A DNA stretch of 50,311 nt from Acidimicrobiia bacterium. Lineage in GTDB: Bacteria > Actinomycetota > Acidimicrobiia > Spongiisociales > UBA11373. A model generated the notes under the pieces. That model searched no databases. It worked only from the letters and a program-made list of their open reading frames with translations, and was not told the origin of the DNA. Shown here one piece after another: positions 1 through 50,311 of the stretch; within the stretch, counting starts at the first letter, position 1; each line of letters begins with the position of its first letter. Made by a program: the position numbers and the translations under genes. The stretch is taken from NCBI GenBank assembly GCA_040878325.1, contig JBBDMM010000017.1:1-50311 (forward strand), read 5' to 3'.

Positions 1-88
1 CCCAAGGCCGATGGCGCCCGCCCGGCCAGCCGGAGACTGGCCCAAGGCCGATGGCGCCCGCCCGGCCAGCCGGAGACTGGCCCAAGGC
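1..88. repeat. 40-bp direct tandem repeat, two full copies plus a partial
   Basis: Bases 1-40 and 41-80 are identical 40-bp units, and a third copy starts at 81 and diverges after about 8 bases. The array lies just downstream of the stop codon (109-111) of the minus-strand NicO-type permease. It probably continues to the left of the window, since the first copy begins at base 1. No coding function is supported; translated readings of it are low-complexity. Confidence 0.9.
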
Positions 89-102
89 GGCCGAAGGCCG
101 CC
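86..102 (-). terminator. Hairpin downstream of the NicO-type permease gene
   Basis: A perfect 7-bp stem (86-92 with 96-102) closes a GAA triloop and lies 6 nt beyond the permease stop codon. There is no U-run, so intrinsic termination is uncertain. The same GGCC-GAA-GGCC core recurs at the ends of tsaD, acpS and secY. Confidence 0.5.
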
Positions 103-108
103 CGCCCT

Positions 109-972
109 CTATCCGCCGAAGAACCCGGGCAACACCGCTTCGCGGCCGAGGGCGAAGAGAGCGCCGACCACGATCGATACGACCGCGGTGATCGAGCCGA
201 GCCCGATCTGGAAGCGCCGCCGCTGCTCCGGGGACCGGAAGCCGTACGACGACGCCACCGCGATGAGGGTGTTGGTGATGAATAGTCCGACGAGGAAGGC
301 CACCAGCACCGCTACTCCGGCCCCGCTCCCACCGGCCTGAGCCGCTGCCAGGAAGATCACGACCTGCGTGGGGGTCTCCGCCCCGACCCCGTGGAGCATG
401 CCGATCCCGAACGACACACGACCGCCGTACTCGTCGGCGAGCTCGTCAGGGGGATGCACGTGAGCGTGACTGTGCACGAGGTCATCCTCGACTGCGCCGC
501 CCGCGTCGGAGGCCTGGTGGTGGACATCGAGGGCGGCGTGCCGGTGCTCGTGCTCGACCGGCCGGCGAGACCGGAAGCGAGCGACCAGTCGGCGGACGCC
601 GCGGATGATCAGCATCCAGCGGCTCTGCATCCGAAATCCTTCCCGGTGCACAATCAGGGAGTACGCCACGTATCCCCCGAGGACGATGAGGGTCCAGCCG
701 ACGATTCTGCCGAATAGGGCGTCGATCGATTCGGGGAGGCTCCGGCCGACCACGATCGCAACCGCCCCGATGACGAGCACGACGACCCCGTGGCCAAGGG
801 CGTAGATGGTGCCCAGAACCAGGCCTCGGCGCGGGGTGTCCTGGGTCGCCGCCAGGTCGGTAATGGCGGCGATGTGATCCCAGTCGACGCCGTGGCGCAT
901 GCCGAGCAGCAACGCGCTCAGCAACAGGCCGATGCCGAGGCCCGTGGAGGCGAGAAACAGGTGGTCAACCAC
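109..972 (-). CDS. NicO/NiCoT-type nickel-cobalt permease
   Basis: A 287-residue polytopic membrane protein. Residues about 26-33 read RHGVDWDH, the HX4DH signature of the first helices of nickel/cobalt permeases (NiCoT/UreH/NicO group). This places it as a secondary importer or exporter of Ni2+/Co2+ in the cytoplasmic membrane. A His/Asp-rich cytoplasmic loop near residues 140-175 (HEHRH, HSHAHVHPP) is typical of metal sensing or loading. A second conserved stretch, GMLHGVGAETPTQV, follows. The start is GTG at 970-972 without a clear Shine-Dalgarno, so it could be shifted. No urease, hydrogenase or cobalamin gene lies nearby to fix the metal. The family call is firm, the substrate is inference. 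Confidence 0.8.
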   Translation of the reverse strand: MVDHLFLASTGLGIGLLLSALLLGMRHGVDWDHIAAITDLAATQDTPRRGLVLGTIYALGHGVVVLVIGAVAIVVGRSLPESIDALFGRIVGWTLIVLGGYVAYSLIVHREGFRMQSRWMLIIRGVRRLVARFRSRRPVEHEHRHAALDVHHQASDAGGAVEDDLVHSHAHVHPPDELADEYGGRVSFGIGMLHGVGAETPTQVVIFLAAAQAGGSGAGVAVLVAFLVGLFITNTLIAVASSYGFRSPEQRRRFQIGLGSITAVVSIVVGALFALGREAVLPGFFGG

Positions 973-1003
973 GGCGGGGAGAGTAGGTCGGCCGCCGACG
1001 GCG

Positions 1004-1054
1004 GCGGAGACGAACGGGGCAGCGGAGACGAACGGGGCAGCGGAGACAGCGAGC
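1004..1054. repeat. 18-bp tandem repeat, two full copies plus a partial
   Basis: The unit GCGGAGACGAACGGGGCA occurs at 1004-1021 and 1022-1039, and a third partial copy starts at 1040. A related GCGGAGACAGCGAGC occurs at 1114-1128. The array lies in the gap between the permease start (972) and the NUDIX stop (1234). Confidence 0.85.
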
Positions 1055-1128
1055 GTCCTCCCCTGCCGTCTTCGGCGGGGGAGGTGCCGAAGCGAAGCGA
1101 GGCAGAGGGGGCAGCGGAGACAGCGAGC
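1051..1128. repeat. Dispersed intergenic element, copy A
   Basis: The order of blocks is GAGCGTCCTCC, an imperfect hairpin around CGTCTTCGGCG, GGGAGGTG, then GGGGGCAGCG. The same order recurs at about 12350-12420 next to a heptamer array. The two copies share their ends and differ in the middle. No known repeat family is recognised. Confidence 0.5.
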
Positions 1129-1233
1129 ACTCCAACCACCTCCTCAAGAACGGGTCCGGTCCTTCTCGAAGGGTCAGGTGCCCCCCTTCGGGGTACTCCC
1201 CCCGGAGGGGGGAGTAGCACTCGGAGCGTCGGC

Positions 1234-1770
1234 CTACCTAAACCGCTCTAGCAGGCCTCTCACGATGAACGCGGTTGCCCCCCAGAGGACACCTTCGGGG
1301 AACTCGTAGAACCACATGTTGCGGCCGCCCCACACGCTGCGCCGCCAGTCGCCGTCGGCCAGCAACTGATCGATGGAGGGCTCGATGATGGCGGCCACCT
1401 CCCCCGGTTCGGGCACCAACTGGGCGGGACGCTGCACCCGGGCGACCACCGGAGAGATCTGCATCGTCACCGATCGGGTGTGCACCGGGTCGAGCCCGCC
1501 GAGCACCTCCACTCCCTCCGGCGGAAGGCCAACCTCCTCCCATGCCTCCCGCACCGCGGTATGCACCGGGCCGTCGTCGGTCGGCTCGATCATCCCCCCG
1601 GGGAACACCACATCACCCGGATGGCTCCGCATCGTGTCGGGACGCCGGGTCATGATCAGTCGCAGCACCCCGTCCTGCTCATAGAACGGAATGAGGACCG
1701 CCGCCCTGATCGCCTCCCCCGTGACGACCGGCGGAAGCGCCTCGAGCGGAGACCACAAATTGGCTGACAC
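1234..1770 (-). CDS. NUDIX hydrolase, CoA pyrophosphatase type
   Basis: About 178 residues. The CoA-pyrophosphatase (UPF0035) signature is present as LIMTRRPDTMRSHPGDVVF followed by PGG. It runs into a NUDIX box ending REAWEEVGL, with the catalytic Glu residues of the REXXEE helix intact. The expected reaction is cleavage of CoA or acyl-CoA to 3',5'-ADP and phosphopantetheine, in the cytosol. The first usable start I support is GTG at 1768-1770 (V-S-A-N-L-W). The open frame extends upstream but loses family similarity and crosses the divergent GNAT gene. There is no strong ribosome site. The 3' end faces the repeat-rich gap. Other NUDIX substrates cannot be excluded. Confidence 0.78.
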   Translation of the reverse strand: MSANLWSPLEALPPVVTGEAIRAAVLIPFYEQDGVLRLIMTRRPDTMRSHPGDVVFPGGMIEPTDDGPVHTAVREAWEEVGLPPEGVEVLGGLDPVHTRSVTMQISPVVARVQRPAQLVPEPGEVAAIIEPSIDQLLADGDWRRSVWGGRNMWFYEFPEGVLWGATAFIVRGLLERFR

Positions 1771-1793
1771 ACCTAAAGGGTAGAGGCCCCTCC

Positions 1794-1829
1794 CCGTCCC
1801 GCCTCCCGCCACCCGCCTCCCGCAAGAGC
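1794..1829. repeat. Heptamer array (GCCTCCC type) with GCAAGAG end
   Basis: Seven-base units GCCTCCC, GCCACCC and GCCTCCC at 1801-1821 are followed by GCAAGAG at 1822-1828; 1794-1800 is a degenerate unit. A two-unit GCGCATC/GCGCATT run lies at 1850-1865. The array is in the divergent gap between the NUDIX and GNAT genes. It is one of the two family members that do not follow a stop codon. Confidence 0.8.
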
Positions 1830-1890
1830 GCGCCAACGCTCTGCCCGGTGCGCATCGCGCATTGCTGATGGGGGATAGTCTCCCCAACCC

Positions 1891-2493
1891 ATGGCCAAGT
1901 CGATCCCCTCTGATCCCCGCTTCACTCCGCGCCTCGAGCTGCGGCCCTTCAAGCGCCGCGACCTCGATGCGGTGGTCGAGGCGATCGACGCTTCGATCGG
2001 CGAGCTCGAGCAATGGCTGCCGTGGGCGAACCGGTCCTACGGGCGGGCCGAGGCCAACCAGTTCCTCCGCGAATCGGGGACGGCATGGGCCGACGGGAGA
2101 GCCTTCGACTTCGCCATCCGCCAGCGCTCCGAGCCGGATATCCACATCGGAAACATCTCGGTGTGGACCACCTCGCGACGGGAGCGGGCCGGGGAGATCG
2201 GCTATTGGATCCGATCGTCGGTGACTGGACAGGGCATTGCCACCGAGGCGGCGGCGCGGATCGCCGCGGTCGGCTTCTCCGAGATGGATCTGCACCGGAT
2301 CACCCTCCGCATCGCAGTCGGCAACCGGGCCTCCGAACGGGTGGCCGAGAAGCTCGGCTTCGCCCGCGAGGGGTTGCTCCGCAAAGAGGTGCTGGTCCGC
2401 GGCCGCTGGATGGACCACTCCCTGTGGGCGATGCTCGAGGAAGAGTTCCGCGCCGCCCAAGACCGCTGGCACGAAGAGAAGTGGCTGGAATAG
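1891..2493 (+). CDS. GNAT-family N-acetyltransferase, RimJ/RimL type
   Basis: A 200-residue protein with the RimJ/RimL layout. It has an N-terminal PRLELRPFKRRDLDA strand-helix, the acetyl-CoA-binding motif A (GEIGYWIRSSVTGQGIATEA, about residues 96-115), then ITLRIAVGNRASERVAEKLGF and EG, the usual family end. It should transfer acetyl from acetyl-CoA to an N-terminal or small-molecule amine in the cytosol. The RimJ/RimL fold is used by many non-ribosomal enzymes, so no ribosomal target is claimed. It stands alone, convergent with groEL. Confidence 0.85.
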   Translation: MAKSIPSDPRFTPRLELRPFKRRDLDAVVEAIDASIGELEQWLPWANRSYGRAEANQFLRESGTAWADGRAFDFAIRQRSEPDIHIGNISVWTTSRRERAGEIGYWIRSSVTGQGIATEAAARIAAVGFSEMDLHRITLRIAVGNRASERVAEKLGFAREGLLRKEVLVRGRWMDHSLWAMLEEEFRAAQDRWHEEKWLE

Positions 2494-2506
2494 AGCCCCG
2501 GGCAAG

Positions 2507-2538
2507 CTTGGGGGCGGCTCGTGTGAGCCGCCCCCAAG
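2507..2538. terminator. Bidirectional terminator hairpin between GNAT and groEL
   Basis: A perfect 14-bp GC-rich stem (2507-2520 with 2525-2538) with loop GTGT lies between two convergent genes, 13 nt after the GNAT stop and 25 nt from the groEL stop. No clear U-run is present. Confidence 0.75.
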
Positions 2539-2563
2539 GCCATTCGATCGATCAGGTCGCGCT

Positions 2564-4532
<1,969 letters not shown>

Positions 4533-4580
4533 ATTCGACGAATCTCCTCCTGTTGGCACTCGTCGCTTGCGACTGCCAAA

Positions 4581-4607
4581 TTAGCAGCCGGTGGTTTCGA
4601 GTGCTAG
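4581..4607 (-). promoter_or_regulatory. CIRCE operator for HrcA upstream of groES
   Basis: On the minus strand the element is CTAGCACTC, exactly nine spacer bases, then GGCTGCTAA. The CIRCE consensus is TTAGCACTC-N9-GAGTGCTAA, so the halves match 8/9 and 7/9 with the correct spacing. It lies about 49 nt upstream of the groES ATG, in the expected 5' leader or promoter position. HrcA repressor binding is the established role of this element; hrcA is not in the window. Confidence 0.88.
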
Positions 4608-4677
4608 TCGGGCAGGCGGGAAGTTGAGTGATGTCGTATCAGGTAATCGCAATTGGCAAATAGCCAATTGTGGCTGG

Positions 4678-4702
4678 CTGAGCCGGCCGAAGGCCGGCTC
4701 AG
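4678..4702 (-). terminator. Hairpin enclosing the tsaD stop codon
   Basis: A perfect 11-bp stem (4678-4688 with 4692-4702) around a GAA triloop. The tsaD stop codon (4699-4701) lies inside the stem. A second, AT-richer hairpin (4650-4657 with 4663-4670, loop AAATA) follows. Together they separate the t6A operon from the CIRCE-controlled groES promoter. Confidence 0.65.
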
Positions 4703-5706
4703 CCCATAACCATCCCCGTATCTATCTCGGCATTGAGAGCCGTGATTTCCCCGCGGGCGAGCCGGAAGACGGCGGCGGCGGCGATCATGGCTCCGTTGTC
4801 GGTGCATAGGGCCGGCGACGGCAGATGGAGGGCGATCCCACGGGAGGCGCACTCAGCGGCGAGCCGTTCGCGGAGCCGCCGGTTGGCCAGCACGCCTCCT
4901 CCTCCGCCGACCTGCTTCACCCCGGTCTCCTCCACCGCATTCATGGTCTTGGTCACCAGGGCGTCGACGATCGCCTCCTGGATCGCCGCGGCCAGGTCCT
5001 CCATCGGCGGCAAGTCGCCTGCCTCATGGTGCTGGCGGACATACGTGACCACCGACGTCTTGAGGCCGGAGAACGAGAGGTCGAACGGACGGTCGGCCAA
5101 TGCCCGGGGGAACTCGACCGACGACGGATCGCCCCCCTCCGATGCTCGATCGATCGCCGGCCCCCCGGGAAACCCGAGACCGAGAAACCTGGCCAGCTTG
5201 TCGAAAGCCTCGCCCGCGGCGTCGTCGATCGTCGACCCGAGCACCTCGTACTCGCCCCACTCCTTCAAGTGAACGAACTGCGAATGGCCACCCGAGGCGA
5301 GCACCACCACCGCGGGAGGTCCGTAGTCGGGATGCTCGAACCGGGGGGCGAACAGGTGCCCTTCCATGTGGTCGATCCCGAGAAACGGGATGTCGAGCGC
5401 CCAGGCCAGGGCCTTGCCGTAGGAGAACCCCACCATCAACGCCGACGCCAACCCCGGCCCCTGCGTGGCGGCCACCGCATCGAGGTCCATGGCGTGCACC
5501 CCGGCGTCGCGCAGCGCCCGATGGGTGAGCGGCCGTATGGCCTCGACGTGCGCCCGCGCCGCCACCTCGGGGACCACCCCGCCGAATCGAGCATGCTCCT
5601 CCACCTGCGTTGCCAGCACGTTCGACAGGATCTCGTTGCCCCTGACGACGGCAACACCTGTCTCGTCGCAACTCGTCTCGAACCCGAGCACCGTAGGACC
5701 GCTCAT
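4699..5706 (-). CDS. tsaD: tRNA t6A37 threonylcarbamoyltransferase TsaD
   Basis: 335 residues, an ASKHA-fold enzyme that transfers threonylcarbamoyl from TC-AMP to A37 of ANN-decoding tRNAs with TsaB and TsaE. The N-terminus is VLGFETSCDETGVAVV. The metal-binding HMEGH is at about residues 112-116, followed by ASGGHSQFV and the C-terminal CTDNGAMIA. The start is ATG at 5704-5706, overlapping the rimI stop in an ATGA arrangement, so the long open frame upstream of it is not part of the gene. Last gene of the nnr-to-tsaD operon; its stop codon lies in a hairpin. Confidence 0.97.
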   Translation of the reverse strand: MSGPTVLGFETSCDETGVAVVRGNEILSNVLATQVEEHARFGGVVPEVAARAHVEAIRPLTHRALRDAGVHAMDLDAVAATQGPGLASALMVGFSYGKALAWALDIPFLGIDHMEGHLFAPRFEHPDYGPPAVVVLASGGHSQFVHLKEWGEYEVLGSTIDDAAGEAFDKLARFLGLGFPGGPAIDRASEGGDPSSVEFPRALADRPFDLSFSGLKTSVVTYVRQHHEAGDLPPMEDLAAAIQEAIVDALVTKTMNAVEETGVKQVGGGGGVLANRRLRERLAAECASRGIALHLPSPALCTDNGAMIAAAAVFRLARGEITALNAEIDTGMVMG

Positions 5707-6200
5707 CCCACTTCCTCCCGCAGCCGGTCGAGGCGGCGCCGGAACGGCGCTTCGTCTGCATCGACCGCCCACATCACCAGGGCGTCCTCGTCCCGGTAGT
5801 AGTTGGGCCGTAACCCCACCGAGGCGAACCCCACTTTGCGGTACATGCCCAGAGCAGCATCGTTGGTGATCCGCACTTCCAGCGTCAGATGCCGGGCTCC
5901 CCGTTCCACAGCGATGTCGATCAGCGCCAGCATCAGCCTGGTCCCGATCTTGCGGCGAGTGTGCCCGGGGTCGACTGCGATCGTCATGATGTGGGCCTCC
6001 TCGTCGAGGTCCATCACGCCCCCATACCCGACGATCGACCCGCGCTCCTCTGCGACCACATAAGAGCGATTGTCCAGCGCCAACTCCTCCAGGAACGTGG
6101 CAGGCGACCACGGGTCCCGGAAGGCTCGCGCCTCGAGGACGGCGACTGCCGGGATGTCGGCATCCGTCATCTGCCGCACGGTCGCGACCGCTACTTCCAC
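5703..6200 (-). CDS. rimI: Ribosomal-protein-alanine N-acetyltransferase RimI
   Basis: 165 residues, a GNAT enzyme that acetylates the N-terminal alanine of ribosomal protein S18 (and other proteins in actinobacteria). Visible are EARAFRDPWSPATFLEEL near residues 23-40, the acetyl-CoA loop region VDPGHTRRKIGTRLM, and NDAALGMYRKVGF. In the loop the usual Q/RxxGxG/A reads RRKIGT. It overlaps tsaB by 10 nt and tsaD by 4 nt, so translation is probably coupled. The tsaB-rimI-tsaD order is widespread in bacteria. Confidence 0.93.
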   Translation of the reverse strand: MEVAVATVRQMTDADIPAVAVLEARAFRDPWSPATFLEELALDNRSYVVAEERGSIVGYGGVMDLDEEAHIMTIAVDPGHTRRKIGTRLMLALIDIAVERGARHLTLEVRITNDAALGMYRKVGFASVGLRPNYYRDEDALVMWAVDADEAPFRRRLDRLREEVG

Positions 6201-6895
6201 GGTCCCTCCGATCGGAAATCTGACCAGTTGATCGCCACGTCGGGCTCTCGAAGGTACATCGGCCGCACCTCATCCGGATGAGGCAGCGCCGCCCTGGCCA
6301 CCCGTCCCCGGGCCACCTCGATCACCGCCTCGGCCGACGGGAAGCGGGGCCGTCCGGTACGCACCGCGTGAAGCCCGACCAGGGTTCCCTCGGGCAACGC
6401 CTTCCAATCGCCGACGACGAGCACGTCACTCGGATCGCTGACGAGCATCTCCCGAAATGCTTCGGGGCGACACAGCTCGGTCGGCCCGTCGCGGACCACT
6501 CCTCCCCGGACCGGCCGGTACGGGGCGACTGCCACCTCCTTGCGCCGCACATCCACCACCGCCCAGATACGGCGATGGGCGGTGGCGGCCCGCAGGGCGA
6601 TGGCGTCGAGCGAAGTGACCGGCACGATCGGGGCGCCGACGGCGCCGGCGATCGCCTGCGCCGTCGCCAGGCCGGTGCGGATCCCGCTGAAGAGCCCGGG
6701 GCCGACATCCACGGCGATGGCGTCGAGTTGCTTGGGCTCCCAACCCGCCTGCGAGAAGCAGAACTCCAAAGCAGGCACGAGAAACGAGACATGGCCCCGG
6801 GGATCGAGCCGCCGCGACGATGCGATGACCCCCTCGGGGGTGCCGAGTGCCACCGAGGAGGCGGCCGTCGACGTCTCGATGGCGAGGATCCTCAT
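6191..6895 (-). CDS. tsaB: tRNA t6A synthesis partner TsaB
   Basis: 234 residues. TsaB is the catalytically inactive ASKHA paralogue that scaffolds TsaD and TsaE. MRILAIETSTAASSVALG begins the fold and DVGPGLFSGIRTGLATAQ follows at about residue 70. The start is ATG at 6893-6895, overlapping the tsaE stop by ATGA; the open frame upstream is a shadow of tsaE. The central region is less conserved, as usual for the family. Confidence 0.95.
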   Translation of the reverse strand: MRILAIETSTAASSVALGTPEGVIASSRRLDPRGHVSFLVPALEFCFSQAGWEPKQLDAIAVDVGPGLFSGIRTGLATAQAIAGAVGAPIVPVTSLDAIALRAATAHRRIWAVVDVRRKEVAVAPYRPVRGGVVRDGPTELCRPEAFREMLVSDPSDVLVVGDWKALPEGTLVGLHAVRTGRPRFPSAEAVIEVARGRVARAALPHPDEVRPMYLREPDVAINWSDFRSEGPWK

Positions 6896-7340
6896 CCGGT
6901 CACCTCCGCCAGCGGGCGCCGCGACCACGAACCCCGGGGGATCAACTGGAGGGCTCGCCCCCCGTCTGAGCCCGCCTCGATCCGAACGAGGAGGTAATCC
7001 TCTCCGAACGACTGCTCGGCGGCCTGTCCCCATTCGACCACCAAAACCCCATCGGCCGCCTCCGAGTCCAGGTCCAGGTCGTCGATCTCAGCGGACGATC
7101 CGAGGCGGTAGAGATCGACATGGACCATGGGCATCAGCCCCCGATACCGCCGTACCAGCACGAACGTCGGGCTCACTACGACGTGATCGAGGCCAAGGCC
7201 CTCGCCGATTCCCGCGGCGAACACCGTCTTCCCGGCGCCCAGATCGCCGGCGAGCAGGACGACATCACCGGATCGCAGCAGGCTGGCAAGACGACGGCCC
7301 ACCCCGCGAGTGTCGGCAGGCGTGGGACAGTGGATCTCGA

Positions 7341-7344
<4 letters not shown>
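6892..7344 (-). CDS. tsaE: tRNA t6A ATPase TsaE
   Basis: 150 residues. The P-loop GDLGAGKT is at about residues 33-40, followed by the conserved SPTFVLVRRY and HVDLYRL. TsaE binds the TsaB-TsaD heterodimer and hydrolyses ATP to reset the t6A machinery. The start overlaps the stop of the upstream glycosylase gene by ATGA. The C-terminus (GRALQLIPRGSWSRR) is slightly longer than in E. coli. Confidence 0.96.
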
Positions 7345-7952
<608 letters not shown>

Positions 7953-7986
7953 CTCTCGTCTCCCATCGCCGGCACGCGGGTGAGCG

Positions 7987-9078
7987 TCATCCGACGTACC
8001 GGCGCGGCAACCGCGGGCCGAATCCGCACACGACCTCCCAGTTGATCGTGCCGAGCCAATCGGCCCACTGGTCGGCGGTGATCTCGGCATCGCCCTGACG
8101 CCCGAGGAGAACCACCTCGTCGCCGATGTCGACCGGGTAGTCGCCCACGTCGACCAGGGCCTGGTCCATGGTGATGTTCCCGGCGAAGGGATGGAACCGT
8201 CCCCCGATCAGCGCCCCGCCTACAAGTGAGAGGCGACGAGCGACCCCGTCGGCGTAGCCGATGGGAACCGTCACCACGGTCGACTCCTGCGGAAGTGGCC
8301 GCCGCCGGCCATAGGAGGGACGCGTGCCGGCGGGGTGACGGCGGGAGTAGACCACCCGACTCACCACCGACATCGCCGGACGGAGATCGATCTCGGGCGC
8401 AAACCCCGGTGCGGGCCGGAGCCCGTAGGTGCCGATCCCGACGCGCACCATGTCGAACCTGGCTCCGACATCGACCATCGCGGACGCGGTGTTGGCGGCA
8501 TGCACCATCTCTGGCTTCACCCCGACACCGGCCAGGTCTTCGATGAACCGCTGGAGCAGCACCACCTGGTGTCGGGTGAACTCCTGATCCTCCTCCGAAA
8601 CCGGGAAATGAGTCCACACCGCCTCGAGGCGAAGGGGGCTGCGATCGACTTCTACGGCGAGTTCTCGAGCGGCATCGGGTGGAGCGCCGACCCGGTGCAT
8701 CCCGGTGTCCACCTTCACGTGGACCGGGAACCCTTCGGGAGCGGCCGCGGCCAGGGCTGCGAGGAACGACCGCCGGTACACGGTGGGAGTGAGCCGCCAG
8801 TCGACGATGTCCTTGGCGTCGTCGGTCACGGGTTCGGAGAGCACCAGGATCGGGGCTTCGATCCCCGCCTCCCGCAGGCCGATACCCTCGGAGACGAGGG
8901 CCACCGCCAGCCACTCGGCCCCAGCATCGAGGGCGGCCTCGGCCACCGGAACATCACCGTGCCCATACCCGTCGGCCTTGACCACCGCGCAGTAGCGCGC
9001 CGGTCGCGCGGCCTGCGCGATCGCCCGGACGTTGTGACGGATCGCATCGAGATCGACCTCGACCCACGACGGCCTCAC
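7987..9078 (-). CDS. alr: Alanine racemase
   Basis: 363 residues. This PLP enzyme interconverts L- and D-alanine for peptidoglycan. The PLP lysine is in VVKADGYGHG near residue 30, KVDTGMHRVG lies mid-barrel, and the second catalytic residue is the Tyr of GYADGVARR. The C-terminal beta domain carries GNITMDQALVDVG. The start is GTG at 9076-9078, sharing one base with the nnr stop (TAGTG). With glmM, glmS and the DUF368 gene it gives the region a cell-wall precursor theme. Confidence 0.96.
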   Translation of the reverse strand: MRPSWVEVDLDAIRHNVRAIAQAARPARYCAVVKADGYGHGDVPVAEAALDAGAEWLAVALVSEGIGLREAGIEAPILVLSEPVTDDAKDIVDWRLTPTVYRRSFLAALAAAAPEGFPVHVKVDTGMHRVGAPPDAARELAVEVDRSPLRLEAVWTHFPVSEEDQEFTRHQVVLLQRFIEDLAGVGVKPEMVHAANTASAMVDVGARFDMVRVGIGTYGLRPAPGFAPEIDLRPAMSVVSRVVYSRRHPAGTRPSYGRRRPLPQESTVVTVPIGYADGVARRLSLVGGALIGGRFHPFAGNITMDQALVDVGDYPVDIGDEVVLLGRQGDAEITADQWADWLGTINWEVVCGFGPRLPRRYVG

Positions 9079-10481
9079 TATCCGAACCTCCCGATCTCGG
9101 CGAGCAGACGCGTGGCGGTGACGGTAGTGACCGGGGCGAGCGACGCCCCCGCCCGTCCATGAAGATGGGCCGCTGTCCGCGCCGCGGTCTCGGGGCCGAG
9201 CCCGCGGGCGATGGCGGCGGCGATCATGCCCGTGAGCACGTCGCCGGTGCCGATCGACGCCAGCTCGGGGCCTCCAGAAGTGATCACCCACCGCTCCTCG
9301 CCCATGACGAACGTCGGCGACCCCTTGAGCAGCACCACCGCCCCGGTCTTCTGGGCCAGCGCGTGCGCCTGCCGGGGACCGGCGGGGTCGCCCGTAAGCC
9401 GCCCGAACTCGCCGGCATGCGGGGTGAGCACCGTGGGCGCGGTGCGGGCGGCGATGTCGTCCATCGAAGCAGCGGTGATCGCGTCCGCATCGAGGACGAG
9501 GGGGCGATCCCAGCGGCGGAGGATCGCCGCCACGAAGCTCTCCCCGTCCGGCCCGAGGCCGGGGCCCAGCGCCATGACATCGAACCGATCGGCCGCGGCG
9601 AGCACGGCATCGGGCTCGCCGTGCCGCTCACCGGCGCCCACCCCGGCGGTGAGCAAACCCGGGTCCATCGCCGCCGCCTGGCCCTGCAGGCCACCGGGAA
9701 CGATCACCGACACTGCTCCCGCCCCGAACTCCAGCGCGGCCCGACCGGCGATCACCGCCGCCCCGACCATTCCCGGCGAGGCGCCCACCACGGCCACCGA
9801 CCCCGCCGACCACTTGTGGGCGTTTGAAGGCCGTACCGGGAGCACCGCGTCATCGTCCTCGCACTCCATCCACTCGGCGTGCTCCCCGGAAAGCCCAATG
9901 TCGACCACCTCGACCTGGCCGGAGAGATCCCGGCCCCGTCCCACCAGGTGCCCGGTCTTGAGCGCGTGGAACGTGACCGTACGGGCGGCCCGGAAGGCGG
10001 CACCGGAAACGGACCCGTCGCCGGCATCGAGGCCGCTGGGGAGGTCCACGGCCAGCACCGGGGCAGGATGCTCGGTCCACGGGACCGCCCGCTCGGGAAG
10101 CGAGCCATGAAAACCCGCCCCGAACAGTGCGTCGATCAACAGGTCGCCCGGCTCCAGAGCGCCCAGGTCGACCACCCTGACACCCGACCGGACCGCCCGC
10201 ATCGCCGCCACCCGGTTGGGTGAGGAGTCGCCCTTTGGGTACCCGAGCGACCTGACCACGACATCGGCGCCGCGGGATTTCAGGATGCGAGCGGCCACGT
10301 AACCGTCCCCGCCGTTGTTGCCGGGACCGGCGAGGACGATCACACGGGTTCCATAACCCGCCCCCATCCGGATCGCGGCCAGGGCCACCCCGAGCCCGGC
10401 ACGCTCCATCAAGTTTCCGACCGGGACCTCGGAAGCCGCATCGAGCCGGGCGGATTCCTCCGCGGTGATGACGGGGCGCAT
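9078..10481 (-). CDS. nnr: Bifunctional NAD(P)HX epimerase and dehydratase
   Basis: 467 residues, two fused repair domains. Residues 1 to about 210 form the YjeF_N epimerase (MRPVITAEESARLD start, LAGPGNNGGDGYVAARIL near 55-72). The remainder is the ribokinase-like ADP-dependent dehydratase, with LTPHAGEFGRLTG and the catalytic Asp motif GTGDVLTGMIAA. It repairs hydrated NADH/NADPH. The ATG at 10479-10481 fits the family start; frame upstream of it overlaps the divergent lipoprotein gene. First gene of the minus-strand operon ending at tsaD. Confidence 0.95.
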   Translation of the reverse strand: MRPVITAEESARLDAASEVPVGNLMERAGLGVALAAIRMGAGYGTRVIVLAGPGNNGGDGYVAARILKSRGADVVVRSLGYPKGDSSPNRVAAMRAVRSGVRVVDLGALEPGDLLIDALFGAGFHGSLPERAVPWTEHPAPVLAVDLPSGLDAGDGSVSGAAFRAARTVTFHALKTGHLVGRGRDLSGQVEVVDIGLSGEHAEWMECEDDDAVLPVRPSNAHKWSAGSVAVVGASPGMVGAAVIAGRAALEFGAGAVSVIVPGGLQGQAAAMDPGLLTAGVGAGERHGEPDAVLAAADRFDVMALGPGLGPDGESFVAAILRRWDRPLVLDADAITAASMDDIAARTAPTVLTPHAGEFGRLTGDPAGPRQAHALAQKTGAVVLLKGSPTFVMGEERWVITSGGPELASIGTGDVLTGMIAAAIARGLGPETAARTAAHLHGRAGASLAPVTTVTATRLLAEIGRFG

Positions 10482-10557
10482 GGGCGGATGGTACGAGCAG
10501 TGCCGACCCTGGGGGCGCCCAGGGAACCGTGGCGACACCACCCGTCGTCCAACTGGC

Positions 10558-11322
10558 ATGAACCCACGCGTGATCACCGCCGTCCTCTTGTTCTCGCTGC
10601 TCGCCGCTGCCTGCGGTGGAGACCGGGACGCCGGTGGCGAGCCCGTCGACATCACCACCTGGCAATTGAGATCGGGGACGGTCGACGGCATCGCCCTGGT
10701 ACTGGTCGACGGCTACCCGGTGACCTTTCGCGTCGAAGATGACCAGGCGGGCGGCACCGCCGCATGCAACCAATACGGCGGGCGGGTGATCCTCGACGGA
10801 AACACGGTCTCGTTCCCCGATGGCTTCTTCCAGACCGAGATGGCGTGTGTCGACCCAGGGGTCATGGAACTCGAGGCAGCCTTTCTGGCCGCCCTCAGCC
10901 GGGTCACCGGATCCGCCGCCGGCGGCGGCGAACTGAGACTGTCGGGGGATGGCGTCGACCTGCGCTTCAGCGCCGTCGAGCCCGAACCTGATGCCGCCTT
11001 GATCGGCACTCTCTGGAACCTCGACACCCTCATCGAAGGCGATGCCGCCCCGACCGTCGCCGCTCCCGCAACCCTGTACATCGACGATCAAGGCAAGGTC
11101 ACCGGATCGACCGGGTGCAACAGCATGAATGGCACCTACCAGGCTGCCACCGGGTTCTCACCGCTGGCCACCACCAGGATCGGCTGTGAGCCCTCCGTGA
11201 TGGACCAGGAGAGGCTGGTGCTGGCGGTCCTCGGCGGCGACCCGATACTCACGATCGAGGGGTCGACACTGACCGTCACCGCGAGCGACGGCAGCGCGCT
11301 CATCTACGGCGCCGACGCCTGA
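10558..11322 (+). CDS. Lipoprotein with two META (HslJ-like) domains
   Basis: 254 residues. A signal sequence ending in the lipobox LAAAC is followed by GG, indicating lipid anchoring on the outer face of the membrane. Two META-type repeats follow: TWQLRSG...TAACNQYGG (about residues 35-130) and GTLWNLDTL...GSTGCNSMNGTY (about 155-250). Each has the Cys-Asn pair typical of HslJ/META domains. The function of such proteins is poorly defined; HslJ is heat-inducible and linked to novobiocin resistance in E. coli. Divergent from nnr, and 30 nt upstream of the DUF368 gene. Confidence 0.85.
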   Translation: MNPRVITAVLLFSLLAAACGGDRDAGGEPVDITTWQLRSGTVDGIALVLVDGYPVTFRVEDDQAGGTAACNQYGGRVILDGNTVSFPDGFFQTEMACVDPGVMELEAAFLAALSRVTGSAAGGGELRLSGDGVDLRFSAVEPEPDAALIGTLWNLDTLIEGDAAPTVAAPATLYIDDQGKVTGSTGCNSMNGTYQAATGFSPLATTRIGCEPSVMDQERLVLAVLGGDPILTIEGSTLTVTASDGSALIYGADA

Positions 11323-11352
11323 CCGACCCGCGTCGTCGTTACCCTCCGCCGG

Positions 11353-12243
11353 ATGCCCCATCTGCTCAATGTCCTCCGCGGTTTCCTCATGGGCTCGGCG
11401 GACGTGGTTCCGGGGGTCTCGGGCGGCACGGTCGCTCTGGTCCTCGGAATCTACGAACGACTGGTGGCCAGTATCCACGCTGGATCGGCCGCCCTCGGGT
11501 TCGGGCTCCGGGGTCGGTTCGCCGAAATGCGCCGTCGCGTCGGCGAGGTGGAATGGGGCTTGCTGCTGCCACTTCTCGCCGGCATCGGGCTGGCGGTACT
11601 CACCCTCGCCTCAACCATCGACCATCTGCTGGAGAACGAGCCGCAGAACACCGCGGCCGCCTTCTTCGGCCTGGTGCTCGGCTCGATCGTCATCGCCTGG
11701 CGCATCGTCAAGCGTTGGCTTCCGGTCCGCCTGGCGATTGGACTGGCGGTCGCCGTCACCGCCTTCTTCGTGCTGGGGCTGCGCACCGACCCCGTCGTCG
11801 ACCCGAGCCTGGTCCTGTTCCTCGGTGCGGGGGCGATCGCCATCGTGGCGATGATCCTCCCCGGAATCTCGGGCTCCTTCATCCTGCTGATGCTCGGCAT
11901 GTACCAGGCGGTGCTCGACGCAGTCAACCAGCGGGATTTCGCCGTGCTGGCCGTGTTCCTCGTCGGCGCCGTCATCGGACTCGCCTCGTTCTCCACCCTG
12001 CTCAACCGCCTGCTGCGTGACCATCACGACACGGTGATGGCCGCACTGATCGGCCTGATGCTCGGCTCACTCCGGGTGCTGTGGCCCTGGCCCGACGGGG
12101 CCGACACCGCCGCGCTGTCCCGCCCGGTCGACTGGGGCATCCCGGTACTGCTCGCCCTCGGCGGCATGGCGCTGGTGTTGTTGATCGGATGGGTGGCGAC
12201 GAGTCGCCAGTCTCCAGTCTCCAACCCCCAGCAAGAGGGTTAG
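11353..12243 (+). CDS. DUF368 membrane protein, undecaprenyl-phosphate translocase family
   Basis: 296 residues, about eight membrane helices. Two related re-entrant-type motifs, VVPGVSGGTVALVLG (near residue 18) and LPGISGSFILLMLGMY (near 173), define the DUF368 family. Family members were recently shown to return undecaprenyl phosphate across the membrane for peptidoglycan and teichoic acid synthesis; the assignment here is by family. The last residues (SRQSPVSNPQQEG) are encoded by a heptamer array, so the C-terminus seems to have been formed or extended by that repeat. It follows the lipoprotein gene closely and is probably co-transcribed. Confidence 0.87.
   Translation: MPHLLNVLRGFLMGSADVVPGVSGGTVALVLGIYERLVASIHAGSAALGFGLRGRFAEMRRRVGEVEWGLLLPLLAGIGLAVLTLASTIDHLLENEPQNTAAAFFGLVLGSIVIAWRIVKRWLPVRLAIGLAVAVTAFFVLGLRTDPVVDPSLVLFLGAGAIAIVAMILPGISGSFILLMLGMYQAVLDAVNQRDFAVLAVFLVGAVIGLASFSTLLNRLLRDHHDTVMAALIGLMLGSLRVLWPWPDGADTAALSRPVDWGIPVLLALGGMALVLLIGWVATSRQSPVSNPQQEG
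12206..12236. repeat. Heptamer array inside the 3' end of the DUF368 gene
   Basis: Units GCCAGTC, TCCAGTC, TCCAACC and CCCAGCA run in 7-bp steps and end with GCAAGAG (12231-12237), a few bases before the stop codon at 12241-12243. It encodes the last residues of the protein. Confidence 0.75.
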
Positions 12244-12290
12244 CGCCGCCAGACGCCTTCCGGCCGCCTGAGGCCAGTGGCTGGCCACGC

Positions 12291-12353
12291 CTCCAGCCTC
12301 CAGCCTCCAGCCTCCAGCCTCCAGCCTCCAGCCTCCAGCCTCCAGCAAGAGCG
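12291..12353. repeat. Heptamer array, eight perfect CTCCAGC units
   Basis: Units start at 12291, 12298, 12305, 12312, 12319, 12326, 12333 and 12340, all identical, and are followed directly by AAGAGCG, giving the shared GCAAGAG end. This is the longest array in the window and is downstream of the DUF368 stop codon on the same strand. Confidence 0.97.
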
Positions 12354-12424
12354 TCCTCCTCCGTCGTCTTAGACGGGAGGTGGGCACCGCCCGCAGGGCG
12401 GTGACGGAGGGGGCAGCGAAGCGA
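12350..12424. repeat. Dispersed intergenic element, copy B
   Basis: It shares GAGCGTCCTCC, CGTCTT, GGGAGGTG and GGGGGCAGCG in the same order as positions 1051-1128, with a different middle (an inverted CACCGCCC-GCA-GGGCGGTG). It abuts the preceding heptamer array. Confidence 0.5.
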
Positions 12425-12500
12425 ACGAAGTGAGCCGACAGCGTGCGTGCACCACGCGATCTCCTCCTACCCGGAAGCACCCGCCGAACGCCTCGCACGC

Positions 12501-12536
12501 GTTCTTGCCAATCGCCAATCGCCAATCGCCAATCGC
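12501..12536. repeat. Heptamer array, four GCCAATC units
   Basis: Units start at 12507, 12514, 12521 and 12528 and are preceded by GTTCTTG. Read on the minus strand (acpS sense), the array is GATTGGC x4 followed by AAGAAC, after the acpS stop and its hairpin. Confidence 0.95.
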
Positions 12537-12537
12537 A

Positions 12538-12556
12538 GCCGGGCCGAAGGCCCGGC
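12538..12556 (-). terminator. Hairpin flush with the acpS stop codon
   Basis: A perfect 8-bp stem (12538-12545 with 12549-12556) with a GAA triloop directly abuts the acpS stop (12557-12559). A GATTGGC heptamer array follows immediately in the acpS sense direction. Confidence 0.6.
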
Positions 12557-12931
12557 CTAGTGCTCCCCTAGAGCAATGGCAAACACCATCGCGTCCTTGT
12601 CGGTGTGGGTGATCGTCACCTCGAAGCCGGTGACACCGAGCATCTCGGCCCGCTTCTGGGCGGTGCCGTAGAGCCTGACCGTGGGCTTGCCGCCGCCGGT
12701 GATCTCCACATCGGTCCACCGGATTCGCCGCCACCCGGTGCCCATGCTCTTCATCACGGCCTCCTTGCCGGCGAATCGCGCCGCCAATCGCCGCTCCGGC
12801 TTGCTGAATCGGAAGGCGTACTCCCGCTCATGATCGGTGAAGCACCGCTCGGCAAACCGCGGATACTTGCCCAGCACAACGCGAACCCGCTCGATGTCGG
12901 CCAGATCGATCCCCAAGCCGATGATGCGCAT
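12557..12931 (-). CDS. acpS: Holo-[acyl-carrier-protein] synthase AcpS
   Basis: 124 residues, the standard AcpS length. It transfers 4'-phosphopantetheine from CoA to the serine of acyl carrier protein. GLGIDLADIERV at the N-terminus carries the Mg2+-binding Asp, and RFAGKEAVMKSMGTG near residue 50 is the second signature, with the catalytic Glu-Ala-x-x-Lys arrangement. The ATG at 12929-12931 is chosen. The frame stays open upstream only because it runs through a heptamer array. Downstream of glmS, as in many actinobacteria. Confidence 0.93.
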   Translation of the reverse strand: MRIIGLGIDLADIERVRVVLGKYPRFAERCFTDHEREYAFRFSKPERRLAARFAGKEAVMKSMGTGWRRIRWTDVEITGGGKPTVRLYGTAQKRAEMLGVTGFEVTITHTDKDAMVFAIALGEH

Positions 12932-12954
12932 GCACCCTCCGGTGACGAGGGACG

Positions 12955-12990
12955 CATCTTGCCAATCGCCAATCGCCAATCGCCAATCGC
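12955..12990. repeat. Heptamer array, four GCCAATC units
   Basis: Units start at 12961, 12968, 12975 and 12982, preceded by CATCTT. In glmS sense this is GATTGGC x4 then AAGATG, between the glmS stop (13027-13029) and acpS. A GGCGGC...GCCGCC hairpin lies between the glmS stop and the array. Confidence 0.95.
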
Positions 12991-13026
12991 GGGCGAGCGC
13001 CAGCGAGCGGGCGGCTCCTGGCCGCC

Positions 13027-14883
13027 TCACTCCACCGTCACCGACTTGGCCAGGTTCCTCGGCTGATCGATGTCGTGGCCTCGGGCCGCCGCCACGTGAT
13101 AGGCGAGGAGTTGCAGGGGAATGATCGACACCAGCGGCGACAGAACATCCGGCACCCGGGGAATCCGCAGCACCTCGTCGGCGTGCTTGGCGATCTGATC
13201 GTCGTCTTCGTAGGCCACGGCGACCACGAAGGCGCCGCGGGCCTTGACCTCTTGAATCGCAGAGACCGTCTTGTCGTAGACGTCGCCCTGGGTGATCACC
13301 ACCACCACCGGGGTGCCCTCGGTGACCAGCGCCAGGGTGCCGTGCTTGAGCTCGCCGGCCGGCATCGACTCGGAGTGGATATAGGAGATCTCCTTCATCT
13401 TGAGCGAGCCCTCCATCGACACCGCGTGGTCGAGCCCTCGTCCAATGAAGTAGATGTCGTCGGAGGTACCTTCGGGACGCGGCGGCGCTGCCGAGCGGGC
13501 GAGGCGTTCGGCGATCCGCACCACCTGGTCCTCGGACTTGAGCGCCTCACCGATCTTCGCCGGGATTCCCCGGAGCCCGGCCACCAGCGTCTCGTCGATG
13601 GCTGGATCGAGGGTCCCCCGTTCCCGTCCGATGGCGAGCGCGAGCAGGTACTCGCCCACGAGCATCGTCAGGTACGCCTTGGTGGACGCAACCGCGATCT
13701 CGGGCCCCGCCCGGGTGTAGAGGATGTCAGTTGCTTCGCGGCTCAGGGTGGAGCCCACCACGTTGGTGAGGGCCAGGAGGCGCGATCCCCTCTCCTTCAC
13801 CAGCCCGGCTGCGGCCAGGGTGTCGGCGGTCTCGCCGGACTGACTGATCGCCACCGCGAGCGTCGTCCCCTGGATGATTGGGTCCGAGTACCTCAATTCG
13901 TGGGCGTAACCGACCTCGGTCGGGATCCGTAGCAGTCGCTCGAAGAGCTCCTTGCCGACGAGGCCGGCGTGATAGGCGGTGCCGCAGGCCGTGATCCAGA
14001 TCTTGTCGAGTCCCTCGATGAACCCGTCGGGGAAGTGGACATCCTCGAGCGCAACCCTGCCGTCTTCGAGCAGGCGTCCGCTCAAGGTCTCGGTGGCCGC
14101 GTGCGGTTGCTCGAAGATCTCCTTGAGCATGAAGTGGGGGTATCCGCCCCGCTCCGCCTGCTCGGCATCCCAGGTGATCTCGAGCTTCTCTCGCTCCACG
14201 GGCGTGCCGTCGAGCTTCTCGATCCTCCATCCATCCGGGGTGATATCGACCATCTCGCCGTTCTCGATCACCACGATGTCGCGCGTGTGCTCGAGGATCG
14301 CCGGCACGTCCGAGGCGAGGAACATCTCACCCTTGCCGATGCCGACCACCAGTGGGCTGATCATCCGTACCGCCACCATCCGCCCAGGTTCCTGCCGGCA
14401 CATCGCTACCAGGGCGTACGCCCCTTCGGCTTTGCCCACCGCCCGGCGCACCGCCTCGAGCAGGTCGCCGTCGTATTCGCGAGCGATGAGGTGGGCGAGC
14501 ACCTCGGAGTCCGTTTCGGACGTGAACTCGGCGCCCTCGGCCGCAAGCGTCTCCCGCAGCACCACGAAGTTCTCGATGATCCCGTTGTGGACGACGACGA
14601 AATCGCCGCCGGGGTCGGTGTGAGGATGGGCGTTGCGATCGCTCGGGGCACCGTGGGTGGCCCAACGGGTGTGCCCGATGCCGAAGTGGCCGGCCACCGG
14701 ACTGTCTTCGAGCACCGCTGCCAGCCTCGAGAGCTTGCCTTCGGCCTTGGTGACTGTGAGCACGGTGCCGTCATGCACCGCGATCCCTGCCGAGTCGTAT
14801 CCGCGGTACTCGAGGCGGCGAAGCCCCTCGACCACGATCTGGGCCGCATCTTTGGGGCCCACGTATCCCATGATTCCGCACAT
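13027..14883 (-). CDS. glmS: Glutamine-fructose-6-phosphate aminotransferase GlmS
   Basis: 618 residues. It makes glucosamine-6-phosphate from fructose-6-phosphate and glutamine, the first step to UDP-GlcNAc. Cys2 in MCGIMGYVG becomes the N-terminal glutaminase nucleophile after Met removal. The class II glutaminase domain is about residues 1-220; two SIS domains follow (about 290-420 and 460-600), with ESMPAGELKHG near 490 and the invariant NLAKSVTVE end. The ATG at 14881-14883 places Cys correctly. A 270-nt leader with a glmS ribozyme precedes it, implying feedback mRNA cleavage by the product. Confidence 0.98.
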   Translation of the reverse strand: MCGIMGYVGPKDAAQIVVEGLRRLEYRGYDSAGIAVHDGTVLTVTKAEGKLSRLAAVLEDSPVAGHFGIGHTRWATHGAPSDRNAHPHTDPGGDFVVVHNGIIENFVVLRETLAAEGAEFTSETDSEVLAHLIAREYDGDLLEAVRRAVGKAEGAYALVAMCRQEPGRMVAVRMISPLVVGIGKGEMFLASDVPAILEHTRDIVVIENGEMVDITPDGWRIEKLDGTPVEREKLEITWDAEQAERGGYPHFMLKEIFEQPHAATETLSGRLLEDGRVALEDVHFPDGFIEGLDKIWITACGTAYHAGLVGKELFERLLRIPTEVGYAHELRYSDPIIQGTTLAVAISQSGETADTLAAAGLVKERGSRLLALTNVVGSTLSREATDILYTRAGPEIAVASTKAYLTMLVGEYLLALAIGRERGTLDPAIDETLVAGLRGIPAKIGEALKSEDQVVRIAERLARSAAPPRPEGTSDDIYFIGRGLDHAVSMEGSLKMKEISYIHSESMPAGELKHGTLALVTEGTPVVVVITQGDVYDKTVSAIQEVKARGAFVVAVAYEDDDQIAKHADEVLRIPRVPDVLSPLVSIIPLQLLAYHVAAARGHDIDQPRNLAKSVTVE

Positions 14884-14949
14884 GCGCGCGCGTCTCCCTT
14901 CGCGAGGAGACCAGGAGGACCCACGGGACAATGGTCCCGCCTCACACCG

Positions 14950-15085
14950 ATCCGGGCTCTGCCTCCGGGATCACTCCCGGGCTCTAACCCGCATCGTCAC
15001 GACCGTGAGTTGCCGAGAGGGCATCCGCCGACTGCTCGATGCTCCCTCTTCCTCGTCACCTCTCCTAAGAGAGGGCAGGCGCTCC
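14950..15085 (-). ncRNA. glmS ribozyme (GlcN6P-activated self-cleaving RNA)
   Basis: On the minus strand, GGAGCGCC places the cleavage site between A at 15083 and G at 15082. It is followed by P1 (CCTCTC-TTAG-GAGAGG), the conserved core GACGAGG, P2 (AGAGGG paired with CCCTCT), the conserved CGGCGGATG, a P3 hairpin TCACG-GT-CGTGA, and P4 (CCGGGA-GTGA-TCCCGG, 14965-14980). Order, spacing and invariant blocks match the B. subtilis and B. anthracis glmS ribozymes. The cut would fall 199 nt upstream of the glmS ATG. Glucosamine-6-phosphate is the established cofactor. Bases immediately 3' of P4 may also belong to the element. Confidence 0.92.
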
Positions 15086-15127
15086 AATAACTCCGTCTGG
15101 GTCACCGGTCTGTTGCATTGTCTGTCG

Positions 15128-15141
15128 CGGCCCTTCGGCCG
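15128..15141 (-). terminator. Short hairpin after glmM
   Basis: A 5-bp GGCC-rich stem (15128-15132 with 15137-15141) lies 12 nt beyond the glmM stop and before the ribozyme. It is weak alone; read-through from glmM into the glmS leader is likely. Confidence 0.35.
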
Positions 15142-15153
15142 ATAACGGGAAGG

Positions 15154-16491
15154 CTAGCCGTCGCCCTCCAATACGCCCCCGAGTTCCCTCCGTACCACCA
15201 CGACAAGGTCGTCGGCTATGGCGGCCGCTTCATGGCTCTCGGTTGCCTCGACCATCACCCGCACGAGCGGCTCGGTGCCGCTGGCCCGGATCAGCACTCG
15301 GCCCTGATCTCCCAGCCGCTTCTCCATGGCGGCGACGGTCGACCAGATGGGATCGGCGTCGGCGAGACGTTCCTTGACCCTCACATGGACGTTGCGCAAC
15401 ACCTGGGGATACTCGACCATCACCCGGCGAAGTTCCTTGAGGGGGGCCCCGGTGGCAGCGACGACTTCGAGAAGGCGCATCCCCGTCACGAGCCCGTCGC
15501 CGGTGCTCCGGTCCCGGAACAGCACATGGCCGCTCTGCTCACCGCCGAGACCTGCATCGACCCGCTGCATTTCTTCACGCACGTAACGATCCCCCACCGG
15601 GGTCTCCAACAGTTCGACGCCCATCTTCCGCATTGCCAGCCGGAACCCCAGATTCGACATCACCGTGGCTACCACCCGGTCGCCGGGAAGCTCACCGCGG
15701 CCGCGGAGGTGTCGGGCGAGAATCGCCAGGATCACGTCGCCGTTGCACACCCTGCCGTCCTCGTCCACGGCGATGCAGCGATCGGCATCACCGTCGAAGG
15801 CGAGGCCGATTTTGCCGGCGGCGTGCTCGGCGAGCATGCCCGTGCTCACCGCGCCGCAGCCGTCGTTGATGTTCATCCCGGTGGGCTCGATGTTGATCGC
15901 CTCGACATCCGCCCCCAGATCGGCAAACAGCCGCGGGCCTGCAAGAAATGCCGCCCCGTGGGCACAGTCGAGCACGACCTCGAGGCCCTGGAGTCGGTAG
16001 GCGGATTTGGCGGAAATGGACTTGAGATAGGCCGTCATCCCATCCCGACTGGGGACCTGGATTCCCACATCGCCGCCGCTCACCTCGTGCCAGGGAGGCC
16101 CATGCCGCAGGCGACCCTCGATCGCCGCCTCGTGATCGTCGTCGAGTTTGCCACCGTCAGGCCCGAAGAACTTGATGCCGTTGTCGGCAGCGGGATTGTG
16201 GCTGGCGCTGACCATCACCCCGAAGGCGGCGTTCATCTCCCGGGTGTGGAAGGACACCGCGCCAACCGGCACGATCCCGAGATCGACGGTGTCGAACCCG
16301 GCGGCGTTGAAACCGGCGTGGACGGCCGAAGCGAGCATCTGACCCGACCGGCGCGTATCCCGGCCCACCACGGCCAAACCGCTGCGACCGTCACCGGCGG
16401 CGCGGGCCAGCCCCATCGCGAGATCGGTGGTGAGGTCGACATTGGCGACGCCCCGGACGCCGTCCGTGCCGAATAAGGACTTGTGGGCCAT
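15154..16491 (-). CDS. glmM: Phosphoglucosamine mutase GlmM
   Basis: 445 residues. It converts glucosamine-6-phosphate to glucosamine-1-phosphate, the step after GlmS. FGTDGVRG is near the N-terminus. VSASHNPAADNGIKFFG holds the phosphoserine at about residue 97. The metal loop DGDADRC follows near 238 and the phosphate-binding RASGTEPLVRVMVEA near 405. The start is ATG at 16489-16491, 33 nt downstream of rpsI. rpsI-glmM adjacency is usual in actinobacteria. Confidence 0.98.
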   Translation of the reverse strand: MAHKSLFGTDGVRGVANVDLTTDLAMGLARAAGDGRSGLAVVGRDTRRSGQMLASAVHAGFNAAGFDTVDLGIVPVGAVSFHTREMNAAFGVMVSASHNPAADNGIKFFGPDGGKLDDDHEAAIEGRLRHGPPWHEVSGGDVGIQVPSRDGMTAYLKSISAKSAYRLQGLEVVLDCAHGAAFLAGPRLFADLGADVEAINIEPTGMNINDGCGAVSTGMLAEHAAGKIGLAFDGDADRCIAVDEDGRVCNGDVILAILARHLRGRGELPGDRVVATVMSNLGFRLAMRKMGVELLETPVGDRYVREEMQRVDAGLGGEQSGHVLFRDRSTGDGLVTGMRLLEVVAATGAPLKELRRVMVEYPQVLRNVHVRVKERLADADPIWSTVAAMEKRLGDQGRVLIRASGTEPLVRVMVEATESHEAAAIADDLVVVVRRELGGVLEGDG

Positions 16492-16524
16492 CGCGGTTTC
16501 TTTCGGCGCGTGGCGCCGGAGGCG

Positions 16525-16923
16525 TTAGCGCTTCGTGTACTGCGGCGCCTTGCGCGCCTTGCGCAGGCCGTACTTCTTTCGTTCGACGGCCCGAGGATCC
16601 CTGGTGAGGAACCCGGCCCGCTTCAGCTGGGGCCGCAACGCCGGATCGACTTCGATCAACGCCCGGGCGATGCCGAGACGGAGAGCGTCGGTCTGGCCGG
16701 TGGTGCCTCCACCTTCGGCGATGGCGTGCACGTCGTACCGGGTATCGGCACCGACGATGCGCAGGGGCTCGAGCACCCGCAGGCGGGTGGCCATGGTCGG
16801 AAAGTACTCCTCGAGCTTCTTGCCATTCACGAACACCTTGCCCTCGCCGTCGAGGAGGCGAACCCGGACCACCGAGGTCTTACGGCGTCCGACGGTTTGG
16901 GAGAGGGGCTTGGGATTCGGCAT
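16525..16923 (-). CDS. rpsI: 30S ribosomal protein S9
   Basis: 132 residues. [14 protein letters not shown] at the N-terminus, [19 protein letters not shown] mid-protein, and the C-terminal tail [16 protein letters not shown] that reaches the P-site tRNA are all present. The start shares bases with the rplM stop (TGATG), so translation is probably coupled. Confidence 0.98.
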
Positions 16924-17387
16924 CAGGATTCGACCTTTCGAACGTCGAGGGTGAGCGACTGCGGAGCCTGCCCCTCATGCGGATGATCAGGACCGGCGTA
17001 AACCCTCAGCTTGCGACCCATGGCACGACCCAGCCGGTTGCGGGGAAGCATTCCCTTGACTGCCTTCTCGATCACCCTTTCAGGATGGATGTCGAGCAAC
17101 TCCCGAAACGATCGCTGGCTGAGCCCGCCGGGGTAGCCGCTGTGCCGGTAATAGGTCTTGTCCTCTTCCTTGGCGCCGGTGACGGCGATCTTTTTGGCGT
17201 TGACGACGACGACGAAGTCGCCCATGTCCATGTGCGGGGCGAACGTCGGCTTGTGCTTGCCCCTGAGGAGCGTGGCGACCTCACTGGCGAGCCTGCCGAG
17301 GGGCAGATTCTCGGCATCGACGAGCCACCACGACCGATCGATGTCGGAAGGCCGCGGCGTGAACGTCTTCTGCAGCTTCATCTTCAT
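16923..17387 (-). CDS. rplM: 50S ribosomal protein L13
   Basis: 154 residues. [45 protein letters not shown] and [11 protein letters not shown] are the family landmarks. The ATG at 17385-17387 (MKMKLQ) is chosen because GGGAG lies eight bases upstream. The frame is open further 5', but that part is not L13-like and crosses the probable promoter region shared with divergent ilvA. First gene of rplM-rpsI-glmM. Confidence 0.97.
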
Positions 17388-17548
17388 CGGAAACACTCCC
17401 AAATGGTGCGCGGCGCGCACGGGAAGCCCCGCGATGGCGGAGCGGCGGCGCATGGTAACGCCCCCAGAAGGGTTTGGGCCAATCCGAGCAGCATCCTGCG
17501 GCACGGGCGGTACCGCCTGTCGCCTGCAGCCGAGGTAGTTTGGCGCCT

Positions 17549-18757
17549 ATGTCGCTCGTCTCCCTGCCCGAGATCCACGAGGCCGCCGCCCGCGGCAAAG
17601 ACGTGGTGATGAAGACACCGCTGATCCCCACTCACACTTTCTCGGTGATGACGGGACGCGAGGTCTGGCTGAAGGCCGAAAACCTTCAGCGGGCGGGCTC
17701 CTTCAAGATCCGGGGGGCAATGAATGCGCTCTCGCTTCTCGACGACGAGCACCGGGCGGCGGGGGTGGTGGCAGCGTCGGCAGGGAACCACGCCCAGGGC
17801 GTCGCCCTGGCGGCCGCAACGCTGGGGATCGCGTCGACCGTCTACATGCCGCTGAATGCCGCCCTGCCCAAGATCGACGCCACCCGCCAGTACGGGGCCG
17901 ACGTCCGCCTTCATGGTGACAACATCGGCGATGCACTCGACGAGGCGCTCGTGTTCGCCGGGGAAACCGGGGCCCGGCTCATCCATCCATTCGACGACCC
18001 CACAATCGTCGCCGGGCAAGGCACGCTCGGACTGGAGTTGATCGAACAGATGCCCGCCCCGGGCACCGTGGTGGTGCCGGTCGGCGGCGGGGGGCTCATC
18101 TCGGGTGTCGCCGCCGCGATCAAGTCTCTCAGCCCCGAGACGCGGATCGTCGGCGTGGAAGCCGAAGCCGCCCAGCCGTACATCGTCAGCCGGGCTGCCG
18201 GGACGCCGACCCCGGTTCCCCCGCAGTACACCGTGGCCGACGGCATCGCAGTCGCCCGGCCCTCTGCCCTCAGCTTCGAGCACATCGAGGAGTTTGTGGA
18301 CGACCTGGTTGCCGTCACCGATGGCCAAATGATGCTCGCCGTGACCCTGCTCCTCGAACGAGCCAAGCTCATGGTCGAGGCAGCCGGGGCCGCCCCCCTC
18401 GCCGCCGTCATGAACGGCCTCGTTCCCCAGACCAAAGGGCCCACCGTGCTCGTTCTCTCCGGGGGGAACGTCGACCTGCTGGTCGTGGACCAGGTCATCC
18501 GCCACGGCCTCGAGGCCGGGGGGCGCTACGGCTCGTTCGAGGTCCGCGTCCCTGATGTCCCCGGCCAACTCGCCCGTGTCACCCGAACCATCGCCGAGGG
18601 AGGCGCCAACGTGGTTTCGGTCGACCATCAACGCCAGGGCATCGGCCTGCCGTTCGGCTACACCGCGATCCGGTTCTCGGTGGAGACCCGGTCGGCGGCG
18701 CAGTTCGACCAGATCTGCGACACCCTCCGCGACATGGGCATCGAGGTCCTTGTATAG
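17549..18757 (+). CDS. ilvA: Threonine dehydratase with C-terminal ACT domain
   Basis: 402 residues. It deaminates L-threonine to 2-oxobutanoate, feeding isoleucine synthesis. The PLP lysine is in RAGSFKIRGAMNAL near residue 50 and the phosphate-binding loop VGGGGLISG near 185. The C-terminus (about 330-402) is a single ACT domain (FEVRVPDVPGQLARVTR). This short one-ACT form is common in actinobacteria; sequence alone does not separate biosynthetic from catabolic roles. The ATG at 17549 is chosen over an upstream in-frame ATG at 17474, which lacks family similarity. It interrupts the usual truA-rplM neighbourhood and runs opposite. Confidence 0.93.
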   Translation: MSLVSLPEIHEAAARGKDVVMKTPLIPTHTFSVMTGREVWLKAENLQRAGSFKIRGAMNALSLLDDEHRAAGVVAASAGNHAQGVALAAATLGIASTVYMPLNAALPKIDATRQYGADVRLHGDNIGDALDEALVFAGETGARLIHPFDDPTIVAGQGTLGLELIEQMPAPGTVVVPVGGGGLISGVAAAIKSLSPETRIVGVEAEAAQPYIVSRAAGTPTPVPPQYTVADGIAVARPSALSFEHIEEFVDDLVAVTDGQMMLAVTLLLERAKLMVEAAGAAPLAAVMNGLVPQTKGPTVLVLSGGNVDLLVVDQVIRHGLEAGGRYGSFEVRVPDVPGQLARVTRTIAEGGANVVSVDHQRQGIGLPFGYTAIRFSVETRSAAQFDQICDTLRDMGIEVLV

Positions 18758-18764
18758 GCGGCCA

Positions 18765-18805
18765 CCCTTCGGGCGGCCCGGCCCTATCGCGGGTCGCCCG
18801 AAGGG
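18765..18805. terminator. Bidirectional terminator between ilvA and truA
   Basis: An 11-bp perfect stem (18765-18775 with 18795-18805) around a GC-rich 19-nt loop, 7 nt after the ilvA stop. Short direct repeats of GGCCCTATCGC occur in and after it. The flanking genes converge. Confidence 0.65.
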
Positions 18806-18839
18806 CGGCCCTATCGCCGGCCGAGCGGAGCGAGGCCTC

Positions 18840-19586
18840 CTAGTACCCCACCGCCCAGAGCACCAGGCCATGTGGAGGGGCGGCGCCGCGGGCGGCGTTG
18901 CGGTCGCGGGCTTCGAAGATCTGGGGGATCGCACTCACCGGAACCCGTCCCCGGCCGATCTCCACGGACAGCGCCACCAGCGACCTGACCATCTGGTGGC
19001 AGAAGGCGTTGGCGGAGATCTCGAACACGAGCAAGCCCCGTGTGCCGTGGTCCTCCTCACGCCACCACGACGCCGAGGTGACCCGCCGCACTGCCGTCTT
19101 GCCTTCGTCTGAACGGCAGAACGAGGCGAAGTCGTGCTCGCCGACGAATGTTGCTGCGGCCGCAACCATCGCCTGCGTGTCGAGTGGCGACTCGATATGC
19201 CAAACCGTGTGGCGCCTGAGGGGGTCAGCCGCGGGTCGGTCATCGGCGAAGTATCGGTAGGTCCGCGAGACCGCGCTGAAGCGCGCATCGAACCCGTCCG
19301 GAGCCGGCGACACCGACCGAACCACCACCTCGGGCCCGAGCATGGCATTCAGCGATCGGCCGATGCGCTCGGTGTCGAGCCCTTCCCCCGCCTCGAACGA
19401 AACGACCTGGCTCGAGGCATGTACCCCGGCATCGGTGCGCCCGGCAACGGTGGTGGACACCTTCGACCCCAGCACGGTGGCGAGGGCCCGGTCGAGGTCC
19501 TCCTGGACGGTGCGCACCCCCGGATTGGCGGCGTATCCGTGAAAACCGGAACCGTCGTAGGCGAGGTCGATGCGATATGCCGCCAT
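18840..19586 (-). CDS. truA: tRNA pseudouridine synthase TruA
   Basis: 248 residues. It isomerises uridines 38-40 in the anticodon arm of tRNA. The catalytic Asp is in GRTDAGVHASSQVVSF near residue 52. LAYDGSGFHGYAANPG at the start, and FCHQMVRSLVALSVEIGRG near 190, complete the family pattern. truA usually follows rplQ in actinobacteria; here about 6.7 kb of accessory genes separates them. Confidence 0.97.
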   Translation of the reverse strand: MAAYRIDLAYDGSGFHGYAANPGVRTVQEDLDRALATVLGSKVSTTVAGRTDAGVHASSQVVSFEAGEGLDTERIGRSLNAMLGPEVVVRSVSPAPDGFDARFSAVSRTYRYFADDRPAADPLRRHTVWHIESPLDTQAMVAAAATFVGEHDFASFCRSDEGKTAVRRVTSASWWREEDHGTRGLLVFEISANAFCHQMVRSLVALSVEIGRGRVPVSAIPQIFEARDRNAARGAAPPHGLVLWAVGY

Positions 19587-19666
19587 GCAGGAAGACTATG
19601 TCCCATACGGGCCGATGCGAAACGGATGGCGATCTGCCCGCCGGCGAGGCACCTAGGCTGCCCGAC

Positions 19667-20155
19667 GTGATCCGGCATGCCATCGACGCCGCCCTCCTGC
19701 GACGCAACCCCTACTTGCGCATGGTGCTTGCCCCTGACGGGGTCGCCGACGGGGCGATCGTCGTCGCCGCGGTGCACGCCATCCTTGCGGTCCCCTTTGT
19801 CATGGCGGGGGCGGGCGTGCTCGCCGCCGCGAGTCTGATCCTGTCCGGGCTCGTCGGTTGGATCATGCTCAGCGGCCTGGTGTACCTCATCGGGAAGCAT
19901 GCCCTCGACGGCTATGGGTCGTTTCCCGGCACGATGGCGGCAACCAGCATCGGCCAACCGGTCCTCATCGCCGCGCTGCCGCTTTCGCGACTCATCGACC
20001 CTTTCCAGGCGATCCTGGTGGTGTCGATCTGGCTGGTGCTGACGATCTGGGTGGCGGCGCGAGTTGCTCTCGAACTCGACTTCGGCCGCGCCGCCATCGC
20101 CGCAGTCGGCGGCTGGTTCGCCTACCTGGTGGTCATCTCGCTCTTCCGGATCTAG
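19667..20155 (+). CDS. Yip1-like integral membrane protein
   Basis: 162 residues from the GTG at 19667, with about four to five hydrophobic helices starting near residue 27. The layout (soluble N-terminus with RNPYLRMVLAPDG, then a helical bundle containing GSFPGTMAATSIGQP) resembles bacterial Yip1-domain proteins, whose function is generally unknown. The frame is open 90 nt further upstream, but there it enters the promoter zone of divergent truA. It converges with the aminomutase gene, 21 nt apart. Confidence 0.6.
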   Translation: MIRHAIDAALLRRNPYLRMVLAPDGVADGAIVVAAVHAILAVPFVMAGAGVLAAASLILSGLVGWIMLSGLVYLIGKHALDGYGSFPGTMAATSIGQPVLIAALPLSRLIDPFQAILVVSIWLVLTIWVAARVALELDFGRAAIAAVGGWFAYLVVISLFRI

Positions 20156-20176
20156 CGGACCGCCATCTGCGGCCGG

Positions 20177-21589
20177 CTACTTCTCCGTTCGCACCGACGA
20201 CGGCGAGCGCTTCGGTCGATCGGGGCGGGAGTCGACGGGACCGGGTCGCCTCATGATCTGGACCGGAGTGGGTACCTCGTCCTTCTGGTGATGGCGGGTC
20301 ACCGAGTCGTCGAACAACCACTGGTCGGCCTCCCGGATCGGCCGAAGCTGGTCGAACCAGGTGGCGTTCTCGTCGAACTCCGCGAAGAACGGAACCGCCA
20401 CCCTTTCCGGGGCCCTCGCCTGGAGGTACTCGAGCACGAACACCTTCTTCCCCGACACCTGGGCGGTTCCGGCCACCCTGATCTTCCCCGGCGTCGCCGA
20501 CATGGATGGCCCGCGCACGGTCCGGGCGAGGCCTGAGACCTGTCGGTAGGCCCGCCGGAAGATCGTCTGCGCCTCGGCCAGCGGCACCTCGAAGTAGGCC
20601 CGCGCCCCCGTGTCGCGCACCACGAACATGTAATACGGCACAAGACCTAGCTGGATCCCGCGCCGCCACAAGTCGGCCCAGATCTCCGGATCCGCGTTGA
20701 TGTGACGCAGCACCGGGCTCTGCATCCGGATGTTGGTGCCGGTGGAGACGACCCGCCTCGCCGCGTCCTGGGCGATGTCGGTGCCGAGTTCCACCGGGTG
20801 GGAGTAGTGCCCCATCAAGGCAACATGCTTGCCGGCGGCCACGATCTCCTCGAAGAGACCGAGGAGGTCGTCGGCATCGTCATCGGTCACGAATCGCTGT
20901 GGCCAATACGCCACCGCCTTCGACCCGATCCTGATGCTGGTGAGGTGATCGATCTTCAGGAGAGGCTCGATGTACCGCCGCAATACCCGGGTCTTCATGA
21001 TGAGCGGGTCGCCGCCCGTGATCAGCACGTCGGTGACCTCAGGGTGTGCGGCCAGATACGAGCCGACCAGTTCGGTGTCGTCGGTGCCGAAGCGAAGTTC
21101 CTTCGGGCCCACGAACTGGGCCCACCGGAAACAGAAGGTGCAATACGCGTGGCACGTCTGCCCCCTGTTCGGAAAGAACAGCACCGTCTCGCGGTACTTG
21201 TGCTGAATCCCATCGACCGGGGCACACTCGAACTCGGGGACATTGTGCGTCATCTGCCCGGCAGGGTGGGGGTTGAGGGTCGACCGAATCGAGTTCGCGG
21301 CCTCCTCCAGAACGGTGCGTTCCGCACCCGAGTCGACCAGCGCGGCCATCGTCTCGAAGTCTTCCTCACTCAGCATCCCCCGCTGGGGAAAGGTGAGCTG
21401 GAAGATGGGATCGGCGGGAAGGTTGTCCCAGTCGATCAGTTGATCGACGACGTAGTGGTTGGTCCGAAACGGCAGGACGGTCGCTACGACCCTCACCGCT
21501 CGCTGCAGCTCGGGATCGAGTGCCTGCCATTGGGGCAGCCGATCGATGTTCCCGGCATTGATGGCCTTGAACCTGGTGGTCTCGGTCAT
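20177..21589 (-). CDS. KamA-family radical SAM aminomutase
   Basis: 470 residues. The radical SAM cluster motif CHAYCTFC (CX3CX2C) is near residue 145, and ITGGDPLI follows near 190. The PLP-lysine region of 2,3-aminomutases is present as GPSMSATPGKIRVAG near 355. The enzyme should migrate an amino group from C2 to C3 of an amino acid using SAM, a 4Fe-4S cluster and PLP. Lysine, glutamate or arginine could be the substrate; the determining residues cannot be assigned by eye. beta-Lysine or beta-glutamate as compatible solute is one possible use. The start is the ATG at 21587-21589. No beta-lysine acetyltransferase lies nearby. Confidence 0.82.
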   Translation of the reverse strand: MTETTRFKAINAGNIDRLPQWQALDPELQRAVRVVATVLPFRTNHYVVDQLIDWDNLPADPIFQLTFPQRGMLSEEDFETMAALVDSGAERTVLEEAANSIRSTLNPHPAGQMTHNVPEFECAPVDGIQHKYRETVLFFPNRGQTCHAYCTFCFRWAQFVGPKELRFGTDDTELVGSYLAAHPEVTDVLITGGDPLIMKTRVLRRYIEPLLKIDHLTSIRIGSKAVAYWPQRFVTDDDADDLLGLFEEIVAAGKHVALMGHYSHPVELGTDIAQDAARRVVSTGTNIRMQSPVLRHINADPEIWADLWRRGIQLGLVPYYMFVVRDTGARAYFEVPLAEAQTIFRRAYRQVSGLARTVRGPSMSATPGKIRVAGTAQVSGKKVFVLEYLQARAPERVAVPFFAEFDENATWFDQLRPIREADQWLFDDSVTRHHQKDEVPTPVQIMRRPGPVDSRPDRPKRSPSSVRTEK

Positions 21590-21693
21590 GGCACCTCCGT
21601 CGTTCGACCCGGCGAGTCCGTTCGAACCCGGCGAGAGCGTGCTGAACCGCCATTGTCGCACATGTAGGCGCGGGACGGGGGGCCGCGCTCAAA

Positions 21694-21720
21694 GGTCCCG
21701 CCTCCCGCCTCCCGCAAGAA
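21694..21720. repeat. Heptamer array (GCCTCCC type) with GCAAGAA end
   Basis: Two GCCTCCC units (21700-21713), preceded by a partial unit, are followed by GCAAGAA (21714-21720). It lies in the gap between the aminomutase start (21589) and the NUDIX stop (21776) and does not follow a stop codon on its own strand. Confidence 0.8.
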
Positions 21721-21775
21721 ACGGCCAGCGCTCGAGTGCCGCTACTCCTGCCGCGCGTCGGACCGTCGACCTGGC

Positions 21776-22315
21776 TCAGAGCAACTTGCCTGCCGGGCGG
21801 ATCACGGATCGGTCGACTCCCAGGCCTGCGAGCTCCTCGCGGGTGACCCATACGGCTTCGAGTACCTCGGTGTTGGGATTGAGGTCGGCGCCGTCGGCGA
21901 CAAAGGCGAACCGCACGTCGAAGTGAAGGTGCTCCGGTTGGTCGCCCGATGACCCGAAGCGATGAATGTCGATGTCGACCAGCCTTTCCGTGACCGGATG
22001 GAGCCGGGCGATCCCGGTCTCCTCGACGATCTCCCGGCGGGCGGCCTCGAGCAGCGACGGATCACCGGGATCCACATGCCCTCCGGGTTGCACCCAGATC
22101 CCCAGCCGGGCGTGATGGATCAGCAACAGCCGGTCGCCGTCCGGATGCACCACGAACCCGCTGGCAGTGAAATGGCCGGGGTCGTACTCGGTGCGCCGGA
22201 ACGGATCGTGGGCCACCGCAGCGAGGTCGAGCATGCGCACCCGGTAGGCCTGCTCGTCGGGGTCAGAGGGGTCGTAGGCCGTAAGTAGGGAGATCAGCTC
22301 TGCGCGGCCGGCCAT
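21776..22315 (-). CDS. NUDIX hydrolase, substrate unknown
   Basis: 179 residues. A NUDIX box is present as GGHVDPGDPSLLEAARREI followed by VEETGI. The REXXEE helix is intact, with an Asp at the usual upstream Glu position and one extra residue before the helix. An N-terminal helical region (about residues 1-45) precedes the domain. It hydrolyses a nucleoside diphosphate linked to another moiety; the substrate is not predictable. The ATG at 22313-22315 is chosen. A GCATTGC heptamer array ends 8 nt upstream of it and no ribosome-binding site is visible. Confidence 0.82.
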   Translation of the reverse strand: MAGRAELISLLTAYDPSDPDEQAYRVRMLDLAAVAHDPFRRTEYDPGHFTASGFVVHPDGDRLLLIHHARLGIWVQPGGHVDPGDPSLLEAARREIVEETGIARLHPVTERLVDIDIHRFGSSGDQPEHLHFDVRFAFVADGADLNPNTEVLEAVWVTREELAGLGVDRSVIRPAGKLL

Positions 22316-22323
22316 CTCAAGAT

Positions 22324-22395
22324 GCAATGCGCAATGCGCAATGCGCAAGGCGACCAACCGCATCGCGCGCCGCGCATCGCGCATCGCGCATCGCG
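22324..22395. repeat. Two heptamer arrays upstream of the NUDIX start
   Basis: Three GCAATGC units (22324-22344) end in GCAAGGC. After 13 bases, three GCGCATC units follow (22372-22392). Both lie in the presumed 5' leader of the NUDIX gene, downstream of the LLM oxidoreductase stop (22436). Confidence 0.92.
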
Positions 22396-22435
22396 GCGAG
22401 AGGCGGCCCGGCGCGATCTGGGTAAACGACCCCGA

Positions 22436-23254
22436 TCACCCCCCACCGCCGTTGGCCTCATCACGCCACGCGACCCACCTGTCGAGGAACGCCAGGTCGT
22501 AGAGGGGGCCGCCTTTGCCGAAGGTGAGCAAGGTGGCCCCGGCTTCCACCAGGGTATCGCCGACGGAGGGGTCGTCCCACGAGGCCATCCGAATGCCTGC
22601 CGAGCGCTCGATCTCCGCTGGATCGCGGCTGACGGCCCGGCAGTGACCGTCGAGCACCTCGTTCTTGTGGCGGATCGTCTCGGCGTCACCGAAGCCGTGC
22701 CAGATGTCCGCATGCTCGGCGGTGATCCGAAGGGTGACCTTCTCTCCCCCGCCGCCAACCATGATCGGCATGTCCCGCAGCGGCGGCGGGTTCAACTTTG
22801 TGAGCCGCTCCTCGATGATCGGCAGGTCCCGCTTCAGGGCCCGCAGGCGCCCTGGCGCGGTCCCGAACTCGTATCCGAACTCCAGGTAGTCGCGCTCGAA
22901 CCACCCGGAACCGATGCCGAGAATCACCCGCCCCCCCGAGATGTGATCCACGGTGCGGGCCATGTCCGCCAGCAGGTTCGGATTCCGGTACGAGTTGCAG
23001 GTCACCAGCGGGCCGATCTCGACCCGGCTGGTCACCTCGGCGAAGGACGCCAACTGGGTCCAGCACTCGAAATGCGCCCCATCGGGATCGTCGTAAAGGG
23101 GGTAGAAGTGGTCCCAGTTGAAGACGATGTCCACCCCGCGCTCCTCAGCTTCGATGGCGGCATCCCGCATCGCCCCATAGGACGCCTGCTGCGGATGCAC
23201 TTGAAGGGCGAGCCGGATGGGGTACGGGTAGGGAGAGTTCATGAGGTCAGACAC
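22436..23254 (-). CDS. LLM-class (F420-dependent type) oxidoreductase
   Basis: 272 residues with the luciferase-like TIM-barrel pattern: IRLALQVHPQ near the start, NWDHFYPL near 45, GPLVTCNSYRNPNLLADM near 80 and GGRVILGIGSGWFERDY near 106-122. The last two motifs are typical of actinobacterial F420-dependent reductases. Cofactor F420 is inferred from family and phylum, and the substrate is unknown. The start may be GTG at 23252-23254 or ATG at 23240-23242; neither has a good ribosome site. Confidence 0.82.
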   Translation of the reverse strand: MSDLMNSPYPYPIRLALQVHPQQASYGAMRDAAIEAEERGVDIVFNWDHFYPLYDDPDGAHFECWTQLASFAEVTSRVEIGPLVTCNSYRNPNLLADMARTVDHISGGRVILGIGSGWFERDYLEFGYEFGTAPGRLRALKRDLPIIEERLTKLNPPPLRDMPIMVGGGGEKVTLRITAEHADIWHGFGDAETIRHKNEVLDGHCRAVSRDPAEIERSAGIRMASWDDPSVGDTLVEAGATLLTFGKGGPLYDLAFLDRWVAWRDEANGGGG

Positions 23255-23264
23255 TAGGAGAGGA

Positions 23265-23339
23265 GCGAAAGGCGAAAGGCGAAAGGCGAAACCGCGTCAG
23301 TACTTCTCTTGTCTTACCAATCGCCAAATCGCCAATCGC
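23265..23339. repeat. Heptamer arrays between LLM oxidoreductase and ClC genes
   Basis: Three GCGAAAG units (23265-23285) plus a partial one; then, after CTCTTGTCTTA, a GCCAATC-type array (23316-23339) with one unit lengthened to eight bases. In the sense of the ClC gene this second array follows the stop codon (23364-23366) and ends in GTAAGACAAGAG. Confidence 0.85.
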
Positions 23340-23363
23340 TGGGCGAGCGAAGCAAGGCGCTGC

Positions 23364-25613
23364 TCACCCCGCTCCAACCTTCAGTCGCTCGGCAAACACT
23401 CTCCGCGGGCCGGAGCGGGCGAAGACGGTGAGCACGTCCCCTGCCTCGAGCACGGTGTGGCCGGTGGGGACGATCACCTCGCCGAGGCGTCGCACCGACA
23501 CCACCGTGCACCCTGCCGGTACGGCCACCTCCCGTATCGGCCTTCCCGCCGCCGTCGAACCACGAGGAATCTCCAAGTCGAAGAAGCGTGCTTCGTCGTC
23601 GGGGACCACGATGTCGAGCTCGGCGGTGTCGCCGGCGTGGAGACGCTCGTCCAGTTGGGCTCCCACCCCGGGGCGGGCGAAGACGGTGAGGACGTCGTCG
23701 TGCCGCAGCCTGGTGTTCCCGTCGGGTACCAGCACCTCCAACCCCCTTCTGACCGACACGACCGTGGCCCCGCCCGGAACCGGCAATTCCTTGAGAAGTC
23801 GCCCGTCGGCGACCGAACCGGGGGTGATACGCACCTCGTGGAAGTCGGCGCCGGCGGCCACCCTCGCCTGGAGGCGGGAACGGCCCAGGTCGTGATCGAT
23901 CTCCTGCCCGAGAGCGATGTGATAGGCCTTGACGGCGTCCTCGCGGCGGAACATCGCAATCAGCCGACCCGGATCGTCGTCGGCGACGACCGGGATCCGT
24001 CCGATGCCGACCGAGGCCATCCGCTCCAGTACCTGCGACACCGGTGTCGCCGGGGTGACCGTGACCGGGCGCGGCGTCATGGCGTCGGCCGCGGTCACCG
24101 AGTCGGACGGGCCACCAGTCCGAACGATGTCGCTGACTGTGAGCACGCCCACCAGGCGCCCGCCGTCGACCACCGGGACACCGTGGAGGCGGTTCTCGTC
24201 CATCAGTCGCTGGACCTCGGCGGTCGTCGCGGAAACCTCCGCGGCGACAGGGGTGCGATCCACGATCTCCGCCACCGTCACGGTGTCGAGAAGATCCACC
24301 TCGCTCCGTCTGGTGAGGGTGATCCCCATCTTCCGTAGCGCCATCGAGTAGACGCTGTCGCGGTGCACCCGGTCGGCGAGGAAGGTCGCCAGTGAGGCAG
24401 CCAGCATCAGGGGCAAGACCAGGCCGTAGTCCTGGGTGATCTCGAACACGATCAGGATCGAGGTCAACGGGGCCCGGGCGACCGCGGCGAAGGTCGCCGC
24501 CATCCCGACCACAGCGAATGAGCCGGGCTCGAGGGTCGAAACGGTCCAGAACGGGGCGACGAGGTCGGTGAACCCGGCCCCGAGTGCCGCACCGATGAAA
24601 AGACTGGGCATGAAGGCGCCGCCCGACCCGCCCGAACCCAGTGTGAGGGCGGTCGCCACGATCTTGGCGAGGGCGATGCCGAGGACGGCGTACCAGACGA
24701 TCGAGTCGGTGGTGAGGAGGCCGAGCAGACCCCGCACGTAGTCCTGCCCGGTACCGAGGATCCGGGGCTCGAAGAACCCGATACCGGCCACCAGCAGCCC
24801 CAGCACCACCGGCCCCACCCAGGCGCGCCTCGGCTTCCCCACCGAGTCCGCGGCATGGATCGCCCGCAGGAACAGCCAGCCAACGAGGGCGGCGAGCACC
24901 CCGAGCAGCGCATACAGGATGAGCTCGCGCGGGTCGCGGACCCGGTGGGGGAACGAGCGGAGGATCAGTTCCTCACCCACGATCGATCGAGTGGTCACCG
25001 CGGCCGACACCGAGGCCACCACCACTGCATTCAGATGGCGGATGGCAAAGTTGCCGAGGATCACTTCCATCGCAAACAGCATCCCGGCGATGGGTGCGTT
25101 GAACGAGGCCCCGATGGCCGCCCCGGCGCCTGCAGCCACCAGACTCCGCACCCGGTCTTCTCCGAGGCCAGTGTGCCGGGCGATCGAAGATCCGATCGAT
25201 GCTCCCACCTGGACGATCGGACCCTCCCGACCGGCCGATCCGCCGCTACCGACGGTGAGGGCGGTGGTCAGGATCTTGAGAGGGGCAGATCGCGTAGGCA
25301 GATAGCCGGACCGCACCGCCAGAGCAGCCGCCGCCTCGGGCACGCCATCGCCCGCCACTTCCGGGGCGAAGCGACGGGCAATGGCCCACGCGAGCAACAG
25401 GCCGAGCGGCACAGTTCCGAGAAAGATCAGCTGGGGTGTATCGAGTGACTCACCGGCCCACTCGATGATTTCCGCAATGCCCTCGATCGCCCCGATGAGG
25501 CCGGCCGCCGCCAGGCCGACGATCACCCCGACCGCCACCGAAAGGGCAAGAAACACTGCAGCGCCCCTGCGTTGCAAAGCCGAGACGAGCATCCCCCAGA
25601 GGCGACGAAGCAT
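23364..25613 (-). CDS. ClC-family chloride transporter with CBS pair and two RCK_C domains
   Basis: 749 residues. The ClC core occupies about residues 1-440: the Ser107-loop equivalent reads GDGVP rather than GSGIP, the gating-glutamate motif is GREGP, and the third is GGAFMP. Presence of the gating Glu favours a Cl-/H+ antiporter over a channel. A CBS-domain pair (about 445-565) is followed by two consecutive TrkA-C/RCK_C modules (about 590-655 and 675-740), both with the DDVLTVFA or GDVLTVFA end. These cytosolic domains probably bind nucleotides or other ligands. The ATG at 25611-25613 (MLRRLW) is chosen; an upstream GTG adds 11 residues without family support. Confidence 0.92.
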   Translation of the reverse strand: MLRRLWGMLVSALQRRGAAVFLALSVAVGVIVGLAAAGLIGAIEGIAEIIEWAGESLDTPQLIFLGTVPLGLLLAWAIARRFAPEVAGDGVPEAAAALAVRSGYLPTRSAPLKILTTALTVGSGGSAGREGPIVQVGASIGSSIARHTGLGEDRVRSLVAAGAGAAIGASFNAPIAGMLFAMEVILGNFAIRHLNAVVVASVSAAVTTRSIVGEELILRSFPHRVRDPRELILYALLGVLAALVGWLFLRAIHAADSVGKPRRAWVGPVVLGLLVAGIGFFEPRILGTGQDYVRGLLGLLTTDSIVWYAVLGIALAKIVATALTLGSGGSGGAFMPSLFIGAALGAGFTDLVAPFWTVSTLEPGSFAVVGMAATFAAVARAPLTSILIVFEITQDYGLVLPLMLAASLATFLADRVHRDSVYSMALRKMGITLTRRSEVDLLDTVTVAEIVDRTPVAAEVSATTAEVQRLMDENRLHGVPVVDGGRLVGVLTVSDIVRTGGPSDSVTAADAMTPRPVTVTPATPVSQVLERMASVGIGRIPVVADDDPGRLIAMFRREDAVKAYHIALGQEIDHDLGRSRLQARVAAGADFHEVRITPGSVADGRLLKELPVPGGATVVSVRRGLEVLVPDGNTRLRHDDVLTVFARPGVGAQLDERLHAGDTAELDIVVPDDEARFFDLEIPRGSTAAGRPIREVAVPAGCTVVSVRRLGEVIVPTGHTVLEAGDVLTVFARSGPRRVFAERLKVGAG

Positions 25614-25695
25614 CAGGGGACGATAACGCCCGGTCCCGGGGTGCACCCGACAGCCCGGTAGGCGTCAGACAATGGACGGAGGGGGGTCGGCTCTC

Positions 25696-26190
25696 TCAGC
25701 GGCAGGGATGCAAATCGCCGCAGCGGTGGTACCGCAGGTACACCAGGTTCTCTTGATCGATCCCCTGCTCTTCGAGGGATGCGCGGATGGGGGCGTTGAG
25801 GGTGTCGTCGATCATCGACCAGGGCGCGAGCATCACCCCGAGACCATCCTTGCGCAAACAGGTCTCACCCAGGCCACACACCCGGGTGGTCCACCCGTCG
25901 CCGCGCAGACTTTCGGCGACTTCTTCGATGACTTGATCAGCGGGGACACCCGGTTGATCGAGGACGAGGCCGTACCCGTCGCACTCCGAGGCGTCACAAG
26001 TCGAATGTGAATCCACCACCTCGATGCCGCCCGGCAGGACGAGAAGTTCGACGTCGGGCAGTGTGGGCCGGTCGTCGGCGATGACTGCAGCCACCATCGA
26101 GGTGGCGACGATGAGAAAGCTGCCCAGCATCAGCACCCCGATGACCAGCATCGAGGCGGGGAGAGTGCGAGTCTCATCGATCAAAGTCAC
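25696..26190 (-). CDS. Uncharacterised membrane-anchored Cys-rich protein
   Basis: 164 residues. One hydrophobic helix (about residues 13-38) is preceded by a short charged N-terminus, so the rest is probably extracytoplasmic. That part holds six cysteines in STCDASECDGYG, RVCGLGETC and HRCGDLHPC, an even number suited to disulfides. I do not recognise the family. It starts 74 nt after rplQ in the same direction and may be read through from the alpha operon. Confidence 0.6.
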   Translation of the reverse strand: MTLIDETRTLPASMLVIGVLMLGSFLIVATSMVAAVIADDRPTLPDVELLVLPGGIEVVDSHSTCDASECDGYGLVLDQPGVPADQVIEEVAESLRGDGWTTRVCGLGETCLRKDGLGVMLAPWSMIDDTLNAPIRASLEEQGIDQENLVYLRYHRCGDLHPCR

Positions 26191-26264
26191 GCGCTCCGAC
26201 CCGCGACGGGCGACCCCAGGCGTACGCGAGGATCAGCGGTCCAGAGTGCCATCGAGCTGAAGGC

Positions 26265-26615
26265 TCAGACGAGCTCGACGACTGCCATTTCGGCGCCATC
26301 ACCCCGCCGCGGCCCGAGGCGCACGATCCGGGTGTAACCGCCAGGCCGCTCGGCATACCGGGGGGCGACCATGTCGAATAGGCGAGTGACGACTTCGGTG
26401 TCCTCGATGTCGGCGAGCACCATGCGGCGGGCATGGAGCGAGCCGGTCCGAGCCTTGGTGATCAGCTTCTCGGCATAGGGCCGCAGCATCTTTGCCTTGG
26501 CGACGGTGGTGGTGACCCGCTCATCCCAGATGAGCTCCTTGGCAAGGTTGCTCAGGATGTGCTTCTGATGGGTGGCGTCACCGCCGAGCCGGGGACCCTT
26601 CTTGGGGCGAGGCAT
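26265..26615 (-). CDS. rplQ: 50S ribosomal protein L17
   Basis: 116 residues. [40 protein letters not shown] and a C-terminal [19 protein letters not shown] are the family signature. The start overlaps the rpoA stop by one base (TGATG). Last ribosomal gene of the alpha operon. Confidence 0.98.
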
Positions 26616-27565
26616 CAGGCGCTGACTTCCTGGTCCCGCGCCGAGGCCAGCGACAAGCCGAGCTCGTCGAGCTTGGCCGCCACTTCTTCGAGGCTCTTCT
26701 GTCCGAAGTTGGTGATGTTGAGCAGGTCTTCCTCGGTCCGCAGCACCAGCTCGCCCACCGTCTGGATCTGGGCGCGGCGCAGGCAGTTGCGAGGACGCTC
26801 GGAGAGGTCGAGGGCCTCGATCGGAAGGTCCAGGTCCGGCGAGCTCGACTCGGCCGTCACCACATCGCCCAACTCGAGCCCGACCCCCTCGCCGAAATCG
26901 GCGAAGAGCCCCATCAACTCGTTCAGCGTCTTGCCGGCCGACGAGATCGCCTCGCGGGGGGTGGCCGACCCGTCGGTGTGGATGTCGATGATGAGCTTGT
27001 CGAAGTTCGTCATCTGCCCCACCTGGGTGTTGCCGACCGTGTACGCCACCTTGCGCACCGGCGAGAAGATCGAGTCGATGGGGATCACGCCGATCCCTTC
27101 GCCGCGATTGTTCTTGTCGGCGCTGCGGTAGCCGACCCCGCGCTCGGCGGACATCTCGATCTCGAGCTTGCCCGACGACGAGAGCGTTGCGAGGTGATGG
27201 TCGGGGTTGACGATCTCCACCCCGGCCGGGGCCTTGATGTCGCCGGCGGTGATTTCGCCCTTGCCCTTGGCGGTCAGATAGAGCACCTGAGGCCCGTCGA
27301 CATCGATGCGGAGGACCACCTGCTTGAGGTTGAGGATGATGTCGACCACGTCCTCGGTTACCCCGGTGACGGTGGCGAACTCATGCTGCACCCCCTCGAT
27401 GCGGACGCTGGTGATGGCCGCACCCGGGATGCGGGCCAGCAGCGTGCGCCGCAGGGTGTTCCCCAGCGTGTAGCCGAAACCTGGTTCGAGCGGCTCAACG
27501 ATGAAACGCGAGCGGTCGTCGTCGACGACTTCTTCCTCGATCTGTGGACGCTGGACGATCAACAC
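26615..27565 (-). CDS. rpoA: RNA polymerase alpha subunit
   Basis: 316 residues. The N-terminal assembly domain (about 1-230) has [17 protein letters not shown] and [16 protein letters not shown]. The C-terminal domain (about 250-310) has [19 protein letters not shown] and [17 protein letters not shown], including the Arg corresponding to the UP-element-binding R265 of E. coli. It initiates core polymerase assembly and contacts activators. Between rpsD and rplQ, the usual order. Confidence 0.99.
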
Positions 27566-27577
27566 GGTTCGGGCCCC

Positions 27578-28204
27578 TTACTTCGAGTACAGCTCGACGA
27601 TCAGCTGCTCCTGGACCTGGGTGTCGATTTGCACCCGGCTCGGGAGGCTGGTGATTGTGATCTTGCGCGCATCGGGTTCAACGTCCATCCATTCGACCTG
27701 GCTCCGAGAGCCCGAGGTATCGATGGCATGCTGGACAGCAATCATTTGCTTGCTGCGGTCCCGAATGGTGACCACGTCGCCGGGGCGCACCCGGTATGAA
27801 GGAATGGTGACCCTCCGCCCGTTCACGCTGAAGTGGCCGTGGGCGACGAGCTGGCGCGACTGGGCCCGCGACTCGGCGAACCGGGCGCGGTACACGACGT
27901 TGTCGAGACGGCTCTCGAGGATGCGGAGGAGGTTCTCGCCGGTGATGCCCTTCTGGCGGGCGGCCTCGCGGTAGTAGCCACGGAACTGCTTCTCGAGCAC
28001 GCCGTAGATGCGGCGGGCCTTCTGCTTCTCGCGCAGCTGGATGAGGTACTGGGTCTCACGGATGCGGCCGCGGCCGTGCTCACCCGGCGGATACGGCTTG
28101 CGCTCGACGGCGCACTTGCTCGACTCGCAACGCGCCCCCTTGAGGAACAACTTGGTGCGCTCACGGCGGCAGAGTCGGCAGACGGGTCCGATGTACCGTG
28201 CCAT
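27578..28204 (-). CDS. rpsD: 30S ribosomal protein S4, zinc-binding form
   Basis: 208 residues. Four N-terminal cysteines (C-X2-C, then C-X4-C within GARCESSKC) keep the zinc knuckle, so this is the C+ form. LESRLDNVVYRARFA and the S4 RNA-binding module near residues 95-155 (QLVAHGHFSVNGRRV) follow. A primary 16S rRNA binder and, in E. coli, the alpha-operon autoregulator. Confidence 0.98.
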   Translation of the reverse strand: MARYIGPVCRLCRRERTKLFLKGARCESSKCAVERKPYPPGEHGRGRIRETQYLIQLREKQKARRIYGVLEKQFRGYYREAARQKGITGENLLRILESRLDNVVYRARFAESRAQSRQLVAHGHFSVNGRRVTIPSYRVRPGDVVTIRDRSKQMIAVQHAIDTSGSRSQVEWMDVEPDARKITITSLPSRVQIDTQVQEQLIVELYSK

Positions 28205-28593
28205 CAGCTACCCCGCCGCTTCTTGAGGCGGACGCCGTTGTGGGCCATCGGGGTGATGTCTTTGATCCCGGTGACCTCCATGCCCATGGTCTGGAGCGTG
28301 CGGACCGCGGTGTCCCGGCCGGATCCCGAACCACGGACGATCACGTCCACCTTGCGCATCCCGAACTCGCCGGCACGGCGGGCGGCCTGCTCGGCAGCCA
28401 CCTGCGCGGCGTACGGCGTCGACTTCCTCGAGCCCTTGAAGCCGACGGTCCCCCCGGAGGTCCATACGATGGTGTTGCCCTCGAGGTCGGTGATGTTGAT
28501 GATCGTGTTGTTGAAACTGGCGGTGATGTGCGCCTCACCATGGAGGATGTTCCGCCGTTCCCGCCGGCGTACCGGCTTCTTCTTATCGGCCAA
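28204..28593 (-). CDS. rpsK: 30S ribosomal protein S11
   Basis: 129 residues. [37 protein letters not shown] and the C-terminal [13 protein letters not shown] are diagnostic. S11 forms the platform near the mRNA exit. The stop overlaps the rpsD start by one base. Confidence 0.98.
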
Positions 28594-28613
28594 GAGATCG
28601 ACTCCTCACTGCC

Positions 28614-28991
28614 CTACTTCGTGACCTTCTTCTTGCCCGCAATCGCCTTGCGCGGACCCTTGCGGGTACGAGCATTGGTGTGCGTGCGCTGGCCCCTGAC
28701 GGGGAGGCCGCGCCGGTGGCGGACTCCCTGATAGGTGCCGATTTCGACCTTGCGCTTGATGTTCTGTGCCACCTCGCGCCGCAGGTCGCCCTCGACCCGG
28801 AAATTGGCGTCGATGTACTGGCGGATCTTGGAGACCTCGTCATCGGTGAGGTCGCGGACCTTGGTGTCCTGGTTGATGCCCAGATCGACGCAGGTTGCCC
28901 GCGATGCGGTGCGCCCCACTCCGAAGATGTATGTCAGCCCGATTACCACCCGCTTGTCGCGGGGAAGGTCGACGCCGGAGATTCTTGCCAC
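28614..28991 (-). CDS. rpsM: 30S ribosomal protein S13
   Basis: 125 residues. [20 protein letters not shown] at the N-terminus, GIGRTA-like [11 protein letters not shown], and the basic tail [20 protein letters not shown] that reaches the P site are present. Between rpmJ and rpsK, as usual. Confidence 0.98.
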
Positions 28992-28996
28992 TTAGT

Positions 28997-29110
28997 TCAC
29001 CCCTGCCGCTGCTTGTGGCGCGGATTCGGACAGATCACCCAGACCCGCCCCCGGCGTCGGATGATGCGACATTTCTCGCACATCTTCTTGGCGCTCGGGC
29101 GTACCTTCAC
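28997..29110 (-). CDS. rpmJ: 50S ribosomal protein L36, zinc-binding form
   Basis: 37 residues from a GTG start at 29108-29110 to TGA at 28997-28999. The protein begins [15 protein letters not shown] and ends [11 protein letters not shown]. The zinc ribbon C11-X2-C14-X12-C27-X4-H32 is complete, so this is the C+ paralogue. A GGAGA lies about ten bases upstream of the GTG. It is five bases from rpsM. infA, normally just upstream, is absent here. Confidence 0.95.
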
Positions 29111-29281
29111 GGGCTCTTCTCTCCTGCGGCGGCGTCATCGGGCACGCTCAGACCCATTGATTGGGTTTGGGGGGTCCCGACGAACGACACCGATCCGGTT
29201 CACTCGTCAGCGGTCCTGAATCGACTAATGCTGTCCAGTACCTGTAAACACACCAAAGGGGCCCCGAAGGGCCGGACCGGA

Positions 29282-29310
29282 AGAGTACCGCGGGCGCAGA
29301 ACAAGGACAA
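29282..29310 (-). promoter_or_regulatory. Candidate promoter for the alpha operon
   Basis: On the minus strand, TTGTCC (29305-29310) is separated by 17 bases from TACTCT (29282-29287), about 165 nt upstream of rpmJ. The match to the -35/-10 consensus is moderate. A separate promoter is expected because the operon is cut off from adk-map by an insertion. Confidence 0.35.
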
Positions 29311-29350
29311 GTTCGGGAAAGTGGGTCGGCACCCCGCGGAATCGGGGGTT

Positions 29351-30046
29351 TCAGGCAGCGACCGGATTGACCACCAATGAGGTTGCCAGGCCGCCCGAGA
29401 GATGGACGCTTCCATGAGGAGTCGTCACCAGGCACCCTCCGTCGTCGCCCACCGCCAGCAGGGTCACCAATGCCCCCTCCCCCAGGCCCTCCTCGATGAG
29501 GAATGACCGAATCGCCGCGTCGTGCGGGCCCCGGATCACGATCCCCGAATCGCCCACGGCCATTTCGGACACCGCGATCTCACGGCTACGGGACACGCTG
29601 ACGCCCTCATCGCGAGGGATCGGCTTGCCCGAAGGGCCGACGGTCGGATCGCCCAGGAACTCCGCCAACCGACCGGCGACGTCCGCCGGAGTGACATGCT
29701 CGAACTCGCAAGCCACCGCGTCCGCCGCACTCGGCGTGAGGCCGAGATGCTCCGCGAGAAAAAGCGCCCACAGTCGCCGGCGGCGGAGGATCACCCGGGC
29801 GACAGCATCCCCATCGGGAGTGAGGCGAACGCCCTTGTACGGGGTGTAGGTGAGCAGCCCCCGCGCCTCGAGTTTCTTGATCATCTCGTTGGCGGCGACC
29901 TTCGAGACCGCCATCGCCTTGGCGAGATGGGGCACTGGGACCGGATCGAGCTGCCCGTCTTCGACGGCCATGGCGACCGTGATGAGGTACATCTCCTCGC
30001 TCTCGGTGGTCACGTCGGTGCCCGACGTGGCCTCGCTCTTCGCCAT
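29351..30046 (-). CDS. DtxR/IdeR-family metal-dependent regulator
   Basis: 231 residues. A winged-helix DNA-binding domain (about residues 10-70, VSKVAANEMIKKLEARGLL) is followed by the metal and dimer domain and a C-terminal FeoA/SH3-like domain (about 155-228). Primary-site ligands are recognisable: the Met of SEEMYL and CEFEH, matching C102-E105-H106 of DtxR. The Cys points to iron-type rather than MntR-type specificity. The ancillary-site positions H79, E83 and H98 of DtxR appear replaced (RRRRLWALF, ADAVAC). The start is ATG at 30044-30046 with GGGAGA upstream. It lies between map and rpmJ, an unusual place. Confidence 0.88.
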   Translation of the reverse strand: MAKSEATSGTDVTTESEEMYLITVAMAVEDGQLDPVPVPHLAKAMAVSKVAANEMIKKLEARGLLTYTPYKGVRLTPDGDAVARVILRRRRLWALFLAEHLGLTPSAADAVACEFEHVTPADVAGRLAEFLGDPTVGPSGKPIPRDEGVSVSRSREIAVSEMAVGDSGIVIRGPHDAAIRSFLIEEGLGEGALVTLLAVGDDGGCLVTTPHGSVHLSGGLATSLVVNPVAA

Positions 30047-30114
30047 ATTGCCGTCTCCCGGAGGAAGGCAATCAGGGTAGTCGCGAGCCCTCTGAGCCTC
30101 GTCCCCCCAGACGC

Positions 30115-30144
30115 GGTAAGCGCCGCATTGGTGCGGCGCTTACC
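30115..30144. terminator. 13-bp hairpin between the small membrane protein and dtxR-like genes
   Basis: A perfect stem (30115-30127 with 30132-30144) with a four-base loop. There is no U-run on either side. It lies 21 nt beyond the stop of the 59-residue protein gene. Confidence 0.6.
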
Positions 30145-30165
30145 GATCACTTGGTACTCCAGCCG

Positions 30166-30345
30166 TCACCCAGCGGGTTCGTCCGTGGGTACGGTGACGT
30201 TCACGTCGCCGCCGTTGGAGTCCTCGCGGATCACGGTGAAATACAGCACCGCGCTCAGGATGAGCACGACGATCACTGCGAGGACGACGACCACACCACT
30301 ACTGGACGATTCGACGACCACGGTGTCGTGATGACGATCTGACAT
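30166..30345 (-). CDS. Small single-pass membrane protein
   Basis: 59 residues from the ATG at 30343-30345, with AAAGGA about eight bases upstream. A His/Asp-containing N-terminus (MSDRHHDTVVVESSSSG) precedes one strong membrane helix of Val/Ile/Leu (about residues 18-41). A short acidic tail ends in DEPAG. No family is recognised. A ribosome site, clean start and following hairpin support it as a real gene. Confidence 0.55.
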   Translation of the reverse strand: MSDRHHDTVVVESSSSGVVVVLAVIVVLILSAVLYFTVIREDSNGGDVNVTVPTDEPAG

Positions 30346-30668
30346 ATTGGGTTCCTTTCGCACTTGCGGTTCGTCGAGTTACCCCGGCGAAGGCGGTCCG
30401 AAACCCAGTCGAGGGCGACGCACTTCCGTTCCCCAATGGGCTATTTCGCCGCTCGAGATGCGTCACGCGCACCCGGTGAGGCGCAGAGCATGGCCGCGCC
30501 GCCAGTACTCCACGAGTCGCTGCCTGGGGTGGCCCGATGGTTGCAGCACGCCGAAGCGTCTGAGGTAAGCACGCCCGCCCGAAGGTTTGGCATGAGGCAC
30601 GCGCCGGATGAGGGCGCGTGAGCCGGTTTCGGGGAACCGTCGAGCGATTCGGTATCGTCTCAACGCAT
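30346..30668. other. 323-bp gap without a supported gene
   Basis: This lies between two divergently transcribed genes. Short open frames exist on both strands, but none has a ribosome site, family motif or plausible composition. Small inverted repeats are present, for example CGGTT...AACCG near 30621. It presumably holds the promoters of both flanking genes; no clear -35/-10 pair was found. Confidence 0.5.
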
Positions 30669-32309
30669 ATGCGGTATCGCCGTGCTGCCCTCTCGGGCCT
30701 TGCCTCGTGGCTACTCGTGTTGGGAATGCTCGCCTTCGCCCCACCGGCCTGGGCGTGCTCGTGCCTTCGGATCGATCCGGTGCAGGGCCTTGCTGAGTTT
30801 CCGGCCGCGTTCGTCGGGACATTCATCACGAAGACAGACTCGGGCGGCTTCGAAGCGATGTACACCTTCCAGGTCGAGCAGTGGGTGAAGGGCGACCTGG
30901 GCCCCATTGTCGAGGTCCGGGCACATTCCCAGGGCTCTGCTTGTGGATATGAGTTTCTGCCCGGCCGTCGCATGGCGTCGTTCCTCAGAATCGAGGACGG
31001 CACTCCGACCGGCGGGCTCTGCCTGACGGTGGACCCTGATGTGTTAGTTCGGGCGACCGAGCCGATGACGTTCGACGGCGTGGGGCCGCCCCACCTTCTC
31101 GTCGCCGGCCCCTTTGCTACGAGCACTCATCTCGTGCTCGACGCCGACGGTGGACTTCTCGTCCCAATTGGCAAGACGCCCGACGGCAATGAGTATGGCT
31201 ACCTCGATCGCCCCCGGGCCTTCAGACCGTGTCCGGGGGGCCGCCTCATCGTGGAAGAGTGGTCCTGGCGTCTGGACGTGCGCGACCTCAAAACCCTCGA
31301 AGTGGTCTCCACGGTCGATTTGCACGGCTTCTCGGACGAGATCGGCCTCACCGATGTCGAGTGTCGGACTGAGGACGCCTCGAGCATTCTTCTACTTGGC
31401 GACGAATGGACGGGAAATCGCTCCCTGGCACGCGTGTATGAAGCGGTGCCCAACCCAATTCCCCTATTCGAGGTCCCGTACGCCAACGGCGACCTAGGCC
31501 CAACCGTCGTTGTCCTCCAGGACGAGGATGAACAAGGAGCCGATGTTTGGCTGGTCGCCGACGAGGCAGCGGGGCCGTTTCTGGTGCACCACATCGATCG
31601 CGGCGACTCCAATTACGCAGGCATCATCGCCGCCTCTGAGAGTCCCACCGGCGGGACTGTCGCCGTCCTGGATATCAGGTACCCCGAGGGCGGTGGGACC
31701 TCAACGTCGAACCTCGTCCTCTACAACACCGAGGGCACCGAGTTGCGTCGGCGCACCTTCGAGGAGACGGAGATCAGTGCCCTCCAATGGCTCGACGGAG
31801 GCCGGCTTCTGCTCCACCACTACAGCGATGAGACGGACGGGGCGCGGGTCACCGTTCTCGATGCCACAACACTCGAATCGATCGCCGAGATCGACGATTG
31901 GCCGGCTTTCCGGACGGTTGCCGACGGCGACGTTCTCTACGGAGTCTGGGAAGGGCACCTGGATCGCGTCGATCTCAACACCGGAGTGATCGAGCACCTG
32001 ACCGTGTTCAGCAGTCCGGTACACGGACCCGTCGCGATCCTGCCGGTCGGCTCGACGCCGCCAATACAAGAAATCGGGCCGGCGCCCGCGACAGCGTCGA
32101 CGGTCCCACCCGCAACGACGACCCCCCTCAGTGCCACCCCGGTAGCCGCGGGGGAAGGCAGCGACGACTCCTCGCCGCGGCCCTGGATCTTCTTCGGCCT
32201 GGTTCTGGTTCTCGCCGCCGGCATCACGGGCACACTCATTGCCCGTCGCACGTCGTCGGCATTCCCACAGGACAACGACGATGATCCCCCAGGGGGCGCT
32301 CGCCTCTAG
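30669..32309 (+). CDS. Secreted or anchored protein with N-terminal TIMP/NTR-like domain
   Basis: 546 residues. The signal peptide ends AWA and the mature protein would begin CSCLRIDP, the Cys-X-Cys start of TIMP/netrin-like domains. The domain continues with a YTFQVEQWVKGDLG strand pair, SACGYEFLPGRR and a late Cys (LCL), in TIMP-like order over about 110 residues. A beta-rich middle (about 140-480) resembles a WD/propeller-type fold without clear repeats. A Thr/Pro/Ala linker, one membrane helix (about 510-530) and an acidic cytoplasmic tail follow. The ATG at 30669 is chosen. The last 4 bp overlap the convergent map gene. Role unknown. Confidence 0.72.
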   Translation: MRYRRAALSGLASWLLVLGMLAFAPPAWACSCLRIDPVQGLAEFPAAFVGTFITKTDSGGFEAMYTFQVEQWVKGDLGPIVEVRAHSQGSACGYEFLPGRRMASFLRIEDGTPTGGLCLTVDPDVLVRATEPMTFDGVGPPHLLVAGPFATSTHLVLDADGGLLVPIGKTPDGNEYGYLDRPRAFRPCPGGRLIVEEWSWRLDVRDLKTLEVVSTVDLHGFSDEIGLTDVECRTEDASSILLLGDEWTGNRSLARVYEAVPNPIPLFEVPYANGDLGPTVVVLQDEDEQGADVWLVADEAAGPFLVHHIDRGDSNYAGIIAASESPTGGTVAVLDIRYPEGGGTSTSNLVLYNTEGTELRRRTFEETEISALQWLDGGRLLLHHYSDETDGARVTVLDATTLESIAEIDDWPAFRTVADGDVLYGVWEGHLDRVDLNTGVIEHLTVFSSPVHGPVAILPVGSTPPIQEIGPAPATASTVPPATTTPLSATPVAAGEGSDDSSPRPWIFFGLVLVLAAGITGTLIARRTSSAFPQDNDDDPPGGARL

Positions 32310-33052
32310 AGGAGGGTCAGCACCTCGGGGCCTTCGGCGGTGATCGCCACCGTGTGTTCCCAATGGGCCGACAGGGCTCCGTCGGCGGTGACCACCGTCC
32401 ACCCGTCATCCAGTGTCCTGGTTTCGCCCGTCCCGAGATTGAACATCGGCTCGATGCAGATCCCCATGCCTTCACGCAGCCGCAATCCCTTGCCCGGATG
32501 GCCGTAGTTGAGAACCTGGGGATCCTCATGCATCTGCAGGCCGATCCCGTGCCCGGTGTGGCTGCGAACCACCCCGTAGCCGTGCTTCTCAGCGACTTCG
32601 GAGATCGCAACGCCGATGTCCCCCAGCCGGGTGCCGGCGGTCGACATCTCGATGGCCACCCACATCGCCCTCTCGGTGACTTCGATCAGTTGGGCAGCCT
32701 CGTCGGCGATCTCACCGATCGGGAAGGTGATGGCGGCATCGGCATGCCAGCCCTCGAAGATGGCCCCGGCGTCCACCGACAGGATGTCGCCGTCCTTGAG
32801 CGTGCGCTCCGAGGGGATGCCGTGGACGATCTCCTCGTTCACCGACAAGCAGGTGTTCGCCGGGAACCCGTGATAGTTGAGAAAGTTCGGGGTGCACCCA
32901 CCGTCGGCGATGATCGTGGCGGCGATCCGGTCGAGTTCGATCAGGGACACCCCGGGCGCCGCCGCCTCGCGCAACGCCTCGTGGATCCGGGCGACCACTC
33001 TGCCGGCTCGCCGCATGCGGGCGAAGTCCTCCGGCTTCTTGATCGTGATCAT
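32306..33052 (-). CDS. map: Methionine aminopeptidase type I
   Basis: 248 residues. It removes the initiator Met from nascent proteins. All five metal ligands are recognisable: Asp in SVDAG, Asp in WHADAAITF, His in SHTGHGIG, Glu in ICIEPM and Glu in HWEHTV. The His of NYHGFP is the usual active-site His. It overlaps adk by ATGA. There is no N-terminal SH3-type extension. In most actinobacteria infA follows; here the next minus-strand gene is a regulator. Confidence 0.97.
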   Translation of the reverse strand: MITIKKPEDFARMRRAGRVVARIHEALREAAAPGVSLIELDRIAATIIADGGCTPNFLNYHGFPANTCLSVNEEIVHGIPSERTLKDGDILSVDAGAIFEGWHADAAITFPIGEIADEAAQLIEVTERAMWVAIEMSTAGTRLGDIGVAISEVAEKHGYGVVRSHTGHGIGLQMHEDPQVLNYGHPGKGLRLREGMGICIEPMFNLGTGETRTLDDGWTVVTADGALSAHWEHTVAITAEGPEVLTLL

Positions 33053-33600
33053 TCGGCGAGAACCTCGACGATGCGGCAGAGCACCTCAGCGATCTCACCG
33101 ACCCCGTCGACATACCGCACCACTCCGCGACGCTCGTAGAGGTCGAGCAGCGGCGCAGTCTGCTCGCGGTAGACCGCCAGCCGGGTTCGGGTCACCTTCG
33201 CCGTATCGTCGCTTCTGCCCCGCGCCAGCATTCGCGCCACGATCTCGTCTTCCGGGGCGTCGATCACCAACACGGTGTCGACCGTCCGGTCGCCGAGGAT
33301 GCTGTCGAGGGCGGCCGCCTGAGCGGGGTTGCGGGGGAAGCCATCGAGCAGCCAGCCACAGGCCGCATCGTCACGGGAGAGCCGGTCGGCGACCATCGCC
33401 ACCACGATCTCGTCCGACACCAACTCACCGGAGTCCATGATCTCTTTGGCGAGCACCCCGAGCTCGGTTCCCCCGTCGACGTGCTCGCGCAACATGGCGC
33501 CGGTCGACACATGAGGGATCCCCAGAGCCCGACACAGCACCTCGGCCTGGGTGCCCTTGCCGGCCCCGGGGGGGCCAAGGATGAGGAGGTTCCGGCCCAT
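33049..33600 (-). CDS. adk: Adenylate kinase, short form
   Basis: 183 residues. P-loop GPPGAGKGTQAE at the N-terminus, STGAMLREHV, GWLLDGFPRNPAQA and ARGRSDDTAKVTRTRL. The LID is the short version without the Cys4 zinc insertion, as is common in actinobacteria. It interconverts ATP + AMP and 2 ADP. It overlaps map; 131 nt with two heptamer arrays separate it from secY. Confidence 0.97.
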   Translation of the reverse strand: MGRNLLILGPPGAGKGTQAEVLCRALGIPHVSTGAMLREHVDGGTELGVLAKEIMDSGELVSDEIVVAMVADRLSRDDAACGWLLDGFPRNPAQAAALDSILGDRTVDTVLVIDAPEDEIVARMLARGRSDDTAKVTRTRLAVYREQTAPLLDLYERRGVVRYVDGVGEIAEVLCRIVEVLAE

Positions 33601-33638
33601 CTATCCGACCTTCTGCGAGTACTCGCACCCGCTTGCCC

Positions 33639-33714
33639 GCAATGCGCAATGCGCAATGCGCAAACCGGCACGGCCACCCTCTTGCTGGAGGCTGGAGGCT
33701 GGAGGCTGGAGGCT
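33639..33714. repeat. Two heptamer arrays between secY and adk
   Basis: Three GCAATGC units (33639-33659) and four GCTGGAG units (33684-33711), the latter preceded by CTCTTGC at 33679-33685. In secY sense the second array is CTCCAGC x4 followed by AAGAG, between the secY hairpin and adk. Confidence 0.95.
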
Positions 33715-33715
33715 G

Positions 33716-33736
33716 CGTGAGGCCGAAGGCCTCACG
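33716..33736 (-). terminator. Hairpin enclosing the secY stop codon
   Basis: A perfect 9-bp stem (33716-33724 with 33728-33736) around a GAA triloop. The secY TGA (33732-33734) is inside the stem, as at tsaD. Because adk follows in the same direction, this may attenuate rather than end transcription. Confidence 0.55.
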
Positions 33737-35030
33737 TCAGGAACCCCTCGTAATTCCTCATCATCAGCTGGCTTTCGATCTGTTTCATCGTCTCGAGGGC
33801 GACGCCGACGACGATCAGGATCGAGATGCCTGAGAACCCCAGGTTGAGGCCGAAGAGGATCGCCACGATCGAGGGCAGCACCGCCACGCTGGCCAGGAAC
33901 AACGAACCCGGCAGGGTGATCCGGCTGAGGATGTGCTCGAGGTACCTGGTCGTCTGTGAGCCAGGGCGGATGCCGGGGATGAACCCGCCCTGACGCTGGA
34001 TCATGTCGGACTGGCGCGCCGGGTCGAACTGAATGGCCGTGTAGAAGTAGGTGAAGAACACGATCAGCAGCCCGAAAAGGACCACGTACCACCACGACTG
34101 GCCGCTCACCAGGTTGTTGTCGATGAACCTGCGGACCGGCCCGAAGAAGCCGGAGGCGGGGATCGACGATGCGACCAGGGCGGGAAAGTAGAGCACGCTC
34201 GAGGCGAAGATCACCGGGATCACCCCGGCGGTGTTGACTTTCAGGGGGATGTAGGTGCTCTGGCCACCCAGCATCCGCCGCCCCCTGACCCGCTTGGAGA
34301 ACTGGATCGGGATCCGCCGCTGGCCCTGGTCGACGAAGATGATGCCCGCCGTCATCAGCAGGAACATCGCTACGACGGCCCAGTACTTGATGTTGGCGTA
34401 ACCCCCGGTCGACGTGGCCAACACCGCGAACTGCGCCGGGATCTGGCTAACGATGCTCACGAAGATGATCAGCGACATGCCGTTGCCGACGCCGCGCTGG
34501 CTGATCTGCTCCCCCAGCCACATGATGAACGCCGTCCCGGCAGTCAGGGTGATCACGATGATGAGCACCCGTCCCGGGGTGTAGTTGGGCACCAGGTCGA
34601 TGCCCCCGGTCAGCACACCGTTGTGGAACAGGAAGGTGAGGCCGGTCGACTGGAGAAGCGCCAGCACGATCGTCACGTACCGAGTCCACTGGGTGATGAC
34701 CTTGCGTCCGGTCTCACCCTCTTCCTGCAGCGTTTGCAGGCGAGGGATGACGACCGCGAGGAGCTGCATGATGATCGACGCGGTGATGTAGGGCATGATC
34801 CCCAGCGAGAACACCGAGAAGACCTCGAGGGCGCCACCGGAGAAGAGGTTGAGCAGACCGACGATGCCGCCAGCCTCGGCCTGGTCGGCGAACTCCTGGA
34901 CCCGGTCCAGATCGACCCCGGGTACCGGGATGGCGGCCCCCAGGCGATAGACCGCAAAGATCCCCAGCGTGAAGAAGATCTTCTTCCGGAGGTCCCGAAT
35001 CCGGAACATGTTTCTGAAAACGGAGAGCAT
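33732..35030 (-). CDS. secY: Protein translocase subunit SecY
   Basis: 432 residues, ten predicted membrane helices. Family landmarks are FTLGIFAVYRLGAAIPVPGV near the start, GIMPYITASIIMQLL (SecY signature 1) near residue 78, and the cytosolic loop KRVRGRRMLGGQSTYIPLK near 245. It forms the SecYEG channel for secretory and membrane proteins. Usual order rplO-secY-adk-map, but each junction is lengthened by heptamer repeats. Confidence 0.98.
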   Translation of the reverse strand: MLSVFRNMFRIRDLRKKIFFTLGIFAVYRLGAAIPVPGVDLDRVQEFADQAEAGGIVGLLNLFSGGALEVFSVFSLGIMPYITASIIMQLLAVVIPRLQTLQEEGETGRKVITQWTRYVTIVLALLQSTGLTFLFHNGVLTGGIDLVPNYTPGRVLIIVITLTAGTAFIMWLGEQISQRGVGNGMSLIIFVSIVSQIPAQFAVLATSTGGYANIKYWAVVAMFLLMTAGIIFVDQGQRRIPIQFSKRVRGRRMLGGQSTYIPLKVNTAGVIPVIFASSVLYFPALVASSIPASGFFGPVRRFIDNNLVSGQSWWYVVLFGLLIVFFTYFYTAIQFDPARQSDMIQRQGGFIPGIRPGSQTTRYLEHILSRITLPGSLFLASVAVLPSIVAILFGLNLGFSGISILIVVGVALETMKQIESQLMMRNYEGFLT

Positions 35031-35089
35031 GGGCTTGATGGGTCCTTGTGGTTCTGAACGACTCTATCCGGGACAGGTCTCCCCGTCCC

Positions 35090-35138
35090 CCAGTCTCCAG
35101 TTCGCTCTTGCTGGTGACTGGCGACTGGTGACTGGCGA
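35090..35138. repeat. Heptamer arrays between rplO and secY, able to pair
   Basis: CCAGTCTCCAG (35090-35100), then CTCTTG, then CTGGTGA/CTGGCGA alternating four times (35111-35138). The last unit runs straight into the rplO stop (35139-35141). The first block can pair with 35111-35121 with one mismatch, giving a hairpin with a ten-base loop. Confidence 0.9.
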
Positions 35139-35576
35139 CTACTCGATAACTTCCACCGTGCCGCCGGCGGTTTCGATCCGTTCTACTGCACCGACGCTGA
35201 AAGCGTGCGCCCGCACCGTCAGATTGCGGTCGAGGGCGCCCTGGCCGAGCACCTTGACCATGCCGCGCTTCTTGACGAGCCCCGCCCCACGCATCTCGTC
35301 GGGGCCGACGGTGGAACCCTTGGCGAAGCCATTGAGGCGCTCCACGTTGACGACGGCGTAGTCGACCTTGTTGCGGTTCTTGAAGCCCTTGAGCTTGGGA
35401 AGGCGCCGATAGATCGGCATCTGCCCACCCTCGAACCAGGCGGGCACCTTGTTGCGAGCCTTGGTGCCCTTGGTGCCGCGGCCGGCGGTCTTGCCACCGT
35501 GGCCGCCTTCGCCGCGGCCCACCCGGGTGCGCGCCGTCTTCGAGCCGGGGGACGGCTTCAGGTGATGGAGCTTCAT
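35139..35576 (-). CDS. rplO: 50S ribosomal protein L15
   Basis: 145 residues. [20 protein letters not shown], the Gly-rich [18 protein letters not shown], and [18 protein letters not shown] are typical of L15. It overlaps rpmD by ATGA. Its stop codon is contiguous with a heptamer array. Confidence 0.98.
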
Positions 35577-35761
35577 GCCTCTTCGACCTCCACGAGATGG
35601 GCGACCTGGGCGATCAGGCCCCGGACGCTGGCGCTGTCGGGGCGCTCGGTGACCTGGTTGATCTTGCGCAGGCCAAGGGTGCGCACCGCGGCACGGGTCT
35701 TCGGCTTCTCGCCGATGGTGCTGCGGGTCAGGGTGATCTTCAGACTTGCGTTCTTGGCCAT
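35573..35761 (-). CDS. rpmD: 50S ribosomal protein L30
   Basis: 62 residues. [20 protein letters not shown] and [15 protein letters not shown] form the L30 pattern. Between rpsE and rplO; 11-nt gap to rpsE. Confidence 0.96.
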
Positions 35762-35772
35762 GATGTCTCCGA

Positions 35773-36366
35773 TCAGGAACCGGGCTTCGCAGCCCGGCCG
35801 AGCTCGGTGGACCGATACGCGGCGAGCAGGGCCGGAGGCGTGATCTCTTCGGGGGTCTTCCCGCGACGCTTGGCGACGCGGTCGGGACGATGCTGCGACA
35901 TGAGGGCGTCCATCGTCGCCTTGGCCACGTTCACGTGGGTGGGCGAACCGAGGCTCTTGGCAAGGACGTCGCGGATGCCCGCAGCCTCGAGGATCTGACG
36001 CACCGCCCCACCGGCGATGACCCCGGTTCCTGGAGCGGCCGGCTTGATGAGAACCCGGGAGGCGCCCTGGGTGCCGATCACGGTGTGGATGATCGTCGTC
36101 CCTGCCATGGGCACGGGCTTCATCGCCTTGCGAGCCACCTGGATGCCCTTTTCGATCGCGGTCGGGACTTCCTTGGCCTTGCCGTAACCGATGCCCACTT
36201 TGCCGTTGCCGTCGCCGACGGTGACGAGCGCGGTGAATGAGAACCGACGGCCACCGCCGACGACCTTGGCCACGCGGTTGATGTGGATGACCCGCTCGTC
36301 GAACTGCGACGCCTCGGAACCGCGGGAATCCCGGCCTCCGCCTCTGTTGTCTCTACGCGTGGTCAA
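35773..36366 (-). CDS. rpsE: 30S ribosomal protein S5
   Basis: 197 residues. The N-terminus has a Gly/Arg-rich extension of about 25 residues before [19 protein letters not shown]. The S5 double-stranded RNA-binding region [19 protein letters not shown] follows. It lines the mRNA entry tunnel and affects decoding fidelity. It overlaps rplR by ATGA. Confidence 0.97.
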
Positions 36367-36716
36367 AACTCCAAACCCTCCTCGCGCGCCGCGTCGGCCA
36401 GCGCCTTGATGCGGCCGTGGTAGAGGAACCCGCCCCGGTCGAACAGCACCGACTTGATGCCGGCGTCTTTCGCCCGTGAACCGATGAGCTTGCCGACCTC
36501 AGCCGCCGTCTCAACAGTCAGCTTGCGGTCGCGCAGGCCCGGCTCCTGCGACGAGGCGCTGGCCAGCGTGCGGCCCACCTCGTCATCGATGATCTGCACA
36601 TAGACGTACCGGTTGCTCCGGTACACCGCGAGGCGCGGCCGGTTGGCCGTGCCATGGATACGACGCCGGACACGATAGTGGCGGCGGCGGCGGGCGTCGG
36701 CACGTGAACCTCTCAT
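36363..36716 (-). CDS. rplR: 50S ribosomal protein L18
   Basis: 117 residues. [35 protein letters not shown] and the C-terminal [20 protein letters not shown] are typical. A 5S rRNA-binding protein of the central protuberance. Overlaps rplF by 4 nt. Confidence 0.97.
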
Positions 36717-37258
36717 CGCGCCGTCGCCCCGGACTTGCCGGCCTTGCGCCGCACGACCTCGTCGGAGTACCGGATTCCCTTGCCCTTATAGGGCTCGGGC
36801 GGACGGACCCCACGGATGTCGGCGGCCACCTGGCCCACCAATTCCTTGTCGATACCCCGCACGATGACGCGAGTCGGCTCGGGCACCTCGAACTCGATGC
36901 CGTCGGGGGCGGTGATCTTCACCGGATGCGAGAAGCCGACCAGGAGTTCGAGGGTGTTCCCCTGGAGACTCGCCCGGTAGCCGACGCCCACCGTGAGCAA
37001 ATCCTTCTGGAAACCGGTCGACACCCCGACCACCATGTTGTTGAGGAGAGCCCGGCTCAGGCCGTGGAGGGCCTTGGACTCACGCTCATCGTCCTTGCGG
37101 GCCACGGTGACCACGCCCTCGGCGACCTCGAAAGCGACCCGGTCGCTGAAGATGCGACGCAAGGTGCCCTTCGACCCCTTCACCGTGATCTCGGATCCGG
37201 CGACGGACACATCCACTCCGGATGGCACGGTCACCGGGGACAGACCGATGCGACTCAT
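36713..37258 (-). CDS. rplF: 50S ribosomal protein L6
   Basis: 181 residues from the ATG at 37256-37258 (MSRIGLSPV), which overlaps the rpsH stop as TGATG. An upstream GTG would add two residues. The tandem L6 domains are recognisable, with the C-terminal [24 protein letters not shown] signature (split here as [11 protein letters not shown] and [10 protein letters not shown]). Confidence 0.97.
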
Positions 37259-37653
37259 CACCACACCTCGCAGACGATCTCGCCGCCGAGGCGACGGCGG
37301 CGCGCTTCACGGTCGGGAAGCAGCCCCTGGGAGGTGGAGACGACGGCGACCCCGAGGCCCCCGTTGACGCGGGGCAGGGTGTCGGCACCCGAATAGATCC
37401 GGCGGCCCGGCTTGGAGATGCGGCGCACGCCCTCGAGCACCCGGGCCCGATCCGATGTGTAGCGGAGCTTGATGTCGAGCGTCTTGTGAACGCCGGCGGC
37501 CCGCACCTCGTAACCATCGATGTAGCCCTCGGCCACGAGGATCTTGGCAATCTCCTCTTTGAGCTGCGACGAGGGCATGGTGACGCGTTCGTGAAGCGCC
37601 ATGTTGGCGTTACGAATGCGGGTCAGCATGTCGGCGACGGGGTCGGTCATCAT
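37258..37653 (-). CDS. rpsH: 30S ribosomal protein S8
   Basis: 131 residues. [15 protein letters not shown] near the N-terminus and [19 protein letters not shown] near the C-terminus are diagnostic. In E. coli S8 represses the spc operon by binding near rplE; nothing equivalent is evident here. Two adjacent Met codons start the frame. Confidence 0.97.
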
Positions 37654-37656
37654 GGG

Positions 37657-37842
37657 TTACCACGAAGCCTTTCTCACGCCGGGGAGCTCGCCACGGTGCG
37701 CCAACTGGCGGACGCATAGGCGGCACATTCCGAACTTGCGGAGGAACGCCCGGGGCCGGCCGCAACGCCCGCACCGGTTGTAGGCGCGGGACTTGAACTT
37801 CGGCTTCCGGTTCGCCCTGACGACTTGTGACTTCTTGGCCAT
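37657..37842 (-). CDS. rpsN: 30S ribosomal protein S14, zinc type (S14Z)
   Basis: 61 residues with [21 protein letters not shown]: two CXXC pairs bind zinc. [21 protein letters not shown] precedes. The short type Z form is the standard actinobacterial spc-operon copy. The gaps to rplE and rpsH are 2-3 nt. Confidence 0.97.
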
Positions 37843-37844
37843 TC

Positions 37845-38411
37845 TTATGCACCTGCCTGCTGGGTCTGGGGGCGCCGGAACGGGAATCCAAAGGCCTCGA
37901 GCAGCGCCTGGGCGCCCTCGTCGTCCCTTGCCGTCGTGCAGATGGTGATGTCCATGCCGCGCACCTTGTTCACTTTGTCGAAATCGATCTCAGGAAAGAT
38001 CAGCTGCTCGGTGACCCCGAACGTGTAGTTGCCCCGACCGTCGAACGATCGGGGATTGAGGCCCCGGAAGTCACGGATGCGGGGGATGGCCACCGCGATC
38101 AGCCGATCGAAGAACTCCCACATCCGATCGCCCCGCATGGTCACCGAGGCACCAATGGGCATGCCCTCGCGAAGCTTGAAGTTGGCCACCGACTTGCGGG
38201 CCTTATTGACCTTCGGCTTCTGCCCGGTGATGGCGGCAAGGTCCTCGACTGCGGCGTCGATGATCCCCTTGTCGTTGATGGCCTCACCCAGGCCCATGTT
38301 CACCACGATCTTGGTCAGGCGGGGAATTTCCATCGGGTTGGCGATGCCGAGCTCTTCCTTCACCTGGGCGGCGAGGGTGTCGGCGTAGATCTGCTTGAGA
38401 CGGGGGGTCAC
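37845..38411 (-). CDS. rplE: 50S ribosomal protein L5
   Basis: 188 residues. [56 protein letters not shown] and [19 protein letters not shown] match L5. It binds 5S rRNA and contacts P-site tRNA. Overlaps rplX by 4 nt. Confidence 0.98.
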
Positions 38412-38713
38412 AGGTCACCCCCGCACTTGGCGCAGACGCGCCGCTTGTGACCATCGGCGTCGAGGCGATGGGCGATCCGGGTAGGCCCATCGGTCGGGCA
38501 AAGGATCATCACGTTGGACGCATCGATCGGCATGTCCTTGTCGACGATGCCGCCCTGCATGGTCTGGCCTTTGGGCTTGCTGTGGCGCTTTGCGGTGGCC
38601 ACGCCCTCGACGATGATCTTGCCCGTAGACGGGAACACTTGGGAGACACGCGACTCCTTGCCCTTGTCCTTGCCGGACACGACGACGACGCGGTCGTCCT
38701 TGCGGATCTCCAT
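38408..38713 (-). CDS. rplX: 50S ribosomal protein L24
   Basis: 101 residues. The KOW motif [21 protein letters not shown] is at the N-terminus. [13 protein letters not shown] follows, and the tail CAKCGGDL carries the CXXC sometimes seen in L24. It shares one base with the rplN stop. Confidence 0.97.
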
Positions 38714-39081
38714 CAGATCACCTCCGGGGCGAGAGAGACGATCCGCATGAACTTCTTGTCGCGCAACTCACGGCCAACCGGCCCAAAGATGCGGGTACCG
38801 CGGGGCTGCTGCTGCTCGTTGAGGATCACACATGCGTTGTCGTCGAAGCGGATGTAGGTGCCATCGGCGCGGCGTCGCTCCTTGTGGGTGCGGACCACTA
38901 CGGCCTGGACCACTTCACCGCGCTTGACCGTGCCGCCGGGGATGGCGTCTTTGACGGTGGCAACGATGACGTCGCCGATTCCTGCGTAGCGACGGCCGGA
39001 GCCGCCCAGCACGCGAATGCAGAGGACTTCACGGGCACCCGTGTTGTCGGCCACCTTGAGGCGCGATTCCTGGCCGATCAT
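38713..39081 (-). CDS. rplN: 50S ribosomal protein L14
   Basis: 122 residues from the ATG at 39079-39081 ([19 protein letters not shown]), overlapping the rpsQ stop. [20 protein letters not shown] and [20 protein letters not shown] are diagnostic. The longer open frame upstream is a shadow of rpsQ. Confidence 0.98.
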
Positions 39082-39335
39082 CTCGCCCTCTCCACGATCT
39101 CGATGACACGCCACCGCTTCGTCTTCGACAGCGGACGCGTCTCCATCACCTTCACCGTGTCGCCGACCCGAGCCTCATTCGCCTCGTCATGGGCATGGAG
39201 GCGCTTCGAGGAGCGAACGGTCTTCTGATACATCACGTGACGGGTCGAATCGGCGATCTCCACGGTCACGGTCTTGTCCCGGCCGTCGGAGATGACGATC
39301 CCCGTCCGAATCTTGCGGGTGGCGCGATCAGTCAT
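39078..39335 (-). CDS. rpsQ: 30S ribosomal protein S17
   Basis: 85 residues. [19 protein letters not shown] and the conserved [20 protein letters not shown] with WRV are the S17 motifs. It overlaps rpmC by 8 nt and rplN by 4 nt. Confidence 0.97.
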
Positions 39336-39552
39336 CGCCCTGCTCCTTGATCTCGTAGTAGGCCTCGATCTCCTGCTCGCGCATGATCGTGGCGATGCGG
39401 GCGGCCTCGCGACGAATCGTCCGCAGTCGGGCGGTGTTGTCCAGCTGGTTGGTGGCCACCTGGAAACGGAGGTTGAAGAGCTCTTCCTTGGCTGCGTCGA
39501 GCTTTCCCTTGAGCTCGTCGTAGGGGAGGTCGCGCAGGTCGGCGGGCTTCAC
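39328..39552 (-). CDS. rpmC: 50S ribosomal protein L29
   Basis: 74 residues from a GTG at 39550-39552 ([18 protein letters not shown]), overlapping the rplP stop as [24 protein letters not shown] is the L29 signature. The C-terminal [14 protein letters not shown] is a short acidic addition. The frame continues upstream through rplP only as a shadow. Confidence 0.95.
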
Positions 39553-39962
39553 TGCTCCTCCCTCTTCACGAACTTGGTGCGGATCGGCAGCTTGTGACCG
39601 GCGAGACGCATGGCCTCGCGCGCCAGGTCCTCCGGCACGCCGGCCAGTTCGAACATCACCCGGCCGGGGCGCACCACGGCCACCCAGAACTCGGGGTTGC
39701 CCTTGCCGGATCCCATGCGGGTCTCGGCCGGCTTCTGGGTCACCGGCTTGTGCGGGAAGATGTTGATCCAGACCTTGCCGCCACGCTTGATGTAGCGAGT
39801 CATGGCGACTCGGGCGGACTCGATCTGGCGCGAGGTGATCCACCCCGGCTCGAGCGCCTGGAGGCCGTAGTCGCCAAAGTAGACCTGGGTACCACCCTTG
39901 GCGGCACCACGCATGTGGCCCCGCTGTTCCTTGCGCCACTTGGAGCGCTTGGGCATCAACAT
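39549..39962 (-). CDS. rplP: 50S ribosomal protein L16
   Basis: 137 residues. [36 protein letters not shown], and [20 protein letters not shown] are typical of L16. The ATG at 39960-39962 adds ML before MPKRS; the next ATG at 39954-39956 is equally possible. Confidence 0.97.
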
Positions 39963-39965
39963 GGG

Positions 39966-41000
39966 CTACTCCTGCTCCTCTTCAGCAACGGCGGAGTCGG
40001 CGGTCTCGGCGGCGGTCTCGGCCTCCGTGGCGGCCGCGGCGACGTTCTTCTCTTCGAGCACGATGTCTTCGTCGGACACGTCGAGCGTCTCCCCGGCGGT
40101 CTCACGCTCCTCCTCGAGATCGGAGAGGGCGGATTCGGCGTCGACGCGACGGGTGGGCCCAGGCTCGGGCCGACGGCCGCCACCGGCCTCGACCAGGCGC
40201 TTGCCGCCACCGGCCTCGACCAGGCGCTTGCCGCCACCGGCCTCGATGAGCCCGCGGGGGCGCTCGCCGGCTGCCTGCTCGGCCCGCGCCTTAGCCGGGG
40301 CACGGCGCGAAGCCGGTCCTCCGGTGGCCAGCGCGGCCTCGGCGGCGATCTTCTCGCGCGTCGCCGACAGCGACGGCACGACGTCGCCCTTGTAGACCCA
40401 AACCTTGATTCCGATGGAGCCGACGGTGGTGGCGGCTGTGGCGAGGCCGAAGTCGACGTCGGCGCGGAGGGTCTGCAGCGGAACCCGACCCTCGCGGTAC
40501 CACTCACGGCGACCCATGTCGGAGCCGCCGAGGCGGCCGGAGGCCTGCACCCTTACGCCCTGGGCGCCCGCCTTCATCGCCGTCTGGACGGCACGCTTCA
40601 TCGCCCGGCGGAAAGACACCCTGCCCTGGAGTTGGTCGGCGATACCACGCGCCAAGAGCTGCGCATCTGTCTCAGGATCCTGCACCTCGATCACGTTGAT
40701 CTTGATCTCGCGCTTGGTGAGGCTCTCGAGCATGGTACGGAGACGGTCCACTTCGGTGCCGCTGCGGCCGATCACCACGCCGGGGCGGGCGGTGTGGATG
40801 TCGATCTGAACCTTCTTGTCGCCGATCCGCTCGATCTCGACGCGCGACACCGCACCACGCTGCATCTCGTCGGAGAGCAGCTTGCGGATCCGGGCATCCT
40901 CGAGCACCTGCGATGCGTAGTCCTTCTCGCTGTACCAGCGCGACTTCCAGTCGGTGACGATGCCGAGGCGGAGCCCGTACGGGTGGATCTTCTGGCCCAT
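39966..41000 (-). CDS. rpsC: 30S ribosomal protein S3 with long C-terminal tail
   Basis: 344 residues, against about 210-280 usually. The conserved body (about 1-210) has [14 protein letters not shown], the KH domain with [16 protein letters not shown], and [20 protein letters not shown]. After about residue 215 a non-conserved tail begins. It holds a nine-residue repeat (VEAGGGKRL, two and a half copies) encoded by 27-bp tandem repeats, then a long acidic Ala/Glu-rich end ([18 protein letters not shown]). S3 lines the mRNA entry site, so the tail should project from the 30S head. Confidence 0.97.
40177..40251 (-). repeat. 27-bp tandem repeat inside rpsC
   Basis: In-frame 27-bp units at 40177-40203 and 40204-40230, with a partial third from 40231, encode the GGGKRLVEA repeat of the S3 tail. 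The copies are near-identical at DNA level, which suggests recent expansion. Confidence 0.9.
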
Positions 41001-41350
41001 TAGGACTCCTCTGCGTTTCTCTGGTCGCCAACCACGATCGTGATGTGGCTGGTCCGCTTCAAGATCTGGGTGGCGCGGCCGCGGGCGCGTGCCTTGATGC
41101 GCTTGAGGGTCGGCCCCTCATCGGCGAAGGCCTCGACGACGCGGAGTTCGGCTGCGTCGAGGGCATGGTTGTGGAAGGCGTTGGCGATGGCCGACTCGAG
41201 AACCTTCCGAACCGGATCGGCGGCGCGGCGGTTGGTGAAGTCGAGCACCTGGCGGGCCTCCTCCACCGGCAAGCCACGGACGATGTCGAGCACTTGCCGG
41301 ACCTTGAAGGGTGACTGCCGGATGTACGAGGCGCGGGCTTGCACGTTCAT
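41000..41350 (-). CDS. rplV: 50S ribosomal protein L22
   Basis: 116 residues from the ATG at 41348-41350. [18 protein letters not shown], and the C-terminal [20 protein letters not shown] that lines the exit tunnel, are the L22 pattern. It overlaps rpsS by ATGA, and its stop shares a base with the rpsC start (TAATG). Confidence 0.98.
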
Positions 41351-41625
41351 TGCTTCCTCGCTGCACGGGCACCCGCGTGGCCGCGGAAGGTACGGGTGGG
41401 GGCAAACTCGCCGAGTTTGTGCCCCACCATCGACTCGGTGATGTACACCGGCACGTGCTTGCGCCCGTCGTGGACGGCCAGCGTCTGGCCGACCATCTCG
41501 GGAATGATCGTGGACCGACGGCTCCAGGTGCGAATGACGCGCTTGTCCCCGCTCTTGGCGGCACGCTCGACCTTGGCGACGAGGTGCTGATCCACAAAGG
41601 GACCCTTCTTCAGGCTCCGTGCCAT
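41347..41625 (-). CDS. rpsS: 30S ribosomal protein S19
   Basis: 92 residues. [28 protein letters not shown]-like [16 protein letters not shown] and the C-terminal [17 protein letters not shown] are diagnostic. Three bases after rplB. Confidence 0.98.
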
Positions 41626-41628
41626 CGG

Positions 41629-42462
41629 CTACCTCTTCCCCTTCTTCGAACGGCGTCGGACGATCAACTTGTCGCTCCCCTTGTTCTTCTTCCGGGTGCG
41701 ACCCTCCGGCTTGCCCCAAGGGCTCACCGGGTGGCGGCCACCGCTCGACTTACCTTCGCCGCCCCCCAGGGGGTGGTCGACGGGGTTCATCGCCACACCG
41801 CGGCTCTGCGGACGAACGCCCTGCCAGCGCTTCTGACCCGCCTTGCCGCTCTTGACCAACTCCGCTTCCGGGTTGCCCACCTGCCCGACGGTTGCCCGGC
41901 AGTCGAGGGGCACGTTGCGAATCTCTCCCGAGGGGAGCCGAAGCAGGGCGAACCCGGCCTCTTTGGCGATCAACTGGATCGAGGTCCCCGCGGAGCGACC
42001 GAGCTTGGCACCGCCGCCGGGCCTCATCTCGACAGCATGCACCAGAGTTCCTGCCGGGATGTTCCGCAGCGGGAGGGCGTTGCCGGGCTTGATCTCCGCC
42101 CCCGGCCCCGACTCCACCCGGTCACCAACGGTGAGGCGGAGCGGCGCGAGGATATACCGCTTCTCCCCGTCGTGGTAATTGAGCAGGGCGATGCGGGAGT
42201 TCCGGTTCGGGTCGTACTCGATCGAGGCGACGCTGGCGGGTATCCCGTCCTTGTTGCGGCGGAAGTCGATGATGCGATAACGCCGCTTGTGGCCCCCGCC
42301 GCGGTGCCGCGAAGTGACCCGCCCGTAGGAGTTGCGGCCACCGGTACCGGCCTGCTTGTCGATGAGGCTCTTCTCGGGCGTGCTGGTGGTGACGTCGGAG
42401 AAATCCGAAACAGTCCGAAACCGCCGCCCCGGCGAAGTGGGTTTGTACTTCTTAACGGCCAT
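41629..42462 (-). CDS. rplB: 50S ribosomal protein L2
   Basis: 277 residues. [40 protein letters not shown], and the peptidyl-transferase-proximal [20 protein letters not shown] (written here [17 protein letters not shown]) are diagnostic, including the conserved His. It is separated from rplW by 118 nt of heptamer-containing DNA, where most operons have a few bases. Confidence 0.98.
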
Positions 42463-42467
42463 CAGAA

Positions 42468-42540
42468 AGTCTCCAGTCTCCAGTCTCCAGTCTCCAGTCC
42501 ATCAGCGGTTCTGCTGGTGACTGGTGACTGGGGACTGGTG
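42468..42540. repeat. Opposed heptamer arrays between rplW and rplB
   Basis: Four AGTCTCC units (42468-42495), then CATCAGCGGTTCTG, then CTGGTGA, CTGGTGA, CTGGGGA, CTGGTG (42514-42540). The two blocks are near-complementary (about 20 bp with two mismatches), so the rplW-rplB mRNA could fold a long hairpin here. The rest, to 42580, is unique sequence. Confidence 0.93.
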
Positions 42541-42580
42541 CCCCTGATCGCAATATGAGTGTGAGTGCGTCCGTACATCG

Positions 42581-42868
42581 TCATACCCCGAAAATATCTA
42601 TCTCTTGGCCCTCGGCGAGGGTTACCAGTGCCCTCTTGGAGGCGGCGCGCTTGCCGATCGTGTAACCGGTGCGCTTCCGCTTGCCTTTGCGGTTCATGGT
42701 GTTGACCCGCACCACCTTCACGTTGAAGATCTGCTCGACCGCCTCTTTGATCTCGGTCTTGGTGGTGCGCCGGTCGACGATGAAGGTGTAGGTGTTGTCG
42801 TCCTCGATCTGGTCGTAGGACTTCTCCGAAACCACCGGCTCGATGATCAAGTCACGGGGGTTCTTCAC
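42581..42868 (-). CDS. rplW: 50S ribosomal protein L23
   Basis: 95 residues. [40 protein letters not shown] and a basic loop [14 protein letters not shown] are typical. It sits at the tunnel exit and docks trigger factor and SRP. Overlaps rplD by 4 nt. Confidence 0.97.
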
Positions 42869-43536
42869 GATTCACCTCCGGCGTCGTCGGCGACGGCTGA
42901 GGCAGTGGCGGCGCCCGCCCCGACACTCTGGATCGTGTCGGACGTGAAAATGAGGGTCTCGGCCCAGAGCACGTCGTAGGTGTTGAGCTGGTCGGGGGTG
43001 ATCACGAGCACCTGCGGAAGGTTGCGCACCGACTGCGCAACGACGCCGTCAGACGCCTCGACCACGATGGCGACCTTGCCCTCGACACCCATGCCGGCGA
43101 GCAGGGCGGCAGCCGACTTGGTCTTCGGTGCCTCCCACTCGATCGAGTCGACGATCCGGATCTCGCCATCCCCGGCGCGAGTCGAGAGAGCGCTGTAGAG
43201 GGCGAGCCGACGCATCTTCTTCGGGGTGCGCTGGGAGTAGTCGCGCGGTTTGGGGCCGTGCACGACGCCGCCGCCGCGCCACTGAGGTGAACGGATAGAG
43301 CCATGCCGGGCCCGACCCAGACCCTTCTGGCGCCACGGCTTCTTGCCACCGCCGCGAACCTCGGCCCGCGTCTTGGTGTTGGCGGAGCCCGACCGGAGTG
43401 CGGCCAACTGGGCCGTCACCACCTGGTGCATCACGGGGAGGTTCGGCTCGATGCCGAAGATCGAGGCATCGAGCTTCATCTCCCCGGTCTGCTTACCGGA
43501 AGAGTCGTACTTGCGCGCGACCGGTGCGTCAGCCAA
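42865..43536 (-). CDS. rplD: 50S ribosomal protein L4, TTG start
   Basis: 223 residues. The loop that reaches the exit tunnel is present ([40 protein letters not shown]). The first codon is TTG at 43534-43536 inside the end of rplC (8-nt overlap); translation coupling would explain the weak start. The C-terminus ends in a short Ala/Asp-rich tail. Confidence 0.96.
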
Positions 43537-44167
43537 TTGCCTTCACCGCCTCCCGAACGAGCAAGACCGCGCCCTTCGCCCCGGGAACGGCGCCCCGCAA
43601 CATCAGGAGTCCGCGCTTGGCGTCGACTTCGACGACTTCGAGGTTGAGGATCGTGGTTTTCTCGCCGCCCATGCGGCCCGGCAGCTTCATGCCCTTGAAC
43701 ACCCGCGAGGGAGTGGCGCAAGCGCCGATGGAGCCAGGGGCGCGATGCACCCGATGGGTGCCGTGGCTGGCGCCCTGACCGGCGAAATTGTGGCGCTTGA
43801 TGACGCCCTGGAAGCCCTTGCCGCGGCTCACGCCGGCGACATCGGCCCGACTGCCCTTGACGAGGACGTCGGCGATGCTGATCTCCTGGCCGAGCTTGTA
43901 GGCGTCGGCATCATCCACCCGCACTTCGACCAGGTGACGGTGAGGGGTGAGCCCGGCGCGCTTGAAGTGACCAGCGGTGGGCTTGTTGGCCCGTCGCTCG
44001 GGCATCTCGCGGTAGGCGATCTGAATGGCGGCGTACCCGTCGGTCTCGGGACGCTTGATCTGGACGACGCGACAAGGCCCGGCCTTGATGACGGTCACCG
44101 GCACTGCCTGTGACTCGTCATCGAAGATCTGGGTCATCCCCAGCTTCTCGCCGAGAATCGCTTTCAC
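43529..44167 (-). CDS. rplC: 50S ribosomal protein L3
   Basis: 212 residues. [58 protein letters not shown] and [15 protein letters not shown] match L3. It overlaps rpsJ by ATGA. Confidence 0.98.
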
Positions 44168-44880
44168 GTCTTGATCTCCACTTCCACCCCGGCCGGCAGG
44201 TCGAGCCGCATGAGGGAGTCGACCGTCTTTGCGGTCGGCTCGAGGATGTCCAGCAGACGCTTGTGGATCCGCATCTCGAAGTGCTCACGCGAATCCTTGT
44301 GGACGTGCGGGCCGCGGACAACGCAGTAGCGATGGATTTCCGTAGGCAACGGCAGCGGGCCCCTGATCTTCGCCTGAGTCCGAATGACCGTCTCGGCGAT
44401 CTTGCGCGCCGACTCATCGACCACCTCGTGGTCGTAGGCCTTGAGTCGAATCCGGATCCGATGCTCCTTCTCGACCTTCTCGACCTTGGGAGCGGCCGCC
44501 GCCTTTGCCTTCGCAGGCGCCGCCTTCGAAGCAGCGGGCTTCGCAGCCGTCTCGGCCTTAGGAGCCGCGTCGGCCTTCGGAGCCGCCTCGGCGGGCGCGT
44601 CAGCCTTGGGAGCCTTCTCAGCCTTAGGAGCCGCCTCAGCCTCCGCCGCCTTGGCGGCCTTCGCGGGCGCCTTGGCGGCCTTCGCGGGCGCCTTGGCGGC
44701 CTTCGCGGGCGCCTTGGCCTTCGCGGGCGCCTTGGCCTTCGCGGGCGCGTCAGCCTTCGGCGCCTTGGCCTTCGGAGCCTTCACGGCCTTGGCGGGCGCG
44801 TCGGCCTTCGCAGCCTTCGCGGCCTTCGAAGGCGCGTCAGCGTCGAGAGCCTTATCCGCCTGAGCGTCCTCTTCAGCCAT
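44164..44880 (-). CDS. rpsJ: 30S ribosomal protein S10 with long Ala/Lys/Pro-rich N-terminal extension
   Basis: 238 residues. The last 99 are canonical S10/Nus[40 protein letters not shown] and [19 protein letters not shown]. The first 139 are low-complexity, with [13 protein letters not shown] and PKADAP repeats, resembling histone H1-like or HupB tails. In-frame 21- and 18-bp repeats encode it. The ATG at 44878-44880 has a purine-rich AGAAGAGAAGAAGAGA directly upstream. No Met lies near the canonical S10 start, so the extension is probably translated. A GTG or TTG start nearer the core cannot be fully excluded. Confidence 0.93.
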
Positions 44881-44896
44881 TCTCTTCTTCTCTTCT

Positions 44897-44943
44897 CTGT
44901 TCTTGTCTTGTCTTACTGGTGACTGGCGACTGGTGACTGGTGA
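44897..44943. repeat. Heptamer array between tuf and rpsJ
   Basis: CTGGTGA, CTGGCGA, CTGGTGA, CTGGTGA (44916-44943) run directly into the tuf stop codon (44944-44946). They are preceded by TTCTTGTCTTGTCTTA, the reverse complement of a GTAAGACAAGACAAGAA end. The whole 63-nt tuf-rpsJ gap is this element plus the rpsJ ribosome site. Confidence 0.93.
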
Positions 44944-46137
44944 CTATTTGATGATCTTGACGACGCGGCCGGCGCCGACGGTGCGGCCACCCTCACGGAT
45001 CGCGAACCGCAAACCATCTTCCATCGCGATCGCGTGGATCAACTCCACCGTCATCTCCGTGTTGTCACCCGGCATCACCATCTGCGTCCCCTCCGGCAAC
45101 GTGATCGAACCAGTGATATCCGTCGTCCGGAAATAGAACTGCGGCCGATACCCCGAGAAGAACGGGTTATGACGCCCCCCCTCCTCCTTCGTCAACACAT
45201 ACACCTGCGCCGAGAAATCGGTATGAGGAGTAATCGACCCAGGCGCACACACCACCTGACCCCGCTCCACATCCTCCTTACCAATCCCCCGCAGGAGAAG
45301 CCCCACGTTGTCGCCAGCCCGCGCCTCATCCAACAACTTGCGGAACATCTCAACCCCAGTCACCGTCGTCTTCTGCGTCGCCCGGATCCCCACAATCTCC
45401 GCCTCCGCCCCCACCCGCAAAATCCCCTGCTCCACCCGACCAGTCACCACCGTCCCCCGACCCGTAATCGAAAACACGTCCTCGATCGGCATCTGGAACG
45501 GCTTATCCACATCCCGCTCCGGCTCCGGGATATACGAATCCACCGCCGCCATCAACTCCATCACCTGACCCGCAGCCTCCCCATCACCCTCCAACGCCTT
45601 CAACGCCGAACCCCGCACCACCGGCACCTCATCACCCGGATACTCATACTCCGTCAACAAATCCCGCACCTCCAACTCCACCAGATCAAGAAGCTCGGGA
45701 TCATCGACCATGTCCACCTTGTTCAAGAACACCACAATGAACGGCACCCCCACCTGCCGAGCCAACAACACATGCTCCCGAGTCTGCGGCATCGGACCAT
45801 CCGCCGCCGACACCACCAGAATCGCACCATCCACCTGCGCCGCACCCGTAATCATGTTCTTCACATAATCCGCATGACCCGGCATATCCACATGCGCATA
45901 ATGACGATTCGCCGTCTCATACTCCACATGCGCAATCGCAATCGTGATACCCCGCTCACGCTCCTCCGGCGCCTTATCAATCTCATCAAACGCCGTAAAC
46001 CGATTCGACCCACCCACCCCCGACTCCGCCAACACCTTCGTGATCGCAGCAGTCAACGTCGTCTTCCCATGATCAATATGACCCATCGTCCCCACATTCA
46101 CATGCGGCTTCGACCGCTCAAACTTCTCCTTACCCAT
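44944..46137 (-). CDS. tuf: Elongation factor Tu
   Basis: 397 residues. GTP-binding motifs: [11 protein letters not shown] (P-loop), [12 protein letters not shown] (usually DCPGHAD), NKVDMVDD and GSALKAL. Domains 2 and 3 follow, with the C-terminal [15 protein letters not shown]. It delivers aminoacyl-tRNA to the ribosome. Codon use is unlike every neighbour: mostly NNT and NNG (GAT, CAT, TTG, CGG, TCG), with short C-ending patches near 45700-45740, 45290-45330 and after about 45000. A mosaic history by recombination is a possible reason. Between fusA (17 nt) and rpsJ. Confidence 0.98.
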
Positions 46138-46154
46138 GGGTCACATCCTCCTGA

Positions 46155-48263
46155 TCATTCCCCGCGGACCTTCGCCACGAGTTCGTTGGCGATGTTCTCC
46201 GGAACGGGTTGGTACGAGTGGAACTGCATCGTGTAGACGGCGCGGCCCTGAGTGCGTGAACGGAGATCCGTGGCGTAGCCGAACATCTCGGCCAGGGGCA
46301 CGGTTCCGGTGATCACCTTGGCGTTGCCTCGTTGTGTCATGTCGCCGATCTGGCCACGACGGCCATTCAGGTCGCCGATGACGTCCCCCATGTACTCCTC
46401 GGGGGTCACCACCTCGACCGATACCACCGGCTCGAGGAGCTGGACACCCGCCCGGCGGGCAGCCTCCTGAAGCGCCATCGAACCGGCGATCTTGAACGCC
46501 ATCTCCGACGAGTCGACCGGGTGCGACGAGCCATCGACGAGGATGGCCCGAACGTCCACGATCGGGTAACCGGCAAGGACGCCTGACTCCAATGCGTCCT
46601 CGATACCGGTGTCTACCGCCGGGATGTATTCGCGGGGCACGGCCCCACCCTTCGTCTTGTCGACGAATTCGTAACCGCCGCCGGGGCCTGTCGGCTCGAG
46701 GTCGATCTCGACATGGGCGAACTGGCCCTTGCCGCCGGTCTGCTTGATGTGGCGATAGACCACGCCCTTGACCGCCTTACGGATGGTCTCGCGGTAGGCG
46801 ACCTGGGGGCGGCCGACGTTGGCGTCGACCTTGAACTCACGACGAAGCCGGTCGACGAGCACGTCGAGGTGCAACTCGCCCATGCCGGCGATCACGGTCT
46901 GGCCGGTCTCCTCGTCGGAGCGCACCAGGAAGGTGGGGTCCTCTTCGGCGAGGCGGGCAAGACCGTCGCCCAGCTTGTCCTGGTCGGCCTTGGTCTTCGG
47001 CTCGATCGCCACCGAGATCACCGGGGCCGGGAACGACATCGACTCGAGCTGGATCGGATGGTTCGGGTCAGCGAGGGTGTCGCCCGTGGTGGTGGACTTG
47101 AGACCCACCGCGGCCACGATGTCGCCGGTAAATACGTCGTCGACGTCTTCGCGGTGATTGGCGTGCATCCGCAGCAGGCGGCCGACCCGCTCCTTCTTCC
47201 GATTGCTCGTGTTGAGAACCGAGGAGCCCTTGGCGAGGTGGCCCGAGTAGACCCTGAAGTAGGTGAGCTTGCCCACATAGGGGTCCGACATGATCTTGAA
47301 GGCGATTGCGGCAAAAGGCTCGTCGTCGCCGGCCTTGCGGTCGATGACCGTGTCCTCCTCACCGGGCTTGAAGCCGGTGACGGGGGCAAGGTCGGCGGGG
47401 CTCGGCAGGTACCAGATCACCGCGTCGAGGACGGGCTGCACGCCCTTGTTCTTGAAGGCGGCACCCACCAGGACGGGGACGAAGAGGTTCTGAATGGTCC
47501 CCACCCGCAACGCGGCCCGAATCTCGTCGGCGGTGATGTCGAGGTCTTCGAGATACTTCTCGAGGAGCTTCTCATCCACCTCGGCGGCGGCTTCGAGCAT
47601 CTTGCCGCGCCACAGGTTGGCCCGATCGACGTACTCGGCGGGAATGTCGACGGTCTCCCACCGCTCTCCAGTGTCTTCCGGCCAGATGTGAGCCTTCATC
47701 TCGATCAGGTCGACGACGCCGAGGAAGTCGTCCTCGGACCCGATCGGAATCTGAATGGGAACCGGATTGGCCTCGAGCCGGCGTTGGATCGACTCGACCG
47801 CCGAATAGAAGTCGGCCCCGATCCGGTCCATCTTGTTGATGAAGCAGATGCGGGGCACCTTGTACCGGTCGGCCTGCCGCCATACGGTCTCGGACTGCGG
47901 CTCGACCCCTGCAACGGCATCGAACACTGCGACTGCTCCGTCGAGGATGCGCAGCGACCGTTCCACCTCGACCGTGAAGTCGACGTGGCCGGGCGTGTCG
48001 ATGATGTTGATCCAAGTGTCCTTCCAGAAGCAAGTGGTGGCGGCGGAGGTGATGGTGATCCCCCGCTCCTGCTCCTGCTCCATCCAGTCCATGACGGCGG
48101 CGCCGTCGTGGACCTCGCCCATCTTGTAGGTCTTGCCCGTGTAGTAGAGGATCCGCTCGGTGGTGGTGGTCTTGCCCGCGTCGATGTGGGCCATGATCCC
48201 GATGTTGCGCGTGCGGCTCAGGGGATACTGACGCAGATGACTGAGGGATTCGTTAGCGGCCAT
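46155..48263 (-). CDS. fusA: Elongation factor G
   Basis: 702 residues. P-loop [15 protein letters not shown] near the start, [27 protein letters not shown], then domains II-V with [18 protein letters not shown]. It drives translocation and ribosome recycling with GTP. Standard rpsG-fusA-tuf order; seven bases after rpsG. Codon use is the normal C/G-ending type, in contrast to tuf. Confidence 0.99.
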
Positions 48264-48270
48264 GAGTGGA

Positions 48271-48734
<464 letters not shown>

Positions 48735-48738
<4 letters not shown>

Positions 48739-49103
48739 GACTTCTTCGCCCCGTAGCGGGAGCGGGCTTGCTTGCGGGCGCTGACGCCGGCGGCATCGAG
48801 CGTGCCGCGGATGACCTTGTAGCGGATACCCGGGAGATCCTTCACGCGACCGCCGCGAATGAGGACGATCGAGTGTTCCTGGAGGTTGTGGCCTTCACCG
48901 GGGATGTAGGCGGTGACTTCGGTGCCTGAGGAGAGGCGGACGCGGCAGACCTTGCGAAGAGCGGAGTTCGGCTTTTTGGGCGTGACCGTATAGACCCGGG
49001 TGCATACCCCGCGGCGCTGTGGCGCCCCGGCGAGGCCCGGCGTCTTCTCCTTGTTCGGCTTTTGCCGCCGACCCTGACGGATCAGCTGCTGTATGGTCGG
49101 CAC
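48735..49103 (-). CDS. rpsL: 30S ribosomal protein S12
   Basis: 122 residues from a GTG at 49101-49103 ([15 protein letters not shown] follows), with GGAGAGG eight to ten bases upstream. [18 protein letters not shown] carries the Lys at the classical streptomycin position (K43), and [17 protein letters not shown] carries the second (K88), so the wild-type sensitive residues are kept. The open frame upstream is not S12. First gene of the str operon in this window; rpoC is not upstream. Confidence 0.97.
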
Positions 49104-49307
49104 TCGTGCCCTCTCCACTATGTCGTTGTCGGCGCAGCGCAGCCCCAAGTGCGGAGCGCTGCACGTGCGGAGGCCGACTCGCCAGTCCCGGGCAGAACCC
49201 GGTCGACGTGTCGACCCATTGACCCCCCTTCTCAGGCCAAAGGCCCGGCTCGGGTCGCAGCCGGACCAGCCCTTCGATGAGAAGGGGCCAAGGGACCGAG
49301 GTCCCAG
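49104..49307 (-). promoter_or_regulatory. Structured leader of the rpsL (str) operon
   Basis: Part of the 313-nt gap between rpsL and the next gene. A perfect 10-bp stem (49225-49234 with 49278-49287) encloses an inner stem (49245-49250 with 49259-49264). A palindrome GTCGACGTGTCGAC (49203-49216) and a GGGACC-GA-GGTCCC hairpin (near 49290-49304) flank it. No known riboswitch family is recognised. Ribosomal-protein autoregulation or attenuation is an inference from position and structure. Confidence 0.5.
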
Positions 49308-49313
49308 GCGGGA

Positions 49314-49343
49314 AGTATAGGGACGCGCGGCGAGCGACGGCAA
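49314..49343 (-). promoter_or_regulatory. Candidate promoter of the rpsL (str) operon
   Basis: On the minus strand TTGCCG (49338-49343) lies 18 bases from TATACT (49314-49319), a good -10 in otherwise GC-rich DNA. Transcription would begin near 49307, giving a leader of about 200 nt before rpsL. Confidence 0.5.
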
Positions 49344-49416
49344 AGTCGGGAAGGGAGAGGAGAAAGGGGTTCGCCAAACCGGAAACTCGTTGATGGGCTG
49401 GCGCGGGCGGGCCTTC

Positions 49417-50253
49417 CTACTGCAGCACTACCCGCTGAACCTTCGGCAGAAGCTTCGTCAGCCATTGGCCGTGCTCTGAGTAGAGCCGCTCGGCATCGAC
49501 CTCCTGTGACGGAGGGTATTTCTTAGTGAGCACTTTCCTGACCAGCGCCTCGGTGACTACTTCGGCAAGAACCGCCCGGAACTCGGGGGAGTGCTCCCCC
49601 GCTAGATCCTCGCCAACAAGCGGGGCGAGCGAAGGGTGCCTCACCATGATCCACAGCGTCCAGCTGCCGTCCGGCGCTGGGGTTGGGGGGTCAAACCAAG
49701 AGCGGTAGTCCGCTGGATCATCGTGGTCAAGTTTGATCTTGAGATCCGGGAGACCATCGTCTCGATCCACGACGCTGACCTGGCAGTCGGCGTACTGATC
49801 ATCGAGGGTGGCACGCAGCGTCGCTCTGGCCCCTAGACCTCGACCCTCGATTCGAATTGTTCCAACGCAGAAACCGAGAGTCTCATCGACGCTGAGCGTC
49901 GTCGAACCTCCACCCTTGACGACGACGCTCTCTTGATCTGAGGCGACGCGTACTCTTTGACGGTCAAGTCCCGCCGGGGCTCTGAGTTCGATCGCCTTGC
50001 GTTTCCCGATCGCCACCCTGTAACTGGGCTTCTCGAATTGGAGCGAGTCAGGGGCAGGCTCGGGTGGGGAGATCGGAGGCTCCGGAATGCCTTTGAGTAG
50101 AGCAACGTTTGATCGCCCATCCGCGGATACCGTGAGGATCGCCTCAGCCGTCTTCAGCGCCCGAACCCTGACGCGTGCCACCAGCGCGTCCTCGCGGCGT
50201 CGATGCGGTTCGAGAGGGAGAAGACTCCCATCCTCCAACTCAAAGACACCCAC
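49417..50253 (-). CDS. Unrecognised protein with Ig-like middle region
   Basis: 278 residues. The first 60 residues are mixed and charged. A Pro-rich linker ([13 protein letters not shown], about 57-69) follows. Residues about 72-165 look like an Ig-like beta-sandwich ([37 protein letters not shown]). A helical C-terminus contains [19 protein letters not shown]. The start is taken as GTG at 50251-50253; the frame closes at a stop seven codons upstream. The short, motif-poor N-terminus leaves open that this is the back half of a longer, broken or frameshifted gene crossing the window edge. No function is assigned. Confidence 0.5.
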
Positions 50254-50311
50254 CGGTGAATCGCCCCGGGTTTAGTGGCGGCTTGGTTGTCCCGGCAGCG
50301 GTTGCTGTCGG

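Follow-up and report, generated by a model that had tools for sequence, protein, structure and literature searches.

A predicted glmS ribozyme in front of a Firmicutes-type glmS in an Acidimicrobiia bacterium

The glmS ribozyme is known mainly from Bacillus-like bacteria. A preliminary description of the DNA studied here (the window, i.e., the whole analysed stretch of 50,311 nucleotides) placed such an RNA at positions 14950–15085, in the leader of glmS in an actinobacterial-type genome, and offered old inheritance or transfer as its origin. The locus raises two questions, namely whether this leader holds a genuine member of the family, and whether the RNA and the gene behind it share one history.

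The RNA and its place in the glmS leader

The proposed ribozyme was confirmed by a covariance-model search, in which cmscan of the window matched RF00234 (Rfam glmS) at 14939–15094 on the reverse strand with 73.7 bits and an E-value of 3.6e-15, well above the gathering score of 37. The match is full length (model positions 1–167 of 167). It is the sole Rfam match in a scan of the whole window, and a search of the genome returned the window copy as its sole glmS-ribozyme match. The features of the locus are as follows.

15154–16491, reverse strand: glmM, phosphoglucosamine mutase, upstream (TIGR01455, 489.5 bits)
14939–15094, reverse strand: glmS ribozyme (full RF00234 match, covariation)
15082–15083, reverse strand: predicted self-cleavage site between A(-1) 15083 and G(+1) 15082 (placed from where AGCGCC aligns to RF00234)
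14924–14939, reverse strand: small hairpin CGGGAC-cauu-GUCCCG directly 3' of the ribozyme (from folding; weak)
14892–14912, reverse strand: hairpin (G)GUCUCC...GGAGAC burying the glmS Shine-Dalgarno sequence GGGAG (unpaired probability 0.02)
13027–14883, reverse strand: glmS, isomerizing glutamine-fructose-6-phosphate transaminase, with its start at ATG 14883–14881 (TIGR01135, 763 bits)
12557–12931, reverse strand: acpS, holo-ACP synthase, downstream of glmS (TIGR00516, 66.5 bits)

The sequence contains every block named in the preliminary description (GGAGCGCC, GACGAGG and CGGCGGATG) as well as a P4 capped by GTGA. Sequence and alignment also show the core elements that mark membership of RF00234, i.e., AGCGCC at the cleavage site, GACGAGG, AUCGA and UCGGCGGAUG. 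The scissile position given there, A15083|G15082, agrees with the site predicted from the RF00234 alignment. The range given there is shorter than the ribozyme and misses the 3' side of the P3.1 pseudoknot, which sits at 14945–14941. Judged from its sequence, the window element is thus a genuine glmS ribozyme and belongs to the known family, which seems to be little described in these lineages.

The order glmM-ribozyme-glmS also holds, as the TIGR01455 and TIGR01135 matches confirm. The ribozyme sits 60 nt after glmM and 55 nt upstream of glmS, which starts at ATG 14883–14881 and not at TTG 14931. In all 62 loci compared (the window and 61 relatives), the distance from ribozyme to glmS start lies between 32 and 206 nt, with a median of 60.5. 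A promoter and terminator scan detected nothing, including no promoter between glmM and the ribozyme. At the site of the small hairpin at 14924–14939, similar hairpins are common in relatives, just slightly more so than in shuffled sequences, and many relatives have a different hairpin at this position.

Helices, pseudoknots and covariation

The structure read from the window sequence comprises the following elements.

15059–15074, reverse strand: P1 hairpin, CCUCUC (15074–15069), loop UUAG, GAGAGG (15064–15059), 6 bp; several pairs covary across 34 sequences
15051–15057, reverse strand: invariant GACGAGG block, read from the sequence, whose CGA (15055–15053) would pair with UCG (15039–15037) as P2.1; nearly invariant in the A1/A2 alignments
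15016–15049, reverse strand: P2, AGAGGG (15049–15044) with CCCUCU (15021–15016), 6 bp; four of six pairs compensatory, 100% of cells paired
15026–15081, reverse strand: P2.2 pseudoknot, CGCC (15081–15078) with GGCG (15029–15026), inside CGGCGGAUG; complementary
15000–15015, reverse strand: P3, CGGC (15015–15012) with GUCG (15003–15000); 99.4% of cells paired
14941–15009, reverse strand: P3.1 pseudoknot, CUCAC of the P3 loop (15009–15005) with GUGAG (14945–14941); three of five pairs compensatory, 92% paired
14948–14996, reverse strand: P4 with GUGA tetraloop, lower part 14996–14988 with 14956–14948 (one G.G), upper part CCGGGA (14980–14975) with UCCCGG (14970–14965), loop 14974–14971; 14 of 15 pairs compensatory across the family

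This explicit structure, with its pseudoknots and 44 pairs in total, was evaluated on an alignment of 34 ribozymes of the class. Standard pairs occupy 94.6% of the cells against 82.2% after shuffling, and two-sided compensatory changes are found at 27 of the 44 pairs against 15.7, with none of 500 shuffles as good on any value. When the 3' partners are slid by one to three columns, pairing falls to 38–46%, a comparison in which the tested structure is somewhat favoured, having been drawn from the window's own sequence. The covarying helices are P1, P2, P3.1 (absent from the structure drawn by Rfam) and both parts of P4. In a comparison by eye, the P2 of the window exceeds that of the examined Firmicutes copies by one pair.

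The two predicted core pseudoknot helices, P2.1 and P2.2, are both complementary in the window sequence. P2.2 is invariant in all 34 ribozymes (three of its four pairs being counted), so that its covariation is uninformative and complementarity is its support. The label P2.1 for the CGA/UCG pairing follows the T. tengcongensis nomenclature, as read from PMC7125110. The CGA/UCG pair that Rfam draws after AUCGA, counted as helix 5, shows zero variation and is uninformative. A regular expression for the core produced many false positives and missed some copies, and its use was restricted to reading segments.

These results bear on two alternative explanations of the element. A chance match of a GC-rich leader would account for a single-sequence folding energy that is unexceptional (z of -1.22), as expected for a GC-rich region, although a minimum-energy fold cannot hold pseudoknots. 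However, the E-value of 3.6e-15, the conserved place before glmS and the strong covariation refute this explanation, which is scarcely credible. The second alternative is a decayed or inactive remnant that persists as a leader structure. The score of 73.7 bits is below that of most relatives, typically 80–110, and the copy has three flaws, i.e., an isolated A.G at the top (last pair) of P3, an isolated G.G in P4 and a C.U at the foot of P1. The preliminary description had called P1 and P2 perfect, which is true of both 6-bp stems but overlooks the C.U mismatch at the base of P1. However, every catalytic-core block is preserved, the two core pseudoknots retain complementarity, the P1 and P2 stems are perfect, and the fold is under selection across the order, making decay very unlikely.

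Distribution across the class and the phylum

RF00234 RNAs were found in 57 of 59 near relatives, including all 43 of those that are at least 90% complete, in at least 128 of the 296 class genomes, and in at least 75 of the 396 genomes sampled from the phylum. The counts for class and phylum are lower bounds because the searches of these large sets used stricter filters. An apparent ribozyme without glmS in one relative (G002) was rejected, since it lies at a contig end. Family f73, with genomes of 8–10 Mb and probably streptomycete-like, gave no RF00234 match. The view that actinobacteria are not known for this RNA therefore stands for the big-genome, streptomycete-like lineages sampled here and fails for other actinobacterial lineages, where the ribozyme is widespread; the window's genome is thus no exception. 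A literature search found no paper linking glmS ribozymes with Acidimicrobi- or Rubrobacter, a search that did not reach the distribution papers of McCown and colleagues.

Within the class, every ribozyme-bearing family (f1–f8, f11, f12 and f13) has a canonical GlmS, and a canonical GlmS without the RNA is found in f15, f16, f23, f25 and f32. Family f12, with low-GC genomes of 1 Mb, presumably resembles Actinomarina, from which the class is judged to be probably Acidimicrobiia. Many families of the class that lack the ribozyme encode no canonical GlmS but a divergent GlmS-like protein of about 1120–1215 residues (L252:1000-4446, L202–L205), which carries an insert of about 200 residues behind its N-terminal Cys region and is also much extended at the C-terminus.

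Variant arrangements and sequences were also observed. In f77, small-genome actinobacteria of genus g181 (L253, L254, L248; G470, G361, G338), the order is glmM-ribozyme-glnA-glmS-acpS in three genomes, and in a fourth the same order is cut by a contig end. The glnA gene, preceded by the ribozyme, encodes a type I glutamine synthetase (TIGR00653, 524 bits), so the sensor may in this family also control the supply of glutamine, a substrate of GlmS. The f77 ribozymes (L184, L185, L248) have GCGCAUG for GCGCCUG at the cleavage-site strand, CAGCGG for CGGCGG, an A.A in place of the 5–53 pair, and a long hairpin insert. In the f13 ribozyme (L192:2075-2340, reverse strand; 62.9 bits), P1 and the loop that precedes the CGGCGG block carry large insertions.

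Probable separate histories of the RNA with GlmM and of GlmS, and the proposed regulation

Comparison of the RNA and GlmS phylogenies, suggested in the preliminary description, yields trees that disagree, with a class-native RNA and a Firmicutes-type GlmS. In two GlmS trees whose results agree (140 rows with FastTree, and 83 rows under a better model), the window GlmS and those of f2, f5, f7 and f8 of the same order, together with f12, fall inside a group (support 100) with Clostridia-type Firmicutes. The GlmS of f3, f4 and f6, also of this order, and of f11 and f13 are grouped with other Actinobacteria. Joining the two sets by force costs 125 log-likelihood units (AU p of 2.7e-5). In the GlmM tree, f1, f2, f3, f5, f7 and f8, sampled from the order and covering both GlmS types, form one group (support 100).

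The presence of both GlmS types inside one order would also be expected if they were ancient paralogues sorted differently among families, with no transfer. However, just one canonical GlmS is encoded in the window genome, where the second of two matches is 33% identical over residues 1–219 only, and the two GlmS types nest, each with strong support, with different phyla, so that differential sorting is unlikely.

The ribozyme trees were built in two ways, from a covariance-model alignment and, independently, from a balanced MAFFT alignment; they use about 145 columns and seven Firmicutes copies, and base composition differs between the groups. In both trees, all ribozymes of the class form one clade (99/95 and 96/95), and joining the window-type RNAs with Firmicutes RNAs is rejected (p of 0.008 and 0.003). 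The RNAs of f4 and f6 are nested with the window type despite the actinobacterial-type GlmS of these families. These trees bear on a further alternative, i.e., that the ribozyme and a Firmicutes-type glmS were transferred as one unit, with the RNA later converging or recombining with resident copies. A ribozyme-bearing donor is plausible because the loci of the nearest named GlmS proteins (L024, L035, L014) also carry RF00234. However, the position of the window type among the class ribozymes, the rejected grouping with Firmicutes, the nested RNAs of f4 and f6, and the 6-bp P2 and other class-typical details common to window-type and f4/f6-type copies all argue against this scenario, which appears distinctly unlikely.

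The ribozyme and glmM thus look to have been inherited within the class, and in the window's lineage the coding sequence of glmS looks to have been acquired from Firmicutes-like bacteria. The simplest account is that the ribozyme and glmM are resident and that the glmS coding sequence downstream of them was exchanged. Both halves of the earlier "old inheritance or transfer" survive as separate parts, inheritance for the RNA and glmM, and transfer for the glmS coding sequence. Monophyly of the RNAs of the Firmicutes-type-GlmS group is compatible with the data (p of 0.12), so that exchanges may have occurred in another order, in either direction and more than once. It is probable that the ribozyme and glmM stayed while glmS was replaced by a Firmicutes-type homologue, or replaced back to the actinobacterial type in sister families. 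A resident ribozyme and glmM with a swapped glmS would make the regulatory RNA a fixed socket for exchangeable genes.

The two GlmS types also differ in the hairpin over the Shine-Dalgarno sequence. The mean unpaired probability of this sequence in leaders of the window-type GlmS is 0.20, against 0.42 with shuffled upstream sequence, and no such burying effect is found with the other GlmS type (0.54 against 0.57 shuffled). Within the window's family the hairpin at 14892–14912 is conserved, and it goes with the Firmicutes-type GlmS; it is possibly an extra layer of control on glmS.

In comparison with known systems, the RF00234 RNAs of B. subtilis, T. tengcongensis and B. anthracis belong to the family that the window RNA matches over its full length, and have the same core blocks, P3.1, GNRA-capped P4 and place before glmS, together with the double pseudoknot that is predicted for the window RNA. 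Unlike them, the window RNA is hosted by an actinobacterium and has a P2 of 6 bp with a short linker; a further difference is the hairpin over the glmS Shine-Dalgarno sequence, added in the leader of its lineage. The Clostridia loci L006, L008, L014, L024 and L035 have the same RNA family, and their GlmS proteins are among the nearest named relatives (50–53% identical), whereas their RNAs group apart from the class RNA. In E. coli, GlmY/GlmZ likewise provide feedback on glmS expression, but through trans-acting sRNAs with RapZ/RNase E and no ribozyme (PMC3997798).

The probable feedback by glucosamine-6-phosphate (GlcN6P) is backed by the covariance model, covariation and context, with catalysis predicted by homology. 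When plentiful, GlcN6P would enter a preformed pocket as a cofactor, and the bound RNA would cut itself between A15083 and G15082, leaving a glmS mRNA with a 5'-hydroxyl end. RNase J would then degrade this mRNA, and the synthesis of GlmS would therefore fall. In B. subtilis, it is established that RNase J1 degrades the self-cleaved glmS mRNA (PMC3997798). What was observed directly is the conserved structure with its covariation, a location ahead of glmS that essentially every relative shares, and a gene for RNase J encoded by the genome (TIGR00649, 480.9 bits, over the cut-off); cofactor dependence, cleavage and mRNA decay in the window's leader are predicted by homology. It is highly probable that this leader carries a functional glmS ribozyme-riboswitch, an old resident of the class behind which the window's glmS would have been exchanged, unless the reverse exchange took place in sister families.

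In several little-studied lineages of actinobacteria, and not only in Firmicutes, the glmS ribozyme would thus be a standard element of regulation. The locus would offer a clean natural example in which a riboswitch and its target gene have different histories, and the glnA-glmS arrangement suggests that the same sensor can be extended to the supply of glutamine.
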